The translations under genes were made by a program, and so were the position numbers. Shown piece by piece: positions 1 to 64,000 of a DNA stretch of 64,000 bases. This stretch comes from Modestobacter sp. VKM Ac-2985. GTDB lineage: Bacteria > Actinomycetota > Actinomycetes > Mycobacteriales > Geodermatophilaceae. Within the stretch, counting starts at the first letter, position 1. Every line of letters starts with the position of its first letter. The DNA is taken from the NCBI RefSeq assembly GCF_026967925.1, contig NZ_JAPVBI010000001.1:682001-746000 (forward strand), read 5' to 3'. Below the pieces are notes generated by a model. The model did not search any database. It had not been told where the DNA came from and saw only the letters and a program-made list of their open reading frames with translations.

Positions 1-357
1 GGCGTGGAGACCGCGCGCGAACAGCTGGGCGTCGTGGTCAGCACGCCCCCGGTCGACCAGCAGGTGGCGGTCGGCACCAAGGAGAAGCCGGCTGCACCGG
101 CGGCCGTGGTCAGCGCCGACGGACTGAACTGGGCGGCCCTGGCGGCCTGCGAGTCCGGCGGCCGGCCCACCGCGGTGAGCGGCACCGGCAAGTACCGCGG
201 CATGTACCAGTTCTCCACGAGCACCTGGGCCGCCGTCGGGGGCAGCGGTGACCCGGCCGCCGCGTCGGCGGAGGAGCAGACCATGCGGGCGCAGATGCTG
301 TACGCCCGTTCCGGTGCGGGGCAGTGGCCGCACTGCGGCCCCCGCCTGTTCGGCTGA
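1..357 (+). CDS. Resuscitation-promoting factor, C-terminal part (partial at window edge)
   Basis: The reading frame is open from the first base, so the 5' end lies outside the window. About 38 linker residues are followed by a transglycosylase-like Rpf domain over the last ~80. The core reads [13 protein letters not shown], where the Glu after Cys is the catalytic acid of this lysozyme-like fold. It continues with [17 protein letters not shown] and a closing QWPHCG, giving the Cys pair typical of Rpf. Rpf proteins cleave peptidoglycan outside the cell and help dormant actinobacteria resume growth. Neighbours rsmA and ispE follow as in the mycobacterial rpfB-ksgA-ispE order, so RpfB is the likely class. 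The G5/DUF348 domains that would prove it are outside the window. Confidence 0.88.
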
Positions 358-418
358 TGGCGGGGGGAGGGCCCCGCCACGCGCAGGCTCGCGGTGGGTC
401 CCTGCAGCGAGGCCGGAG

Positions 419-1273
419 ATGACGGCCCTGCTCGGTGCGTCCGCGATCCGCGAGCTGGCCCAACAGCTCGACCTGCGACCGACCAAGACCCTCGGGCAGA
501 ACTTCCTGCACGACGCCAACACGATCCGCAAGATCGTCCGGACGGCCGACCTGCGGGACGACGACGTCGTCTGCGAGGTCGGCCCGGGCCTGGGGTCGCT
601 GACGCTGGGGCTGCTCCCGGCCTGTGCGCACGTCACGGCCGTGGAGATCGATCCCCGGCTCGCCGACCAGCTGCCGGTGACCGTGGCCCAGCGGGCCCCG
701 GACGTGGCCGATCGGCTCACCGTCGTGACCGCGGACGCCCTGCGGGTGCGGGAGCTGCCCGGGCCGCCGCCCACGGCGCTGGTGGCCAACCTGCCCTACA
801 ACATCGCCGTCCCCGTGCTGCTGCACCTGCTGGAGCTGGTGCCCACGATCCGCACCTCGCTGGTGCTGGTGCAGGCCGAGGTCGCCGACCGGCTCGCCGC
901 CGCACCGGGCACCTCCGCCTACGGGGTGCCCAGCGCCAAGGCCGCCTGGTACGCCGACGTCCGCCGGGCCGGCAACGTCCCGCGGCCGGTCTTCTGGCCG
1001 GTCCCCAACGTCGACTCGGGGCTGGTCGCGCTGACCCGCCGTCCGGCCCCGGCCGGGGACCGGGCGGCCACCTTCGCCGTCATCGACGCGGCCTTCGCCA
1101 CCCGGCGCAAGGGCCTGCGTGCCGCGCTGGCCCGCTGGGCCGGCAGCCCCGCCGCCGCCGAGGTCCGGCTGCGCGCGGCCGGCATCGACCCGACCACGCG
1201 GGGGGAGCAGCTGTCGGTCACCGACTTCGCCCGGCTCGCCGCCACCGACCCGGTCGACCCGGAGGGGCGGTAG
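419..1273 (+). CDS. rsmA: 16S rRNA (adenine1518-N6/adenine1519-N6)-dimethyltransferase RsmA (KsgA)
   Basis: SAM-dependent enzyme that dimethylates two adjacent adenines in the 3' hairpin of 16S rRNA during late 30S maturation. The 284-residue length fits the family. Visible motifs: KTLGQNFL (23-30), the glycine-rich SAM loop [10 protein letters not shown] (53-62), VEIDPRL (75-81) and the catalytic NLPYNIA (124-130). The ATG at 419 is chosen because the family begins just before the LGQNFL motif. The frame stays open upstream to 248, but that part would overlap the rpf gene and has no family similarity. It lies 61 nt after rpf and 67 nt before ispE, probably in one transcript. Confidence 0.95.
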
Positions 1274-1340
1274 CGCGCGACGCGCCCGGCAGGCAGGCTG
1301 AGCCGGTGGACGACGGTGGACCGGCGGGCAGGATGACCGG

Positions 1341-2309
1341 GTGAGCAACGCGACCGCAGGCGGCCCCGGCCGGCTCGCCGGCAACGGCGCCGTCACGGCG
1401 CGGGCCCCGGCGAAGGTGAACGTGCACCTCGCGGTCGGGCCGCTGCGGGCCGACGGCTTCCACGAGCTGGAGACCGTCTTCCTCGCCGTGTCGCTGTTCG
1501 ACACGGTCACCGTGCGCCGCGCCGAGGGCCTGTCGCTCACCGTCCGCGGCGAGGGTGCCGGGGACGCCGCCGGCCCGGGGAGCGTGCCCACCGACCAGCG
1601 CAACCTGGTCTGGCAGGCCGCCGAGCTGCTCGCCCGGCACGCCGGGGTACGCCCCGACGCCCACCTGGAGGTCGACAAGTCGATCCCGGCCGCGGCCGGG
1701 CTGGCCGGGGGCAGTGCGGACGCCGCGGCGACGCTGGTCGCGCTCGACGCGTTGTGGGGGACCCGCGCCACCCGTGGCGACCTGGCCACGCTCGCTGCCC
1801 AGCTGGGCAGTGACGTGCCCTTCAGCCTGCTCGGCGGGGTGGCACTGGGCACCGGGCGCGGTGAGCGGCTCTCGCCCGTGCTGGCCCGCCGGCGCTGGGA
1901 CTGGGTGCTCGGCATCGCCGGGGAGGGGCTGTCGACCCCCACGGTGTACGGCGAGCTGGACGCCCAGCGGGCGGCCGGGGTGCTCCCGGACGGCGAACGG
2001 ATGACCTCCACCGAGCCGGTGCTCGCCGCCCTGCGCAGCGGGCCGGCGTCGGCGCTGGCGGCCGCGTTGAGCAACGACCTCCAGGCGCCGGCGGTGCTGC
2101 TGCGTCCGGAGCTCGACCGGGCGCTGCAGGCCGCGACCGAGGCCGGGGCCCGGGCGGCGCTGGTCAGCGGCTCCGGTCCGACGGTGGCCGCGCTGGCCGA
2201 GGACGAGGACGGCGCCGTCCGGCTGGCCGCCGAGCTCGCCGGGTCCGGGGTGTTCCGGGCCGTCCAGGTCGTGCACGGGCCGGTCCACGGCGCTCGCCTG
2301 GTGGGCTGA
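1341..2309 (+). CDS. ispE: 4-diphosphocytidyl-2-C-methyl-D-erythritol kinase IspE
   Basis: GHMP-superfamily kinase that phosphorylates CDP-methylerythritol at the 2-hydroxyl in the MEP route to isoprenoids, in the cytoplasm. 322 residues. Visible features: the N-terminal APAKVNVHL motif (~22-30), the ATP loop AAGLAGGSADAA (~116-128) and a C-terminal SGSGPTVAAL motif (~276-285), which is the third GHMP motif. The GTG start at 1341 is preceded at 1329-1334 by CAGGAT with a 6-nt gap, a weak match to the leaderless pattern seen elsewhere in the window. No Shine-Dalgarno sequence stands out. Confidence 0.95.
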   Translation: MSNATAGGPGRLAGNGAVTARAPAKVNVHLAVGPLRADGFHELETVFLAVSLFDTVTVRRAEGLSLTVRGEGAGDAAGPGSVPTDQRNLVWQAAELLARHAGVRPDAHLEVDKSIPAAAGLAGGSADAAATLVALDALWGTRATRGDLATLAAQLGSDVPFSLLGGVALGTGRGERLSPVLARRRWDWVLGIAGEGLSTPTVYGELDAQRAAGVLPDGERMTSTEPVLAALRSGPASALAAALSNDLQAPAVLLRPELDRALQAATEAGARAALVSGSGPTVAALAEDEDGAVRLAAELAGSGVFRAVQVVHGPVHGARLVG

Positions 2310-2380
2310 GGCAGTCGGGCGGACGCCCTGCCCCCGACCCGGCCGGGGTGACCCTGGATGCCCACCTCCGGCGGCGGCCC

Positions 2381-2386
2381 TAGGCT
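2381..2386 (+). promoter_or_regulatory. Candidate -10 element (TAGGCT) for tRNA-Gln
   Basis: TAGGCT fits the actinobacterial sigma-A -10 form TANNNT and lies 38 nt before the mature tRNA 5' end, leaving room for a short 5' leader. No convincing -35 box is seen. The same hexamer precedes eno. Confidence 0.4.
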
Positions 2387-2424
2387 GGCGTGCGGCCGTC
2401 GCGGTTCTCCCCGGCGGACCGCGA

Positions 2425-2500
2425 TGGGGGATGGGGTAATCGGCAGCCCGCCGGCCTTTGGAGCCGTGCAGTCTCGGTTCGAGTCCGAGTCCCCCAGCCA
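2425..2500 (+). tRNA. tRNA-Gln (anticodon TTG)
   Basis: The acceptor arms TGGGGGA (2425-2431) and TCCCCCA (2490-2496) pair over 7 bp. The T-loop is TTCGAGT. The anticodon loop CTTTGGA places TTG at 34-36, reading CAA. The discriminator is G and CCA (2498-2500) is encoded. The outermost anticodon-stem pair is a C/T mismatch; the rest of the cloverleaf is regular. It sits 51 nt upstream of the glmU start and may share its transcript. Confidence 0.93.
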
Positions 2501-2551
2501 GTCGGCGCCGACGCGCGCCGCCATCCCGTCGCCACCGCGAGGAGCTCGTTC

Positions 2552-4084
2552 GTGACCCTGCAGGACACCGCCGCCACGGAGGGCGCCGTCGGCGCCGTCG
2601 TCGTCCTCGCCGCCGGGCAGGGCACCCGGATGCGCTCGCGCACCCCCAAGGTGCTGCACCCGCTCGGGGGGCGCTCGCTGCTGGGCCACGTGCTGGCCGC
2701 CGCCGCCCCGTTGCGGGCCGCGCAGACCGTCGTCGTCGTCGGATCCGGTCGCGAGGCCGTGGCCGAGCACCTCGGCGGGATCGCGCCGGGGGCGCTGCCG
2801 GTCGTGCAGGAGGAGCAGCTGGGCTCCGGACACGCTGCGGCCGTCGCGCTCGACGCGCTGGCGGAGGTGACCGGCGCGGTGCTGATCCTCAACGGGGACG
2901 CACCGCTGCTGCGGGAGGAGACGCTGACCGCACTCGTCCGGGCGCACCAGCAGGCCGGCGACCTGCTCACCGTGCTCACCGCCGAGGTGGCCGACCCCAC
3001 CGGCCTGGGGCGGATCGTCCGGGACGCCCAGGGTGCGGTGCGGGCCATCGTCGAGGAACGGGACGCCGACGACGCCCAGCGCGCGATCCACGAGGTGAAC
3101 GCCGGGGTGTACGTCGGGAACGCCGCCGCCGTGCGGGAGGCGCTGACCAGGGTCGGGGCCGCCAACGACCAGGGTGAGCAGTACCTGACCGACGTGCTGG
3201 GGCTGCTCGTGGCCGACGGCGCGCCGGTCGGTGGGCACCGGGCGGCCGACCCCGAGGACACGCTCGGCTGCAACGACCAGCGCGAGCTGGCCGCCCGGCG
3301 CCGCACGATGAACGACCGGGTGCTCGACGACCTGATGCGAGCCGGGGTGGTCGTGGTGGACCCGCTGACCACCTGGGTCGACGTGACCGTGGAGGTGGCG
3401 GCGGAGGTCGTCCTGCACCCGGGCACGCAGCTGCTCGGCGCGACGACCGTGCGGGCCGGCGCGGTGGTCGGCCCGGACAGCACGCTGGTCGACACCGAGG
3501 TGGGGGAGGGGGCGTCGGTCGTCCGGTCCCACGTCCAGCTGGCCGAGATCGGCCCGGCGGCGACCGTCGGCCCGTTCAGCTACCTCCGCCCGGGCACCCG
3601 GCTGGGCCGCGGGGCGAAGGTGGGCGCCTACGTCGAGACCAAGAACGTCGAGGTCGGCGAGGGGTCCAAGGTGCCGCACCTGTCCTACGTCGGCGACGCG
3701 ACCATCGGCGAGCACAGCAACATCGGCGCCGCGACGGTCTTCGTCAACTACGACGGCGTCGACAAGCACCGCACCACGGTGGGTGACCACGTGCGGATCG
3801 GCTCGGACACCATGCTCGTGGCGCCGGTCACCGTGGGCGACGGTGCCTACACCGCCGCCGGGTCCGTGATCACCACCGACGTCCCGCCCGGGGCCATGGC
3901 CGTCGCCCGGGCGCGCCAGCGCAATGTGGCAGGCTGGGTCGCGCGGCGCCGACCGGGTACACCCGGCGCAGAGGCCGCAGCAGCGGCTGACGACGCAGCT
4001 GCCGCAGCCACCGACACCCGAACCACCGACTCCGCGGACCGGCCCCCGGCCGCGACGGACGACGACGAGCAGGGGCGACCATGA
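2552..4084 (+). CDS. glmU: Bifunctional UDP-N-acetylglucosamine pyrophosphorylase / glucosamine-1-phosphate N-acetyltransferase GlmU
   Basis: Makes UDP-GlcNAc for peptidoglycan and, here, possibly for the EPS locus downstream. The N-terminal uridylyltransferase domain carries LAAGQGTRM (19-27) followed by TPKVLHPLGG. The C-terminal half is a left-handed beta-helix with hexapeptide repeats and the acetyltransferase segment NYDGVDKHRTTVGD (around residue 400). 510 residues, with an Ala/Asp-rich tail of ~45 residues beyond the enzyme core. The GTG at 2552 follows a clear purine-rich site (CGAGGAG) and the tRNA. The open frame further upstream runs through the tRNA and is rejected. The stop overlaps the prs start in an ATGA, indicating translational coupling. 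Confidence 0.95.
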   Translation: MTLQDTAATEGAVGAVVVLAAGQGTRMRSRTPKVLHPLGGRSLLGHVLAAAAPLRAAQTVVVVGSGREAVAEHLGGIAPGALPVVQEEQLGSGHAAAVALDALAEVTGAVLILNGDAPLLREETLTALVRAHQQAGDLLTVLTAEVADPTGLGRIVRDAQGAVRAIVEERDADDAQRAIHEVNAGVYVGNAAAVREALTRVGAANDQGEQYLTDVLGLLVADGAPVGGHRAADPEDTLGCNDQRELAARRRTMNDRVLDDLMRAGVVVVDPLTTWVDVTVEVAAEVVLHPGTQLLGATTVRAGAVVGPDSTLVDTEVGEGASVVRSHVQLAEIGPAATVGPFSYLRPGTRLGRGAKVGAYVETKNVEVGEGSKVPHLSYVGDATIGEHSNIGAATVFVNYDGVDKHRTTVGDHVRIGSDTMLVAPVTVGDGAYTAAGSVITTDVPPGAMAVARARQRNVAGWVARRRPGTPGAEAAAAADDAAAAATDTRTTDSADRPPAATDDDEQGRP

Positions 4085-5061
4085 GCGCGATCAGGCAGAC
4101 CACCAACAAGAGCCTGATGCTCTTCTCCGGCCGGGCCTACCCCGAGCTGGCGACGGAGATCGCCGGGCACCTCGGCGTCACCCCCACCCCCACCGCGTCC
4201 TACGAGTTCGCCAACGGCGAGCTGTTCGTGCGGTTCGAGGAGTCGGTGCGCGGCTGCGACGCCTTCGTGGTGCAGAGCCACACCGCACCGATCAACACCT
4301 GGCTGATGGAACAGCTGATCATGGTCGACGCGCTCAAGCGCGCCTCGGCCAAGCGGATCACCGTCGTCGCCCCCTTCTTCCCCTACGCCCGGCAGGACAA
4401 GAAGCACCGCGGCCGCGAGCCGATCTCCGCGCGCCTGGTCGCCGACATGTTCAAGACCGCCGGCGCCGACCGGCTGATGACCGTCGACCTGCACACCGCG
4501 CAGATCCAGGGCTTCTTCGACGGCCCGGTCGACCACCTCTTCGCCATGGACCTGCTCACCAGCGAGGTCAAGCGCAAGTGGGGCGACCGCGACCTCACCG
4601 TCGTCTCGCCCGACTCCGGCCGCGTCCGCGTGTCCGAGCGGTGGAGCGACAAGCTCGGCGGCACCCCGCTGGCCTTCATCCACAAGACCCGCGACATCTC
4701 CCGGCCCAACGAGGTCGTGGCCAACCGGGTGGTCGGCGAGGTCGAGGGCCGGGTCTGCATCCTGGTCGACGACATGATCGACACCGGCGGCACGATCGCC
4801 AAGGCCGCCGAGACCCTCTTCGACGCCGGTGCCGCCGACGTGATCATCGCCGCCACCCACGGGGTGCTCTCCGGCCCCGCGGTCGACCGCCTGAAGAACA
4901 GCCGGGTGAGCGAGGTGATCGTCACGAACACGCTGCCCATCGAGCCCGCACGCCGGTTCGACAAGCTCACCGTGCTCTCCATCTCCCCGCTGCTCGGCCG
5001 GGCGATCAAGGAGGTCTTCGAGGACGGGTCGGTGACGAGCCTGTTCGGTGGAGACTCGTGA
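4081..5061 (+). CDS. prs: Ribose-phosphate pyrophosphokinase (PRPP synthetase)
   Basis: Transfers pyrophosphate from ATP to ribose 5-phosphate to give PRPP for purine, pyrimidine, histidine, tryptophan, NAD and (in actinobacteria) arabinan precursor synthesis. 326 residues, the usual length. The PRPP-binding motif VDDMIDTGGT is at ~230-239. Upstream are the class I features PYARQDKKHRGREPISARL, with the flexible-loop and divalent-cation residues, and the SPDSGRVR segment. The ATG start overlaps the glmU stop by 4 nt. A strong hairpin follows 120 nt after the stop. Confidence 0.96.
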   Translation: MSAIRQTTNKSLMLFSGRAYPELATEIAGHLGVTPTPTASYEFANGELFVRFEESVRGCDAFVVQSHTAPINTWLMEQLIMVDALKRASAKRITVVAPFFPYARQDKKHRGREPISARLVADMFKTAGADRLMTVDLHTAQIQGFFDGPVDHLFAMDLLTSEVKRKWGDRDLTVVSPDSGRVRVSERWSDKLGGTPLAFIHKTRDISRPNEVVANRVVGEVEGRVCILVDDMIDTGGTIAKAAETLFDAGAADVIIAATHGVLSGPAVDRLKNSRVSEVIVTNTLPIEPARRFDKLTVLSISPLLGRAIKEVFEDGSVTSLFGGDS

Positions 5062-5180
5062 CATGGCGATCCTCCGGATCGCACCGCGGCCAGGAGCCGT
5101 TCCCCGGCTGAGTTGAGCCGTTTCCCGCGGCGTCGGCAGGGACCCTCCGGGCCCCGTGCCGGCGTCGCGGACGGACCCAC

Positions 5181-5226
5181 CTGCTGATCCCGGCGGGAGC
5201 CTCCGGCCCCGCGCCGGGATCAGCAG
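5181..5226 (+). terminator. Hairpin, probable terminator after glmU-prs
   Basis: A perfect 15-bp inverted repeat: CTGCTGATCCCGGCG (5181-5195) and CGCCGGGATCAGCAG (5212-5226) around a 16-nt loop. No U-tract follows, as is common in GC-rich actinobacteria. Confidence 0.7.
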
Positions 5227-5362
5227 ACGCCCTCCGGGCGATGGGTCCGGGATCCGCCCGCTGGTTGCGTTCGTCGGTCCTCGCTGGTGGCGTTGGGTGC
5301 TCCGCGGGGGGCGTTGGTCGGTCATCGCCCACGGCCCGGTACCGGGGCCTCGGGCGCTCAGG

Positions 5363-5368
5363 TACCCT
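5363..5368 (+). promoter_or_regulatory. Candidate -10 element (TACCCT) for rplY
   Basis: TACCCT fits TANNNT and lies between the prs terminator and rplY. It predicts a 5' UTR of about 120 nt. No clear -35 box; position-based call. Confidence 0.35.
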
Positions 5369-5495
5369 CGTGGAGTTGCCCGGCGAGGGAGCGGTTCGTC
5401 CGACTCCGTGATCGACGTGCGTGTGCCTCCAGGGGTGTGCCGCGCTCGTGCGCTGAGCACACAGACCCGATCCACCTGTTGAGGAGCACACCACC

Positions 5496-6191
5496 GTGGC
5501 TGAATTCCGCCTCGCCGCCGAGCACCGCACCGAGTTCGGCAAGGGCAGTGCCCGCCGGACGCGTCGTGCGGGCCGCGTCCCCGCCGTCCTGTACGGGCAC
5601 GGCCAGGACGTCGTCCACCTGTCGCTGCCCGCCCGCGAGTTCGCCGCGGCGCTGCGCAACGGTGGCACCAACGTGCTGCTGACCGTCGAGCTGGACGGCA
5701 AGGACCAGCTCGCGCTGACCAAGGCGATCCAGCGCGACCCGATCACCCGCATCCACGAGCACGTCGACCTGCTGCTGGTCCGCCGCGGCGAGAAGACCAC
5801 CGTCGACGTCCCGGTGATCATCACCGGCGAGCCGGCACCGGACACGATCAGCAACCACCAGCTGAACAGCGTCCTCGTCGAGGCCGACGCGACGAACCTG
5901 CCCGACGTGATCGAGGTCGACATCACCGGCCGCACCGCGGGCAACGGCATCACCGCCGGCGACCTGCCGCTGCCGGCCGGCGCGACGCTGATCACCGACC
6001 CGGAGGCGCTGGTCATCGGCTTCCTGGGTGCCCCGACCGCCGCCGAGCTGGAGGCCGAGCTGGAAGAGGCCGAGGCCGAGGCCGGCATCGAGCGCGACGA
6101 GTCCGAGACCGACGGCGACGTCGTGCCGGAGCCGCAGGACCAGGGCAGCGGCGAGTCGATGGAGTCCGCCGAGAAGTCCAGCGACGCCTGA
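5496..6191 (+). CDS. rplY: 50S ribosomal protein L25 (general stress protein Ctc type)
   Basis: 5S rRNA-binding protein of the large subunit. 231 residues, i.e. the long TL5/Ctc form. Residues ~1-95 form the L25 domain (ACRTEFGKGSARRTRRAG-like start, then PAVLYGHG). The rest is the beta-rich Ctc domain and an acidic Glu/Asp-rich tail. The GTG start at 5496 has GAGGAG 10 nt upstream. Order prs-rplY-pth matches mycobacteria. A strong hairpin 45 nt past the stop suggests it can be transcribed separately from pth. Confidence 0.95.
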   Translation: MAEFRLAAEHRTEFGKGSARRTRRAGRVPAVLYGHGQDVVHLSLPAREFAAALRNGGTNVLLTVELDGKDQLALTKAIQRDPITRIHEHVDLLLVRRGEKTTVDVPVIITGEPAPDTISNHQLNSVLVEADATNLPDVIEVDITGRTAGNGITAGDLPLPAGATLITDPEALVIGFLGAPTAAELEAELEEAEAEAGIERDESETDGDVVPEPQDQGSGESMESAEKSSDA

Positions 6192-6235
6192 GCACGACTC
6201 TCCTCGGAGGACGACGCTGACCGAGAGCACGACCC

Positions 6236-6266
6236 GCAGGGGCGCCGGCACCGCCGGCGCCCCTGC
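6236..6266 (+). terminator. Terminator hairpin after rplY
   Basis: A perfect 14-bp stem: GCAGGGGCGCCGGC (6236-6249) and GCCGGCGCCCCTGC (6253-6266) with a 3-nt ACC loop. It is among the strongest hairpins in the window. It bears on the choice of pth start, because a CTG start at 6217 would place it inside the coding region. Confidence 0.75.
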
Positions 6267-6291
6267 GGCGTCTCCCGCCCCCACGCCCCCC

Positions 6292-6879
6292 GTGTCCGAG
6301 GGGCCCTTCCTGGTCGTCGGGCTGGGCAACCCCGGCCCCGGGTACGCCGGCAACCGGCACAACGTCGGCGCGATGGTGCTGGCCGAACTGGCCGCCCGGG
6401 CCGGCGTCCGGCTGTCGCCCGGCAAGGGCCCGCGGGCCCGGTCGCTGTCCGGTGAGGGCCGGCTGGCCGGCCGGCGGGTGGTGCTGGCGGTGCCGTCCAG
6501 CTACATGAACGAGTCCGGTGGCCCGGTCCGCGGGCTGCTCGACTACCACCACCTGCCGCCCACCGACCTGGTCGTCGTGCACGACGAGCTCGACCTCGAC
6601 TTCGACGTGGTGCGGCTCAAGCGCGGCGGCGGGGAGGGCGGGCACAACGGCCTGCGTTCCATCTCCCGGTCCACCGGGACGCGTGACTACCTGCGGGTGC
6701 GGGTGGGGATCGGCCGCCCGCCCGGTCGGCAGGACCCCGCCGACTACGTCCTCAAGGACTTCTCGGCGACCGAGCGCAAGACCCTCGAGCTGCTCGTCGG
6801 CGAGGCGGCCGACGCCACCGAGCTGCTGCTCGAGCGTGGCCTCGAGGCAGCGCAGAACGCCGTCCACCCCCGCAGCTGA
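6292..6879 (+). CDS. pth: Peptidyl-tRNA hydrolase
   Basis: Releases peptides from stalled peptidyl-tRNA in the cytoplasm. From the GTG at 6292 the protein is 195 residues, the normal length. It shows VVGLGNPGPGYAGNRHNVG near the N-terminus (catalytic His 23), SYMNESG, and VVHDELDLD with the conserved Asp. An in-frame CTG at 6217 has a good SD (GGAGG, 6 nt away) and would add 25 residues, but those codons run through the rplY terminator hairpin. The GTG is therefore preferred although it has no SD. The exact start is uncertain. Confidence 0.93.
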   Translation: MSEGPFLVVGLGNPGPGYAGNRHNVGAMVLAELAARAGVRLSPGKGPRARSLSGEGRLAGRRVVLAVPSSYMNESGGPVRGLLDYHHLPPTDLVVVHDELDLDFDVVRLKRGGGEGGHNGLRSISRSTGTRDYLRVRVGIGRPPGRQDPADYVLKDFSATERKTLELLVGEAADATELLLERGLEAAQNAVHPRS

Positions 6880-6882
6880 GCG

Positions 6883-6910
6883 CCGTCCGGGCGCGCCGTC
6901 GCCCGGACGG
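6883..6910 (+). terminator. Terminator hairpin after pth
   Basis: An 11-bp perfect stem: CCGTCCGGGCG (6883-6893) and CGCCCGGACGG (6900-6910) with a 6-nt loop, starting 4 nt after the pth stop. It separates the housekeeping block from the EPS locus. Confidence 0.75.
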
Positions 6911-6932
6911 GTGGTAGCGGGCTCGGTCCCGG

Positions 6933-6944
6933 CCCCATCGGGTG
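6933..6944 (+). promoter_or_regulatory. Shared 12-mer upstream of EPS genes, copy 1
   Basis: CCCCATCGGGTG occurs here, 157 nt before the first EPS gene, and again at 25690-25701 in the divergent EPS promoter region. The core CCC-N3-GGG is dyad-like. Possible operator; function inferred from position only. Confidence 0.3.
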
Positions 6945-7101
6945 AAGGACCGCCGTCCGCATTGCCTCCGTTCCTCACCGTCTGTGATGGTTGCTGAGCG
7001 TCACCAGTGCAGCAGGTCCTCCGGGTCCGACCCGGGAACGACCAGCTCCTGCGTGTCGCCAGCGCACTGTGCGTGATCACTGCGGAGAACCTGGGGGCCC
7101 C

Positions 7102-8607
7102 ATGCTGCTCGAACGTGCGGAACTGACCGACACCGTCGGTCACGCGCCGTCGGGGGCGGTCCCGTCGCCTCCGGTCACGGGGCAGCTGCCGGCCACCGGT
7201 GCGCGCGCCCGGGGCACTGCCCGCTGGGTCCGGCGGCACCGCGCCGGCCTGGTCGTCGGCGAGGCGCTGATCGCGGCGTCGGCGGCGGCCGTGGTGCTGC
7301 TGGCCCACGACGGGCCGGTGGTGGGCAGCGTCCTGTTCTGGGCCGGGCTGAGCCTGGTCGTCGCCTGGCCGGTGCTGCTCACCGTCACCGGTGCCTACGA
7401 GGAGCGCTGGTTCGGCGTGGGCAGCGACGAGTTCCGTCGCGTCGGCCGGGCCGGGATGCTGCTGCTGGCCGGGATGGGGTTCCTCAGCTACGCCGCCCAG
7501 CTCGACCTCAGCCGTGCGCTGGTGGTCCTCGCCGTCCCGGCGCTCGCCGGCGCGACCCTGGTCGAGCGGTACGCCGCCCGGCGCGTGCTGCACCGCCAGC
7601 GGATGGCCGGGCGCTGCGTCAAGCGCGTCGTGGTCGTCGGGCGCGGGGGTGCGGTCCTGGACCTGGTCGACCGGCTGCACCGCACCCGGCACGCCGGTCT
7701 GGACGTCGTCGGCGTCTGCGTGACGCCGGGGGACCGCAGCCGGGTGGCGCGGGTGGCCGGCCTGCCGGTCGCCGGCCTGGACGACGTGGTCGAGCTCGCC
7801 GGCCGGGTCGGGGCCGACACCATCGCCGTGACCTCCGCCAGCGAGACGGCGTCGGCGTACCTGCGGGCGCTGTCCTGGCAGCTCGAGGGCACGGGCCTGG
7901 AGCTGCTCGTGGCCCCCGGACTGGTCGAGGTGGCCGGCCCGCGCCTGCACATCCGGCCCTTCGACGGGCTGCCCCTCCTCTCGGTCGAGCAGCCCCGGTT
8001 CGAGGGCTGGCGCCGGGTGGTCAAGGGCGCTCTCGACCGGTCGGTCGCCTCCCTCGGACTGCTGCTCCTCACGCCGGTCCTGGCAGCGCTCGCCCTGGCG
8101 GTCCGGCTGTCCAGCCCCGGCCCGGTCCTCTACCGGCAGCAGCGGGTGGGGCTCGGCGGGCGGCACTTCACGATGCTCAAGTTCCGCAGCATGGTGGTCG
8201 GAGCCGACCAGCAGGTCGCCGGGCTGTCCGACGGCAACGAGGCCGACGGCCTGCTGTTCAAGATCCGGCAGGACCCGCGGGTGACGCCGGTCGGTCGCTG
8301 GATGCGCCGGCTCTCCCTCGACGAGCTGCCCCAGCTGTTCAACGTGCTCACCGGGGAGATGTCCCTGGTGGGGCCGCGCCCGCCGCTGCCCGACGAGGTC
8401 GCGCGCTACGACACCTCGGTCAGCCGCCGACTGCTGGTGAAGCCGGGCCTCACCGGGCTGTGGCAGATCTCCGGGCGCAGCGACCTGCCGTGGGAGGAGG
8501 CCGTCCGGCTGGACCTCCGCTACGTGGAGAACTGGTCGCTCGCGATGGACGTGCAGATCCTCTGGAAGACCGCCCGCGCCGTGGTCTCCGCCTCGGGGGC
8601 GTACTGA
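7102..8607 (+). CDS. Polyprenyl glycosylphosphotransferase (initiating sugar-1-phosphate transferase, WbaP/CpsE-like)
   Basis: Integral membrane enzyme expected to transfer a sugar 1-phosphate from a nucleotide sugar to undecaprenyl phosphate, starting the EPS repeat. 501 residues: several N-terminal membrane helices (~50-170), a CoA-binding-like cytosolic region, then the bacterial sugar transferase domain (~310-501). Diagnostic motifs are LKFRSM and the DELPQLFNVLTGEMSLVGPRP stretch, whose Asp-Glu pair is catalytic. ATG at 7102 follows a GGAG-containing leader; frame upstream to 6991 lacks similarity. The sugar cannot be told from sequence. It is the first gene of the EPS locus. Confidence 0.92.
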   Translation: MLLERAELTDTVGHAPSGAVPSPPVTGQLPATGARARGTARWVRRHRAGLVVGEALIAASAAAVVLLAHDGPVVGSVLFWAGLSLVVAWPVLLTVTGAYEERWFGVGSDEFRRVGRAGMLLLAGMGFLSYAAQLDLSRALVVLAVPALAGATLVERYAARRVLHRQRMAGRCVKRVVVVGRGGAVLDLVDRLHRTRHAGLDVVGVCVTPGDRSRVARVAGLPVAGLDDVVELAGRVGADTIAVTSASETASAYLRALSWQLEGTGLELLVAPGLVEVAGPRLHIRPFDGLPLLSVEQPRFEGWRRVVKGALDRSVASLGLLLLTPVLAALALAVRLSSPGPVLYRQQRVGLGGRHFTMLKFRSMVVGADQQVAGLSDGNEADGLLFKIRQDPRVTPVGRWMRRLSLDELPQLFNVLTGEMSLVGPRPPLPDEVARYDTSVSRRLLVKPGLTGLWQISGRSDLPWEEAVRLDLRYVENWSLAMDVQILWKTARAVVSASGAY

Positions 8608-8790
8608 CCCGCTGGTCGGTGGTTAGCCCGTCAGGGTGACCGCATCCGTCAGCGCAGTGACGACACGCCGTGCGGCGGGCAGTGTCGACCGAGTACAGGC
8701 CCGGCCACCGTCCGGTGGTGCCGGTCCGCTCCGGCGGATCGACCCGGACGGCGCAGCCGGCGCGGCGCACGCGGAGAAGGAGCGGCACCC

Positions 8791-10077
8791 ATGCCACGGA
8801 ACACGTCGGGGAAGCTGCGCATCGCGCTGGTCGGCACGCGCGGTGTCCCGGCGCGCTACGGCGGCTTCGAGACGGCCGTCGAGGAGGTCGGCCGCCGGCT
8901 GGTCGACGCCGGGCACGACGTCGTCGTCTACTGCCGGACGGCGGCGGACCAGCCGCGGCCGACCACGCACCTGGGCATGCGCCTGGTGCACCTGCCCGCC
9001 CTGCACCGTCGGTCGCTGGAGACGCTGAGCCACACCGGCCTCTCGGTCGCGCATCTGCTGGGGCACCGGGTCGACGCCGCGATCGTGTTCAACGCGGCCA
9101 ACGCCCCGTGGCTGCCGCTGCTGCGCGCCGCGCGGATCCCGGTGGCCACGCACGTCGACGGGCTGGAGTGGCAGCGCGCCAAGTGGGGCGGAGCCGGACG
9201 GCGCTACTACCGCATCGTCGAGGCGCTCTCGGTCCGCTGGTCCGATGCGCTCATCGCCGACGCCCAGGGCATCGCCGACTACTACCGCGACGAGTTCGCC
9301 GCCCCGACCCAGCAGCTGGCCTACGGCGCCCCGAAGATCGCCAACGCCGCCGCGTCGAAGCTCGCGGCCGTCGACCTGACGTCCCGGGGGTTCCACCTGG
9401 CCGTGGCCCGGTTCGAGCCGGAGAACCACGTCGACGTGATCGTCGAGGGCTACCGCCGCAGCGGGGCGACCCTGCCGCTGGTCGTGGTCGGCTCGGCGCC
9501 CTACGCCGACGAGTACACCGCGCGGGTGCACGCCCTGGCCGATGAGCGGGTGCGCTTCCTCGGCGGCGTCTGGGACCAGGAGCTGCTCGACCAGCTCTAC
9601 GCCCACTGCGCCACCTACCTGCACGGTCACTCCGTCGGCGGCACCAACCCCTCGCTGCTGCGGGCGATCGGTGCCGGGGCGGCCACCCTCGCCTTCGACG
9701 TCTCCTTCAACCGGGAGGTGCTGCAGAGCAGCGGCCGCTACTTCCGCACCGCTGCAGACGTGTCGGCCGCGGTGAACGCTGCCGAGGCCGATCCCGCCGG
9801 GGTCCGCCGCGACGGCAACCGGGCCCGGGTGATGGCCGCCCGGTACGACTGGGACGACGTCGCGTCCGGCTACGAGAGCCTGTGCCAGCAGCTGGCCGCC
9901 CGGGAGTTCCCGCGCTCGCGGCCCAGCGGACGTCGCCGTCCCGGCGGAGCGACGGCCGGACCGGTGCGCACCCTGGCACCGCAGTCGCCCCTGCCGTCCG
10001 AGGTGCCGCTGCCCCGGGTCGCCGGACCGGCGAACGTCGTGGCCGAGGTCCCCCCGGCCCAGGTGGCGCAGTCGTGA
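8791..10077 (+). CDS. Glycosyltransferase, DUF1972/GT4 type
   Basis: 428 residues. The N-terminus IALVGTRGVPARYGGFETAV is the hallmark of the DUF1972 domain, found at the front of GT-B retaining glycosyltransferases (rhamnosyl- and similar transferases). The GT4 half shows FEPENHVDVIVEGY and the HGHSVGGTNPSLLRAIGAG nucleotide-sugar segment. Cytoplasmic or membrane-peripheral enzyme that adds a sugar to the lipid-linked EPS intermediate. SD GAGAAGGAG lies upstream of the ATG. The stop overlaps the next start (GTGA), so the two are coupled. The last ~45 residues are a Pro/Arg-rich tail. Confidence 0.9.
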   Translation: MPRNTSGKLRIALVGTRGVPARYGGFETAVEEVGRRLVDAGHDVVVYCRTAADQPRPTTHLGMRLVHLPALHRRSLETLSHTGLSVAHLLGHRVDAAIVFNAANAPWLPLLRAARIPVATHVDGLEWQRAKWGGAGRRYYRIVEALSVRWSDALIADAQGIADYYRDEFAAPTQQLAYGAPKIANAAASKLAAVDLTSRGFHLAVARFEPENHVDVIVEGYRRSGATLPLVVVGSAPYADEYTARVHALADERVRFLGGVWDQELLDQLYAHCATYLHGHSVGGTNPSLLRAIGAGAATLAFDVSFNREVLQSSGRYFRTAADVSAAVNAAEADPAGVRRDGNRARVMAARYDWDDVASGYESLCQQLAAREFPRSRPSGRRRPGGATAGPVRTLAPQSPLPSEVPLPRVAGPANVVAEVPPAQVAQS

Positions 10078-10844
10078 GCACCGTCCTCGAGCCGGCGACC
10101 CCGGCTGCCGTGCCCGGAGAGACCTTCCAGGAGACGCTGGGCCGGCTGGCCGGGGCGCAGAAGGGCGCCAAGGGCGCACCCGCCTACTCCCGGTTCGTCA
10201 ACCGCAAGCTGGGTCGGGTCCTCGCGGCGGTGGCCTTCCACGCCGGCCTGACGCCGAACGCGGTCACCGGGATCAGCGCGCTGTGCACCTTCAGCGGCAT
10301 CGGCGTCCTCGCCCTGGTCGCACCGTCGTGGCCGGTCGGGGTGCTGGTGGCCGCCCTGCTCGCCGTCGGTTACGCGCTGGACTCCGCCGACGGGCAGCTC
10401 GCGCGACTGCGCGGCGGCGGCTCGCCGGCGGGGGAGTGGCTCGACCACATGGTGGACGCGCTCAAGATCGCCAGCCTCCACCTCGCGCTGCTGGTCGGGG
10501 TGTACCGGTTCGAGCCGGTCGAGCGGGGGCCCTGGCTGCTCGTGCCGCTGGCGTTCTCCGTGGTCTCGGTGGTGCTGTTCTTCGGCACGCTGCTCAACGA
10601 GTCGCTGCGCGCCCAGCACGGTGCGCGCACCCGGGCGGCGCACACCACCGACGAGCGGCCCAGCGTGCTGCGCTCGCTGATCGTCCTGCCGACCGACTAC
10701 GGGCTGCTGTGTCTGGTGTTCGTGCTGCTCGGGGCTCCGCTGGTGTTCCTGTCGGTCTACGCACTGCTCGCGCTGGCGACCGGTGGCTTCCTGGTCCTCG
10801 CCTGCAGCACGTGGTTCCGGGAGATGGGCAGGTTGGTCCGATGA
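10074..10844 (+). CDS. CDP-alcohol phosphatidyltransferase family membrane protein
   Basis: 256-residue membrane enzyme carrying the full CDP-alcohol phosphotransferase signature D-x2-DG-x2-AR-x8-G-x3-D-x3-D, from DSADGQLAR to EWLDHMVD (about residues 100-128), followed by several hydrophobic helices. The family joins a CMP-activated phospho-alcohol to an acceptor alcohol. Its place between EPS glycosyltransferases, with a cytidylyltransferase in the same locus (28063), suggests it decorates or anchors the polysaccharide rather than making bulk phospholipid. The substrate is unknown. It overlaps both neighbours by 4 nt (GTGA upstream, ATGA downstream). Confidence 0.9.
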   Translation: MSTVLEPATPAAVPGETFQETLGRLAGAQKGAKGAPAYSRFVNRKLGRVLAAVAFHAGLTPNAVTGISALCTFSGIGVLALVAPSWPVGVLVAALLAVGYALDSADGQLARLRGGGSPAGEWLDHMVDALKIASLHLALLVGVYRFEPVERGPWLLVPLAFSVVSVVLFFGTLLNESLRAQHGARTRAAHTTDERPSVLRSLIVLPTDYGLLCLVFVLLGAPLVFLSVYALLALATGGFLVLACSTWFREMGRLVR

Positions 10845-11551
10845 GCAGGGTGCACACCGAGCCCGAGGCCGGCATCCCCCCGGCGCGACGCCGCGGGCCA
10901 TGGGTCGCGCTGGCCCTCCTGGTCGTCGCCGCGCTGGTCGCCGTCGGCCTGCTGGTGAGCGGGAGGGGCGGGGAGGGCTCGACGACGCAGCCGGACGCCG
11001 GAGGGTCGCCCGCGGCGACGGGCACCGCCGCCCCCGCCACCTCCGCCCCCGCCACCTCCGCTGCCGCAGAGACCGACGCCGACGCCGGTGCGGGGACGGA
11101 CGCCGCGGCCGTGGTCGCGGCCACCCCGACGGCCCAGGGGTCGCCCGACCTGCCCGAGGACCTCCCGGCGGTGGCGCTCGACGAGCCCGTCGCGGTCGAT
11201 GCGGTCACGATGTCGGTGGTCTCCCTGGAGGCGATCGACGGGCAGGCCTCCGGGCCGGGCAACGTCAGCGGACCGGCTGTGCGGGTCACCGTGCGGATCA
11301 CCAACGACGGCAGCGCGCCGCTCGTGCTGGACGGTGCGGTGGTGACCGTCGTCCACGGCGCGGACGCCACGCCGGCCGCGCCGCTGGACGACCCCTCCGC
11401 GCTCCGGTTCACCGGCTCGCTGGCCGCCGGCGAGTCAGCAGCAGGTGTCTACGTGTTCAGCGTGCCCGCCGAGCAGCGCGGGGACGTGCGGGTCCAGGTG
11501 GCCCACCAGCCGGGTGCCCCGGTCGCCGTCTTCACCGGCGCGGCCGGGTAG
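10841..11551 (+). CDS. Hypothetical membrane-anchored extracellular protein
   Basis: 236 residues. A short basic N-terminus is followed by one membrane helix (~20-42) and a Pro/Ala/Thr/Ser-rich linker (~45-105) that includes a DNA-level 15-bp tandem repeat. A ~110-residue beta-rich domain follows, containing VRVTVRITNDGSAPLVLDGAVVTV, which resembles DUF4352-type immunoglobulin-like domains. Probably anchored in the membrane with the domain outside. Translationally coupled to the CDP-alcohol transferase (ATGA), and followed by two hairpins, so it closes this operon. No enzymatic motif is visible; an EPS-surface role is inferred from position. Confidence 0.75.
   Translation: MSRVHTEPEAGIPPARRRGPWVALALLVVAALVAVGLLVSGRGGEGSTTQPDAGGSPAATGTAAPATSAPATSAAAETDADAGAGTDAAAVVAATPTAQGSPDLPEDLPAVALDEPVAVDAVTMSVVSLEAIDGQASGPGNVSGPAVRVTVRITNDGSAPLVLDGAVVTVVHGADATPAAPLDDPSALRFTGSLAAGESAAGVYVFSVPAEQRGDVRVQVAHQPGAPVAVFTGAAG
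11031..11060 (+). repeat. 15-bp perfect tandem repeat (2 copies)
   Basis: CCCCCGCCACCTCCG repeats exactly twice in frame and encodes part of the Ala/Pro/Thr/Ser linker of the protein at 10841. Such repeats change copy number easily and would alter linker length in 5-residue steps. Confidence 0.85.
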
Positions 11552-11575
11552 CCGGTGCCGCTGGGCGCAGTGGGC

Positions 11576-11603
11576 GGCGTCGACCGGGTGACCGGTCGGC
11601 GCC
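11576..11603 (+). terminator. Terminator hairpin 1 after the 7102-11551 gene run
   Basis: A 12-bp stem: GGCGTCGACCGG (11576-11587) and CCGGTCGGCGCC (11592-11603), loop GTGA, with a single G-T pair. It begins 24 nt past the stop. Confidence 0.6.
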
Positions 11604-11610
11604 GTCCTGC

Positions 11611-11640
11611 GTCGGCGACCAGCGGTGGGCGGTCGCCGAC
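11611..11640 (+). terminator. Terminator hairpin 2
   Basis: A perfect 10-bp inverted repeat: GTCGGCGACC (11611-11620) and GGTCGCCGAC (11631-11640) with a 10-nt loop, directly after the first hairpin. Confidence 0.5.
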
Positions 11641-11736
11641 TCGCGGCGACGGACGGTGACCCACTGGGTGCTCGCTCGCCCGTTCGATACGCAACGTCAC
11701 CGGTTCGGGGGATCCACAGCAGGTGATCGTCACGCT

Positions 11737-11742
11737 TAGTGT
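11737..11742 (+). promoter_or_regulatory. Candidate -10 element (TAGTGT) for the PKD/LamG gene
   Basis: TAGTGT lies downstream of two terminators and 54 nt before the ATG at 11797, which fits a separate promoter for the second EPS gene run. No clear -35 box. Confidence 0.4.
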
Positions 11743-11796
11743 TCACCGACCGGTCCAACGGGCCCGGCGCGCGCGGGTCTCGAACGGTGGGAACAG

Positions 11797-14700
11797 ATGT
11801 CTGCAGTGACACGGACGAGCAGGTCGGCGGTGGCCGGGGTGATCGCGCTCCTGCTGGTGACCGGGGTGCTCGGCGTCTTCACCGGCACCGCCCGGGCGGA
11901 CTCCGCCCCGGCGGACCCGGCCGCCCCGGCGACGCCGACGACCGTGACCGCCGACGGGCTGCCGACCGTGCAGATCAACGGGGTCGCCTGGTCCCAGGTG
12001 GTGGTCGGCGACACCGTCTACGTGGCCGGCAAGTTCACCAGCGCCCGTCCGGCAGGTGCGCCGGCCGGCACACAGGAGACGGTGCGCAACAACCTCCTCG
12101 CCTACGACATCCGCACCGGCGAACTCGTCACCTCCTTCGCCCCGGACCTCAACGCCCAGGCGTTGGTGGTCACCGCCTCCCCGGACGGTTCCCGGGTCTA
12201 CGTCGGTGGCGACTTCAGCCAGGCGAACGGGCAGACCCGCTACCGGGTGGCCGCCTACAGCACCGCGACCGGTGAGCTCGTCGCCGGCTTCCAGCCCAGC
12301 GCCAACGGGCGGGTCAACGCCATCGCCGCCACGGACTCCACCGTGTACCTGGGCGGCACGTTCTCCGCCATCGGCTCGACCGCCCGCGCCCGGCTGGCCG
12401 CGGTGTCCGCGAGCACCGGTGCGCTGCAGCCCTGGGCGCCGGTCCCCGGCGTCGGCTCGACGGCCGGCAACACCAACGGCAACACCTCCACCAGCGACGC
12501 CGTCCGGGCCCTGGTCGTCACCGGCGGCGGGACGCAGGTCGTGGCGGCCGGGAGCTTCGACAGCCTGAACGGCGTCAAGGCCACCGGGGTGGGGGCCCTC
12601 GACCCGGTCTCCGGCGCCACCCGGCCGTTCGCGATCAACGAGCTGATCACCAACCAGGGCGTCAACTCGGCCGTCTACAGCCTGAGCACCGACGGGACGA
12701 CGGTCTACGGCACCGCCTTCGACTTCTACGGCCCGGGCAATCTCGAGGGGTCCTTCGCCGCGGCCGCCGACGGTGGCGCGGTGCAGTGGGTCAACGACTG
12801 CCACGGGGACACCTACTCCAGCTTCCCGAGCAACGGGGCGCTGTACATGGCGACCCACGCCCACGTCTGCAGCAACATCGGCGGGTACCCCGAGGAGAGC
12901 CCCCGGATCAACAAGTTCGCCACCGCGGTCAGCCTGACCGCCACCGGCACCGTCGGCACCGACACCCTGGAGAACGCGAACCTGGCCGGTCAGCCGGCGC
13001 CGTCGCTGCAGACCTGGTTCCCCACGATGTCCCCCGGCAGCTACACCGGCCAGAACCAGGCCGGCTGGACGGTGAGCGGCAACGACGAGTACGTCGTCTA
13101 CGGCGGTGAGTTCCCCCAGGTCAACGGGGTCGCCCAGCAGGGCCTCGTCCGCTACGCGTTCAGCGACACCGCGCCGAACAGGATCGGCCCGTCCGTCGAC
13201 GGCCTGACCCCGACGGTCACCGCGCTGGCCCCGGGCGCCGCCCGGGTCGCCTGGACCGCCAGCAGCGACCAGGACAACGCGGTGCTCACCTACCGCGTCC
13301 ACCGCGACGGCGACATGACCACGCCCGTCCACGAGGTCACCCGCTCCTCGACCTTCTGGGACACCCCGGTGCTCGCCTTCGTCGACACCGGCGTCAGCGC
13401 CGGGCAGCACACCTACCGGGTCACCGTGAGCGACCCGTTCGGCAACCGTCCGACCTCGGCCTGGGTGCCGGTCACCGTCACCGCGGGCGCCACCCCCGCC
13501 CGGCCGTACGCCGCCGCCGTGGTCGCCGACGGCGCGCAGTCCTACTGGCCCCTCGGTGAGGCCACCGGCCGGACCGGCTACGACTGGGCCGGCAGGTCGG
13601 ACCTGACCCTCGGCACCGGCGTGACCACCGGCCAGGCCGGTGCGGTGCAGGGTGACGCGGACACCGCGGCGCGGTTCAGCGGCACCAGCAGCGGCCTCGC
13701 CGCCACCACGTCGGCGGTCGCCGCGCCCGACACCTTCACGGTGGAGGCCTGGTTCGCCACGACGACCCGTCTGGGCGGCAAGGTCATCGGCTTCGGCAGC
13801 AAGTCGAGCGGAACCAGCGGCAGCTACGACCGGCACGTCTACCTGGACAGCAGCGGCCGGCTGACCTTCGGCGTCCACGCCGGCTCCCAGCAGACCATCC
13901 GGACCACCGGGTCGTACAACGACGGGCAGTACCACCACGTCGTGGCCCAGCTGAGCTCCGCCGGCATGGCCCTGTACGTCGACGGGGAGCTGATCGGCGC
14001 CAAGACCGGTGTCACCGAGGGCCGGGCGTACCGCGGCTACTGGCGGATCGGTGGGGACACCACCTGGGGGAACAACGGCACCTGGTTCGCCGGCACGGTC
14101 GACGAGGTCGCCGTCTACCCGACGGCGCTGTCGGCGGACGTCGTCGCCAGCCACCACAGCCTCGGGACGACCGGCAAGGCCACCAACGTGGCACCGGTCG
14201 CCACCTACACCGCCGCCGCCACCTTCCTGGACGTCGCCCTCGACGCCTCGGCCTCGACCGACCGGGACGGTTCGATCGCGTCCTGGGACTGGACCTTCGG
14301 CGACGGCTCGAGCGGCTCCGGGGCGACCACGGCGCACAGCTACGCAGCCGCCGGCACCTACCCGGTCACCCTGACCGTCACCGACGACCAGGGCGCCAGC
14401 AGCACGCACACGACCGACGTGACCGTGCAGGCGGAGCCGCCGAACGCCGCCCCCACCGCAGCCTTCACGGCCACCGGCACGGGCCTGGCCGGCAGCTTCG
14501 ACGCCGCGGCCTCGACCGACGCCGACGGGACCGTCGCCGAGTACCGCTGGGACCTCGGGGACGGCAGCACCGCCACCGGGCGGACCACGTCCCACACCTA
14601 CGCCGCGGGCGGCACGTACACCGTGACCCTCACGGTCGTCGACGACGACGGGGCGACCGGGACGACGACGCAGGAGCTGACCGTGGCCGCTGCGGCGGTG

Positions 14701-16536
14701 CACGCCGCCGACGGGTTCAGCCGCACGGTGGCCAGCGGTCTCGGTACGGCCGAGGTCGGCGGCGCCTGGACGGCCTCGGCGCCGGCCCGCAGCTCGGTGG
14801 CCGACGGGGCCGCGCACCTGCAGACCGGTGCCGGCCAGACCAGCTCGGTGTTCCTGGACTCGGTGGCCCAGAGCGACGTCACGGTGCAGGCGAAGGTGTC
14901 CCTCGGTTCCGTGCCGACCGGCGGTGGCGCCTACGTCTCCGTCGTCGGACGGCACGTGGGCACCAGCGACTACCGGCTGCTCACCCGCTACCTGGCCGAC
15001 GGCCGGGTGCTGCTGACCCTGTCCCGGCTGGTCGACGGCGTGCAGACCGACCTGCGGGGCGCCTGGCTGCCCGGCACCTACACCGCCGGCACCGCCCTGC
15101 AGCTCCGGTTCGACGTCAGCGGCACCTCGACCGCCGCACTCAAGGCCAAGGCCTGGGTGGACGGGACGACCGAGCCGACCGCGTGGCAGGTCAGCACCAC
15201 CGACACCACGGCTGCGCTCCAGGCCGCCGGTGGCGTGGGCCTGTCGGTCTACCTCTCGAGTTCGGCCACCTCGGCCCTCCGGCTCGACCTGGACGACGTG
15301 TGGGCCGGCCGTTCCGGGCAGACCCCGACCGATGCCGTCAACCAGGCGCCCACCGCCGCGTTCACCGACACGGTGACCGGGTTGCGCGTCGCGGTCGACG
15401 GCACCGGCTCCAGCGACGTCGACGGCGTCGTCGCCGGCCTGGCCTGGGACTTCGGCGACGGGACGACGGTCACGGGCGCCACCGCGACGCACACCTACGC
15501 CGCGGCCGGCACCTACCGCGTCCGGCTCACCGTGACCGACGAGGACGGCGCCACCGGCACCACCGAGCGCTCGGTGACGGTCACCGACCCGCCGGTCGAG
15601 CCGCCGGCCGACCAGTCGCCGACGGCCGTCTTCACCTCCGCGGTCGCGGACCTGGCGGTCACCGTGGACGGCTCGGGGTCCAGCGACCCCGACGGCCCGG
15701 TCGCCGCCCACGACTGGGACTTCGGTGACGGGACGACGGCGTCGGGGATGACGGCGACGCACACCTACACCGCCGCCGGCACCTACCCGGTGACGCTGAC
15801 CGTCACCGACGCCGTCGGCTCCCGGGCCACGACCAGCCAGGACGTCACGGTGACCGCCCCGGCCACCCCGCCGCCGCCGGCCGCGGAGACCCCGCTGGCC
15901 GCCGACGCCTTCGGCCGGGAGCTCGCCGCCGGCTGGGGCACCGCCGACGTGGGTGGTGCCTGGACGACGTCCGGTTGGAACGCCACCGCATCGGTGACCG
16001 GGGGCGCCGGCGTGTTCACCGCGCCCCCGGGGCACACCGTGGCGGCGGTGCTGCCCGCCGTGTCCAGCCAGGACGTGGCGCTGCAGGCGAGCATCATGGT
16101 CCCGCAGGCGACGACGGGCGGCGGTACCTACGTGGAGCTGTCGACCCGCCGGGTGGGCACCACCGAGTACCAGCTCATGCTGCTGTTCCGGCCGACCGGG
16201 GAGGTGCAGATGATCATCGTGCGGGTCGTCGACGGGGTCGAGACCGCGCTGGTGGGCGCCAACCTGCCGGGCACGTACACGCCGGGCACGCCGCTGACCG
16301 TGCGGTTCGACACCGCCGGCAACGGCACCACCACCCTGAAGGCCAAGGCGTGGGCCACCGGCACCACCGAGCCGGCGGCCTGGACGCTGACCCGTACCGA
16401 CGCCACGGCGAGCCTCCAGCGGCCCGGCGCGGTGGCCGTCAGCGAGTACGTGTCCGGGGCGGCCACCGCCTCCTCCACGGTGCAGGTCGACGACCTGTGG
16501 CTGGGTGCGGCCGGCACCGCTCCGGCGGCCGGATGA
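11797..16536 (+). CDS. Large secreted protein: beta-propeller, Fn3-like, LamG and four PKD domains with a duplicated C-terminal module
   Basis: 1579 residues with an N-terminal signal peptide (~1-34, ending TARADS). Approximate order: DUF5122-type beta-propeller repeats of the form VYVGGDFS...NGQ (55-461), Fn3-like (464-561), LamG/concanavalin-like (566-790), PKD1 (798-878), PKD2 (883-964), module X1 (968-1171), PKD3 (1181-1264), PKD4 (1272-1353), module X2 (1366-1571). X1 and X2 are clearly homologous: both have LGTAEVGGAW/WGTADVGGAW, LPGTYT and LKAKAW. PKD domains show the WDFGDG core. No LPXTG or catalytic motif is visible. Its stop overlaps the next glycosyltransferase start (ATGA), tying it to EPS synthesis. 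It may bind or organise the polysaccharide at the surface. Confidence 0.9.
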   Translation: MSAVTRTSRSAVAGVIALLLVTGVLGVFTGTARADSAPADPAAPATPTTVTADGLPTVQINGVAWSQVVVGDTVYVAGKFTSARPAGAPAGTQETVRNNLLAYDIRTGELVTSFAPDLNAQALVVTASPDGSRVYVGGDFSQANGQTRYRVAAYSTATGELVAGFQPSANGRVNAIAATDSTVYLGGTFSAIGSTARARLAAVSASTGALQPWAPVPGVGSTAGNTNGNTSTSDAVRALVVTGGGTQVVAAGSFDSLNGVKATGVGALDPVSGATRPFAINELITNQGVNSAVYSLSTDGTTVYGTAFDFYGPGNLEGSFAAAADGGAVQWVNDCHGDTYSSFPSNGALYMATHAHVCSNIGGYPEESPRINKFATAVSLTATGTVGTDTLENANLAGQPAPSLQTWFPTMSPGSYTGQNQAGWTVSGNDEYVVYGGEFPQVNGVAQQGLVRYAFSDTAPNRIGPSVDGLTPTVTALAPGAARVAWTASSDQDNAVLTYRVHRDGDMTTPVHEVTRSSTFWDTPVLAFVDTGVSAGQHTYRVTVSDPFGNRPTSAWVPVTVTAGATPARPYAAAVVADGAQSYWPLGEATGRTGYDWAGRSDLTLGTGVTTGQAGAVQGDADTAARFSGTSSGLAATTSAVAAPDTFTVEAWFATTTRLGGKVIGFGSKSSGTSGSYDRHVYLDSSGRLTFGVHAGSQQTIRTTGSYNDGQYHHVVAQLSSAGMALYVDGELIGAKTGVTEGRAYRGYWRIGGDTTWGNNGTWFAGTVDEVAVYPTALSADVVASHHSLGTTGKATNVAPVATYTAAATFLDVALDASASTDRDGSIASWDWTFGDGSSGSGATTAHSYAAAGTYPVTLTVTDDQGASSTHTTDVTVQAEPPNAAPTAAFTATGTGLAGSFDAAASTDADGTVAEYRWDLGDGSTATGRTTSHTYAAGGTYTVTLTVVDDDGATGTTTQELTVAAAAVHAADGFSRTVASGLGTAEVGGAWTASAPARSSVADGAAHLQTGAGQTSSVFLDSVAQSDVTVQAKVSLGSVPTGGGAYVSVVGRHVGTSDYRLLTRYLADGRVLLTLSRLVDGVQTDLRGAWLPGTYTAGTALQLRFDVSGTSTAALKAKAWVDGTTEPTAWQVSTTDTTAALQAAGGVGLSVYLSSSATSALRLDLDDVWAGRSGQTPTDAVNQAPTAAFTDTVTGLRVAVDGTGSSDVDGVVAGLAWDFGDGTTVTGATATHTYAAAGTYRVRLTVTDEDGATGTTERSVTVTDPPVEPPADQSPTAVFTSAVADLAVTVDGSGSSDPDGPVAAHDWDFGDGTTASGMTATHTYTAAGTYPVTLTVTDAVGSRATTSQDVTVTAPATPPPPAAETPLAADAFGRELAAGWGTADVGGAWTTSGWNATASVTGGAGVFTAPPGHTVAAVLPAVSSQDVALQASIMVPQATTGGGTYVELSTRRVGTTEYQLMLLFRPTGEVQMIIVRVVDGVETALVGANLPGTYTPGTPLTVRFDTAGNGTTTLKAKAWATGTTEPAAWTLTRTDATASLQRPGAVAVSEYVSGAATASSTVQVDDLWLGAAGTAPAAG

Positions 16537-18659
16537 CCCCCGCGGCCGTCGAACCGGTCGGCGAGGGACGGCCCTCGCCGACCGGGCTCCCCGACCCCGG
16601 CGTCCTCGGGGTCGTGGTGGTCAACTACGGCTCGGCGGCGCTCCTGGAGCGCAACCTGGCCGACGCCACGGCGGTGGGCCCCGCGGTCCGGGTCGTCGTC
16701 GTGGACAACCTCAGCACGAGCCGGGAACGGCAGGCGGTGACCACGCTGGCCGCCGCGCGCGGTTGGGACCTGGTGGCCGCTGCCGGGAACGACGGGTTCG
16801 GCGCCGCCAGCAACGCAGGCGCTGCCCGGGCGCGCGAGCTCGGGTGCACGAGCTACTGCTTCCTCAACCCCGACGCGGTGGTCACCGCGGAGGTCCTGGC
16901 GGCCCTGCGCGCGGCCAGCAGTGCCGACCCGACGGCCGTGATCGCCCCCCGGCTGACCGACTCGGCCGGGCACACGGTGTTCGAGGGCTCGCTCGTCTCC
17001 CTGACCGACGGCCGGATCCGCTCCCCGCACAGCACCTCACCGTTCCGTCGCGGACCGGTCGAACAGTGGCTGACCGGAGCGTGCCTGGTGGTGCACGCCG
17101 AGCTCTTCGACCGGATCGGCGGGTTCGCCGAGGACTACTTCCTCTACTGGGAGGACGTCGACCTCAGCCACCGGGCGCTGGCCGCCGGCGGGCACCTCGT
17201 GGTGCGGCACGACCTCGTCGCCGTGCACGACGAGGGGGGCACGCAGGGCGAGCGACGTGGTCCGGCCAAGTCGGCGCTCTACTACCGCTACAACTGCCGC
17301 AACCGCCTGCTCTTCGCCGCCCGCAACCTGGACCGCCGGGCGGTGCTGCAGTACCTGCTCAGCACCCCGGCGGTGAGCTGGGAGGTGCTGATGCGCGGCG
17401 GGCGACGGCAGCTGCTGCACTCCCCGGCGCTGCTGACCGCCGCGGTGCGCGGATCGCTGGCCGGCGTCTGGCTCGCCCTCCTCGCCCTGCTGGTCGGGCC
17501 CGCCCCGGCCGGCCGGCGTCCGGCCGTGCTGGTCGCCCACCCGGGTGCGGAGCTGTACGGCTCCGACCGGGTGCTGCTGGAGAGCGTCGCCGGCCTGGTG
17601 GCCGGTGCCGACGTCACCGTGGTGCTGCCCGGTCCGGGGCCGTTGGTCGCCGAGCTGGAGGCCCGCGGCGCACAGGTGCGGACCTGCCGGATGCCCGTGC
17701 TGCGGCGGTCGGCGCTGCGCCCTCGAGGCGCGTGCCAGCTGCTCGCCGACGCCGCCCGTGGGCTCGTCCCGGCCCTCGCGCTGCTGCGTCGGCACGGCCG
17801 TTCCGGGGTCTACGTCAACACGCTCACGATCCCCTCGTGGCTCGTGCTGGCACGCCTCCTCCGCCGGCCCACCGTCTGCCACGTGCACGAGGCGGAGCGC
17901 GGCACCCCCTGGCTGTTCCGGTGGGTCACCGCCCAGCCGCTGCGGCTCGCCGACCGCGTCGTGGTGAACAGCCGGACGACGGCCGCGGTGCTCACCGAGG
18001 TCGCGCCCAGCCTGCGCGAGCGCAGCGTCGTCGTGCTGAACGGGGTCACCGGACCGGCCACACCGGTACCGCCCCGCACCCGGCTCACCGGCGCCGTGAG
18101 GCTGGCGTTCGTCGGCCGGCTGTCGCCGCGCAAGGGCCCGCAGGTGGCGGTCGAGGCCCTCGCCGAACTGCTGTCCCGGGGCACCGACGCGCGACTGGTG
18201 CTGCTGGGCTCGGTGTTCCCCGGCTACGAGTGGTTCGAGGCCGCGCTGCGCGAGGACGTGCGGCGCCGCGGGCTGGAGGACCGGGTGGAGTTCCGCGGGT
18301 TCCGCCCCGACGTGTGGAGCACCCTCGCGGAGTGCGACCTGCTGCTGGTCCCCTCCCAGACCGACGAGTCGTTCGGCAACACCGCCGTCGAGGGCGTGCT
18401 CGCCGCCCGGCCGGTGGTGGTCAGCGACATCGCCGGACTGGTGGAGGCGACGACCGGGCTCACCTCCACCCAGGTCGTGCCCGCCGCGGACGCAGGCAGC
18501 TGGGCCGACGCGGTCCAGCGTGTCGTCGACGGGTGGCCGGTGTGCTCCGCCGCGGCGGTCGCCGACGCGCAGGAGGCCCGCCGCCGGCACGCCCCTGCCC
18601 GGCAGCAGGCGGAGGTCGCCGCCCTGGTCGACGGTCTCCCGCCGAGGGCCCGCCGGTGA
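16533..18659 (+). CDS. Two-domain glycosyltransferase: GT2 fused to GT4
   Basis: 708 residues with two complete glycosyltransferase domains. Residues ~20-300 are GT2 (GT-A fold): VVVNYGSAALLERNLADA, VVVDNLS, NDGFGAASNAG, YCFLNPDAVVT (DXD-like) and FAEDYFLYWEDVDLSHRA, as in rhamnosyltransferases. A membrane-proximal stretch follows, then from ~329 a GT4 (GT-B) domain: VAHPGAELYGSDRVLLE, FVGRLSPRKGP and the acceptor/donor segment PSQTDESFGNTAVEGVLAARPVV. The frame is uninterrupted. It probably adds two successive sugars. It is coupled to both neighbours by 4-nt overlaps. Confidence 0.9.
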   Translation: MTPAAVEPVGEGRPSPTGLPDPGVLGVVVVNYGSAALLERNLADATAVGPAVRVVVVDNLSTSRERQAVTTLAAARGWDLVAAAGNDGFGAASNAGAARARELGCTSYCFLNPDAVVTAEVLAALRAASSADPTAVIAPRLTDSAGHTVFEGSLVSLTDGRIRSPHSTSPFRRGPVEQWLTGACLVVHAELFDRIGGFAEDYFLYWEDVDLSHRALAAGGHLVVRHDLVAVHDEGGTQGERRGPAKSALYYRYNCRNRLLFAARNLDRRAVLQYLLSTPAVSWEVLMRGGRRQLLHSPALLTAAVRGSLAGVWLALLALLVGPAPAGRRPAVLVAHPGAELYGSDRVLLESVAGLVAGADVTVVLPGPGPLVAELEARGAQVRTCRMPVLRRSALRPRGACQLLADAARGLVPALALLRRHGRSGVYVNTLTIPSWLVLARLLRRPTVCHVHEAERGTPWLFRWVTAQPLRLADRVVVNSRTTAAVLTEVAPSLRERSVVVLNGVTGPATPVPPRTRLTGAVRLAFVGRLSPRKGPQVAVEALAELLSRGTDARLVLLGSVFPGYEWFEAALREDVRRRGLEDRVEFRGFRPDVWSTLAECDLLLVPSQTDESFGNTAVEGVLAARPVVVSDIAGLVEATTGLTSTQVVPAADAGSWADAVQRVVDGWPVCSAAAVADAQEARRRHAPARQQAEVAALVDGLPPRARR

Positions 18660-19645
18660 CCCCCGGGCGCCCCGTCCGGGTCACCGTGGCGGTGCCCACC
18701 TACCGGCGGCCCGAGCAGCTGCGTGCCCTGCTCCCGCTGGTGCTGGCCCAGACCCGGGCGGTCACCGTTGCGGCACCGGACGACTGGCAGGTGCGCGTCC
18801 TGGTCATCGACAACGACCCGGACGGCGGTGCGGCCGAGACGGTCGCGGACCTCACCGGACCCGACCTGCGCTACGTCGCGGAGTCCCGGCCCGGCATCCC
18901 GGCGGTCCGCAACCGGGCCCTCGACGAGGCGGCCGGGGACGACCTGCTGGTCTTCATCGACGACGACGAACGCCCCTGGCCCGGCTGGCTCGCTGCGCTG
19001 CTGGACACCTGGCGCGCCTCCGGTGCGGCCGTGGTCTCCGGCCGGGTCGTCGTGGAGCCCGCCGGGGAGCTGGACCCCTGGATCGAGGCCGGCGGCTTCT
19101 TCCTGCGCCGCCGGATGCCGACGGGCACCCGCGTGCACACCGCCTCGACGAACAACCTGCTCGTCGACGTGCAGCAGGTGCGCGAGCTCGGCATCCGGTT
19201 CTCGGTCGACGTCGGTCTGGCCGGAGGGGAGGACACCCTCTTCACCCGGGCGGTGACCCGGGCCGGCGGCTCGATCGTCTGGTGCGACGAGTCGGTGGTG
19301 GCCGACCCGGTGCCGGCCTCGCGGACCACCCGGCGCTGGGTGCTCACCCGCGCGTACTGCCACGGCAACATCGCCGTGCTCACCCCGCTGCGGCTGGCCA
19401 CCGGCCGCGGGGCGCGCTCCACCGTGCGCGTCCGGGGCGGCCTCGGCGGCGCCACCCGGGCCGTCGCCGGCACCGGCCGGTGGTCGGTCGGCGTGCTCGT
19501 CGGTTCGCTCGCGCACCAGGCCCGGGGGCGGCGGATGGCCCACCGCGGGACCGGCATGGTGGCCGGCGCCCTCGGCATTGTGGCCCAGGAGTACGCCCGT
19601 CCCGGCCAGCGCCGCCGGCAGCGACTGGTGACCACCCCGGACTGA
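18656..19645 (+). CDS. Glycosyltransferase family 2
   Basis: 329 residues, GT-A fold: VTVAVPTYRRPEQL, VIDNDPDGG, AESRPGIPAVRNRALDEAAG and the metal-binding FIDDDERP, then GGEDTLFTRAVTRAGG. It is strongly similar to the gene at 21156 on the other strand (shared DNDPDGGA, RPGI, RNRALDEAAG, FIDDDE, TNNLL and GGEDTLFT blocks), so the two are paralogues. It probably adds one sugar of the EPS repeat. GTG start, 4-nt overlap with the fusion glycosyltransferase; last gene of this + strand run, converging on the flippase gene. Confidence 0.9.
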   Translation: MTPGRPVRVTVAVPTYRRPEQLRALLPLVLAQTRAVTVAAPDDWQVRVLVIDNDPDGGAAETVADLTGPDLRYVAESRPGIPAVRNRALDEAAGDDLLVFIDDDERPWPGWLAALLDTWRASGAAVVSGRVVVEPAGELDPWIEAGGFFLRRRMPTGTRVHTASTNNLLVDVQQVRELGIRFSVDVGLAGGEDTLFTRAVTRAGGSIVWCDESVVADPVPASRTTRRWVLTRAYCHGNIAVLTPLRLATGRGARSTVRVRGGLGGATRAVAGTGRWSVGVLVGSLAHQARGRRMAHRGTGMVAGALGIVAQEYARPGQRRRQRLVTTPD

Positions 19646-19657
19646 GCCGGCGGTCGT

Positions 19658-21169
19658 TCAGCCGCGCCGGGCGACCATCCGCCGTCCCCAGGCCAGGACG
19701 CCGGCCAGGTCGGCGCGCACCTGCGGCACCAGCGCGGTCAGCCCGTACCCGGCCAGCCCGGCGACGAGCCCGAGGGCGAGGGTGGCCACCACCGGCAGCG
19801 CCTCGGTGGCCCGGGCCGCCACGGCGGCGGCCGAGCCCGCGAGGGCGGCGCACGCCGTGACCCGAGCGGCGCCCAGCAGCAGGTCGCGACGGGGGATGGG
19901 GGTGATCCGGGAGAGCCACCACAGCGACAGCGGCCACTCGAGCAGCGCGGCGGCGCAGTAGCCGGCGGCGACGCCGACCACGCCCCAGGTGCTGCCGATC
20001 CCGATCGACACCGCCTTGAGCACCAGGGTGAGCAGCGTGTACCGGAACAGCTGGCCGCCCAGCCCGCGGGAGAGGTAGACCCAGTAGCCGACGTAGGACA
20101 GCGTCTGGGCGCTGCCGGCGATCGCCAGCAGGGCGAACACCGGGGCGACCTCCGTCCACCGGCTGCCCAGCATCAGCTCGACCAGCGGCACGGCGCAGCC
20201 GGCGGCGAGCGCCATCCCGGCGATCAGGGAGTACCCCATCGCCAGCTGACTGCGCTTGAGGTACTCACCGGACCGCGGCAGGTCCGACTGCAGCCGGGCC
20301 AGCACCGGGAGGGCGACGGTCGTGGCGGGGGAGCGCAACTGGTTCAGCGGCGTCATGACCAGCTGGAACGCGCGGTTGTAGAGGCCCAGCGACGTGGGCC
20401 CGGCGCGCAGCCCCAGCAGCAGCGTGTCGAGGTTGTTGGAGGCGTAGTGCACGAGCTGGGTGCCCATCAGGCTGCCGCCCAGCCGGAGGAACGGACCGAG
20501 CCCGGCACCGCGGCGCGGCGCCCGGGGCAGCCAGCGGGCCGCGCCCACCGCGGCGACGAGCACCACGGTGACCTGGGTCAGCTGCTGGGCGACCAGGGCC
20601 CAGTACCCCGCGCCCAGCACGGCGGCGGTCACCGCGACGACCAGGCCGGCGAACTGGCCGGTGACGTCGGTGACGACGAGGGCGCCGAAGCGCAGGGAGC
20701 GGGTCAGGTCGGCGCGGTACTGGGTCGCCAGGCCGTTGACCACGAAGGTCAGTGCGAGGACCTGCGTGATCGCCACGAGCTCGGGCTGCCCGAACAGCGC
20801 CGCGATCGGCCCGGCGGCCAGCACCGTGAGCAGGGCGAGGACGACCCCGGCGGCGGTGTTGCACCAGAACAGCCCGTCCCGCTGCGCCCGGGTCAGCTCC
20901 GGCGCCCGGATCGCCGCGGTGGACAGGCCGAGGTCGCGGAAGATCTCGCCGATCCCGATGACGACGAGCACCACGGCGAGCAGCCCGTAGTCGTGCGGGC
21001 TCAGCAGCCGGGCGAGCACGACCACCGAGCCGAGCTGCAGGACGATCCGCACCGCCTGACCGGCGAGGGTGACCCCCGCGCCCCGGGCCGCGCGCCGGCC
21101 GAGCCCGGCCTCGGGTGAGGGCACCTCCTCGTCCGCCGGGAGCACGGCGGCGGGCTCAGCGGTGGCCAC
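19658..21169 (-). CDS. Oligosaccharide flippase (Wzx-like, polysaccharide biosynthesis protein family)
   Basis: 503 residues of mostly hydrophobic helices (about 12-14). The N-terminus GAGVTLAGQAVRIVLQLGSVVVLARLLSPHDYGLLAV is typical of MOP-superfamily flippases that move undecaprenyl-PP-linked repeat units across the cytoplasmic membrane. The first ~25 residues are an acidic, non-conserved extension. Its start lies 14 nt inside the end of the glycosyltransferase at 21156, so they form one operon read leftward from 25644. Only 12 nt separate its stop from the convergent gene at 18656, with no hairpin between them. Confidence 0.9.
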   Translation of the reverse strand: MATAEPAAVLPADEEVPSPEAGLGRRAARGAGVTLAGQAVRIVLQLGSVVVLARLLSPHDYGLLAVVLVVIGIGEIFRDLGLSTAAIRAPELTRAQRDGLFWCNTAAGVVLALLTVLAAGPIAALFGQPELVAITQVLALTFVVNGLATQYRADLTRSLRFGALVVTDVTGQFAGLVVAVTAAVLGAGYWALVAQQLTQVTVVLVAAVGAARWLPRAPRRGAGLGPFLRLGGSLMGTQLVHYASNNLDTLLLGLRAGPTSLGLYNRAFQLVMTPLNQLRSPATTVALPVLARLQSDLPRSGEYLKRSQLAMGYSLIAGMALAAGCAVPLVELMLGSRWTEVAPVFALLAIAGSAQTLSYVGYWVYLSRGLGGQLFRYTLLTLVLKAVSIGIGSTWGVVGVAAGYCAAALLEWPLSLWWLSRITPIPRRDLLLGAARVTACAALAGSAAAVAARATEALPVVATLALGLVAGLAGYGLTALVPQVRADLAGVLAWGRRMVARRG

Positions 21170-22133
21170 GGTCGGAGCCTCCTGCCGCGGTGGGGGCAGC
21201 GGCCGGGCGCGCGTACTCGCCGTACACGAAGCCGGTCAGCCCGACCAGCAGGCCGGCGTGGCTGACCAGCCGCACCGTGGCCCGCGAACGCGCCGCGACG
21301 TCGCGGCGCAGGACCGCGCCGGTCAGGGAGAGCGCCGCCTGCAGTGACCGCAGCACGCCCCGGGCGACGAGTTCGGCGCGGACCCGCGACCGGTGCTGCC
21401 CGGGCGCGGCCAGGGTCACCCGGGCACGTCCCCACGAACTGCCGGCCCGGAAGGTCCGGCGCAGCACCCAGGCCCGGGTGGCCCGCTCCGCCGGGACGGG
21501 TTCGATGACCTCGGCCTCGTCGACCCAGCGGATCTCGCCGCCGGTGCGCACCAGCGCGTGGGTGAACAGGGTGTCCTCGCCGCCGGTCAGGCCCAGGCGC
21601 TCGTCGAAGCGCAGCCCGTGCCCGCGGACGTGGGCGAGGTCCAGCAGCAGGTTGTTGGTGGCGGCGCCGGCGACCCGGGAGCCGGTGACCCGGGTCAGCC
21701 GGTCGAAGGCACCGCTCGCGGCCACCCAGGCGTCCGGTGCGACGGCGAAGCGGGAGACGACCGGCCCGGTCACGGCCGCGCAGCGCCAGTCCTGCCAGGC
21801 GCGGACCAGCCCGGACAGCCAGCCCGGGGTGGGCACCTCGTCGTCGTCGATGAAGACGAGCGCATCGGCGCCGGCCGCCTCGTCCAGTGCGCGGTTGCGG
21901 GCCGCGGCGATCCCCGGACGCGGCTCGTGCACGTACCGGACCCGCGGTCCGACCCGGTCGGCGACGGTCGCGGCACCGCCGTCCGGGTCGTTGTCGACCA
22001 CCAGCACCGCGGCGGGGACGTCGACCTGCTCCAGCTGGGCCACCAGGTGGGGCAGCAGGGCCGCCAGCTGCGCCGTCCGGCGGTAGGTGAGCACCGCGAC
22101 CAGCACCTGGACCGGCTCTCCCCGGGGGGTCAT
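21156..22133 (-). CDS. Glycosyltransferase family 2
   Basis: 325 residues; GT-A motifs VAVLTYRRTAQL, VVDNDPDGG, EPRPGIAAARNRALDEAAG, FIDDDEVPTPGWL and TGGEDTLFTHALVRTGG. Closely related to the + strand gene at 18656; the two flank the flippase in opposite orientation. Likely transfers a sugar to the lipid-linked EPS intermediate at the inner face of the membrane. The ATG overlaps the acyltransferase stop by 4 nt. Confidence 0.9.
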   Translation of the reverse strand: MTPRGEPVQVLVAVLTYRRTAQLAALLPHLVAQLEQVDVPAAVLVVDNDPDGGAATVADRVGPRVRYVHEPRPGIAAARNRALDEAAGADALVFIDDDEVPTPGWLSGLVRAWQDWRCAAVTGPVVSRFAVAPDAWVAASGAFDRLTRVTGSRVAGAATNNLLLDLAHVRGHGLRFDERLGLTGGEDTLFTHALVRTGGEIRWVDEAEVIEPVPAERATRAWVLRRTFRAGSSWGRARVTLAAPGQHRSRVRAELVARGVLRSLQAALSLTGAVLRRDVAARSRATVRLVSHAGLLVGLTGFVYGEYARPAAAPTAAGGSDRGHR

Positions 22134-23296
22134 GCCCGGGCTCCGGGCGCGACCGGGGCAGGCGTCGGGGACACGGGAGCGCCGGCCGCACCGCCGACCC
22201 GGTCCTTCAGCCGCAGGAACGGCTGCTCCACCCAGCGGTGGCTCGCGGCGGCGGCGAGGACGGAGAGCCCCAGCACCACGGTCAGCCTGGCCCAGGGCGA
22301 CCAGTCCGGCCGGAGGTCGGCGACGAGCAGGACCAGCGGGTAGTGCCAGAGGTAGACCCCGTAGGAGACCCGGCCCAGCCAGACGACCGGGCGGACCGAC
22401 AGGGCACGGTTCAGCCGGTCACCGCGCCGGACGACGAGCCCGCCGACGAGCAGCACGGTGCCGACCACCGCGAGCAGGGTGTACGCGCCGTCCGGCAGCG
22501 CGGTCGTCAGGGAGAAGACCGGGAGGACCGCCAGCAGCAGCAGGGCGCCGGCCGGACCGGTCACCGGGGCGCCCAGGACGGCGCGGGCGCGGGCAGCGGT
22601 CGCCGACACCAGCACCAGGGCCAGGGCACTGCCGGCCAGCAGACCCACCGCCGTGGACTCGATCGGGAACGAGGCGGTGCCGAACCGGTACTCGGCCAGG
22701 TGCACCAGAGCCGTGACGGCCGTGCCGGCCAGCACCAGCCCGAGCAGTCCGCGGGTCCGCCGGAGGGTGCTGACGCCGACGACCAGCACCAGCGGCCAGA
22801 CCAGGTAGTACTGCTCCTCCAGCGCGAGGGACCAGGTGTGCGCTAAGGGGCCGAGCCACTCCCCGGTGTAGGTCATGTAGAGGTTGCCGGTGTAGCTGCC
22901 GGCGACCACGGCGTTGCGCAGCTGGTGCAGCAGGGAGCCCTCGTGCCAGACCCAGACGGGCACCCACACCACGAGCAGGAGCAGGAGGGCGGGGTACAGC
23001 CGCAGGGCCCGGCGCAGCCAGAAGGTGCCCAGCCGGATCCGCCCCGACCGGCGCCGCTCCTCGACCAGGAGGGTGGTGATCAGGAAGCCGCTGAGCACGA
23101 AGAAGACGTCCACCCCGAGGAAGCCGGCGAACCGGGTCGGCTGCAGGACGTGGTGGACCAGCACGAGCAGCACCGCCACGGCCCGGACGCCGTCGAGCTC
23201 GGGGCGGTGGCCCAGCCGGGCGGGCGGGGCGGCCGGCTGCCCGCCGGTCGCGGGGGTGCTGCCGACGGTCAGGTCGCCGCGGGGTGTGCCGGTCAT
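22130..23296 (-). CDS. Acyltransferase 3 family membrane protein (OafA-like), contains the only TTA codon found
   Basis: 388 residues with about ten membrane helices. RPELDGVRAVAVLLVLVHH, LGVDVFFVLSGFLIT and HTWSLALEEQYYLVWP are the family's conserved segments; the His pair in the first is thought to be catalytic. It would O-acylate EPS sugars in the membrane. The Leu at residue 151, just before HTWSL, is encoded by TTA (22846-22844), the only in-frame TTA I found in the window by eye. Both ends overlap neighbours by 4 nt (ATGA), so expression is coupled to the Wzy fusion upstream. Confidence 0.9.
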   Translation of the reverse strand: MTGTPRGDLTVGSTPATGGQPAAPPARLGHRPELDGVRAVAVLLVLVHHVLQPTRFAGFLGVDVFFVLSGFLITTLLVEERRRSGRIRLGTFWLRRALRLYPALLLLLVVWVPVWVWHEGSLLHQLRNAVVAGSYTGNLYMTYTGEWLGPLAHTWSLALEEQYYLVWPLVLVVGVSTLRRTRGLLGLVLAGTAVTALVHLAEYRFGTASFPIESTAVGLLAGSALALVLVSATAARARAVLGAPVTGPAGALLLLAVLPVFSLTTALPDGAYTLLAVVGTVLLVGGLVVRRGDRLNRALSVRPVVWLGRVSYGVYLWHYPLVLLVADLRPDWSPWARLTVVLGLSVLAAAASHRWVEQPFLRLKDRVGGAAGAPVSPTPAPVAPGARA

Positions 23297-25644
23297 GTCG
23301 TCCTGTCCGGTGGAGGTGCGGGAGCACCGGTCGGGGTCGGGACCCGCTCGGTGGCCGGTTCGGGAGCCGAGGTCGCCGCGGAGGTGCCGGGCGCCGGGCG
23401 TGCGGCCCAGCCGGCGGCCGGGGCCAGGAGCAGACCGAGGGTGAGCGCCGTGTAGGGCGCGTTGGCCGGGAGCGGGCTGAACGCGAGGTCCCAGAAGGCG
23501 GTGAGCGCGAGGAAGCAGGCCAGGCCGGAGGCCCGGCCGAGGCCGATCAGCTCGAGGACCGAGCGCAGCAGCACCGCCGCCGTCGCGGCGCCCAGCAGCA
23601 GCCCGGCGACGCCGAGGTTCGACCACAGGTCGGCCACGATGGAGTGCAGCTCGAACCGGCCGGCGAGGAGGTAGTTCTCCAGGTACCCCTCGACCGTGGG
23701 GATCCGCGTGGTCGCGAGGCCGCTGCGGGCCACCGCCACGTCGCCGGCGGAGGGCACGGTGCCGAGCCCGAAGCCCCACCAGTCCTGGCGCATCAACGCC
23801 CAGGTCGCCGTCCACTCCGGCCGGCCGCCCAGCAGCAGCGAGCCGCTCTGCGCGATCTGCGTGCTCGTCCGGGCGGCGACCTCGCTGCCGAGTGCGCCGG
23901 AGACGAGGAGCTCGGTGATGGCGGTGTAGCCGCCCCAGGCCAGGGCGGGGAGCAGGGCGAGGGTCAGCAGCCGTCGCTCGCGTGGCGACCGGGAGGCCGT
24001 GCGGGCCTGCCACAGCACGAGCGCCGCGGCCAGCACGCAGAAGCCGAAGGCACTGCGGGCGTCGTTGAGGACGTCCAGGACACCCAGCACCGCCAGGGCG
24101 GCGAGCGTCGGCCCGGGCCGGGGGCGGGCGGACAGCAGCGCGAGCACCGCCACCGTCAGCGGCAGGGCGACGTGGAACTTGTAGAACTCCTCGGCACCGG
24201 CTCCGGTCAGCACCCCGACGGCCAGCAGGCCGAGGGCGTACACCGCGCCGAGAGCGGGGGTGGGGACGAGGGTGCGGGCCCACAGGAGCAGGCCGACGGT
24301 GCCGGCTGCGGTGAGCACCACGGCGGTCGTGCCCACGGCCTCGGCCAGCGCGAAGTCGTGGTCGACCGAGGACCGTCCGGCCAGCACCCAGCCGGCCAGC
24401 AGGGCGACCCCGGTCAGGCCGCCGAGCAACCGGGCACCCCGGTAGCGGGCGACCGCTCCGAGCCAGACCGGGGAGAGGGCGAGGACCACCGCCAGCCCGG
24501 TGCTCAGCGATCCGGGCAGCGGCCGGCTCGCGCCCACCAGCAGGACCGCCAGCAGGGCCGTGAGCCCACTGGTCGTGCGCCAGGCGGGCCGGTCGGCCGC
24601 GCCGGGAGCGGTGGCCGAGCGGAGCCGCTGCCGCCAGCCGGTGGGGTCCGCGGGGAGGTCGTCGACGACCACGCCCCGCACCGGGGTCCCGAGCGCGGTC
24701 GCCGAGGCGAGCGCCCGGTGCAGGTCCGTGCGGGTGGTCCGGCCGCTGCGCACCACGACGACCACGCCGCCCGGTCGGGCGGCGGGGGCCGGCGCCAGCG
24801 CTGCGCGCAGGTCGTCCGCGGGCTCGGTCGGTGCACCGACGAGGACGACCCCGGGACCCGGGGCGTCGGCCAGCTCCCAGCGCAGCCGGTCCACGGCCGA
24901 CCGCCGGTCCGGGGCGTCGGTACGGCGGCGGCCGGCTCGGCGCAGCTCGGCCAGCACCGGCCGGTCGGTCGTGGCCGCCACGTCGCGGGCGTCGCGCACG
25001 CGTGGCCGGGTCAGCTCGGCGGCCCCGGCGAGCAGGACGGCGAGCACCGTGCCGCCCAGCAGGCCGCCGGCCACGGCGCGCCGGTGGTCCGGTGCGACCG
25101 CGGTCGGCAGGGCGGCTGCCTCCTGGACGGTGGCCAGCCGGACCAGGGTGTCGCCGTCGGTGTCCGCGTACAGGGCGGTGGCACGCTCGGTGAGCGACCG
25201 GGCCACCGCGGCGGCGATCCGGGTGGCCGTGGCCGGTGACCCGTCGTCCACGCTGATCACCAGGACGGACGTGTCCGCGTCGCCGACCACGTCGGTGCGC
25301 TCGGCCAGCGCGCTCGGGGACCCGGGCAGCTCGAGGTCGGCGATGACCGGGGCCAGCACCGCAGCGGACCGGGCGAGCCGGACCAGGGACGGCAGCACCT
25401 CGGTGGTGACCTGGGCGGCGTAGGCGGGATCGGTCACCTCGGTGATCTGCGCGGCGCCCACGTACAGCGTGGTGGTCGAGCGGTGGACGGGCGCCGAGGA
25501 CCCGGCGAGCAGCACGGCGACGACGACCCCGGTGAGGCCCGCGCCGACGATCCAGCGCCAGCGGGCCAGGACCGCGACGAGGTAGCTGCGTACGTCCAAC
25601 GGTCTGTCTCCCTCCGGCTTCGTCGCGTCATCCTCGCTGGTCAT
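23293..25644 (-). CDS. Wzz chain-length domain - degenerate BY-kinase domain - Wzy/O-antigen ligase fusion
   Basis: 783 residues in one uninterrupted frame. Residues ~18-215 are a Wzz-type domain: helix at 31-50, extracytoplasmic segment with VHRSTTTLYVGA, and a second helix at ~191-212 ending in a RPRVRDARDVA cytoplasmic hinge. Residues ~220-345 align in layout with a BY-kinase ATPase domain, but the Walker A position reads VVLVGAPTEPADDLRAAL, with no GK[ST]. The late RSGRTTRTDL and GVVVDDLP segments remain. Residues ~358-745 are a polytopic Wzy/O-antigen-ligase-like region with SRSAFGF and a large loop, then HSIVADLWSNLGVAG. The ATG at 25644 is chosen because preceding codons run into the divergent promoter region. 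Confidence 0.88.
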   Translation of the reverse strand: MTSEDDATKPEGDRPLDVRSYLVAVLARWRWIVGAGLTGVVVAVLLAGSSAPVHRSTTTLYVGAAQITEVTDPAYAAQVTTEVLPSLVRLARSAAVLAPVIADLELPGSPSALAERTDVVGDADTSVLVISVDDGSPATATRIAAAVARSLTERATALYADTDGDTLVRLATVQEAAALPTAVAPDHRRAVAGGLLGGTVLAVLLAGAAELTRPRVRDARDVAATTDRPVLAELRRAGRRRTDAPDRRSAVDRLRWELADAPGPGVVLVGAPTEPADDLRAALAPAPAARPGGVVVVVRSGRTTRTDLHRALASATALGTPVRGVVVDDLPADPTGWRQRLRSATAPGAADRPAWRTTSGLTALLAVLLVGASRPLPGSLSTGLAVVLALSPVWLGAVARYRGARLLGGLTGVALLAGWVLAGRSSVDHDFALAEAVGTTAVVLTAAGTVGLLLWARTLVPTPALGAVYALGLLAVGVLTGAGAEEFYKFHVALPLTVAVLALLSARPRPGPTLAALAVLGVLDVLNDARSAFGFCVLAAALVLWQARTASRSPRERRLLTLALLPALAWGGYTAITELLVSGALGSEVAARTSTQIAQSGSLLLGGRPEWTATWALMRQDWWGFGLGTVPSAGDVAVARSGLATTRIPTVEGYLENYLLAGRFELHSIVADLWSNLGVAGLLLGAATAAVLLRSVLELIGLGRASGLACFLALTAFWDLAFSPLPANAPYTALTLGLLLAPAAGWAARPAPGTSAATSAPEPATERVPTPTGAPAPPPDRTT

Positions 25645-25689
25645 CGGCTCGGGGCGGGTGTTCCGGCGCGGATGGGTGGCCGGGCATGA

Positions 25690-25701
25690 CCCCATCGGGT
25701 G
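25690..25701 (+). promoter_or_regulatory. Shared 12-mer upstream of EPS genes, copy 2
   Basis: CCCCATCGGGTG lies in the 193-nt divergent region between the Wzz-Wzy gene and the BY-kinase gene, identical to 6933-6944. CGTCCGC follows both copies, after 5 nt here and 9 nt there. Candidate operator. Confidence 0.3.
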
Positions 25702-25837
25702 GTCGGCGTCCGCCGGGCCCCACGGCGGCGGTGGAGAGGCAACACACTCGAGAGGCCGGGAGCGTCGGCGCGGGTCGTCCCCCTCGGGAGGGACCGGCCA
25801 CGGCGCCCGGTCGGAGCACCACGAGGAGGAACAGTCG

Positions 25838-27316
25838 ATGAGAGGCCGCGGACCGATGGGGGTCCTGCAGAGGCGCTGGCGGTGGCTGGCCGGAGCCGTG
25901 CTCGCCGGCCTGGTGGGGGGACTGGGTGCCACGCTCCTGGCGACCCCCACCTACCAGGCGACCGCCGGCACCTTCTTCTCCCTCCAGTACGGCAACTCGG
26001 CCGCCGACCTCGTCCAGGGCTCGACGTACACGCAGAACCAGGTCGAGTCCTTCGCCACGCTGGCGACGACGCCGGTCGTGCTGACGCCGGTCGTCGAGGA
26101 GCTCGGCCTCGACGTCAGCGCCCAGGCGCTGGCCACCCGGATCACCGCAAGCGCCCCGCTGGACACGGTCCTCGTCGAGGTCTCGGTCACCGACGTCTCC
26201 GCCGAACAGAGCGCCCGGATCGCGAACGCCGTCGCGGAGAGCCTGTCCCGCACCGTCGAGGAGCTCGCCCCCGAGGACGCCGACGGCGACCCGACCGTGC
26301 AGGCCACCACGGTCGCCCCGGCCGAGGTCCCCTCCGGGCAGGCGTCCCCCGACCTGGTGGTCGACCTGGCGGCGGGGCTGCTGCTGGGTCTGCTGGCGGG
26401 CCTCGGGCTGGTGGCACTGCGCGAGCTGTCCGACACCCGGGTCCGCGACGCGGAGACGCTGGCCACCCTGACGCCGCTGCCCGTCGTCGGCTCGATCGGG
26501 GTGCTGCCCCGGTCCGCGGACCGGCCGGTGGTCGTCGAGCTCGAACCGCACGGCACGGCGGCCGAGTCCTTCCGTCAGCTGCGGACCAACCTGCGCTTCC
26601 TGGGGCTGTCCCGGGACGACGAGGGTGCGACGGGCGCACAGGTGGTGTCGGTGACCTCCTCGCTCGCGGCCGAGGGCAAGTCCACGGTCGCCGCCAACCT
26701 CGCCGTCGCGCTGGCCGAGACCGGCCGGGTGCTCCTGGTGGACGCCGACCTCCGTCGGCCCTCGGTCGCCACCGTGCTCGGTCTGGAGGGGGCCGCCGGG
26801 CTCACCACGGTCCTGGTCGGCGAGGCTGAGCCGGCCGACGTGGTCCAGGAGTGGGGGGCGGCCGGCCTGCACGTGCTCACCGCCGGTGCGTTGCCGCCGA
26901 ACCCGAGCGAGCTGCTGGGCAGCCCGGCGATGGCCGCGCTGCTGGCTCGGCTGCGGGGGGAGTACGACCACGTGGTCCTGGACACCGCGCCGGTCCTGCC
27001 GGTCGCCGACGCGGCGATCCTGTCGCGGGTCGTCGACGGGACCCTCGTGGTCGCCAACGTCACCCGGGTCCGCCGGCACCAGCTCACCGAGACGCTGACC
27101 GGCCTCGATCGTCTCGGGGGGCGGACGCTGGGCGTGGTGCTGAACCAGGTCCGCCGGGACGAGTCGGCCTACACGTACGAGACCCCGGCGGCCCTGCAGT
27201 GGGCGCCCGCCCGCCCGGTGGCGGAGGTCGGTGCCGACACGGCCCCGTCCCCGCTGCCCCGGATGCCCGTCGGGGCCCGCGCGGACGGCCACGCCGGCGT
27301 CGGCGAGCGACCGTGA
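25838..27316 (+). CDS. Polysaccharide co-polymerase / bacterial tyrosine kinase (Wzz-Wzc type)
   Basis: 492 residues. A Wzz domain spans two membrane helices (~14-35 and ~170-190). The cytoplasmic BY-kinase domain follows: Walker A AAEGKST (277-283), Walker A' LLVDADLRRPS (~300-310) and Walker B VVLDTAPV (~379-386). The C-terminal tyrosine cluster is minimal: only SAYTYE (~443-448) is seen. Such kinases autophosphorylate and control EPS chain length together with the polymerase. ATG follows GAGGAGGAAC. It is coupled to the phosphatase gene by a GTGA overlap and transcribed divergently from the Wzz-Wzy fusion. Confidence 0.92.
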   Translation: MRGRGPMGVLQRRWRWLAGAVLAGLVGGLGATLLATPTYQATAGTFFSLQYGNSAADLVQGSTYTQNQVESFATLATTPVVLTPVVEELGLDVSAQALATRITASAPLDTVLVEVSVTDVSAEQSARIANAVAESLSRTVEELAPEDADGDPTVQATTVAPAEVPSGQASPDLVVDLAAGLLLGLLAGLGLVALRELSDTRVRDAETLATLTPLPVVGSIGVLPRSADRPVVVELEPHGTAAESFRQLRTNLRFLGLSRDDEGATGAQVVSVTSSLAAEGKSTVAANLAVALAETGRVLLVDADLRRPSVATVLGLEGAAGLTTVLVGEAEPADVVQEWGAAGLHVLTAGALPPNPSELLGSPAMAALLARLRGEYDHVVLDTAPVLPVADAAILSRVVDGTLVVANVTRVRRHQLTETLTGLDRLGGRTLGVVLNQVRRDESAYTYETPAALQWAPARPVAEVGADTAPSPLPRMPVGARADGHAGVGERP

Positions 27317-27906
27317 CCGCTCCCGTGCCCGAGCTCACCGTGCTGGTGGTGTGCACGGCCAACATCTGCCGGTCCCCGGTGGCCGAGGCGCTGCTGCGCG
27401 GTGCCTTCCGTCCGGCCAGTGGCGTGCGGGTGAGCAGTGCGGGCGTGCACGCGCGCGCGGGGGAGCCGGTGGACGCCCGGATGGCCGCACTCGTCGATGC
27501 GCCGCTGGAGGGCTTCACCGCCCGGCAGCTGACGCGGGACCTCGTCCGCGATGCCGACCTGGTCCTGACGATGACCCGGGACCAGCGGCGCTCGGTGGTG
27601 ACCGCCGTGCCGAGTGCGGTGCGGCGGACGTTCACGCTGCTGGAGTTCGCCGAGCTGGTCGGCCTCGCGCGGGACGTCGTCCCGGCCGAGAGCGGCGGCA
27701 CGACCGGGGCCGAGCGCCTGCGGGCGCTCGGCCAGGCGGCACCCCGGGTCCGCAGCCGCCGTCCTGCCGGCCGGGACGACGACATCGCCGACCCCCACGG
27801 CCGTTCCGCGAAGGACCACGCCCGGGCGGCGGAGCTGATCGGTGCCGCAGTCCGGGACATCGCGGCGGCGGTCGGTACCCCGGTCGCCGTCGACGGCAGG
27901 CGCTGA
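27313..27906 (+). CDS. Low-molecular-weight protein tyrosine phosphatase (Wzb-like)
   Basis: 197 residues. The N-terminal P-loop VCTANICRSP carries the nucleophile Cys14 and Arg20 of the CX5R motif. The general-acid segment is DDDIADPHGRS (~155-163). About 40 residues longer than the minimal LMW-PTP, through an insertion around 115-150. It would dephosphorylate the BY-kinase at 25838, whose gene it overlaps by 4 nt, resetting the EPS phosphorylation cycle. Confidence 0.92.
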   Translation: MTAPVPELTVLVVCTANICRSPVAEALLRGAFRPASGVRVSSAGVHARAGEPVDARMAALVDAPLEGFTARQLTRDLVRDADLVLTMTRDQRRSVVTAVPSAVRRTFTLLEFAELVGLARDVVPAESGGTTGAERLRALGQAAPRVRSRRPAGRDDDIADPHGRSAKDHARAAELIGAAVRDIAAAVGTPVAVDGRR

Positions 27907-28024
27907 CCAGCAGTCACGCACCGTCATCGGCCGCGGCGCTGACCGCGCTGCCCGATCGAGCGGATCGCCTGCTCACAAGAGTGAACCCGTCCGTTGATCA
28001 GCACGGTGCGTGACGGAGAGCGCC

Positions 28025-28030
28025 TAGCGT
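28025..28030 (+). promoter_or_regulatory. Candidate -10 element (TAGCGT)
   Basis: TAGCGT, 32 nt before the ATG at 28063 in the 156-nt gap after the phosphatase gene. The same hexamer precedes mscS and the ABC exporter. A TTGATC lies further upstream, but at 25 nt spacing it is not a -35 box. Confidence 0.35.
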
Positions 28031-28062
28031 CGCCCGTGGCGGACACAGCAGAGGAGCACCAC

Positions 28063-28521
28063 ATGACCGTGATCGGCTACGCACCGGGGGCCTACGACCT
28101 CTTCCACGTCGGGCACCTGAACCTGCTGCGGCACGCGGCGGAGCACTGCGACCACCTCATCGCCGGGGTCGTCTCCGACGAGATGCTGCTGCGGTCCAAG
28201 GGCCGGCTCCCGGTGATCCCGCTGGCCGAGCGGATGGAGATCGTCGGCAACATCCGGTTCGTCGACCAGGTGCACCCCGAGGTCCTGCCGGACAAGGTCG
28301 ACACCTGGGAGCAGGTCCGCTTCGACGTGATCTTCAAGGGTGACGACTGGCGGGGGACGCCCAAGGGGATCCGGCTGGAACGGGACTTCGCCGCCGTCGG
28401 GGTCCGGGTGCACTACTTCCCCTACACCGTGCACACCTCGAGCACGGTCCTCCGGGAGGCGCTCGCGGTGATCACCGGCGGGCCCGCTGGCCGGGTCGCC
28501 GTCACCGCCGACGCCCGCTGA
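28063..28521 (+). CDS. Cytidylyltransferase-like protein (TagD/glycerol-3-phosphate cytidylyltransferase type)
   Basis: 152 residues of the nucleotidylyltransferase fold: the N-terminal GAYDLFHVGHLNLLRHA with HVGH at 15-18, and IPLAERMEIV. The family's usual RTEGISTT block is replaced by VHTSSTVLREAL. It probably activates a phospho-alcohol with CTP (or ATP), giving a donor for the CDP-alcohol transferase at 10074. Substrate unproven; the changed third motif argues against a plain glycerol-3-phosphate enzyme. SD GAGGAG lies 6 nt before the ATG. Confidence 0.82.
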   Translation: MTVIGYAPGAYDLFHVGHLNLLRHAAEHCDHLIAGVVSDEMLLRSKGRLPVIPLAERMEIVGNIRFVDQVHPEVLPDKVDTWEQVRFDVIFKGDDWRGTPKGIRLERDFAAVGVRVHYFPYTVHTSSTVLREALAVITGGPAGRVAVTADAR

Positions 28522-28538
28522 CCGGGACGGCTGACCCG

Positions 28539-29828
28539 ATGTCCACCGCGACGTGGCGGGGCCGGACCGCCCCGCCGCCCGCGGCGTCGGGCCGGCAGCC
28601 CGGGCTGGACGGCCTGCGCGGCGTGGCGGCGCTCGTGGTGGTCCTCACCCACCTGCTGATGGTGGTCCCGGCGATCTCCCGGCTGTACGTCCCCGACGGG
28701 GAACCGGCCTCCCCGGACCCGTACTCGGTCACCTGGTGGCTGTACCGGACCCCGCTGCGGGTGATCTGGTCCGGCGAGGAGGCGGTGCTGGTCTTCTTCG
28801 TGCTCAGTGGGCTCGTGCTGACCCTCCCGGTGGCGCGCGGTGCCTCCGCGCCGGAGTGGCGCACCTGGTACCCCCGCCGACTCGCTCGCCTCTACCTCCC
28901 GGTCTGGGCCTCCCTCGGTCTCGCGCTCGCACTGGTGGCCCTGGTGCCCCGGGACGTGACGGCCGAGAGCAGCTGGATCGCCGCGCACACCCCGGTGACG
29001 GCTCGGGCGCTGCAGTACGACGTGACCCTGCTGCTGGGCAACTCCCACCTGAACAGCCCGCTGTGGTCACTGCGCTGGGAGATCTGGTTCTCCCTGCTGT
29101 TGCCGCTGGCGGTCCTGGCCGTCACCCGGGTCCGGGTCGGGCGCTGGTGGCCGACGGCGGTGGTCGTGTTGGCGCTGTGCTCCGCGCTGGGGCGCACCGA
29201 CGTGGCCGGCCGGCTGCTCCCGCTCGCCGCGGTGACCCAGGGCCTGCTGACCTACCTGCCCGTCTTCGCCATCGGCGTGGTGCTGGCGCAGGTGCTCGAC
29301 CGGCTGATCGGGGCAGCCGCCCGGGTCGAGGCCGGCCGGCACCCGACGCTGGTGTGGGGGCTCCTCGGCAGCGCCTCCGCCGTCGCGATGGTCAGCCCCA
29401 CCTACGTCGACCCGGCGGCGGTCCCGGCCGCCGTGCCGGTGCTGCTGCACGTGGTCAGCCTGCTCGCGGTCACCGCGCTCGTCGTGCTGGCCGTCGGCAG
29501 CCCCGGCGTGCGCCGGCTGCTGTCCCGGCGCCCCGCCCAGTGGCTGGGCAGCCGCTCGTTCAGCCTGTACCTGGTGCACGAACCGTTCGTGGTCGCGGCG
29601 GCACTGCTGCTCGGCGGTCCCTCGGTGGCGGTCTGGGGTGCCGCAGCGGTGCCGCTGCTGGTGCTCGCGTTCGGTGCCGCCGAGCTCTTCCACCGGTTCG
29701 TCGAGGCCCCGTCCCACCGGTTCTCCCGTTCGCTGGGCAGGGCCCGCGCGCCGGGTCACCGCACCCCGGTGCCGGCCGGACCGAGCAGGCCGATCGTCTC
29801 CGGGGCGGGCACAGGGACGCCGGACTAA
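28539..29828 (+). CDS. Acyltransferase 3 family membrane protein
   Basis: 429 residues with about ten membrane helices. The N-terminus QPGLDGLRGVAALVVVLTH has the family Arg/His; VLVFFVLSGLVLTL and LWSLRWEIWFSLLLP are the other conserved parts. A second, divergent OafA-like enzyme of the EPS locus, next to the cytidylyltransferase (17 nt gap). Likely adds acetyl or another acyl group to surface glycans. The stop is TAA, unusual in this window, and TAACCT there may double as the mfd -10 element. It is the last EPS gene before mfd. Confidence 0.88.
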   Translation: MSTATWRGRTAPPPAASGRQPGLDGLRGVAALVVVLTHLLMVVPAISRLYVPDGEPASPDPYSVTWWLYRTPLRVIWSGEEAVLVFFVLSGLVLTLPVARGASAPEWRTWYPRRLARLYLPVWASLGLALALVALVPRDVTAESSWIAAHTPVTARALQYDVTLLLGNSHLNSPLWSLRWEIWFSLLLPLAVLAVTRVRVGRWWPTAVVVLALCSALGRTDVAGRLLPLAAVTQGLLTYLPVFAIGVVLAQVLDRLIGAAARVEAGRHPTLVWGLLGSASAVAMVSPTYVDPAAVPAAVPVLLHVVSLLAVTALVVLAVGSPGVRRLLSRRPAQWLGSRSFSLYLVHEPFVVAAALLLGGPSVAVWGAAAVPLLVLAFGAAELFHRFVEAPSHRFSRSLGRARAPGHRTPVPAGPSRPIVSGAGTGTPD

Positions 29829-29831
29829 CCT
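29826..29831 (+). promoter_or_regulatory. Candidate -10 element (TAACCT) for mfd
   Basis: TAACCT matches TANNNT, overlaps the preceding TAA stop and lies 78 nt before the mfd start. Position-based. Confidence 0.35.
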
Positions 29832-29909
29832 GGACGACGGCCCCCGCGCGCACCCGGCGCGCCCCGCTCTCCGCGGGACGGTGCGGCCCCACGAACTGGA
29901 GTGACCCCC

Positions 29910-32900
29910 GTGAGCTTGCGCGGCGTGCTCGACGTCGTCCTGTCCGACGCCGGTGTGGCCTCGGTGGTGGCGAGGGCCGGCACGGCCGACCTGACCGTCA
30001 CCGCCCCACCGCCGGTCCAGCCGCTGGTGGCGGCGGCGCTGGCGGCCCCGGCGCCCGGGGCCGGCGTGCCGGTGCTGGTGGTCACCGCGGGGGAGCGGGA
30101 CGCCGACGCGCTGGCGACGGTGCTGCGCTGCTTCCTCCCCGACCGGCGGGTGGAGGTCTTCCCCGCCTGGGAGACGCTGCCGCACGAGCGGCTCAGCCCC
30201 CGCCCCGACACCGTCGGCCGCCGGCTGGCCGTGCTGCGCGACCTGGCCCACCCCGGCGAGAACGGCACCGTCGACGTCCTCGTCGCTCCCGTGCGCAGCG
30301 TGCTGCAGCCGCTGGCCCCCGGGCTGGGCGACCTGGTGCCGGTGGAGCTGGCGCCGGGCCAGAGCGCCGACCTCGACGTGGTCTCCCAGGCGCTGTCCGA
30401 CGCCGCCTACACCCGGGTCGAGCTGGTCGAGAAGCGCGGGGAGTTCGCCGTCCGCGGTGGCCTGCTCGACGTCTTCCCGCCCACCGAGCCGCACCCGGTG
30501 CGGGTGGAGTTCTGGGGTGACGAGGTCGACGAGCTGCGGTACTTCTCCGCCGCCGACCAGCGGTCGCTGGACGAGCGGCCCGACCGACTGTGGGCCGCGC
30601 CGTGCCGGGAGCTGCTGCTCACCGCCGACGTCCGGGCCCGCGCCGTCCAGCTGGGGGTCGACCACCCGGAGCTGGCCGAGGTGACCGGCAAGCTCGCCGA
30701 GGGCATCGCCGTGGAGGGCATGGAGTCGCTGATCCCGGCGCTCATCGGTGGTCACCAGATGCAGCTGCTGACCGACCTGGTGGCACCGGGCACCCACGTG
30801 CTGGTCTGCGACCCCGAGCGGGTGCGCAGCCGGTCGGCGGACCTGGTGCGCACCGCCGAGGAGTTCCTCGCCGCCTCCTGGCAGACCGCGGCCGAGGCCG
30901 GCCAGGCACCGATCGACCTGGGTGCCTCCTCCTTCCGGGACCTCGCCGACGTCCAGGACGCCGCCCGGGCGCGGAGCCTGCCCTGGTGGACGACGGGCGC
31001 CTTCACCCTCTCCCCGGACGACGACGACCAGCACGTCACCCTGGACGCCACCGGCGTCGAGCGCTTCCACGGCGACCAGGCGCGCGCCTTCGACCAGCTG
31101 CGGAGCTGGGGCCGCGACGGCTGGCGGGTCGCGCTCACCTTCGCCGGGCCCGGCCCGGCCCAGCGCGCGGCCGACCAGCTCACCGAGGCCGACCTGGGTG
31201 CCCGGCTGGTCCCCGGCATCGATACCGCGCCGACGGCGGGGCCGACGCTGATCACCCAGGGCAACCTGGAGGCCGGCTTCACCTTCCCGGCCGTGGGCCT
31301 GGCGCTGGTCACCGAGGGCGACCTCACCGGCCAGCGCGGCACCTCGATGAAGGACGCCACCAAGATGCCGGCCCGCCGGCGCAACGCCGTGGACCTGGTG
31401 CAGCTGCAGCCGGGTGACCTGGTGGTGCACGAGCAGCACGGCGTCGGCCGCTACGTGGAGATGGTCAGCCGCACCGTGCACGGCGGGCAGCGCGACTACC
31501 TGATCGTCGAGTACGCGCCGGGCAAGCGGAACCAGCCACCGGACCGGCTGTTCGTCCCCACCGACTCCCTCGACCAGCTGACCCGCTACGTCGGTGGTGA
31601 GGCGCCGGCGCTGTCCAAGCTCGGCGGTGCCGACTGGCAGAAGACGAAGAACCAGGCCCGCAAGGCGGTCAAGCAGATCGCCGCGGAGCTCATCCGGCTG
31701 TACTCGGCGCGGATGGCGTCCAAGGGCCACGCCTTCGGGCCGGACACCGTCTGGCAGCGCGAACTGGAGGACGCCTTCCCCTTCACCGAGACGCCCGACC
31801 AGCTGGCGGCGATCGACGAGGTCAAGGCGGACATGGCCCAGCCGGTGCCGATGGACCGGATCATCTGCGGTGACGTCGGCTACGGGAAGACCGAGATCGC
31901 GGTGCGGGCGGCGTTCAAGGCGGTGCAGGACGGCAAGCAGGTCGGCGTCCTGGTGCCGACGACGCTGCTGGCCAACCAGCACTTCAAGACCTTCTCCGAG
32001 CGGTTCGCGCAGTTCCCGGTGACCGTCGCGGTGCTGTCCCGGTTCCAGTCGAAGACCGAGTCCGACGAGGTGCTGCGCAAGCTGGCCGACGGCGAGATCG
32101 ACGTCCTGGTCGGCACCCACCGGCTGCTGCAGCCCACCACCCGGTTCAAGGACCTGGGGCTGGTCATCGTGGACGAGGAGCAGCGCTTCGGCGTCGAGCA
32201 CAAGGAGTACCTGAAGGGCGTGCGGACGGCGGTCGACGTGCTGTCGATGTCGGCCACCCCCATCCCGCGCACCCTGGAGATGAGCCTCACCGGCATCCGC
32301 GAGATGTCGACGATCCTCACCCCGCCGGAGGAGCGGCACCCGGTGCTGACCTACGTCGGCGCCTGGGAGGACAAGCAGATGGCCGCCGCGATCCGCCGCG
32401 AGCTGCTCCGCGACGGCCAGGTGTTCGTGATCCACAACCGGGTGCAGTCGATCGACAAGGCGGCGGCGAAGATCCGGAACCTGGTGCCCGAGGCCCGGGT
32501 GGCGGTCGGCCACGGCCAGATGAAGGAGCACGAGCTCGAACGGATCATGGTCGGCTTCTGGGAGAAGGAGTACGACGTCCTGGTCGCCACCACGATCGTC
32601 GAGTCCGGGCTGGACATCCCCAACGCCAACACCCTGATCGTGGACCGGGCCGACACCTTCGGCCTCTCCCAGCTGCACCAGATCCGCGGCCGGGTCGGCC
32701 GGGGCCGGGAGCGGGCCTACGCCTACTTCACCTACGACCCGTCCCGGCCGCTCACCGAGACCTCCGTCGACCGGCTGACCACCATCGCGCACAACACCGA
32801 CCTCGGGGCCGGCATGGCGGTGGCGATGAAGGACCTGGAGATCCGCGGCTCGGGCAACCTGCTCGGCGGCGAGCAGTCCGGGCACATCGCCGGGGTCGGC

Positions 32901-33455
32901 TTCGACCTCTACGTCCGCCTCGTCGGCGAGGCGGTCAGCGACTACCGGGCCCAGGCGACGGGGGAGTCCCCGGCCGTGGAGCCGGCGGAGGTCCGGGTCG
33001 ACCTGCCGGTCGACGCGCACCTGCCGCACGACTACGTGCCCGGCGAACGGCTGCGGATGGAGGCCTACCGCAAGGTGGCCTCCGTCCAGGACGACGACCA
33101 GGCGCAGGCGGTGCTCGACGAGCTCACCGACCGCTACGGCGCGCCCCCGGCCCCGGTGCTCAACCTGCTGGCGGTGGCCCGGTTCCGCGCGGCCATGCGC
33201 CACCTCGGGGTCACCGAGGTGTCCATGCAGGGCCGCAACGTCCGGGTCGGCCCGGTGGAGCTGCGCGAGTCCCAGGTGATGAAGCTGTCCCGGCTCGCCG
33301 AGGGCGCCACCTACAAGGACGCCGTCCGCACCGTGTCGATCAAGGTGCCGGTGGGCCCGGACCGGCGCACGCCGCTGCGGGACGTCGCCCTGCTGGAGAA
33401 GCTGCACGCGCTCCTCACCGCGGTCCTCGAGCAACCGGTGGCCGTCGCCTCCTGA
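29910..33455 (+). CDS. mfd: Transcription-repair coupling factor Mfd
   Basis: Large SF2 translocase that removes RNA polymerase stalled at lesions and recruits UvrA. 1181 residues. N-terminal UvrB-like domains (FPAWETLPHERLSP); RNAP-interaction domain with PGDLVVHEQHGVGRYV; the helicase core with Walker A GDVGYGKTEIA (~residue 654) and the DEEQ box VDEEQRFG; then RGRVGRGRERAYAYF and a C-terminal TRCF domain. GTG at 29910 is chosen over 29901 because GGAG sits 8 nt before it. Order mfd-mazG-eno is conserved in mycobacteria. Confidence 0.97.
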   Translation: MSLRGVLDVVLSDAGVASVVARAGTADLTVTAPPPVQPLVAAALAAPAPGAGVPVLVVTAGERDADALATVLRCFLPDRRVEVFPAWETLPHERLSPRPDTVGRRLAVLRDLAHPGENGTVDVLVAPVRSVLQPLAPGLGDLVPVELAPGQSADLDVVSQALSDAAYTRVELVEKRGEFAVRGGLLDVFPPTEPHPVRVEFWGDEVDELRYFSAADQRSLDERPDRLWAAPCRELLLTADVRARAVQLGVDHPELAEVTGKLAEGIAVEGMESLIPALIGGHQMQLLTDLVAPGTHVLVCDPERVRSRSADLVRTAEEFLAASWQTAAEAGQAPIDLGASSFRDLADVQDAARARSLPWWTTGAFTLSPDDDDQHVTLDATGVERFHGDQARAFDQLRSWGRDGWRVALTFAGPGPAQRAADQLTEADLGARLVPGIDTAPTAGPTLITQGNLEAGFTFPAVGLALVTEGDLTGQRGTSMKDATKMPARRRNAVDLVQLQPGDLVVHEQHGVGRYVEMVSRTVHGGQRDYLIVEYAPGKRNQPPDRLFVPTDSLDQLTRYVGGEAPALSKLGGADWQKTKNQARKAVKQIAAELIRLYSARMASKGHAFGPDTVWQRELEDAFPFTETPDQLAAIDEVKADMAQPVPMDRIICGDVGYGKTEIAVRAAFKAVQDGKQVGVLVPTTLLANQHFKTFSERFAQFPVTVAVLSRFQSKTESDEVLRKLADGEIDVLVGTHRLLQPTTRFKDLGLVIVDEEQRFGVEHKEYLKGVRTAVDVLSMSATPIPRTLEMSLTGIREMSTILTPPEERHPVLTYVGAWEDKQMAAAIRRELLRDGQVFVIHNRVQSIDKAAAKIRNLVPEARVAVGHGQMKEHELERIMVGFWEKEYDVLVATTIVESGLDIPNANTLIVDRADTFGLSQLHQIRGRVGRGRERAYAYFTYDPSRPLTETSVDRLTTIAHNTDLGAGMAVAMKDLEIRGSGNLLGGEQSGHIAGVGFDLYVRLVGEAVSDYRAQATGESPAVEPAEVRVDLPVDAHLPHDYVPGERLRMEAYRKVASVQDDDQAQAVLDELTDRYGAPPAPVLNLLAVARFRAAMRHLGVTEVSMQGRNVRVGPVELRESQVMKLSRLAEGATYKDAVRTVSIKVPVGPDRRTPLRDVALLEKLHALLTAVLEQPVAVAS

Positions 33456-33538
33456 GCGGGCCGGCCGGGCTCACCTGATGGTGTGACCGGCGGGGCTCGG
33501 CCACCGTCGGGGCGCTCCGGCCGGGAGACGATCGACGG

Positions 33539-34324
33539 GTGAGCGCCCCCTTCGACCACCGCACGCCGGAGCGCCTCCCGGCGCGGCTCGACACGCCCGC
33601 CGTGCTGATGTACCACTCGATCAGTGCCACGCGGTCCCCGGACCCGCACGGCCTGCGGGTCCACCCCGACCGGCTCGACCAGCACCTGCGCCTGCTGCGC
33701 CGGCTCGGTCTGCGGGGCGTGTCGCTGTCCGCGCTGCTGACCGCCCAGGAGCAGGGCACCGCCCGCGGCCTGGTCGGGCTCACGTTCGACGACGGCTACA
33801 CCGACTTCGTCGAGCAGGCGCTGCCGGTGCTGGCACGGCACGGGATGACCGGGACGGTGTACGTCGTGGCCGGCGGTCTGGGTGCCCCCAAGGCATGGGG
33901 CACCGAGCCCCGCTGGGACATCATGGACGCCGACCAGGTGCGGCGGGTCGCCGCGGCAGGCCAGGAGGTGGGCAGCCACACCCTCTCCCACGTCCGGCTG
34001 GCCGGCCTCGACGCGGACACCCTCACGGCCGAGGTCCGCGACAGCCGGGCGGTCCTCGAGGAGGTCCTGCAGGCGCCGGTCCCCAGCTTCTGCTACCCGT
34101 ACGGCAACTTCGACGCAGCGGCCAGCCGGGCGGTCCGGGCGGCCGGGTACGACAACGCCTGCGTGACCGGGGACTACGACCCGGGAGACCGGTTCACCGT
34201 GCCCCGCTGCTACGTCAGCCCCCGGGACACCGGCGCCCACCTGCTCGCCCGGCTGCTGCGGCACCGTCTCCGGCAGCGCAGTCCCCGGCGACGGACGGCC
34301 ACCGCCACCAGCGCGGTGCACTGA
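33539..34324 (+). CDS. Polysaccharide deacetylase (CE4 / NodB homology domain)
   Basis: 261 residues with an early VLMYHSIS and CE4 motifs TFDDGYTDF (~82-90, metal-binding Asp pair) and SHTLSH (~146-151, the HxxxH metal ligands), followed by SFCYPYGNFD. No signal peptide is evident, so it may act at the membrane or inside. It may remove N- or O-acetyl groups from EPS or peptidoglycan and lies 3.7 kb from the EPS locus end. GACGAT stands 6 nt before the GTG, a possible leaderless start. Confidence 0.88.
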   Translation: MSAPFDHRTPERLPARLDTPAVLMYHSISATRSPDPHGLRVHPDRLDQHLRLLRRLGLRGVSLSALLTAQEQGTARGLVGLTFDDGYTDFVEQALPVLARHGMTGTVYVVAGGLGAPKAWGTEPRWDIMDADQVRRVAAAGQEVGSHTLSHVRLAGLDADTLTAEVRDSRAVLEEVLQAPVPSFCYPYGNFDAAASRAVRAAGYDNACVTGDYDPGDRFTVPRCYVSPRDTGAHLLARLLRHRLRQRSPRRRTATATSAVH

Positions 34325-34424
34325 CCGAGGCCCCGCCCGTCGCCGGCGGAGGAGGAGCACCGGGCGGGCCGGCCAGGGCGTGGAGGTGCGACAGGGATCA
34401 CACCCGTGTGGCACGCTCGCCCGC

Positions 34425-35408
34425 GTGCTGCGCCGCAGAGTCCTCGCCGTCCTGCTCGTCGGTGCCGCTGGGGTGGGGAGCCTGGCCGGGTGCCGCACCG
34501 ACCCGGACGTCGCCGCCTACGTCGGCGAGGAACAGGTGACCGTCGCCGAGCTGGACGAGGCCGTCGACGCCCGGCTCGCCGACCCGGCCATCGCCGCCTA
34601 CGCCGCCGGGAACGAGGTCGGCTACACCCGGCAGGTGCTGTCCCTGCAGGTGGGCGCGGAGCTCCACGAGGAGGTCGCCCAGCGCTGGGACGTCGAGGTG
34701 CCCGACGCCGACGTGCGCGAGCGGATCACCGAGCTGCTGGGTGGCGCCGACCCGGAGGTGGTCTTCGCGCAGGTGGCGCAGCAGCAGGGCGTCACCGAGG
34801 TCGACGTGGTGCAGAACGTCCGCCAGCAGATGATCCGCGAGCGCGCCGCGGTCGCCGCCGGGCTCGCCGAGCTCTCCGAGGCGGCGCTGCGCGAGCGCTA
34901 CGAGGAGGTGCGGGCGGGGCTCGCGCAGGTCGAGCTCGGCCTGGTGACCGTGCCCGACCAGGCGACCGCCGACGCCGTGCTGGCCCAGTTGACCGCCGAC
35001 CCGGCCGGCTACCCGGCCCTGGCCGCCCAGTACGCCGGACCCAACACGCTGCCGCAGATCGAGCCCCGCGCACCGGCCGACCTGCCGGAGGTGCTGGCCG
35101 GGCCGATCGCGGACACGCCCGCCGGGCAGGGGTTCACCCTGCCGCTGCCGGAGGCCGGTGGGGTGGTGGTCGGCTTCGTCCGCGACGTCGCCGTCCCGAC
35201 GTTCGAGGAGCTGCGCCCGCAGCTGGCCCAGGTCGCTGCGGCCGAGGCGGGCATCGAGCTGGTGACCGAGCTGCGAGAGGACCTCGACCTGGTGGTCAAC
35301 CCGCGCTTCGGCGTGCTGGAGGAGGGCCAGGTCGTCCCCGCCGACGGCGGTGTGGTGCAGCTGCTGGAGGACGCCCGCGAGGACGCCGCCGGGGTTGCCG
35401 GAGACTGA
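34425..35408 (+). CDS. SurA N-terminal domain lipoprotein (foldase-like)
   Basis: 327 residues. A lipoprotein signal peptide ends in the lipobox LAGC (Cys23). It is followed by a SurA_N-type helical domain with alternating acidic and hydrophobic stretches and an (A/E)LDEAVDARL start. The C-terminal half resembles a parvulin-like region without an obvious catalytic signature. It is the positional equivalent of an M. tuberculosis lipoprotein between mazG and eno (LpqU region), but the fold is different. Outer face of the membrane; probable chaperone for secreted proteins. The start was chosen to give the signal peptide. Confidence 0.78.
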   Translation: MLRRRVLAVLLVGAAGVGSLAGCRTDPDVAAYVGEEQVTVAELDEAVDARLADPAIAAYAAGNEVGYTRQVLSLQVGAELHEEVAQRWDVEVPDADVRERITELLGGADPEVVFAQVAQQQGVTEVDVVQNVRQQMIRERAAVAAGLAELSEAALRERYEEVRAGLAQVELGLVTVPDQATADAVLAQLTADPAGYPALAAQYAGPNTLPQIEPRAPADLPEVLAGPIADTPAGQGFTLPLPEAGGVVVGFVRDVAVPTFEELRPQLAQVAAAEAGIELVTELREDLDLVVNPRFGVLEEGQVVPADGGVVQLLEDAREDAAGVAGD

Positions 35409-35412
35409 CCGG

Positions 35413-36330
35413 GTGCCTGTCGCGCTCCTCGTCACCGTCAGCCCCCGCCTGCCCGGACTGCTCGCCCCCGCCGGCTGGCGAGCGATCAGCGCGGCCCCGG
35501 CGGTGCTCGCCCTCCCCGGCGCCGCAGCCGCGGCCGCGGCGTTGCGGGCCGAGGGGATCGCGGTCACCGACGTCCCCGACCCGGCCGCGGCGGCTGCGGC
35601 CGGCCCCGGCGCCGTCCTGCTGGCCACCCCGGAGGAGGCCGCCGGCTGGGAGGGCGTCCCGCGGGTGGCGGGCGCGCCGGAGCCGCCCGGCGCCCGCCTG
35701 CTGGACGTGGTGGGCGTGATGGACCGGCTGCGCTCGCCCGGCGGCTGCCCCTGGGACGCCGAGCAGACGCACGCCTCGCTCCGCGGCTACCTGCTGGAGG
35801 AGGCGCACGAGGCCTACGACGCGATCGTCGACGACGACCCGGTCGCGATGCGCGAGGAGCTCGGTGACGTGCTCCTCCAGGTCGCCTTCCACGCCCGGGT
35901 CGCCGCCGAGGCGGAGCCGGACCGGCGGTTCGACGTCGACGACGTGGCCGGTGACCTGGTCGACAAGCTCGTCCGCCGGCACCCGCACGTCTTCGCCGAC
36001 GCCGGCCCCCGGGACGTCGCCGCGGTCGAGCGCGGCTGGGACGAGATCAAGAAGACCGAGAAGCAGCGTCGCTCGCCGACCGAGGGGGTGTCGCGCTCGC
36101 AGCCGGCCAGCTCGTGGGGGGCCGCGCTGGCCGGGCGGGCCGCGCGGGCCGGGCTGCCCACCCCGCCGGCCGCCGAGCTGACCGCCGCGGACCCCGCCGA
36201 GCTCGGGGAGCAGCTGCTCGGGCTGGTCGTCGCCGCCCGGCAGCGCGGGTGGGACGCCGAGGACGCGCTGCGCACCGCCGTCCGCCGCTACGCCGACGAG
36301 CTCGACGCGGCCGCCCACGCGCGCGGCTGA
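35413..36330 (+). CDS. mazG: Nucleoside triphosphate pyrophosphohydrolase MazG
   Basis: 305 residues. An N-terminal ~105-residue Ala-rich extension, as in mycobacterial MazG, precedes the all-alpha NTP-PPase domain: LRSPGGCPWDAEQTHASLRGYLLEEAHEAYDA (starting ~108), with EExxE-type metal ligands and a second conserved helix ending in ELGDVLLQVAFHA. It hydrolyses (d)NTPs to NMP and pyrophosphate, cleaning damaged nucleotides or lowering ppGpp. The gene starts 4 nt after the lipoprotein stop and is probably co-transcribed. Confidence 0.94.
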   Translation: MPVALLVTVSPRLPGLLAPAGWRAISAAPAVLALPGAAAAAAALRAEGIAVTDVPDPAAAAAAGPGAVLLATPEEAAGWEGVPRVAGAPEPPGARLLDVVGVMDRLRSPGGCPWDAEQTHASLRGYLLEEAHEAYDAIVDDDPVAMREELGDVLLQVAFHARVAAEAEPDRRFDVDDVAGDLVDKLVRRHPHVFADAGPRDVAAVERGWDEIKKTEKQRRSPTEGVSRSQPASSWGAALAGRAARAGLPTPPAAELTAADPAELGEQLLGLVVAARQRGWDAEDALRTAVRRYADELDAAAHARG

Positions 36331-36377
36331 CCTGCCCCGTCCGGGTCACCGGACGACGCGGGTGCCCGGCCCGGCCC

Positions 36378-36383
36378 CTAGCG
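36378..36383 (+). promoter_or_regulatory. Candidate -10 element (TAGCGT) for mscS
   Basis: TAGCGT, 64 nt before the GTG at 36448, in the 117-nt gap after mazG. Confidence 0.35.
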
Positions 36384-36447
36384 TGGACGGCGACCGGCCG
36401 CGGAGGTGGCCGGCCGTCCGCCCCGCCGAGGAAGGAGCTCCCGCCGC

Positions 36448-37746
36448 GTGCCGCTGACCGCGTTCCCGACCACCCCGTCCCCGCTCGCCGCCGACGGCCT
36501 CGCCGCCGACGGCGTCGTCTCCGGCGTGCTGCCCCGGAGCACCTGGCTGCTGCTGCTGGTGGTCGCCGGGGCCGCGCTGGTGGCCTGGCTGGTCGCCGTC
36601 GCGATCGGGACGCTGGTGCGCCGGCTCGCCGGGTCCTCGCCGGTGGCGGCCGACCTGTCCCGGCGGGGGCGCCGGCCGCTGCGGGTGCTCCTCGTGCTGC
36701 TCGCGGTCACGCTGGTGCTGGACGCCGCGCCCGGCGTGGGCGACTGGCGGGACGTCGTCGTCCGGGTCCTCGGGCTGGCGCTCATCGCCGTGGTGGCCTG
36801 GCTGATCGCGGTCGCCGCATTCGTCGTCGAGGACCTGGCGCTGGCCCGCTACGACGTCGACGTCGACGACAACCGGCACGCCCGGCGGGTGCGCACCCAG
36901 GTCACGCTGATCCGCCGGCTGACCGTGGCGGTGATCGCGGTGCTGGCGATCGCCGGGATGCTGCTGACCTTCCCGGCGGCCCGCGCGGCCGGCACCAGCA
37001 TCCTGGCCAGCGCCGGGGTGCTGTCGGTGGTGGCTGGGCTGGCCGCCCAGACCTCGCTGGCCAACGTGTTCGCCGGGATGCAGCTGGCGTTCACCGACGC
37101 GATCCGGGTCGACGACGTCGTGGTGGTCGAGGACGAGTGGGGCCGGATCGAGGAGATCACGCTCACCTACGTCGTGGTGCACGTCTGGGACGACCGGCGG
37201 CTGGTGCTGCCCTCCACCCACTTCACGACGACGCCCTTCCAGAACTGGACCCGCAAGGAGTCCGCCGTCCTCGGGTCGGTCGAGCTGGACGTCGACTGGA
37301 CGGTGCCCCTGGAGGAGATGCGCGCCGAGCTCGACCGGCTCGTGGTGGGCAACGAGCTGTGGGACGAGCGGGTCGTGGTGCTCCAGGTGACCGACGCCGT
37401 CGGGGCCGTGGTGCGGGTCCGGGTGCTGGTCAGCGCCAAGGACGGCCCGACCCTGTTCGACCTGCGCTGCCACGTGCGGGAGGGACTGGTCGTGTGGCTG
37501 CAGCGCGAGCACCCCACCGCGCTGCCGAAGGTGCGCAACGAGGGCGTCGCCGGCCCGGACACCGCACCGACCCGGCGGCCGGCCGCGGTCGACGGCGGCA
37601 GCCGGCCGGCCGGGGCGCAGTCCGGGCTGTTCACCGGGAGCCAGGAGGCGCGGGAACGCTCCCGGGCCTTCACCGGCCCCAGCGAGGCCGAGCTGGCCGA
37701 GCGGGCCCGGCTCGACGAGGAGTCCCGCGAGCAGCCGTCCGCCTGA
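36448..37746 (+). CDS. MscS-type mechanosensitive ion channel
   Basis: 432 residues. Four hydrophobic helices (~30-55, ~73-90, ~100-125, ~150-170) are followed by the pore-lining helix rich in Ala/Gly (AGTSILASAGVLSVVAGLAAQ). Then comes the beta domain with FAGMQLAFTDAIRVDDVVVV and the WGRIEEITLTYVVV segment. The ~70-residue tail is Arg/Ala/Glu-rich and probably cytoplasmic. Opens on membrane tension to release osmolytes. SD AAGGAG precedes the GTG by 10 nt; it converges on the next gene with only 6 nt between stops. Confidence 0.92.
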   Translation: MPLTAFPTTPSPLAADGLAADGVVSGVLPRSTWLLLLVVAGAALVAWLVAVAIGTLVRRLAGSSPVAADLSRRGRRPLRVLLVLLAVTLVLDAAPGVGDWRDVVVRVLGLALIAVVAWLIAVAAFVVEDLALARYDVDVDDNRHARRVRTQVTLIRRLTVAVIAVLAIAGMLLTFPAARAAGTSILASAGVLSVVAGLAAQTSLANVFAGMQLAFTDAIRVDDVVVVEDEWGRIEEITLTYVVVHVWDDRRLVLPSTHFTTTPFQNWTRKESAVLGSVELDVDWTVPLEEMRAELDRLVVGNELWDERVVVLQVTDAVGAVVRVRVLVSAKDGPTLFDLRCHVREGLVVWLQREHPTALPKVRNEGVAGPDTAPTRRPAAVDGGSRPAGAQSGLFTGSQEARERSRAFTGPSEAELAERARLDEESREQPSA

Positions 37747-37752
37747 CTCCTG

Positions 37753-40097
<2,345 letters not shown>

Positions 40098-40110
40098 GTC
40101 CAGGCACCAC

Positions 40111-40674
40111 GTGAGCACCGCCCGCACCCGCCGCGCCCGGCCCGGTGGCACCCGCCGCCGGAGCTCGTCGCGGCCGGTGCGGGCCGGTGCCCGCGGCGCG
40201 GCCGACAACCGGCCGGGCCGCCGCACCACTCGGCGTCCCACGCGCAGCACCGCACCCCGGCGCGGCCCGCGGTTCACCGGCCGGGCGGTGCTGTTGGGCG
40301 GGCTCGTGCTGCTGCTCGCGCTGACGCTGGCCGGGCCGGTGCGCCAGTACGTGGCCGGCCGGCAGGAGCTGGCCGAGCTGGCCGCCGAGCAGCAGGCGCT
40401 CGACCAGCGCGCCGCCGACCTGCAGGCCCAGCTGGACCGCCAGGCCGACCCGGCCTACATCGCCCAGCAGGCCCGCGAGCGGCTGACCTACGTGCTGCCC
40501 GGCGACCGGCTGGTCGTCGTCGGGGACGCCGGCGACCCCGGCGACACCGCGCAGGCCCCGGCCGGCAGCACCGTGCGGAACGCGCCCGTGCCCTGGTACG
40601 AGGGGCTGCTGAGCTCCCTCGCCGCAGCCGACGGCGACCCCCCGGTGGCCGATCCGGGCCCTCCCGCAGACTAG
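40111..40674 (+). CDS. FtsB/DivIC-like septum formation initiator
   Basis: 187 residues. A ~60-residue very basic Arg/Thr/Pro-rich cytoplasmic N-terminus precedes one membrane helix (~52-72), a short coiled coil (ELAELAAEQQALDQRAADLQ) and the conserved YIAQQARERLTYVLPGD segment of the FtsB/DivIC family, with a Pro-rich tail. Expected to bridge FtsQ/FtsL in the divisome. GTG start 13 nt after eno; same neighbour in mycobacteria (Rv1024). Confidence 0.87.
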   Translation: MSTARTRRARPGGTRRRSSSRPVRAGARGAADNRPGRRTTRRPTRSTAPRRGPRFTGRAVLLGGLVLLLALTLAGPVRQYVAGRQELAELAAEQQALDQRAADLQAQLDRQADPAYIAQQARERLTYVLPGDRLVVVGDAGDPGDTAQAPAGSTVRNAPVPWYEGLLSSLAAADGDPPVADPGPPAD

Positions 40675-40678
40675 GGAC

Positions 40679-41227
40679 GTGCACAGCCCCGACCCCGCGC
40701 CGGTCTCCCCGCCGGTCACCGACACCGAGCGCGCCGTCATCGCCCGTCAGCTGGGACGGCCGCCGCGCGCCCTCGTCGGCGTCGCGCACCGCTGCCCGTG
40801 TGGCCAGCCCGACGTCGTCGAGACCGCGCCCCGACTGGAGGACGGCACCCCGTTCCCCACGCTGTACTACCTGACCTGCCCGCGGGCCACCGCCGCCGCC
40901 AGCCGGCTGGAGTCGGCCGGGAGGATGCGGGACTGGCAGGCGGAGCTGGCCACCGACCCGGAGCTGGCAGTCGGCTACCAGGCCGCGCACGAGTCGTTCC
41001 TGGTCACCCGCGACTCCCGTGACGTGCTGCCCACCCGGGCCAGCGCCGGGGGGATGCCCGACCGGGTCAAGTGCCTGCACGCCCTGGCCGGTCACGCCCT
41101 GGCCGCCGGGCCCGGGGTGAACCCGATCGGTGACCGGGCGGTCGCGGAGATGGGGGAGTGGTGGGCGGCCGGTCCGTGCGCCCAGCCCTCACCCGAGGAC
41201 CCGGCCGACGTCCGGGAGCAGGCATGA
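40679..41227 (+). CDS. DUF501 domain protein
   Basis: 182 residues. Cys-containing conserved segments: RCPCGQPDVVETAPRL, PFPTLYYLTCPRATAAASRLE, VKCLHALAGHALAAGPGVNPIGD. The Cys and His residues suggest metal binding or redox chemistry, but no activity is known for this actinobacterial family. It always seems to sit between ftsB-like and ppx genes. It overlaps ppx by 4 nt (ATGA). CAGACT lies 6 nt before the GTG. Confidence 0.9.
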   Translation: MHSPDPAPVSPPVTDTERAVIARQLGRPPRALVGVAHRCPCGQPDVVETAPRLEDGTPFPTLYYLTCPRATAAASRLESAGRMRDWQAELATDPELAVGYQAAHESFLVTRDSRDVLPTRASAGGMPDRVKCLHALAGHALAAGPGVNPIGDRAVAEMGEWWAAGPCAQPSPEDPADVREQA

Positions 41228-42174
41228 CCCGGGTCGCCGCGATCGACTGCGGCACCAACTCGATCCGCCTGCTGGTCGCCGACGTGCCCGTCGAGGGCCC
41301 GCACACCGACCTGCTCCGGCGGATGGAGGTCGTCCGGCTGGGCCAGGGCGTGGACGCGACCGGCCGGCTGGCGCCCGAGGCGATCGAGCGCACCCGCCTG
41401 GTGCTCGCCGAGTACGCCGCCCAGGCCCGGGAGCTGGGCGCCGAACGGGTGCGGATGGTGGCCACCAGCGCCAGCCGGGACGCCGCCAACCGCGAGGACT
41501 TCGAGGCGATGGTGAGCGCCACCCTGGGCCAGCTGCCCGACGTGGTCACCGGCACGGAGGAGGCCGAGCTCTCCTTCCTCGGGGCCACCGCCTCGCTGGC
41601 CGCCGCCGCGCAGGCCCACGGCTCGGCGGCCCCGCGGCCGCCGTACCTGGTCGTCGACATCGGCGGCGGTTCGACGGAGTTCGTGCTCGGGGACGCCGGC
41701 GGGGTGCGGGCCGCCCGCTCGGTGGACGTCGGCTGCGTCCGGCTCACCGAGCGGCACCTGCGCAGCGATCCGCCGCCGCCGGACGAGGTGCAGGCCGCCG
41801 AGGCCGACGTGCGGGCCGCCCTGGAGCTGGTCGCCGCCGAGGTCCCGGTCGGGGAGACCGCGACGCTGGTCGGGCTGGCCGGCTCGGTGACCACGGTGGC
41901 GGCCCTGGCGCTGGGCCTGCCCGCCTACGACCCGGTCGCCATCCACGGGTCACGGATCCCGGTGGGCGCCGTCCGCTCGGTCACCGCAGGCCTGCTGACC
42001 GCCACCCGGGCCCGGCGGGCCGCCTCACCGGTCATGCACCCGGGCCGGGTCGACGTGATCGGCGCCGGCGCGCTCGTGCTCCGGGTGATCATGGACGCCT
42101 TCGACCTCGACGAGGTCGTCGTCAGCGAGCACGACATCCTCGACGGCATCGCCCTCCGCCTCGGACGCCCCTGA
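41224..42174 (+). CDS. ppx: Exopolyphosphatase, Ppx/GppA family
   Basis: 316 residues with the actin-like ATPase fold: phosphate-1 loop AAIDCGTNSIRLLVAD, MVATSASRDAANR, phosphate-2 VVDIGGGSTEFVL, and ADENOSINE-like loop GLAGSVTTVAAL. It lacks the C-terminal HD domain of E. coli Ppx, as usual for the short actinobacterial form. Hydrolyses polyphosphate or pppGpp. ATG overlaps the DUF501 stop. The terminator stem starts before its own stop codon. Confidence 0.92.
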   Translation: MTRVAAIDCGTNSIRLLVADVPVEGPHTDLLRRMEVVRLGQGVDATGRLAPEAIERTRLVLAEYAAQARELGAERVRMVATSASRDAANREDFEAMVSATLGQLPDVVTGTEEAELSFLGATASLAAAAQAHGSAAPRPPYLVVDIGGGSTEFVLGDAGGVRAARSVDVGCVRLTERHLRSDPPPPDEVQAAEADVRAALELVAAEVPVGETATLVGLAGSVTTVAALALGLPAYDPVAIHGSRIPVGAVRSVTAGLLTATRARRAASPVMHPGRVDVIGAGALVLRVIMDAFDLDEVVVSEHDILDGIALRLGRP

Positions 42175-42200
42175 TGCCGCCTGCGGCATCAGGGGCGTTT
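42166..42200 (+). terminator. Intrinsic terminator overlapping the ppx stop codon
   Basis: A perfect 15-bp inverted repeat: CGCCCCTGATGCCGC (42166-42180) and GCGGCATCAGGGGCG (42183-42197), followed by TTT. The TGA stop (42172-42174) lies in the left arm. Confidence 0.85.
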
Positions 42201-42259
42201 CGGCCCCCTGCAGGGCCCCGCCGCGAGCTTGCGAGTGGTGGGGGGCAGGGGGTCCTTCG

Positions 42260-42565
42260 TCAGGCGGCGCTGTCGGAGTTGATGCCGGGCGGCAGGCTGC
42301 CGGTGATCTTCTCGTAGACGGTGGCGGCACCGGCGGCGGCGACCAGCCGGCCGGCGGCGTACAACGCGCCCGAGATCGCGGCCCAGGCCAGCGCGTCGGG
42401 CCAGCTCACCCCGGCGGCCACCGGGTTCTTCGGCGGCGGGTAACCGCGCACCTTCTCCCACGTCGTGTCGGCGAGCTTCTTGACCACGATCCCGGCCGGG
42501 ATGGCCATCGCCGGGCCGAGCAGCTTGTACAACAACGGGGTCTTCACCTTCTGCTTCTTCGCCAC
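42260..42565 (-). CDS. DUF4235 domain membrane protein
   Basis: 101 residues: a basic start VAKKQKVKTPLLYKLLGPAM, a conserved PPPKNPVAAGVSWPDALAWA, and two short hydrophobic segments. Typical of the actinobacterial DUF4235 family; function unknown. GTG at 42565 is preferred over an upstream frame because the protein then matches the family start. On this strand CATGAT lies 6 nt before it. Transcribed toward the ppx terminator and divergent from the glycosylase gene. Confidence 0.85.
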   Translation of the reverse strand: MAKKQKVKTPLLYKLLGPAMAIPAGIVVKKLADTTWEKVRGYPPPKNPVAAGVSWPDALAWAAISGALYAAGRLVAAAGAATVYEKITGSLPPGINSDSAA

Positions 42566-42627
42566 CCCCCGATCATGCCGTGAGGGTGGCCGGCGCGCGC
42601 TTCGCAGCCGCGTGCTGTGCTGTCCGG

Positions 42628-43392
42628 GTGGCACGCGACGCCGACGGCTTCCCCGTCACCCGCAGCCCGGCCGGGGTCGTCCGCGCCGCCGCCGGCAGCC
42701 GCGAGCTGACGGTGCTGGACGAACGCATCTCCGGCTGCCGGGCCTGCCCGCGGCTGGTGACCTGGCGCGAGGAGGTGGCCCGGGTCAGACGGGCCTCCTT
42801 CCGGGCGGAGGAGTACTGGGGGCGCCCCGTGCCCGGGCTGGGGCCCGCCGACGCGCGGATCGGGGTCGTCGGCCTGGCCCCGGCCGCGCACGGCGGGAAC
42901 CGCACCGGGCGGGTCTTCACCGGCGACCGCAGCGGAGACTGGATCTTCGCCGCGCTGTGGCGGGCAGGGCTGGCCAACCAGCCGACCTCGGTCACCAGGG
43001 ACGACGGGTTGGAGCTCACCGACGTCCGGGTGTGCGCCGCCGTGCGGTGCGCGCCGCCGGCCAACGCGCCGACCCCGGAGGAGCGGGACACCTGCTCGCC
43101 CTGGTTGGCCCGGGAGCTGGCGCTGCTGCCCCGGTTGCGGGTGGTCGTGGTGCTCGGCGGGTTCGGGTGGACCGCGCTGTGGCCGGTGCTGGCCGGTGCC
43201 GGGGTCCCGCTGCCCCGGCCGCGGCCGGCGTTCGGGCACGGCGTGGAGGTGTCGCTGGCCGGCCCGAACGGCCCGCTGACCCTGCTCGGCAGCTACCACG
43301 TCAGCCAGCAGAACACCTTCACCGGCAGGCTCACCGAACCGATGCTGGACGCGGTGCTCGGCCGGGCGAAGGAGCTGGCCACCGCAGACTGA
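42628..43392 (+). CDS. Uracil-DNA glycosylase family 5 (UdgB-like)
   Basis: 254 residues from GTG 42628 (in-frame GTGs at 42580 and 42586 would add 16 or 14). An iron-sulfur-type Cys motif: CRACPRL near the N-terminus, with CAAVRCAPPANAP and DTCSPW later supplying more Cys. Motif A is GLAPAAHGGNRTGRVFTGD and motif B-like LGSYHVSQQNTFTGRL. Family 5 enzymes remove uracil, hypoxanthine and other deaminated bases. They are found in actinobacteria and thermophiles. Cytoplasmic, probably monocistronic. Confidence 0.92.
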   Translation: MARDADGFPVTRSPAGVVRAAAGSRELTVLDERISGCRACPRLVTWREEVARVRRASFRAEEYWGRPVPGLGPADARIGVVGLAPAAHGGNRTGRVFTGDRSGDWIFAALWRAGLANQPTSVTRDDGLELTDVRVCAAVRCAPPANAPTPEERDTCSPWLARELALLPRLRVVVVLGGFGWTALWPVLAGAGVPLPRPRPAFGHGVEVSLAGPNGPLTLLGSYHVSQQNTFTGRLTEPMLDAVLGRAKELATAD

Positions 43393-43429
43393 GGCAGCCG
43401 GGTGGGGTTCGCCGGGGCGCCTGCGGGCC

Positions 43430-43435
43430 TACGGT
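43430..43435 (+). promoter_or_regulatory. -10 element (TACGGT) for leaderless ndh
   Basis: TACGGT, then 6 nt, then ATG at 43442. The identical hexamer and spacing occur before 48424 and 63202. No SD sequence. Confidence 0.55.
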
Positions 43436-43441
43436 GAGGTC

Positions 43442-44851
43442 ATGGCGCAGCGACCGGTGATCCTGATCGTGGGCGGCGGCTACGTCGGCCTCTACACCGC
43501 CCTGCGGCTGCAGAAGAAGCTCCGCCGCGGTCGGGCGGAGATCATCGTGGTCGACCCGCAGCCGCACATGACCTACCAGCCCTTCCTGCCCGAGGCGGCG
43601 GCCGGCTCGGTGGAGCCCCGGCACGTCGTCGTCCCGCTGCGGCGCACGCTGGAGCAGTGCCGGGTGATCACCGGTGCGGTGGCCGGGCTCAGCCACGCCG
43701 ACCGGACCGCGACGGTGACGCCGGCCGAGGGCGACTCCTTCGAGCTGCGCTACGACGTGCTGGTGATGGCCGCCGGCTCGGTCGCCCGCACCCTGCCCAT
43801 CCCCGGTCTCGCCGAGCACGGCATCGGCTTCAAGAACGTCGGCGAGGCCATCTACCTGCGCAACCACGTGCTGGCCCGGCTGGACGCCGCGAGCTCCACC
43901 GACGACCCCCAGGTGCGCCGGCGGGCGCTCACCTTCACCTTCGTCGGCGGGGGCTACGCCGGGATCGAGGCGTTCGCCGAGCTGGAGGACATGGCCCGCT
44001 ACGCCCTCGAGCGCTACTACCCCCGGCTCTCCCCGGCGGACATGCGCTGGGTCCTGGTCGAGGCGACCGGCCGGATCCTGCCGGAGGTCGACGCGGACAT
44101 GGGTGCCTGGACCGTGCAGCAGCTGCAGGCACGGGGGATGGAGGTCAAGCTCAACACGACGCTGGACTCCGTCTCCGACGACGGCATCGTGCGCACCGGC
44201 GACGGCGACGAGTTCGCCAGCGACACCCTGGTGTGGACGGCGGGCACCAAGCCGCACCCGATGCTCGCCCGGACCGACCTGCCCCTGGACGAGCGCGGCC
44301 GGGTCCGCTGCCGGGCCACGCTGCAGGTCGAGGGCCTGCACGATGCGGTGCTGGACGGCGCGTGGGCCGCCGGCGACCTCGCCGCGGTGCCGGACCTGAC
44401 CAAGGACGAGCCCGGCGCCACCACCGCACCCAACGCCCAGCACGCGGTGCGCCAGGCCAAGCGACTGGCCGACAACATCGTGGCCGTGCTGGACGGTGAG
44501 CAGCCGGTGGAGTACCGGCACGCCTACGCCGGCTCGGTGGCCAGCCTCGGGCTGCACAAGGGGGTGGCCCAGGTCTACGGGGTCAAGCTCAAGGGCCGGC
44601 CGGCCTGGCTGATGCACCGGGCCTACCACGTCAGCCGGGTGCCGACCCTGAACCGCAAGGTGCGGGTGATCGCCGACTGGGCGCTGGCCTCGGTGTTCCG
44701 GCGCGAGGTGATCGCACTGGGCCAGCTGCAGAACCCGCGGCGGGAGTTCGTCGCCGCGGCCACCGGCGGCCAGGCCCCGTCGATCCCGCCGCCCAGCCTC
44801 GTGGAGCAGGCGCCGGCCGACCTGGACCAGTCGGGGCCGCGGGCCAGCTAA
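43442..44851 (+). CDS. ndh: Type II NADH dehydrogenase (NDH-2)
   Basis: 469 residues. Two Rossmann nucleotide-binding motifs: the FAD site IVGGGYVGLYTALRL (from residue ~9) and the NADH site FVGGGYAGIEAFAEL (~167). Then VWTAGTKPHP, AAGDLAAVPDL and QHAVRQAKRLADNI for the quinone/FAD region, and a C-terminal membrane-binding part. Peripheral membrane enzyme oxidising NADH and reducing menaquinone without proton pumping. The stop is TAA; the tRNA follows 25 nt later. Confidence 0.95.
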   Translation: MAQRPVILIVGGGYVGLYTALRLQKKLRRGRAEIIVVDPQPHMTYQPFLPEAAAGSVEPRHVVVPLRRTLEQCRVITGAVAGLSHADRTATVTPAEGDSFELRYDVLVMAAGSVARTLPIPGLAEHGIGFKNVGEAIYLRNHVLARLDAASSTDDPQVRRRALTFTFVGGGYAGIEAFAELEDMARYALERYYPRLSPADMRWVLVEATGRILPEVDADMGAWTVQQLQARGMEVKLNTTLDSVSDDGIVRTGDGDEFASDTLVWTAGTKPHPMLARTDLPLDERGRVRCRATLQVEGLHDAVLDGAWAAGDLAAVPDLTKDEPGATTAPNAQHAVRQAKRLADNIVAVLDGEQPVEYRHAYAGSVASLGLHKGVAQVYGVKLKGRPAWLMHRAYHVSRVPTLNRKVRVIADWALASVFRREVIALGQLQNPRREFVAAATGGQAPSIPPPSLVEQAPADLDQSGPRAS

Positions 44852-44876
44852 GGTCCCCGGCGGGCCGCGAGCCCGC

Positions 44877-44950
44877 GCCCCCGTAGCCCAATCGGCAGAG
44901 GCAGGCCCCTTAAAAGGGTCCCGGTGTCGGTTCGAACCCGACCGGGGGCA
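44877..44950 (+). tRNA. tRNA with anticodon TAA (Leu), atypical short variable loop
   Basis: A complete cloverleaf: acceptor GCCCCCG/CGGGGGC, D-stem GCC/GGC, anticodon stem GGCCC/GGGTC with loop CTTAAAA (anticodon TAA at 44911-44913), T-arm GTCGG/CCGAC with TTCGAAC, discriminator A73. CCA is not fully encoded (CCC). The variable loop is only CCGGT (5 nt), so it is a class I shape. Bacterial leucine tRNAs normally have a long variable arm. It would read UUA codons. Identity as Leu is from the anticodon and A73 only. Confidence 0.85.
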
Positions 44951-45069
44951 CCCGTCCGGGTGGTCCTCGGTCACCGGGAACTACCGGCGATGAGCTGGCG
45001 TTACACCAGACAGCGTGGGGCGGACGAACTGAGCCCCACGGCCCGACCAGTCACCTCGAGGAGATGACG

Positions 45070-45882
45070 ATGCCCAGCAGCAACCCGGCCTTCCGGGGCC
45101 TCCCGGCAGCCGGTAACGGCCCGTCCGCCGGCTGGGGCTCCGCCCCGCAGCAGACGTACGGCGGGGCACCCACCCAGCACGACCCGTACGCCGCGCCGTC
45201 GCCGTACGCCGCCACCGACCGCGCCTACATGACGATGGACGACGTCGTCACCAAGACCGGCCTCAGCTTCCTCGCGACGGTGCTCTCCGCGGCCGTCACC
45301 TGGGCCGTGCTGCCGGACAGTCTCGCCCTGGGCCTGACGCTCCCGGCCGTCCTGATCGCGCTCGTGCTCGGCCTGGTGATCGCGTTCAAGCAGATCGCGA
45401 ACCCGGTCGCGACGCTGACCTACGGCGCGCTCTACGGTGTGGCGCTCGGCGCCATCAGCGAGATGTTCAACGACCAGTACAGCGGCATCGTCTCGCAGGC
45501 GCTCATCGGCACCTTCGGTGTCTTCGCCGGCATGCTGGTGGTCTACAAGACCGGTGCCATCCGGGTCACCCCGAAGCTCACCCGGTGGATCGTGGGCGCG
45601 CTCTTCGGCGTCCTGGCGCTCGTGATCGTCAACCTGGTCGCCAGCTTCTTCATCCCGGGCGGCCTGGGCCTGCGCGACGGTGGCCCGCTGGCCATCATCT
45701 TCAGCATCGTCGTCATCGGCGTCGCGGCGTTCACGCTGCTGCTGGACTTCGACATGGCCGACGAGGCGATCCGTCGCGGCGTCGAGCCGAAGTTCGCCTG
45801 GTACATCGCCTTCGGCCTGCTCGTCACGGTCATCTGGCTGTACATCGAGATCCTGCGGCTGCTCAGCTACTTCCGCGAGTGA
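45070..45882 (+). CDS. Bax inhibitor-1/YccA family membrane protein
   Basis: 270 residues. An N-terminal ~55-residue Gly/Pro/Tyr-rich cytoplasmic part (SSNPAFRGLP start) precedes about seven membrane helices and a charged loop, MADEAIRRGVEPKFAWYIAFGL. A family of pH-sensitive calcium-leak-like membrane proteins; bacterial roles are poorly known. ATG at 45070 is preferred to 45064 because GAGGAG then has a 6-nt spacing. The following thiolase and SGNH genes match the mycobacterial neighbourhood around fadA3. Confidence 0.88.
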   Translation: MPSSNPAFRGLPAAGNGPSAGWGSAPQQTYGGAPTQHDPYAAPSPYAATDRAYMTMDDVVTKTGLSFLATVLSAAVTWAVLPDSLALGLTLPAVLIALVLGLVIAFKQIANPVATLTYGALYGVALGAISEMFNDQYSGIVSQALIGTFGVFAGMLVVYKTGAIRVTPKLTRWIVGALFGVLALVIVNLVASFFIPGGLGLRDGGPLAIIFSIVVIGVAAFTLLLDFDMADEAIRRGVEPKFAWYIAFGLLVTVIWLYIEILRLLSYFRE

Positions 45883-45902
45883 GCTGACCAGCAGACGCAC
45901 CA

Positions 45903-45946
45903 ACGACCGTGGCCCGGTCCCCGCGAGGGGGCCGGGCCACGGTCGT
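45903..45946 (+). terminator. Terminator hairpin after the BI-1 gene
   Basis: ACGACCGTGGCCCGG then TCCCC (45903-45922) pairs with GGGGCCGGGCCACGGTCGT (45928-45946), 19 bp with one bulged T. It lies between convergent genes. Confidence 0.8.
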
Positions 45947-45958
45947 CTGCGCCTGCAG

Positions 45959-45984
45959 CCCCGGCGGCCGCTCGGCCGCCGGGG
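45959..45984 (-). terminator. Terminator hairpin after the thiolase gene
   Basis: A perfect 12-bp inverted repeat: CCCCGGCGGCCG (45959-45970) and CGGCCGCCGGGG (45973-45984), starting 8 nt past the thiolase stop on this strand. Confidence 0.75.
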
Positions 45985-45991
45985 CGCGACG

Positions 45992-47212
45992 TCAGGAGAG
46001 GCGCTCCAGCACCATCGCCATGCCCTGCCCGCCGCCGACGCACATCGTCTCCAGGCCGAACTGGCCGTCCCGGGCGCGCAGCCCGTTGAGCAGGGTGCCG
46101 GTGATCCGGGCGCCGGTCATGCCGAACGGGTGCCCGACCGCGATGGCGCCGCCGTGCACGTTCAGCTTGTCGATGTCGATGCCCAGGTCGCGGTAGCTGG
46201 GGATGACCTGGGCGGCGAACGCCTCGTTGATCTCCACGAGGTCCATGTCCGAGATGGACATGCCCGCCCGGGCCAGCGCCTGCTGCGAGGCCGCGACCGG
46301 GCCGTAGCCCATGATCTCCGGCGACAGCCCGGTGACGCCGGTGGAGACGATCCGGGCCAGCGGGGTGATGCCCAGGTCCTGCGCCTTGCGGTCGCTCATG
46401 ATCACCAGGGCGGCCGCGCCGTCGTTGAGGGGGCAGGCGTTGCCCGCGGTCACCCGGCCGTCGGGGCGGAACACCGGCTTCAGCCCGGCCAGGCCCTCCA
46501 GCGTGGTGCCGGCGCGCGGGCCGTCGTCCGTGCTGACCACGGTGCCGTCGGGCGTGGTGACCGGGGTGATCTCCCGCTCCCAGAAGCCGCTGGCGATCGC
46601 CTGCTCGGCCAGGTTCTGGCTGCGCACGGCGAACTCGTCCATCTCCTGGCGGGAGACGTCCTTGAGCAGCGCGAGGTTCTCCGCGGTCTGGCCCATGGCG
46701 ATGTAGGCGTTGGGCAGTTCGCCGTCCTCGCGCGGGTCCTGCCAGCTCTCCGCGCCGCTCTCGGCGGTCTTGGCGACCCGGGCCTCGGCGTCGGCGAAGC
46801 GCGGGTTGTGGGTGTCCGGGATGGCGTCGGAGTTGCCCTTGGTGAACCGGGACACCAGCTCGACGCCGGCGGAGATGAACACGTCGCCCTCGCCGGCCTT
46901 GATCGCGTGCAGCGCCATCCGGGTGGTCTGCAGCGAGGAGGAGCAGTACCGGGTGATCGTCGTCCCGGGCAGGTGGTCCATCCCCAGCAGGACGGCGACG
47001 ACCCGGCCCATGTTGAAGCCCTGCTCACCGCCGGGCAGGCCACAGCCCAGCATCAGGTCGTCGATGTCGGTCGGGTCCAGCTGCGGCACCTGGTCCAGCG
47101 CGGCCCGGGTGATCGTCGCGGCCAGGTCGTCGGGGCGGAGGTCCTTGAGCGACCCCTTGAACGCGCGGCCGATGGGGGATCGGGCGACGGCGACGATGAC
47201 GGCTTCGGGCAT
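45992..47212 (-). CDS. Acetyl-CoA acetyltransferase / thiolase (FadA-type)
   Basis: 406 residues of a degradative-type thiolase. The nucleophile Cys90 lies in TRYCSSSLQT; EINEAFAAQ, the GHPFGMTGAR His segment and the second catalytic Cys in CVGGGQGMAM complete the active site. Catalyses thiolytic cleavage of 3-ketoacyl-CoA in beta-oxidation. ATG at 47212 follows GGAGGACC on this strand; the longer frame starts inside the leader. TAGGTT (47278-47273) may be its -10. It parallels fadA3 of M. tuberculosis by position. Confidence 0.93.
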   Translation of the reverse strand: MPEAVIVAVARSPIGRAFKGSLKDLRPDDLAATITRAALDQVPQLDPTDIDDLMLGCGLPGGEQGFNMGRVVAVLLGMDHLPGTTITRYCSSSLQTTRMALHAIKAGEGDVFISAGVELVSRFTKGNSDAIPDTHNPRFADAEARVAKTAESGAESWQDPREDGELPNAYIAMGQTAENLALLKDVSRQEMDEFAVRSQNLAEQAIASGFWEREITPVTTPDGTVVSTDDGPRAGTTLEGLAGLKPVFRPDGRVTAGNACPLNDGAAALVIMSDRKAQDLGITPLARIVSTGVTGLSPEIMGYGPVAASQQALARAGMSISDMDLVEINEAFAAQVIPSYRDLGIDIDKLNVHGGAIAVGHPFGMTGARITGTLLNGLRARDGQFGLETMCVGGGQGMAMVLERLS

Positions 47213-47291
47213 TGGTCCTCCACGATGAGGGCGCGCCACCTCGAGGGCGGCGACGGACGTCAGATGTGTCCGAACCTACCCCCGGGTAGCT

Positions 47292-47310
47292 CCGCCACCC
47301 GCGGTGGCGG
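47292..47310 (-). terminator. Terminator hairpin after the SGNH gene
   Basis: CCGCCACC (47292-47299) and GGTGGCGG (47303-47310) form an 8-bp stem with a 3-nt loop, 5 nt past the stop at 47316. Confidence 0.6.
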
Positions 47311-47315
47311 GGAGG

Positions 47316-48335
47316 TCAGTGCGGGGCACCCTCGAGGGCGGACTCGTCCGCGCGCTCCGGCGTCGAGATGTCCGGGGGGCGCCGCCGGCGGAGCCGGGCC
47401 CACGGGCCGCGGGGACCGGACTCGTTCCCGCGGACGGCGGTCGGCTGCACCTCGGTGCCGGACCGGCCGGCGGCACGGGCCGCGGCCTGGGCGATCGGCC
47501 GGACGGTGTCCCGGCGCAGCCGCAGACCGCGGTCGGCCGCGGCCGGCCAGACGCCGATCGAGTCGGCGATCGAGGGGAGCAGCGAGGCGGCCGCCGCTGC
47601 GTACCCGGCCGCCGACGGGTGGAACTCGTCGTGGCTGAACAGCTCTCGGTCGCTGGCGAACGAGGGACCGAGGACCGAGCCGAGGGAGACGGTGCGCCCG
47701 CCCTCGGCCACCACGGCGATCGTCTGCGCGGCGGCCAGCTGGCGGCTCCAGCGCCGGGCCAGCACCCGCAGCGGCTGGGCGATCGGCCGGATGGTGCCCA
47801 GGTCGGGGCAGGTGCCGACGACGACCTGGCAGTCGGCGGCGATCAGCCGGCGCACCGCCTCGGCCAGCGCCCGCACCGAGTCCGCGGGCCGGGCCCGGCT
47901 GGTGACGTCGTTGGCGCCGATCATGATCAGGGCGACGTCCGGCCGCTCCAGGAGGGCCTGGTCGACCTGTGCGGTGAGGTCCCTGGACACGGCCCCGGAG
48001 CGGGCGAACTTGGCCAGCCGGACCGGCCGCTCGGCCAGCTCGGTCAGCGCTGCGGCGATCAGCACACCAGGGGTCTCCCCGGCCTTCTCCACCCCGAGCC
48101 CCACGGCGCTGGAGTCGCCGAGCACCGCGAGCACGATCGGCTTGCCGCGGCCACGGCCGTACACGCCGTTGCCGGTGGGCGGGTCGGCCTCGGAGGGGTT
48201 CGCCTTGACCCGTCGCCGGGCGGCCCGGGCCTCCTCGCGCAGCAGCGTCACCAGGGCGGCTCCGGCGAGCCCGAGGCCGCCACCGCCGTAGGCGGCACCG
48301 GTCGCCAGCCGCCGCGCCCTGCTCGCTCGCGTCAC
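47316..48335 (-). CDS. SGNH/GDSL-family hydrolase, membrane-anchored
   Basis: 339 residues from GTG 48335, which has a GAGAGGGG site on this strand; ATG 48371 would add 12. A basic start and one glycine-rich hydrophobic anchor (~15-35) come first. The SGNH blocks are LAVLGDSSAVGLGVE (Ser nucleophile), KFARSGAVS (Gly), MIGANDVTSR (Asn) and SHDEFHPSAAGY (Asp/His). Expected to deacylate surface lipids or glycans. Conserved beside fadA3 in mycobacteria (Rv1075c-like), where order is also thiolase then this gene. The Arg-rich C-terminus is unusual. Confidence 0.9.
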   Translation of the reverse strand: MTRASRARRLATGAAYGGGGLGLAGAALVTLLREEARAARRRVKANPSEADPPTGNGVYGRGRGKPIVLAVLGDSSAVGLGVEKAGETPGVLIAAALTELAERPVRLAKFARSGAVSRDLTAQVDQALLERPDVALIMIGANDVTSRARPADSVRALAEAVRRLIAADCQVVVGTCPDLGTIRPIAQPLRVLARRWSRQLAAAQTIAVVAEGGRTVSLGSVLGPSFASDRELFSHDEFHPSAAGYAAAAASLLPSIADSIGVWPAAADRGLRLRRDTVRPIAQAAARAAGRSGTEVQPTAVRGNESGPRGPWARLRRRRPPDISTPERADESALEGAPH

Positions 48336-48411
48336 CCGGCCCGTCCCCTCTCCCCGGCTCCCCGGCCGCATGGCGCGATCGAGAGTGCTGATCTCCAGGC
48401 TAGACACCCCC

Positions 48412-48417
48412 TACGGT
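48412..48417 (+). promoter_or_regulatory. -10 element (TACGGT) for leaderless DUF2252 gene
   Basis: TACGGT, 6 nt, then GTG at 48424. On the opposite strand TAGCCT (48402-48397) may serve the divergent SGNH gene, so this gap is a compact divergent promoter. Confidence 0.55.
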
Positions 48418-48423
48418 GTGGCC

Positions 48424-49785
48424 GTGGCCGACCGCACCGAGATCACCCCTGCTGGCGAGGACGCTGGCGATCGGCAGCAGCAGATCGTCGACGTCCTCGT
48501 CGACGCCTTCTCCGGCCTGATGGCCGCCGATGCCGACGCCTTCCGGACCAAGTTCCGCAAGATGGCGGCGGACCCCTTCGCCTTCTACCGCGGGTCGGCG
48601 TGCCTGTTCTACGCCGACATGGCGACGCTGGAGGACCGCTGGTGTGACGAGCGGACGTCGCGCGTGTGGATCCAGGGTGACCTGCACGCCGAGAACTTCG
48701 GCACCTACATGGACGGCCAGGGGCGGATCGTCTTCGACGTCAACGACTTCGACGAGGCCTACCTCGGTCACGTCAGCTGGGACCTGCGCCGGTTCGCCGC
48801 CAGCTTCGCCCTGCTGGCCTGGCGCAAGGCGCTCGGCGACGACGTGATCGACGCGGTGCTCCGCCGCTATCTGGAGTGCTACCTCGACCAGGTGCACGCC
48901 TTCGTCGCCGCCGACGACGACCGCTCCTTCGCCCTCCGCCGGGAGAACACCGAGGGCGCGGTGCACGAGCTCGTCCTGCAGACCACCGAGCACACCCGGA
49001 TCGCGCTGCTGGAGCGGATGACGGTCATCGAGGGGCACCAGCGCCGCTTCACCGACCGCCCGCGCACCCGCCGGCTGGACGACGCCGAGCGCGACCGCGT
49101 GCTGGCCGCGGTGGAGCGCTACCGGGAGACCCTGCCGCCGGGCAAGCGCCGCCGGGAGGTCACCTACGACGTCAAGGACGTCGTCGCCACCGGTGGCTTC
49201 GGCATCGGCAGCGCCGGGTTGCCGGCCTACAACGTGCTGATCGAGGGGTACGACCAGGCGCTGGAGAACGACGTCGTCCTGTCGATGAAGCAGGGCAACG
49301 TGCCGGCCCCCAGCCGGGTGGTGACCGACCCGGAGATCCGCCGGCACTTCGAGCACGAGGGGCACCGGACGGCGATGAGCCAGCGGGCGCTGCAGTCCTA
49401 CGCCTCGAGCTTCCTCGGGCACACCGAGATCGACGGCGTGGGTTTCGTGGTCGCCGAGCTCTCGCCCTACGAGCTGGACCTGGACTGGGACGACCTGACC
49501 GAGCCCGAGGAGATCCTGCCGGTCGTCGCCCAGCTGGGGCGGGCCACGGCCAAGATGCACTGCGTCGGGGACGCCGACAGCGACCACGAGCTGGTCGACT
49601 TCCAGACCGAGGAGGCGATCACCGAGATGATCGGCGACCGGCGGGAAGAGCTCATCGCCGACCTGATCGCCTTCGCGCACTCCTACGCAGAGCGGACCCG
49701 CGCCGACCACCGGCTCTTCGTGAACGCCTTCCGCTCCGGCAAGATCCCCGGGGTCAGCTCCAGCGGAGCCCACCCGGTCACCTGA
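48424..49785 (+). CDS. DUF2252 domain protein (kinase-like fold)
   Basis: 453 residues. Family motifs: MAADPFAFYRGSACLFYADM, VWIQGDLHAENFGTYMD, FDVNDFDEAYLGHVSWDLRRFAAS and YDVKDVVATGGFGIGSAG. HAEN and FDVNDFDE resemble the catalytic and metal-binding loops of aminoglycoside-phosphotransferase-like kinases, so a small-molecule kinase is possible, but no substrate is known. GTG at 48424 from the leaderless signal; the frame is open 18 codons further upstream. The 3' end overlaps the convergent GNAT gene by 8 nt. Confidence 0.88.
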   Translation: MADRTEITPAGEDAGDRQQQIVDVLVDAFSGLMAADADAFRTKFRKMAADPFAFYRGSACLFYADMATLEDRWCDERTSRVWIQGDLHAENFGTYMDGQGRIVFDVNDFDEAYLGHVSWDLRRFAASFALLAWRKALGDDVIDAVLRRYLECYLDQVHAFVAADDDRSFALRRENTEGAVHELVLQTTEHTRIALLERMTVIEGHQRRFTDRPRTRRLDDAERDRVLAAVERYRETLPPGKRRREVTYDVKDVVATGGFGIGSAGLPAYNVLIEGYDQALENDVVLSMKQGNVPAPSRVVTDPEIRRHFEHEGHRTAMSQRALQSYASSFLGHTEIDGVGFVVAELSPYELDLDWDDLTEPEEILPVVAQLGRATAKMHCVGDADSDHELVDFQTEEAITEMIGDRREELIADLIAFAHSYAERTRADHRLFVNAFRSGKIPGVSSSGAHPVT

Positions 49786-50242
49786 TCGGCAGCTCGATCA
49801 GCATGCCGCGGTGCCCGCCCACCGGCCGCAGGTCGTACTCATCGGTGATGATCGCGAAGCCCAGCCGCTCGTAGAAGCCGACGGCGGACGCCCGGGCATC
49901 GCACCAGACCAGCTGACCGCCGAGAGCCGACACCCGGGCGAGGCCCTCGGCCACCAGGGCCCGGCCGGCCCCGAGCCCCCGCACCCGCGGGTCGGTGGCC
50001 ATGCCCCGCAGCTGCCAGGAGCCCTCGCCCTCCCGCCAGGGGCAGTCGCGCGGGTGGAAGCGGACCACGCCGACCACCTCGTCCCCGTCGACCCGGGCGG
50101 CCAGGTGCAGCGTGTACGGGGCGTCGTCCTCGTCGATCTCCACCGGCCGGCCCTGGCGCAGCTCCTGGGCGCGCAGCGGGTAGGTGGCCGCCGCGTCCAC
50201 CTGTTCGATGGTGATCGTCCCGGTCTCGGCCTCGGTGGTCAC
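49778..50242 (-). CDS. GNAT family N-acetyltransferase
   Basis: 154 residues with the GNAT core: VVGVVRFHP, the acetyl-CoA loop GMATDPRVRGLGAGRALVAEGL (R/Q-x-x-G-x-G/A) and the C-terminal AVGFYERLGFAIITDEYDL. Substrate unknown. GAGACT lies 6 nt before the GTG on this strand, consistent with a leaderless start. The gene overlaps DUF2252 tail-to-tail by 8 nt. Confidence 0.9.
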   Translation of the reverse strand: MTTEAETGTITIEQVDAAATYPLRAQELRQGRPVEIDEDDAPYTLHLAARVDGDEVVGVVRFHPRDCPWREGEGSWQLRGMATDPRVRGLGAGRALVAEGLARVSALGGQLVWCDARASAVGFYERLGFAIITDEYDLRPVGGHRGMLIELPIR

Positions 50243-50296
50243 GACAACAGTCTCCCCGATCCCGGCCCGGCGCGTCGTTCGCGCACGGAGCGACCA

Positions 50297-50313
50297 CGGT
50301 CGGTCACCGACCG
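50297..50313 (-). terminator. Weak hairpin at the end of the VWA gene
   Basis: CGGTCGG (50297-50303) pairs with CCGACCG (50307-50313); the VWA stop codon lies in the loop. Short stem, tentative. Confidence 0.35.
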
Positions 50314-52298
50314 CGGCGACCGCGCCGCGCTCGCAGGTAGTCGGCGACGACGTACTCGCCGAGCCGCTCGCTGTCGGGCTGGAACACCCGCCCGCCGGCC
50401 CGCGCGGTGATGTCGTGCACGAACTCCACCAGCCCGGGCTCGGGGTCCAGGGCGAAGACGTTGAGCGTCGCGCCGGAGCGGGCCACCCGTTCCACCTCGG
50501 CCACCGTGCGGGCGATCGTCTCGGGCATCGGCGGCCAGCAGAAGTACGGCGTCCCGTCGTCCTCCAGGTGGGCCGTCGGTTCGCCGTCGGTGACCACCAG
50601 CACCACCGGCTCGGCGTCCCGGTGCCGGGCCAGGAAGCGGCGGGCCAGCATCAGGCCGTGCTGCAGGTTGGTGCCCTGCAGGGTGTCCACGCTCAGCTCG
50701 GCCAGCGTCTCCGGGCGCAGCACCTGCGCGGTGGAGGAGAAGCCGATGATCTCGATGGCGTCCTGCGGGAACTGGGTGGTCACCAGTGAGTGCAGGGCCA
50801 TCGCCGTCGACTTGGCCGCGCCCCAGGTACCGCGCAGCGCCATCGAGTAGGAGAGGTCGACCAGCAGGGCGACCGCGGCCCCGGTGCGCCGTTCGGTCTC
50901 CACCACCTCGAAGTCCTCGACGGCGATCTGCACCCGGCGCCGGCCCTCCTCGCGGGGGCTGCCGGCGCTGCGCAGGACTGCGTTGCGCACCGTGCGGACG
51001 ACGTCCAGCGGCTGCTCGTCGCCGAACCGCCACTCCCGCGAGGCGCCGGTCAGCTCTCCGGCGGCGCCGGCGTCGGCGACGTCGTGCTCCCCGCGGCCGG
51101 TGGCCGACAGCTTCGCGAAGACCCGGCGCAGCGCCGTGGCGCCCAGCCGGCGGACCGCCTTGGGCGAGAGCTGCAGCGCCCCCTCGGAGCGGTCGAGCCA
51201 GCCCTGCCGCTCCAGCTCACGTTCCAGCCGGCGGAGCGCGGCGAGGTCGTCGACGGCCGAGCGGCCCAGCGCCTGTTCCAGCAGCTCCTCGTCGACGTCG
51301 GCGAGCGAGGCACCGGCGTAGCCCTGGGACAGCTGCTGGGACAGCGCCTCCAGGTCCGCGAGCTCGGCGACGGCGGTCGTCGCGTCCCCCAGCCCCAGCG
51401 GCTGGTCGCCCTCGGGGACGGGGCCGCGCTGGCCCCACGGCAGGTCCGGCCGGGCCTGCTGCAGCGCGTCGGACAGGTGCGCCATCTCGCTCTGCAGCCC
51501 GAGGTCGCCCATCGCCTGGCCCATCAGGTCCTGCAGCTCGGCGCGCTGCTCGGGGGAGAGGCCGGCCATCATCCGCTCCTGCGCGGCGGCGCGGCGGGCG
51601 AGGGAGTCGATCAGCTCCTCCACCGACTGCGGGTCGTCGGGGAAGAACTGGCCGTGCTCCTCCATGAAGTCGGCGAACTGGGCGTCGGTGTCCTCGCCCC
51701 GGTTGTGCGCGTCGACCAGCGCGGAGAGGTCGGCGACCATGTCCTTGACCGCCTGCATCGCGGCGCCGTCGCCGTCCTGCATCTGCTGCAGGGCCTGCTT
51801 CATCCCCTGGAACGAGCTGTCCAGCACCTCCTGCCGGAGCAGCTCCTCGATCTCCCGGTAGGCCTGCGCGGCCTCCGGGGAACGCCAGGCGTGGTCCTTG
51901 AGCGCGCGGACGGCCCCAGCGGTGTCCTCCGGCAGCGCGTCGAGCTCCGCCTCGGCCAGCCGGGCCGCGTCGTCGGGATCGGGGAACAGCGCAGTCCGCT
52001 CGGCCTCGACGGCCCGGTCCAGCAGCTCCCGGACCTGTTCCAGCGTGCCGTCCAGCCGGCCGGCCTCGCGGGCCTGTCGCAGCCGGTCCCGGACGGTGCG
52101 GCGCAGCTGGTCCAGCCCGCGCCGGCCGTCGACGCCGCGGCGCAGCAGGTCCCGCATCGCCTCCCGGACGCCGCTGCCGGCCAGCACCTGGTCGCCGATC
52201 TCGTCGACCGCGGCCGCCACGTCGTAGGGCGGCGCCAGGGGGTCGGGGCCGCCCCGCCACTTGCCGTACCGGTACCCGCCGTGCCGTCGCTGCGGCAC
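50304..52298 (-). CDS. VWA-domain protein (MoxR-associated, Rv0959-like)
   Basis: 664 residues. A long, charged, helical N-terminal part (~1-450) rich in Glu/Arg/Leu precedes a C-terminal von Willebrand A domain: MIDAS DLSYSM (around residue 475), the middle TNL with LQGTNLQHGLMLA, and VTDGEPTAH. The VWA fold is likely to bind a partner through a metal ion. It is 1 nt from the AAA+ gene upstream; the pair resembles M. tuberculosis Rv0958-Rv0959. Function unknown; MoxR/VWA pairs usually remodel or insert metals into target proteins. Confidence 0.9.
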   Translation of the reverse strand: MPQRRHGGYRYGKWRGGPDPLAPPYDVAAAVDEIGDQVLAGSGVREAMRDLLRRGVDGRRGLDQLRRTVRDRLRQAREAGRLDGTLEQVRELLDRAVEAERTALFPDPDDAARLAEAELDALPEDTAGAVRALKDHAWRSPEAAQAYREIEELLRQEVLDSSFQGMKQALQQMQDGDGAAMQAVKDMVADLSALVDAHNRGEDTDAQFADFMEEHGQFFPDDPQSVEELIDSLARRAAAQERMMAGLSPEQRAELQDLMGQAMGDLGLQSEMAHLSDALQQARPDLPWGQRGPVPEGDQPLGLGDATTAVAELADLEALSQQLSQGYAGASLADVDEELLEQALGRSAVDDLAALRRLERELERQGWLDRSEGALQLSPKAVRRLGATALRRVFAKLSATGRGEHDVADAGAAGELTGASREWRFGDEQPLDVVRTVRNAVLRSAGSPREEGRRRVQIAVEDFEVVETERRTGAAVALLVDLSYSMALRGTWGAAKSTAMALHSLVTTQFPQDAIEIIGFSSTAQVLRPETLAELSVDTLQGTNLQHGLMLARRFLARHRDAEPVVLVVTDGEPTAHLEDDGTPYFCWPPMPETIARTVAEVERVARSGATLNVFALDPEPGLVEFVHDITARAGGRVFQPDSERLGEYVVADYLRARRGRRGR

Positions 52299-52299
52299 G

Positions 52300-53769
52300 T
52301 CAGGCTCCGTAGACCGTGCGGGAGCCGTCGGTGTCCTTGGCCAGCCGGCGGGTCAGCCACAGCCCCTCGAGCGCGAACTCGACGGCGGCGGCGGCCTGCT
52401 CGGCGGACTGCTCCCCCTCGGGGACCCCCAGCCGGCCCAGCAGCTGCGCCAGGTGCGGGATCGTGCCCAACTGCCCGAGCAGGACGGCGGCCGGCACCAG
52501 GTCACCGGACTCCACGGTGTCCCCGCCGGTGAAGTGCTCCTGCAGGCCGGTCAGGTCCAGACCGCCGCAGCGGGCGCGGAAGGTCTGCGCGGTGGCCTGC
52601 CGGAGCAGGTGCTCGAGGACCTCGAGGCTGCGGTCGTCGTCGGCGTCGTTGCCGGCGTCGGCGAACTCCACCTTGCCGCGGCTGGCCGGGACGATGCTGG
52701 GCAGGTCGACCACCCGGGCGACCGGCCGGCTCTCCCCGGCGACCGCGGCCCGGCGCACGGCCGAGGCGGCCACCGTCTCCAGCCCGGCGATGGCGAACCG
52801 GGCGCTGACCCCGGAGCGCTGGTCGACGTGGCTGGACTCGCGGACTGCCCGGGTGAACCGGGCGACGATCTCCACCAGGTGCTGGGGCACCAGCGGGGTG
52901 CCGAACTCACCGCTGCCGCCCAGCCAGGTGGTCTGCGCCTCCTGCTCGAGCAGCCGCACCTCGTCGGCGAGCTCGATCGGGTAGTGGGTGCGCACCTCGG
53001 CGCCGAACCGGTCCTTGAGCGGGGTGATGATCCGGCCCCGGTTGGTGTAGTCCTCGGGGTTGGCGCTGGCCACCAGCAGCAGGTCCAGCGGCAGCCGCAC
53101 CCGGTAGCCGCGGATCTGGATGTCCCGCTCCTCCAGCACGTTGAGCAGGGCCACCTGGATCCGCTCGGCCAGGTCGGGCAGCTCGTTGATGCTGAAGATG
53201 CCGCGGTTGGTGCGCGGCACCAGCCCGTAGTGGACCGTCTCCGGGTCGCCCAGGGTGCGGCCCTCGGCGACCTTGATCGGGTCGACGTCGCCGATCAGGT
53301 CGCCGACGCTGGTGTCGGGGGTGGCCAGCTTCTCGCCGAACCGGTCGCTGCGGTGCAGCCAGCCGACGGGGGTGGCGTCGCCGTGCTCGGCGACCTGCCG
53401 GCGCCCCCAGACGCTGATCGGCTGCAGCGGGTGCTCGTTGAGCTCGCTGCCGACCAGCACGGGGGTCCACTCGTCGAGCAGGCCGACCAGGGTGCGGATC
53501 AGCCGGGTCTTGCCCTGGCCGCGTTCACCGAGCAGCACGAGGTCGTGCCCGGCGATGAGCGCCCGTTCCACCTCCGGGACGACGGTGTCCTCGAACCCGA
53601 CCATGCCGGGCAGGGTGGGCTCGCCGGCGGCCAGCCGGGCGAGCAGGTTCTGGCGGATCTCGGCCTTGACCGGCCGGGGGGTGGCTCCGCTGGCGCGGAG
53701 CTCGCCCAACGTCGTAGGAGCGGGAGGGGTGGGGGACTGGGAGGTCCCCGTCGGTGCGGCGTCCGTCAC
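52300..53769 (-). CDS. AAA+ ATPase, magnesium-chelatase/MoxR-like (Rv0958-like)
   Basis: 489 residues. Walker A GERGQGKT (~94), Walker B-like GIFSINELPDL, sensor ASANPEDYTNRG and the Arg-finger-like LKDRFGAEVRTHYP show an active AAA+ module of the magnesium-chelatase BchI/MoxR group. The rest is helical and Glu-rich. GTG at 53769 is chosen because TACCGT lies 7 nt before it on this strand. It precedes the VWA gene by 1 nt and they surely act together. Confidence 0.9.
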   Translation of the reverse strand: MTDAAPTGTSQSPTPPAPTTLGELRASGATPRPVKAEIRQNLLARLAAGEPTLPGMVGFEDTVVPEVERALIAGHDLVLLGERGQGKTRLIRTLVGLLDEWTPVLVGSELNEHPLQPISVWGRRQVAEHGDATPVGWLHRSDRFGEKLATPDTSVGDLIGDVDPIKVAEGRTLGDPETVHYGLVPRTNRGIFSINELPDLAERIQVALLNVLEERDIQIRGYRVRLPLDLLLVASANPEDYTNRGRIITPLKDRFGAEVRTHYPIELADEVRLLEQEAQTTWLGGSGEFGTPLVPQHLVEIVARFTRAVRESSHVDQRSGVSARFAIAGLETVAASAVRRAAVAGESRPVARVVDLPSIVPASRGKVEFADAGNDADDDRSLEVLEHLLRQATAQTFRARCGGLDLTGLQEHFTGGDTVESGDLVPAAVLLGQLGTIPHLAQLLGRLGVPEGEQSAEQAAAAVEFALEGLWLTRRLAKDTDGSRTVYGA

Positions 53770-53776
53770 CTCGACC

Positions 53777-53782
53777 ACGGTA
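53777..53782 (-). promoter_or_regulatory. -10 element (TACCGT) for the AAA+/VWA operon
   Basis: On the minus strand TACCGT is followed by 7 nt and the GTG at 53769. Candidate leaderless promoter; its -35 region lies over the palindrome at 53795-53808. Confidence 0.5.
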
Positions 53783-53794
53783 CGACGGACCTGT

Positions 53795-53808
53795 GACACC
53801 CGGGTGTC
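53795..53808. promoter_or_regulatory. Palindrome GACACCCGGGTGTC in divergent promoter region
   Basis: A perfect 14-bp palindrome without loop lies between the divergent AAA+/VWA operon and ilvA, about 12 bp upstream of the minus-strand -10 element. Its position suits an operator for a dimeric regulator. Confidence 0.4.
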
Positions 53809-53848
53809 CGTCGGCCCGCGCACCTGGGGGACTGCGAGGATCGGCGGC

Positions 53849-55075
53849 GTGTCCGTCCCCAGTGCAGTGCCCCTGGTCAGCGGGGCCGACGTCGAGTCGG
53901 CCGCGCACCTGCTGGACGGCGTGGTGCGCCGGACCCCACTGGAGCACTCCCGGGCACTGGCCGAACGGGTCGGTGGACCGGTGTGGCTCAAGTGCGAGAA
54001 CCTGCAGCGCACCGGCTCGTTCAAGATCCGTGGCGCCTACACCCGGATCGCCAGGCTCAGCGACGCCGAGCGCGCCCGGGGCGTGGTCGCGGCCAGCGCC
54101 GGCAACCACGCGCAGGGCGTCGCCCTGGCCGCCCGCGAGCTCGGTGCGGCCGCGACCGTCTTCATGCCGGAGAGCGCGCCGCTGCCCAAGGTCGCCGCGA
54201 CCCGCGGCTACGGCGCCGACGCGCGCCTCGGTGGGGAGACGCTCACCGAGGCGATCGTCTCCGCGGTGGAGTTCGCCGACCGGACCGGGTCGGTCTTCAT
54301 CCACCCCTTCGACCACCCCGACGTCATCGCCGGGCAGGGCACCGTGGGCCTGGAGGTGCTCGACCAGTGTCCCGACGTGGCGACGGTGGTGGTCTGCACC
54401 GGGGGCGGCGGTCTGGTCTCCGGGATCGCCGCGGCGGTGAAGGCCCGCCGGCCCGACGTCCGCGTGGTCGCCGTCCAGGCGGCGACGGCGGCCGCCTTCC
54501 CCGCCTCGCTGGCCGCCGGCCGGCCGGTGCCCCTGACCACCATGGCGACGATGGCCGACGGCATCGCCGTCGCCGCGCCCGGCGACCTGACCCTGGCGCA
54601 CGTCTCCGGCCTGGTCGACGAGGTGGTGACGGTCAGCGAGGGCGACCTCAGCCGGGCGTTGCTGTTCTGCCTGGAGCGGGCGAAGCTGGTGGTCGAGCCG
54701 GCCGGGGTCGCCGCGGTCGCGGCGCTGCTGGCCGACCCGGCCGCCTTCGCCCCGCCGGTCGTCGCCGTCGTCTCCGGCGGCAACATCGACCCGGTGCTGA
54801 TGATGAAGGTCGTCCAGCACGGCATGGCCGCCGCCGGGCGCTACCTGTCGCTGCGGGTGCAGGTGCCCGACCGGCCGGGGTCACTGGCCGGGCTGCTGCG
54901 GGAGCTGGCCGGGCTGGCCGCCAACGTGCTGTCCGTCGAGCACGAGCGCTTGACCCCGCGCCTGGTGCTGGGCGAGGTGGAGGTCGGGGTGCACCTGGAG
55001 ACCCGCGGCCCCGACCACGCCGAGCACGTGCTGGCCGCACTCTCCGCGGCCGGGTACGCCCCGCGCGTCGACTGA
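53849..55075 (+). CDS. ilvA: Threonine ammonia-lyase (threonine dehydratase) with C-terminal ACT domain
   Basis: 408 residues, fold type II PLP enzyme: PLP Lys59 in GSFKIRGAY, AASAGNHAQGVAL, and the glycine loop CTGGGGLVSGIAAAV for phosphate. The C-terminal ~75 residues form an ACT domain (VQVPDRPGSLAGLLRELAG), giving a short catabolic/biosynthetic enzyme with one regulatory domain rather than the two of E. coli IlvA. Deaminates threonine to 2-oxobutyrate for isoleucine. GAGGAT lies 7 nt before the GTG. Followed by a hairpin 50 nt past the stop. Confidence 0.93.
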   Translation: MSVPSAVPLVSGADVESAAHLLDGVVRRTPLEHSRALAERVGGPVWLKCENLQRTGSFKIRGAYTRIARLSDAERARGVVAASAGNHAQGVALAARELGAAATVFMPESAPLPKVAATRGYGADARLGGETLTEAIVSAVEFADRTGSVFIHPFDHPDVIAGQGTVGLEVLDQCPDVATVVVCTGGGGLVSGIAAAVKARRPDVRVVAVQAATAAAFPASLAAGRPVPLTTMATMADGIAVAAPGDLTLAHVSGLVDEVVTVSEGDLSRALLFCLERAKLVVEPAGVAAVAALLADPAAFAPPVVAVVSGGNIDPVLMMKVVQHGMAAAGRYLSLRVQVPDRPGSLAGLLRELAGLAANVLSVEHERLTPRLVLGEVEVGVHLETRGPDHAEHVLAALSAAGYAPRVD

Positions 55076-55125
55076 CCGGCGCGGACCGATGACTTCTCCG
55101 GGCGGGGCGGGTCTGCACCCCTGAG

Positions 55126-55142
55126 CCGTCGCACCGCGACGG
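55126..55142 (+). terminator. Hairpin after ilvA
   Basis: CCGTCGC (55126-55132) and GCGACGG (55136-55142), a 7-bp perfect stem with ACC loop, 50 nt after the ilvA stop. Confidence 0.5.
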
Positions 55143-55168
55143 ACCGCCTGTCGCCGCGAGGAGTGTTC

Positions 55169-55243
55169 ATGGAACGGACCTGCCGGGTGCCCGGAAAAGG
55201 CAGTGAGAACTGTCGGTGGACGGGCCTAGCGTGCGTGGCATGA
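55169..55243 (+). CDS. Possible 24-residue leader peptide ahead of the ABC exporter
   Basis: ATG at 55169 has a strong site GAGGAG with a 5-nt spacing, and the frame ends at TGA 55241-55243, overlapping the exporter ATG as ATGA, the usual coupling geometry in this window. It encodes a 24-residue Cys-containing peptide (three Cys). Against it: seven of 24 codons end in A or T, far more than in neighbours, and a -10-like hexamer for the downstream gene lies inside. Either a leader peptide or chance. Confidence 0.3.
   Translation: MERTCRVPGKGSENCRWTGLACVA
55227..55232 (+). promoter_or_regulatory. Candidate -10 element (TAGCGT) for the ABC exporter
   Basis: TAGCGT, 7 nt, then the ATG at 55240; would give a leaderless transcript. 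It competes with the leader-ORF reading of the same stretch. Confidence 0.45.
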
Positions 55244-56241
55244 CCGATGCCGTCGTCGTCGAGGGGCTCGTGAAGCGCTTCGGGGAGAACACCGCGCTCG
55301 GTGGGGTCGACCTCACCGTGTCCGAGGGCACCGTCCTCGGGCTGCTGGGGCCCAACGGCGCCGGCAAGACCACCGTCGTCCGGATCCTGGCCACCCTGCT
55401 GCAGCCCGACGCAGGGCGGGCCGAGGTGGCCGGGCTCGACGTCGCCACCCAGGCCGACCAGGTCCGCGCCATGATCGGGCTCACCGGGCAGTACGCCGCG
55501 GTCGACGAGTACCTGACCGGCCAGGAGAACCTGGAGATGGTCGGGCGGCTGTACCGCCTGGGCAAGCGGGAGGCCCGGTCGCGCGCCGGTCAGCTGCTGG
55601 AGCGCTTCGACCTGTCCGACGCGGCGAACCGCCCGGCGAAGACGTACTCCGGCGGCATGCGCCGGCGGCTGGACATCGCCGCCTCCCTCATCGCCCGCCC
55701 GCGGGTCCTGTTCCTCGACGAGCCGACGACCGGGCTGGACCCGCGCAGCCGGCTGGGCATGTGGGAGTTCATCGCCGACCTGGTCAGCGACGGGACCACG
55801 ATCCTGCTCACCACCCAGTACCTGGAGGAGGCCGACCGGCTGGCCGACCAGATGGTGGTGATCGACCGCGGCAAGGTGATCGCCCGGGGCACCGCCGACG
55901 AGCTGAAGGCCCAGGTGGGCGGCGAGCGGCTGGAGCTCACCGTGGGCACCGTCGAGCAGCTCGCGGTGGTGACCGACGCCCTGCGCCCGCTCTCCCACGG
56001 CGAGCTGCACGCCGACCGGCAGTCCCGGCGGCTGTCGGTCCCGGTCACCGGTGGCACCGACACGCTGGCCGAGGCGCTGCGCCGGCTCGCCGGCACCAGC
56101 GCGCAGGTGCTCGACATCGGCCTGCGCCGGCCCGACCTGGACGACGTCTTCCTGACCCTCACCGGGCGCTCCGCGGAGGACGCCGACACCGCGGCCGACG
56201 GCGAGCCCTCGGCCACCGTCAGCGCGGGAGCGCAGTCATGA
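55240..56241 (+). CDS. ABC transporter ATP-binding protein, DrrA (daunorubicin resistance) type
   Basis: 333 residues. Walker A LLGPNGAGKTT (37-45), Q-loop GLTGQYAAVDEYLTGQENL, signature YSGGMRRRLDIAASLI (~139), Walker B RVLFLDEPTTGLDPRS (~157), H-loop replaced by the Gln common in this class (TTQYLEEADRLAD). The C-terminal ~95 residues are the DrrA extension with LEL and VFLTLTGR segments. Energises export of a hydrophobic compound or lipid by the permease encoded next (ATGA overlap). Confidence 0.93.
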   Translation: MTDAVVVEGLVKRFGENTALGGVDLTVSEGTVLGLLGPNGAGKTTVVRILATLLQPDAGRAEVAGLDVATQADQVRAMIGLTGQYAAVDEYLTGQENLEMVGRLYRLGKREARSRAGQLLERFDLSDAANRPAKTYSGGMRRRLDIAASLIARPRVLFLDEPTTGLDPRSRLGMWEFIADLVSDGTTILLTTQYLEEADRLADQMVVIDRGKVIARGTADELKAQVGGERLELTVGTVEQLAVVTDALRPLSHGELHADRQSRRLSVPVTGGTDTLAEALRRLAGTSAQVLDIGLRRPDLDDVFLTLTGRSAEDADTAADGEPSATVSAGAQS

Positions 56242-57044
56242 CCACCCTGGCCGAGACCGTCTCCGACAGCGTCGTCATCACCAAGCGGAACCTGATCAAG
56301 GTCAAGCGCGTCCCCGACCTGATCGTCTTCGCGACCCTGTCGCCGATCATGTTCGTGGTGCTGTTCCGCTACATCTTCGGCGGTGCCATCAACCTGCCGC
56401 CGGGCATCAGCTACGCCGAGTTCCTGCTGCCGGGCATCTTCGCCCAGACGGTCGTCTTCGGTTCCACCGTCACCGGGGCGAGCATCGCCGAGGACCTGCA
56501 GAAGGGGCTGATCGACCGGTTCCGGTCGCTGCCGATGTCGCGGTCGGCGGTGCTGATCGGCCGCACCGTCGCCGACCTGGGGCTCAACGTCATCTCGATC
56601 ACGGTGATGGCGCTGACCGGGCTCGCCGTCGGGTGGCGGATCAACTCCTCGATCGGCGAGGCGATCGGCGGGTTCCTGGTGCTGCTGGTCTTCGCCTTCG
56701 CCATCTCCTGGCTGATGGCGCTGGTCGGTCTGCTGGTCCGCACGCCGGAGGTGGTCAACAACGCGAGCTTCATCGTGATCTTCCCGTTGACCTTCGCCTC
56801 CAACGCCTTCGTCCCGCTGGAGAGCTTCCCGGCGCCGCTGCGGGCGTTCGCCGAGTGGAACCCGGTCTCCACCGTCGTCCAGGCGGCCCGGGAGCTGTTC
56901 GGCAACGTCCCCGCCGGGGTCCCGGTCCCCGACGTCTGGTCGCTGCAGAACCCGGCGCTGTACACGGTGCTGTGGACGGTGGCGATCCTGGTGGTCTTCG
57001 TGCCGCTGTCGGTCCGGGCCTACCTGCGCACCGCCAGCCGCTGA
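56238..57044 (+). CDS. ABC-2 type permease, DrrB type
   Basis: 268 residues with six membrane helices and a short cytoplasmic N-terminus (SDSVVITKRNLIKVKRVPDL). ABC-2 features include FGSTVTGASIAEDLQKGLIDRFRSLPMSRSAVLIGR and the late ASNAFVPLESFPAPLRAFAEWNPVS. Partner of the ATPase at 55240; together an export pump. Cargo unknown. A strong hairpin 20 nt after the stop ends the operon. Confidence 0.93.
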   Translation: MTTLAETVSDSVVITKRNLIKVKRVPDLIVFATLSPIMFVVLFRYIFGGAINLPPGISYAEFLLPGIFAQTVVFGSTVTGASIAEDLQKGLIDRFRSLPMSRSAVLIGRTVADLGLNVISITVMALTGLAVGWRINSSIGEAIGGFLVLLVFAFAISWLMALVGLLVRTPEVVNNASFIVIFPLTFASNAFVPLESFPAPLRAFAEWNPVSTVVQAARELFGNVPAGVPVPDVWSLQNPALYTVLWTVAILVVFVPLSVRAYLRTASR

Positions 57045-57063
57045 GGAAGGGGCTGCCTCGGGT

Positions 57064-57093
57064 CCAGCCGGCCGTCGGGTGACGGCCGGCTGG
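57064..57093 (+). terminator. Terminator hairpin after the ABC operon
   Basis: CCAGCCGGCCGTC (57064-57076) and GACGGCCGGCTGG (57081-57093), a perfect 13-bp stem with a GGGT loop. Confidence 0.8.
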
Positions 57094-57106
57094 GTGCGGG
57101 GCGAAG

Positions 57107-59212
57107 ATGAGCGCGATGACCACCACTGCACCGGTTCCCTCGCCGGACTCCGCGCCCTTGTCCGCGTCGTCCCTGTCCGCGTCCCACCCGCTGGCCGCCC
57201 CGTCGGCGCTGCCCTACGAGCTGCCGCCGTTCGCCGACATCTCGCTGGAGCACTGCCGGGAGGCTCTCCTGGCCGGGATGGCCGAGCAGCGGGCCGAGGT
57301 GGCCGTCCTGCTGGCGGACCCGGCCGATCCGACGTTCGAGAACACCGTCGTGGCCCTCGAGCGCTCCGGTCAGCTGCTCGGCCGGGCGGAGGCAGTGTTC
57401 TGGAACCTGTCGTCGTCGATGTCCAGCGACCGGCTGCGGGAGATCGAGCGGGAGGTCGCCCCGCTGTCGGCGGCACACTCCGACGCCCTGCGACTGGACC
57501 CGGCGCTGTTCGCCCGGATCGACGCCGTGCACTCCGCCCGGCACGAAGCGGGCCTGGACGCCGAGTCGCTGCGCCTGGTGGAGCGGTACCACCTGGACTT
57601 CGTCCTGGCCGGTGCCGGGCTGGACGACGCCGGGCGCGAGCAGCTCCGCGAGCTCAACCAGCGGCTGTCGGAGCTGTCCACGACCTTCGGGCAGAACCTG
57701 GTGGTGGCCACCGAGGCGGCGGCGGTGCTGGTCACCGACGAGACCGAGCTGGACGGGCTGAGCCCCGCCGAGGTGCAGGCCGCCGCCGGTGCCGCCGCCG
57801 AGCGCGGCCACGAGGGCGGGTACCTGCTCACCCTGGTGCTGCCCAGCGGCCAGCCCGCGATGGCCAAGCTGCGCAACCGGGAGCTGCGCCGCCGGCTGCA
57901 CGAGGCGTCGCTGACCCGGGCCTCGACCGGGGAGCACGACAACGGCCCGATCGCGGTGGAGATGGCGCACCTGCGCGCCGTCCGGGCCCGCCTCCTGGGC
58001 TTCGACACCCACGCCGACCTGATCGCCGCCGACCAGACCGCCCGCACCTCCGCCGCGGTCGACGAGCTGCTGGCCGCGCTGGTGCCGCCGGCGATGGCCA
58101 ACGCCCGGGCGGAGGCCGACGTGCTCGCCGAGGTGGCCGCTGCCGACGGCGTCGAGCTCGCCGCCTGGGACTGGTGGTTCTACTCCGAGCGGGTACGGGC
58201 CGAGCGCTACGCCGTCGACAGCGCCGCGCTGCGGCCGTGGTTCGAGCTGGACCGGGTGCTGGTCGACGGGGTGTTCCGCGCCGCCGAGCTGCTCTACGGC
58301 CTCACCTTCACCCCCCGTCCGGACCTGCAGGGGTACCACCCCGACGTCCGGGTCTGGGAGGTCTTCGCCGACCAGCGGCCGATCGGGCTCTACCTGGGTG
58401 ACTTCTTCGCGCGCGAGGGCAAGCGCGGCGGGGCCTGGATGAGCTCGTTCGTCAGCCAGTCCGAGCTGCTGGACACCCGCCCCGTGGTGTTCAACTGCCT
58501 CAACGTCACCCGGGCGGCAGCCGGTCAGCCGACGCTGCTGACCCTGGACGAGGTGACGACGCTCTTCCACGAGTTCGGCCACGCACTGCACGGGCTGTCC
58601 TCGGCGGTCACCTACCCGCGGTTCAGCGGCACCAGCGTGCCGCGCGACTTCGTGGAGTACCCCAGCCAGGTCAACGAGATGTGGGCGCTGTGGCCGGAGG
58701 TGCTGGCGCACTACGCCAAGCACGTCGAGACCGGTGAGGCGCTGGCCCAGGCCACCGTCGACGCGCTGGAGGCCGCCGCCCTGTGGGGCGAGGGGTTCGC
58801 GACCGTCGAGTACCTGGGTGCCACGCTGCTCGACCAGGCCTGGCACCGGATAGGGCCGGACACCGAGGTCGCCGACGCGCAGGCCTTCGAGGCCCAGGCG
58901 CTCGCCGACGCCGGCGTCGCGTTCGACCTGGTGCCGCCGCGCTACCGGACGACGTACTTCCAGCACGTCTTCGCCGGCGGCTACTCGGCCGGCTACTACT
59001 CCTACATCTGGTCGGAGGTGCTGGACGCCGACACCGTGGAGTGGTTCAAGGAGAACGGCGGGCTGCGCCGGGAGAACGGCGACGTCTTCCGCGGCGAGCT
59101 GCTCTCCCGCGGGGGCTCCGTCGACCCGTTGGGCGCGTTCGCCGCCGTCCGCGGGCGGGCCGCCGACACCGGACCCCTGCTCCGCCGCCGCGGTCTGACT
59201 CCCGTCGCCTGA
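57107..59212 (+). CDS. M3 family metallopeptidase (Dcp/oligopeptidase A-like)
   Basis: 701 residues from ATG 57107; ATG 57116 is equally possible and has GAAGAT 7 nt upstream. The zinc motif HEFGH is in TLFHEFGHALHGLSS (~487-500) with the downstream Glu in QVNEMWALWPEVL. FDTHADLIAADQ and YLGDFFAREGKRGGAWMSSF are further family blocks. No signal peptide, so a cytosolic peptide-degrading enzyme (thimet-type fold). Single gene between two strong hairpins. Confidence 0.93.
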   Translation: MSAMTTTAPVPSPDSAPLSASSLSASHPLAAPSALPYELPPFADISLEHCREALLAGMAEQRAEVAVLLADPADPTFENTVVALERSGQLLGRAEAVFWNLSSSMSSDRLREIEREVAPLSAAHSDALRLDPALFARIDAVHSARHEAGLDAESLRLVERYHLDFVLAGAGLDDAGREQLRELNQRLSELSTTFGQNLVVATEAAAVLVTDETELDGLSPAEVQAAAGAAAERGHEGGYLLTLVLPSGQPAMAKLRNRELRRRLHEASLTRASTGEHDNGPIAVEMAHLRAVRARLLGFDTHADLIAADQTARTSAAVDELLAALVPPAMANARAEADVLAEVAAADGVELAAWDWWFYSERVRAERYAVDSAALRPWFELDRVLVDGVFRAAELLYGLTFTPRPDLQGYHPDVRVWEVFADQRPIGLYLGDFFAREGKRGGAWMSSFVSQSELLDTRPVVFNCLNVTRAAAGQPTLLTLDEVTTLFHEFGHALHGLSSAVTYPRFSGTSVPRDFVEYPSQVNEMWALWPEVLAHYAKHVETGEALAQATVDALEAAALWGEGFATVEYLGATLLDQAWHRIGPDTEVADAQAFEAQALADAGVAFDLVPPRYRTTYFQHVFAGGYSAGYYSYIWSEVLDADTVEWFKENGGLRRENGDVFRGELLSRGGSVDPLGAFAAVRGRAADTGPLLRRRGLTPVA

Positions 59213-59219
59213 CGCCCCA

Positions 59220-59250
59220 CCGGCCCCGCGGACGACGTCCGCGGGGCCGG
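59220..59250 (+). terminator. Terminator hairpin after the M3 peptidase gene
   Basis: CCGGCCCCGCGGAC (59220-59233) and GTCCGCGGGGCCGG (59237-59250), 14 bp perfect, loop GAC, 7 nt after the stop. Confidence 0.8.
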
Positions 59251-59274
59251 CCGGCGCCGGCTCGGGGTCGCGCG

Positions 59275-59338
59275 TTGCACGCCTTGTGTCCGCTCTGCGC
59301 GCGCTGCAGCACGGGCAGAGCGGACGAAGAGCGTGCAA
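59275..59338. repeat. Nested imperfect palindrome (64 nt), possible intergenic repeat element
   Basis: Outer arms TTGCACGC (59275-59282) and GCGTGCAA (59331-59338); inner arms TCCGCTCTGC (59289-59298) and GCAGAGCGGA (59315-59324); 16-nt loop and internal 6-nt mismatched segments. It lies between convergent genes after a separate terminator, is AT-richer than its surroundings, and has no coding role that I can see. Confidence 0.5.
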
Positions 59339-59399
59339 GGGGGCGGCGAGCGGCGCCGCGGCCGGTCGCGCCGGCGGGGTCAGGCGCGGACGTCCCCGC

Positions 59400-59750
59400 T
59401 CAGAGCCAGGGGAGGGCGAGCACCAGGTCGAGGTCGTCCGGGGCGGCGCCGTCCCGGACGAGGCGGTTGGGCTGGCAGTGGCCGCAGGCGGTGCAGCGGT
59501 GCACCACCTGCCAGCCCTTGCCCGACTTCTCGACCAGGCCGATCGGCTCCATCAGCTGCCGGCACTCGCTGGCCCGGTCGCCGGGCAGCTCGTCGACGTG
59601 CAGCGACCAGAGGCACCACGGGCAGTGGTTGCGGTAGTGCCCGTCGGTGTTCGCCGGCACCAGGGCCTGGCAGTGCCCGCAGACGAAGGTGGTGTTCTCC
59701 GCCCGCCGGGAACGCGCCCGCCCGCCGTCCACCGTGCTCGTGCCCGTCAC
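59400..59750 (-). CDS. RNHCP domain protein
   Basis: 116 residues with two CxxC pairs: FVCGHCQALV and HRCTACGHCQPNR. Between them is the family name sequence HYRNHCPWCLWSLHVDELPGDRASECRQLMEP. Probable zinc-binding protein found in actinobacteria and others, function unknown. The start is uncertain; GTG 59732 is an alternative. It lies 17 nt downstream of greA on the same strand, so it may be co-transcribed. Confidence 0.87.
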   Translation of the reverse strand: MTGTSTVDGGRARSRRAENTTFVCGHCQALVPANTDGHYRNHCPWCLWSLHVDELPGDRASECRQLMEPIGLVEKSGKGWQVVHRCTACGHCQPNRLVRDGAAPDDLDLVLALPWL

Positions 59751-59766
59751 CGCCCTGGCCCGGCGG

Positions 59767-60273
59767 TCAGGGGATGAACGGCTCGACGGCCAGGACCTTC
59801 ACGGAGATGTCCTTGCCGTTCGGTGCCTGGTAGGTGACCGTCGCGCCCGGCGCGGCGCCCACGATCGCCGCACCCAGCGCGGACTCGGGGGAGTAGACGG
59901 TCAGGTCGGTGGTGCCGGCGATCTCCCGCGACCCCAGCAGGAACTTGTCGGTGTCGTCCTCGTCGCCGTCGAAGGCGATGGTGATGACCGTGCCGACGGC
60001 GGCGTTGGTCGCCGTCGTGGGCGGCTGGCCGACCCGGGCCTTGCGCAGCAGGTCGGTGAGCTGCCGGATCCGGCCCTCCGCCTTGCCCTGCTCCTCGCGG
60101 GCCGCGTGGTAGCCGCCGTTCTCCTTGAGGTCACCCTCCTCGCGGCGGTCGTTGATCTCCTTGGCCATCGCCGGCCGGTTCGCCACCAGCTGCTCGAGCT
60201 CGGCTCGCAGCCGGTCGTGGGCCTCCTGCGTCAGCCAGACGCCCTGGTCCTGCTCGTCAGTGGGGGTGGACAC
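59767..60273 (-). CDS. greA: Transcription elongation factor GreA
   Basis: 168 residues. The N-terminal coiled coil (VWLTQEAHDRLRAELEQL ... ANRPAMAKEINDRREEGDLKENGGYHAAREEQ) carries the acidic tip DLKENGGY that stimulates RNA polymerase transcript cleavage. The C-terminal FKBP-like domain follows (SPESALGAAIVGAAPGATVTY). GTG 60273 follows GGGAG on this strand. greA next to mca on the opposite strand is the mycobacterial arrangement (Rv1080c-Rv1082). Confidence 0.95.
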   Translation of the reverse strand: MSTPTDEQDQGVWLTQEAHDRLRAELEQLVANRPAMAKEINDRREEGDLKENGGYHAAREEQGKAEGRIRQLTDLLRKARVGQPPTTATNAAVGTVITIAFDGDEDDTDKFLLGSREIAGTTDLTVYSPESALGAAIVGAAPGATVTYQAPNGKDISVKVLAVEPFIP

Positions 60274-60572
60274 AGTTGCTCCCGGTGCTCGTCTTCGCGA
60301 CCCGCTGTTCGCGGGGTCACCGCTGGTCAATCCGAGCAACGTAACACCGGACCGGAGCAGCGTGCAGCCGTCAACGGAACGAGTCCGGCCGAGGAGGCTC
60401 CTGCGCCCGAGGCACACGCGAGTGGCGCGGGGCACACCAGGAGTCGCCGGGGTGCCTGCCGCGATCGGCCCGCCGGGGGGACAATGGAGGCCGAGACCGG
60501 GCGTGCGTGTCACGTACGGCGTGAGGGCACCGTCGGGCGTGGGTTCGACGAGCGGAGCGAGGAGCAGCACAC

Positions 60573-61460
60573 GTGACCGAACCGGACCAGTTGCGCCTGC
60601 TCGCGGTGCACGCCCATCCCGACGACGAGTCGAGCAAGGGCGCCGCGACCATGGCCAAGTACGTCGCCGAGGGCGCCCGGGTGATGGTGGCGACCTGCAC
60701 CGGCGGGGAGCGCGGGTCCGTGCTGAACCCGGCGATGGACCGCCCCGAGGTGTGGGAGCGGATGGCGGAGATCCGCAACGAGGAGATGGCCCGGGCACGG
60801 GAGATCCTGGGGGTCGAGCAGGAGTTCCTGGGCTTCGTCGACTCCGGGCTGCCCGAGGGCGATCCGCTGCCGCCGCTCCCGGAGGGCTGCTTCGCCCTGG
60901 TGCCGGTCGAGGAGGCCGCCGCGCCCCTGGTCGAGCTGATCCGGCGCTTCCGGCCGCAGGTGGTGCTCACCTACGACGAGCGGGGCGGCTACCCGCACCC
61001 GGACCACATCAAGACCCACGACATCTCGGTGCACGCCTTCGAGGCAGCCGGCGACCCGGACCGCTACCCCGACCTCGGGGAGCCCTGGCAGCCGAGCAAG
61101 CTCTACTACCACATGGGCTTCACGCTGCCCCGCACGAAGGCGCTGCACGAGGCGATGCTGGCCGAGGGGGCCGAGTCGCCGTACACCGAGTGGCTGGCGA
61201 AGTGGGACCCGGCCAACGACATCTCCCACCGGGTGACCACCCGGGTGCCCTGCGCCGAGTACTTCCCGGTGCGAGATGCCGCCCTGATCGCCCACGCCAC
61301 CCAGATCGACCCCACCGGCCGGTGGTTCTCCGTCCCGCTGGACCTGCAGACCCGCACCTGGCCGACCGAGGACTACGAGCTGGCCCGCTCGCTGGTCGAC
61401 TCCACCATCCCGGAGGACGACCTGTTCGCCGGCGTCCACACCTCGGAGCGTGTCTCGTGA
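60573..61460 (+). CDS. mca: Mycothiol S-conjugate amidase Mca
   Basis: Cleaves mycothiol-toxin conjugates to a mercapturate and GlcN-inositol for export, in the cytoplasm. 295 residues with a LmbE-like zinc fold: [17 protein letters not shown] (HPDD at 15-18), TCTGGERG and [11 protein letters not shown] for the second metal-binding His. Distinguishes Mca from MshB by length and by [33 protein letters not shown] precedes the ATG-equivalent GTG by ~10 nt. Coupled to the next gene by a GTGA overlap. Confidence 0.95.
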
Positions 61461-61792
61461 CCACCGCACTCACCCTGCTCGCCGTCGACCAGCAGCAGGT
61501 CCCCGAGGACGTCGGCAAGGCCGGTCCGTTCGGGCTCCTGCTCATCGTCCTGCTGCTCATCGCGGTCCTGTGGCTGGGCCGGTCGATGACCGGCCACCTC
61601 AAGGGGCTGCCGCGCAGCTTCGACCCGGCCGACCAGGTGCCCGACAGCCCGGCCGAGCTGATGGTCGACGTCCCGGCCCGGGCGCCGGGTGCCGAGTTGC
61701 TGGACACGCTGCGGCGTGCCCCGCTGGCGATCGAGGCGCCGTCCCGTCCCCAGGACGACGAACCCCAGGGCGGGCGGCCCACCGCTCGCTGA
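61457..61792 (+). CDS. Small conserved membrane protein downstream of mca (Rv1083-like)
   Basis: 111 residues: a short outside start ([15 protein letters not shown]), one membrane helix ([14 protein letters not shown], ~28-42), then [15 protein letters not shown] and an Asp/Pro/Arg-rich tail. It matches by position the small protein encoded right after mca in mycobacteria (Rv1083). Function unknown. 4-nt overlap with mca. Confidence 0.82.
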
Positions 61793-61932
61793 CCGCCCCG
61801 GCACCGTGGGTCCGGGTGCAGGCTGGTGGGTCCGGTACCGATCGGCCCTGGTCGGCCGGGGCCTGACCCCCGAGGGGGACGCGCACCGCCCGTCCGGACG
61901 CGTCCGGGACAGTGGTCGGCGATGATCGCCTG

Positions 61933-62448
61933 ATGGCGACGCAGCGGGCCCAGCGGGACCCCGATCAGCACGACCGATCCCTCCCCGGCCGCTGGGGCAC
62001 CCGCGCCCTGGAGATCGGCGAGAACGTCGTCTACGCCGGCATCGCGCTGTTCCTGGTGCTCAGCGCGCTCGTGCTCCTCTTCATCGCCGGGAGGACGACC
62101 TGGGGGATGGTCGGTGACCCCTCCCAGGGCCCGGTGCTCGAGCTGCTCGACGTGCTGCTGCTCGTCTTCATCGTCGTCGAGCTGCTGTTCGCCGTGCGGA
62201 TCACCGTGGAGCGCCGGGAGCTGGTGGCCGAACCGTTCCTGCTGGTCGGGATCATCGCCTCGATCAAGGAGATCGTCGTGCTGTCGGTCGAGGCGGCGGG
62301 GGTGCTGGGCAAGGGCGCGGAGTTCGACGACCGGATCACCGAGATCGCCGTCCTCGGCGTGCTGGTGGTCCTGCTCGGGGCCACGGCCTGGCTGCTCCGG
62401 CTGAAGGAGCGCGAGCCGGACGAGGGCGACGCGCCACCGGCAGGCTGA
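61933..62448 (+). CDS. PsiE-like phosphate-starvation-inducible membrane protein
   Basis: 171 residues. Four membrane helices (~38-60, ~77-98, ~104-125, ~138-155) with the charged segment RITVERRELVAEPFLLVGIIASIKEIVVLS typical of the PsiE family. Role unknown beyond phosphate-starvation linkage in E. coli. ATG 61933 is preceded by GATGAT at 6 nt, a weak leaderless signal. Monocistronic, converging on the next gene with 25 nt between stops. Confidence 0.85.
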   Translation: MATQRAQRDPDQHDRSLPGRWGTRALEIGENVVYAGIALFLVLSALVLLFIAGRTTWGMVGDPSQGPVLELLDVLLLVFIVVELLFAVRITVERRELVAEPFLLVGIIASIKEIVVLSVEAAGVLGKGAEFDDRITEIAVLGVLVVLLGATAWLLRLKEREPDEGDAPPAG

Positions 62449-62473
62449 CCGGCCGGGTCGCCCCTGCCGGGCC

Positions 62474-63049
62474 TCACCACCGGTGCGCGACGTCGACCAC
62501 GACGCGGGCGCCGTCGGGGTGCCCGGGTGCACCGGCGAGCACGAAGACCCGGAAGGGCAGCCGGGCCCGGGTGCCGACGGCCAGTGACGTCTGTCCCTCG
62601 AACGAGCCCGCCCAGGCCACCTGGCGCAGGGTCCGGGCGGCACCGACGTCGACGACCTGGGTCCGGTCGGGCAGGTAGGTGGGGGTCCGCGACCCGTCGT
62701 AAGCAGGTGCGCGGACGACGAGCTGGAGGACGGCGCCGCCCGCGACGGGCACGGGGGTGCCCGACCCCTGGGCGCCGACCTGGTCCACGTACCGGACGTC
62801 GTAGCCGGTGTCGCCGACCGCAGCCAGGTCGACCACCAGCCGGTCGAAGCACGGGTGCTGCCCGGCGCGGACGTCGGTGACGGTGCCCGGCGGGAAGGCG
62901 CCCGCCGGCTGGCTCTCGGGCAGCGAGCCCCAGCGGATCCCGCAGTACGGACCGCTGGTCGCCTGGGCCGGCAGTGTGCCGCCCAGCAGTGCGACGGCGG
63001 CGAGCAGCACGATGACGAGCGTCCGCGAACGCGTTCGTTGCTGGTCCAT
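62474..63049 (-). CDS. Secreted protein with AMIN-like domain
   Basis: 191 residues. Signal peptide ~1-32 (QTLVIV..LAAVALLGGTLPAQATS). The exported domain starts CGIRWGSLPESQPA, has a Cys pair (C36 and HPCFD) and a beta-rich AMIN-like core (FDRLVVDLAAVGDTGYDVRYV, VVVRAPAYD, FEGQTSLAVGTRARLPFRVFVL). Probably binds cell-wall glycan; no catalytic domain is present. GAGGAGGATC lies before the ATG on this strand. Such proteins are common and uncharacterised in actinobacteria. Confidence 0.82.
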   Translation of the reverse strand: MDQQRTRSRTLVIVLLAAVALLGGTLPAQATSGPYCGIRWGSLPESQPAGAFPPGTVTDVRAGQHPCFDRLVVDLAAVGDTGYDVRYVDQVGAQGSGTPVPVAGGAVLQLVVRAPAYDGSRTPTYLPDRTQVVDVGAARTLRQVAWAGSFEGQTSLAVGTRARLPFRVFVLAGAPGHPDGARVVVDVAHRW

Positions 63050-63189
63050 GACGATCCTCCTCGGTGTCGTCCCTGGTCGTGCCCCCGCACAGGGCTGGCT
63101 GAACGTGACGATCTCGTGACTGCCCGTTCGTACGGCCGTCGAGGCGTCACAGCCCCCGCCGCGGCCGGGCGGCGACCCCGGGATCCGCC

Positions 63190-63195
63190 TACGGT
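63190..63195 (+). promoter_or_regulatory. -10 element (TACGGT) for leaderless DUF427 gene
   Basis: TACGGT, 6 nt, then ATG at 63202, identical in hexamer and spacing to the signals before ndh and DUF2252. Confidence 0.55.
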
Positions 63196-63201
63196 CGGGA
63201 C

Positions 63202-63996
63202 ATGTCGCTGACCCTCGGTACCGGTCCTCTCGCCCGGCCCTCGGCCGGACAGCTGAACGCCGACCTGTGGTCGGTCGCCCCCGCCCACGCGCTGTACCTC
63301 CACCCGCTGCAGGAGCGCATCCGCGGGGTGTCCGGCGAGCGCACCGTCGTGGACACCACAGGTGCGCAGCTGCTGCACGAGACCGGGCTGCTGCCGCGTT
63401 GGTACCTGCCGGAGACCGACGTGGTGGCCGGTGTCCTGCAGCCCAGTGACACCCGCACCACCTGCCCGTTCAAGGGCGAGGCCCGGTACTGGCACCTGGA
63501 GGTCGACGGACGCCGGGTCGAGGACGCGGCGTGGTCCTACCCGGAGCCCATCGACGGCTGCCCGCCGCTGGCCGGGCTCCTCTCCTTCGACCTGGATCGC
63601 CTGGACTCCTGGTGGATCGAGGACGAGCAGCTGCTCGCGCACCCGCGCGACCCCTTCCACCGGGTGGACGCCCGGCGCTCGTCCCGGCACGTGGTGGTCC
63701 GGGTCGGTGGCCAGGTGGTCGCCGACACCTCCGCGCCGATCGCGGTGTTCGAGACCGGCCTGCCGGTGCGCTGGTACGTGCCGGAGCCCGACGTCCGGGC
63801 CGAGTTCCTGGAGCCGAGCGACACCACGTCGGAGTGCCCGTACAAGGGCGTGGCGAGCTACGAGCACCTGACCGTCGCCGGCCGGCGGTACGAGGACGCG
63901 GTGTGGCGCTACCGGGAGCCGCTGCTGGAGGCGCTGCCGGCGGCCGGGCACCGGTCGTTCGACGGGGACGACATCGAGGTCGAGGTCACCGGCTGA
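63202..63996 (+). CDS. Tandem DUF427 domain protein
   Basis: 264 residues made of two homologous halves. Each has RWYxPExDV, a CP(F/Y)KGxAxY signature (CPFKGEARYWHL at ~92 and CPYKGVASYEHL at ~213), and a WxYxEP or WRYREP end. The DUF427 fold is a small beta-barrel of unknown role, common in actinobacteria and plants. No signal peptide. It is the last gene of the window; its TGA is at 63994-63996. Confidence 0.9.
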   Translation: MSLTLGTGPLARPSAGQLNADLWSVAPAHALYLHPLQERIRGVSGERTVVDTTGAQLLHETGLLPRWYLPETDVVAGVLQPSDTRTTCPFKGEARYWHLEVDGRRVEDAAWSYPEPIDGCPPLAGLLSFDLDRLDSWWIEDEQLLAHPRDPFHRVDARRSSRHVVVRVGGQVVADTSAPIAVFETGLPVRWYVPEPDVRAEFLEPSDTTSECPYKGVASYEHLTVAGRRYEDAVWRYREPLLEALPAAGHRSFDGDDIEVEVTG

Positions 63997-64000
63997 ACCG

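Follow-up and report, generated by a model that had tools for sequence, protein, structure and literature searches.

The window analyzed here, a stretch of 64,000 nucleotides from Modestobacter sp. VKM Ac-2985, carries a run of polysaccharide-type genes around a gene for a secreted-type protein of 1579 residues (11797..16536, + strand). An initiating sugar transferase gene with a PF02397 match, which we take to be WbaP-like, lies at 6991..8607 and is followed on the same strand by genes for a GT4 glycosyltransferase with a DUF1972 match (8791..10077), a CDP-alcohol phosphotransferase (PF01066; 10074..10844), which overlaps the preceding gene by GTGA, and a 236-residue protein with an N-terminal membrane segment and an Ala/Thr-rich linker (10841..11551). 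The gene for this last protein, termed the partner below, overlaps the phosphotransferase gene by ATGA, and its product has a weak DUF4352 match that falls below the cut-off. Downstream on the + strand are genes for a two-domain GT2-GT4 glycosyltransferase (16533..18659) and a GT2 glycosyltransferase (18656..19645). On the − strand, a gene with a Pfam match to PF13440 (19658..21169) presumably encodes a Wzx-type flippase. Thus, a PF02397 initiating transferase, GT2 and GT4 enzymes and a PF13440 flippase occur together, which fits a Wzx-type EPS locus.

The 245-base gap 5′ of the 1579-residue gene has no sigma-70-like promoter or terminator pattern, and a regulatory RNA was rejected there because Rfam gives only sub-threshold matches in the gap. 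At the gathering threshold, Rfam reports just two tRNAs in the whole window (2425-2497 and 44877-44950); the first sits inside a listed ORF (2390-4084), so that gene probably begins further downstream. We presume that the long reverse-strand ORF at 11743-16035 is a shadow ORF caused by the GC-rich sequence, and a defense-system reading was dropped, as PADLOC gave no match for four proteins. Approximately 12 kb before the window lies a gene for a secreted-looking protein with C-terminal repeats (L002, G000:C1:670096), which we take to combine these with a dehydrogenase-like part and a PKD-like stretch. The adjoining gene (L005, G000:C1:671951) presumably encodes a membrane protein resembling a protein O-mannosyltransferase, a candidate for glycosylating surface proteins of this kind.

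The 1579-residue protein has a hydrophobic, signal-like N-terminus followed by a beta-propeller (11896..13191, aa 34-465), an Ig/Fn3-like region (13192..13506, aa ~466-570) and a LamG/ConA-like domain (13681..14145, aa 629-783), all encoded, like the remainder of the protein, on the + strand. The C-terminal half is built from two units, each consisting of two PKD domains and a module that we call X. The first unit includes PKD a (14185..14436, aa 797-880), PKD b (14443..14691, aa 883-965) and X1 (14674..15333, aa 960-1179), and the second includes PKD c (15340..15582, aa 1182-1262), PKD d (15616..15858, aa 1274-1354) and the C-terminal X2 (15865..16530, aa 1357-1578). This doubled order within a 1579-residue ORF had been claimed in the original prediction, and it is present as four PKD stretches and two X profile matches, which enclose the limits initially assigned to X1 (~968-1171) and X2 (~1366-1571). 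The PKD families PF18911 (PKD_4) and PF00801 match four stretches each, above the curated Pfam cut-off (267.5 and 165.8 bits), and pairwise identities among the four domains are 52-62%. X1 and X2 had been said to share many blocks; indeed, 98 of 207 positions are identical (47%; E 4e-59), and their global alignment score of 466 lies far beyond the values from 500 shuffles (mean −6, sd 16, maximum 63). The complete units are 48% identical across 392 columns.

The propeller and LamG domain, likewise placed ahead of the PKD and X parts by the original prediction, are recognized by Pfam above the respective cut-offs (Rax2, 29.8 versus 28.8 bits; PF13385, 83 bits versus a curated 27.6, E 3.1e-23). 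The proposed Fn3 domain did not hold up as named: Pfam makes no Fn3 call for aa ~466-570 at E ≤ 1e-3, and a Big_13 match at 529-561 is below the cut-off, although the region itself recurs in 75 of 79 relatives.

An AlphaFold2 model of X2, made from a 91-row alignment (mean pLDDT 96.7, pTM 0.91), is a ConA-like antiparallel beta-sandwich whose Foldseek and VIA-align matches span residues 4-212. Emp46p, lichenases, legume lectins and CBM66 appear in the Foldseek list. The structural comparisons give Z 18.6 for CBM66 of Bacillus subtilis (4b1m; 157 aligned residues, 2.1 Å), Z 18.0 for the ERGIC-53 lectin (179 residues, 3.0 Å), Z 17.7 for mycobacteriophage Douge gp20 (matched at 684-874; 183 residues, 4.8 Å) and Z 17.1 both for the TM4 gp23 receptor-binding domain (181 residues, 2.7 Å) and for Douge gp23 (matched at 116-311; 183 residues, 5.2 Å). 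The comparison of X with carbohydrate-binding modules that had been proposed therefore yields a CBM-type sandwich, and identity with a known non-glycan domain, which would have spoken against the earlier claim, is not what emerged, the closest among the folds listed being those of CBM66 and ERGIC-53; a fold missing from these lists was not counted as excluded. Conserved residues of X2 include R1451, Y1458, W1519 and E1525. The ligand of CBM66 is fructan, and the ConA-like fold also has roles other than glycan binding.

At the sequence level, X proved as unfamiliar as initially described. Neither X1 nor X2 has a Pfam match up to E 10, in a search whose filters remove most matches above 0.1; applied to 91 X sequences, Pfam finds two unrelated families, each in one sequence (E ≤ 0.01). 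The nearest NCBIfam entry, choice_anch_J, scores 18.9 bits against a cut-off of 30, with none above its cut-off, and PDB sequence searches give no match at E 0.05. In PHROGs, 7 of 10 X sequences match phrog_24476, annotated as a phosphodiesterase (best E 5.7e-19). X2 covers model positions 825-1022 of 1066, which suggests an X-type domain at the C-terminal end of this family, with the family name belonging to another domain. X as a catalogued family was thus rejected: Pfam, NCBIfam and PDB sequence searches lack an above-threshold match, and PHROGs offers only the C-terminal part of the phosphodiesterase family. The X modules are, as modeled, lectin-fold domains that Pfam does not catalogue.

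A scan of genome contigs gave 308 confirmed X relatives, and the best 80 of the 308 fall into 77 loci, whose titles name Actinomycetota with the exception of one Chloroflexi MAG. Leaving aside ORFs that touch locus ends, 79 of 98 bacterial X ORFs include the propeller, and every one of the 79 runs from propeller through Ig-like region, LamG and PKD to X, counting the parts present (Ig-like region in 75, LamG in 75, PKD in 79). One X copy is found in 44 of these propeller-X proteins, two in 27 and three in 8, and a PKD domain precedes 121 of the 122 copies. In multi-copy proteins, 43 of 109 X copies are nearest to a sibling copy, with identities of up to 98%. As judged by these sequences, X copies multiply and homogenize within proteins. 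X1 and X2 of the window are 52% and 63% identical to a copy from another species and 46% identical to one another. We considered that internal and terminal copies might represent distinct types, but this found no support: on a tree of copies from multi-copy proteins only, position changes 32 times compared with a shuffled mean of 36, a value reached by 41-48 of 500 shuffles. One genome (G024; loci L155 and L171) has several propeller-X genes in tandem in one region and 13 X matches genome-wide.

The propeller is the best conserved portion of the protein, and LamG and X evolve faster (mean pairwise similarity over 3081 pairs of 0.535, 0.482 and 0.452, respectively). Six X-bearing genomes belong to other genera of the family; their top propeller matches are 63-73% identical and their top X2 matches 44-56%.

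To what extent the neighboring genes accompany the propeller-X gene can be seen in a set of 59 genomes that includes the window's own. X occurs in 28 of them, in one case (G016) as a fragment of 29 residues where the contig stops. A strong propeller match (~311 bits and more) and a partner match at E ≤ 1e-10 are found in the same 28 genomes; at E ≤ 1e-3, five more genomes have a weak partner match. With the thresholds E ≤ 1e-60 and E ≤ 1e-25, respectively, which leave weaker relatives outside, the GT4/DUF1972 protein is present in 28 of 59 genomes (the X set minus G051, whose locus has a weaker match of 185 bits, plus G038) and the CDP-alcohol transferase in 29 (the X set plus G038). G038 carries a 42% identical propeller without X. 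Thus, four genes, encoding the GT4/DUF1972 protein, the CDP-alcohol phosphotransferase, the small membrane protein and the propeller-X protein, are inherited together over the 59 genomes. As these genes form a linked block, part of this pattern may reflect block loss or transfer; the CDP-transferase is retained even at a distance of 10-28 kb or on a separate contig. Completeness is 67-80% for some of the genomes and 99% for three X-less genomes of the same genus.

Most of the 32 strongest partner matches (28) lie within 4 kb of the propeller on the same strand, 27 of these upstream; three others come immediately after an X copy, and the last belongs to a propeller-less contig. This placement bears on the most skeptical view of the gene, in which the repeats of a big secreted ORF in a GC-rich genome are simply retained by linkage and have no EPS role. 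X copy numbers of one to three and the near identity of some copies fit such a view. We nevertheless regard it as very improbable, given a partner that adjoins the propeller or X gene in 31 of 32 cases, a domain order that is constant in 79 of 79 proteins and a propeller whose best matches keep 63-73% identity across the six X genomes from outside the genus.

The original prediction would have been undermined by homologues that never lie near EPS genes. Instead, 26 of the 28 X genomes have a WbaP-like transferase gene no more than 25 kb from X, compared with ~2.8% expected for a random point (assuming 4.7 Mb per genome), and in the other two it is on another contig. Loci for direct comparison were cut around the WbaP-like gene, which is hence present by choice. 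Among 23 such loci with a propeller, the GT4 and partner genes are found in 23, the CDP-transferase gene in 21 (in L156 and L157 it lies just beyond the stretch) and X in 22 (in L144 the contig stops before it). Conversely, none of the 8 loci with a WbaP-like gene and no X has the GT4, partner or CDP-transferase gene at the thresholds used; these 8 include L167-L169, where a divergent propeller falls under the cut-offs. The count leaves out L165 (3 kb, cut), L170-L172, which are extra stretches from counted or other genomes, and L173-L175, which were taken around X. Each of these last three contains X, the propeller, the partner and a match to GT4, and one also has the CDP-transferase in the stretch.

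The wider set gives a similar, if less uniform, picture. Seven EPS-type queries (E ≤ 1e-10) find at least one match in 56 of the 77 X loci, at least two in 53 and at least three in 44. None of 31 viral X loci has such a match, phages being a weak control and the 2.8% expectation a better one. The proposed search for X in other EPS loci therefore shows homologues grouped with EPS genes across a large number of genomes. Placement in an EPS locus is nonetheless a partial rule: 21 of the 77 loci match none of the seven queries, 8 of these being stretches shorter than 17 kb, and about half of the 21 still contain the propeller.

Coupling to the EPS enzymes had been argued from the overlap between the stop codon of the propeller-X gene and the start of the GT2-GT4 gene. 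This 4-base overlap (ATGA, 16533-16536) exists, but it is local and is not conserved in relatives, in which the GT2-GT4 gene varies in size and place. The constant neighbors are the genes for the WbaP-like transferase, the GT4/DUF1972 protein, the CDP-alcohol phosphotransferase and the small membrane protein, mostly upstream, so the proposed connection through the downstream gene does not carry over to the family. A subtler relationship was sought in 53 loci, 12 of them with a full GT2-GT4 gene. After regression on propeller similarity, X modules are more alike at full GT2-GT4 loci (6 of 2000 permutations reach the value); for LamG under the same regression, 11 of 2000 do so, and propeller similarity regressed on GT4 shows no link to full GT2-GT4 (1457 of 2000). 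These permutations treat loci as independent, leaving out of account both phylogeny and the fact that X is physically linked to the downstream glycosyltransferase gene. A nearest-neighbor version gives nearly no difference (X 8, propeller 7, LamG 7 and GT4 6 of 12). The tendency of X and LamG similarity to go with a downstream full GT2-GT4 is no more than a hint.

X is also found outside propeller proteins. Of 19 complete propeller-less X proteins, 8 were scanned together with one cut protein, and the accompanying domain matches in these nine vary: CotH with LTD (1), acid phosphatase (1), metallophosphoesterase (2), alginate lyase (2), beta-helix (2) and DUF1565 (1). A CotH/LTD protein (L066:9323-10612) has two X copies that are 98% identical; near-identical copies occur in other proteins too, which suggests recent duplication or gene conversion. 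The genome of the window encodes a distant X (L011, G000:C1:1428960-1429451, minus strand; 30% identical, E 7.4e-4) at the C-terminus of what we take to be a GH5-like cellulase joined to an SGNH-like enzyme.

Twelve phage records match X by sequence (29-33% identical), of which 11 are from Streptomyces phages and 5 are annotated as minor tail proteins; the best viral structure match is likewise a minor tail protein, from phage KimJongPhill. A scan of IMG/VR with a 10-row X alignment gave 31 loci, and X2 as the lone query found none. The position of X differs between the two settings: it lies at the C-terminus (ORF end at most 15 residues away) in 101 of 108 bacterial ORFs that are uncut at the 3′ end compared with 2 of 31 viral loci. 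X is common, with 308 confirmed matches in one genome-contig scan, lacks a Pfam match and ties bacterial surface proteins to phage tail proteins.

The sharing of X with tail proteins of Actinomycetota phages is in keeping with a surface adhesion or coat protein whose ligand is the envelope glycan of neighboring cells or a foreign surface, with the EPS locus serving only as a regulatory neighborhood. Propeller-X genes in stretches without EPS-type matches point the same way, as does the presence in the fold list of 1l0q, an archaeal surface-layer propeller-PKD protein. We consider this unlikely, since the gene is so tightly co-inherited with those for the glycosyltransferase and the CDP-alcohol transferase.

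The propeller model (pLDDT 96.0) matches WD40 propellers best in the structural second look, with WDR5 at Z 31.4 over 291 residues, and the top Foldseek row is an eight-bladed design. WD40 propellers such as WDR5 are seven-bladed, so the blade number is ambiguous between seven and eight. Pfam reports Rax2 above the cut-off and DUF5122 below it, and no YVTN family. Columns invariant in 70 of 70 propellers include D53, Q59, W65, R197, C335, Y350, H354, H356 and C358. Four of these belong to a motif, DCHGD...HxHxC (window 12799-12870, aa 335-358), in which C335, H354, H356 and C358 form a possible disulfide or metal site. Three X-less loci of the same genus (L167, L168 and L169) contain a divergent propeller, 31-33% identical, in open frames of 1480-1580 residues with two PKD hits each, 12-13 kb from the WbaP-like gene. 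This is perhaps a different version of the propeller-X protein, and since it occurs without the GT4, CDP-transferase and partner genes, a propeller protein can dispense with the gene set.

If C335, H354, H356 and C358 were an active or metal site, the protein might be an EPS-processing enzyme with a catalytic propeller and with LamG and X as its binding modules, acting extracellularly to trim, cross-link or modify the polymer. The invariance of the four residues in 70 of 70 propellers, the stronger conservation of the propeller relative to the binding modules and the occurrence of X on lyase-like and phosphatase-type proteins favor this possibility. However, the Pfam matches to the propeller (Rax2 and the sub-cut-off DUF5122) include no catalytic family, the best 50 structural rows are all WD40-type propellers, and the two cysteines may be a mere disulfide. 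Both the catalytic propeller and the proposed processing role are therefore doubtful, although slightly less so than a non-self ligand.

The signal-like N-terminus, conserved propeller, lectin-fold X modules and co-inherited gene set together lead us to favor a secreted EPS-layer adhesin or tether that binds polysaccharide polyvalently, to which we assign a probability of roughly 0.6. On this proposal, X, and perhaps the propeller, would bind EPS. In such an adhesin, the conserved propeller, which pairs with the conserved genes upstream, would bind an invariant part of the system, either a core glycan or the membrane partner, and the PKD domains would act as spacers projecting the faster-evolving LamG and X modules, which may bind a variable polysaccharide or the surface of a neighboring cell. 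One molecule could then cross-link coat to coat or coat to cell, and the number of X copies would set its avidity. EPS retention by soil and stone-dwelling actinobacteria is, to our knowledge, little understood, and the propeller-X protein probably shares in how these bacteria retain their polysaccharide coat. The co-inherited set, the conserved propeller and the uncatalogued lectin-fold module make it a definite, testable candidate for holding EPS.

A more far-reaching proposal, which we hold only tentatively, is that the GT4/DUF1972 protein, the CDP-alcohol phosphotransferase, the 236-residue membrane protein and the propeller-X protein constitute one undescribed Actinomycetota system for polysaccharide retention, with X as a new actinobacterial family of glycan-binding modules. 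The phosphotransferase would make a glycan that is lipid-linked or bears a phospho-alcohol, the propeller protein would be displayed by the membrane protein, and its propeller and X modules would clamp the coat. X might diversify as the EPS changes, and phages might have taken X into their tails. Among the papers listed in searches of an open-access library, none deals with the propeller-X protein or the gene set.

Several known systems resemble the adhesin proposed here in part. CBM66 and the ConA-like lectins ERGIC-53 and Emp46p have the fold in common with X, but they are only ~8-12% identical to it, and X has no Pfam family match. The Douge gp20 and gp23 and TM4 gp23 domains are like X in fold (Z 17.1-17.7) and in their actinobacterial cell-surface setting, but they are parts of phage tails rather than products of the cell, are 7-14% identical to X and are not matched by X in profile searches at the sequence level. 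The recombinant Douge domains BppU-CBM (gp23 116-311) and CFP-tip-CTD are reported to bind M. smegmatis as well as LAM/AM and alpha-glucan fragments (PMC13033339); we infer that CFP-tip-CTD (gp20) is the matched stretch 684-874. In the same text, all six recombinant Douge surface domains assayed, Ig-like ones included, bound these glycans (PMC13033339). As Ig-like domains bound alike, these data suggest that the fold can serve glycan binding and do not indicate specificity of the fold. The archaeal surface-layer protein 1l0q places a propeller and then PKD on the cell surface, as does the protein here, but its propeller is of the YVTN type, which Pfam does not find in our protein, and its title mentions neither X nor LamG.

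The closest parallel is with Bap1 and RbmC of Vibrio cholerae. As described in the accessible portion of the source, these are secreted, modular proteins whose propellers, ~70% identical between them, bind the matrix polysaccharide VPS, and whose one or two lectin-like modules extend to other surfaces in the manner of a 'double-sided tape' (PMC10102183). The likeness to a secreted protein with a conserved propeller and lectin-like modules is one of analogy only. As far as that portion describes them, the lectin-like module of Bap1/RbmC is a beta-prism, whereas X is a ConA-like sandwich; their propeller is eight-bladed, whereas the best matches here are WD40 propellers; and a PKD array is described only for the protein here. 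No beta-prism family is among the Pfam matches of the 1579-residue protein (E ≤ 1e-3), and therefore the propeller-X protein is not a member of the Bap1/RbmC family. By analogy with the VPS-binding propeller, as that source presents it, we infer that the propeller-X protein may be an EPS adhesin with two binding ends, working in a Bap1/RbmC-like way while standing outside that family.
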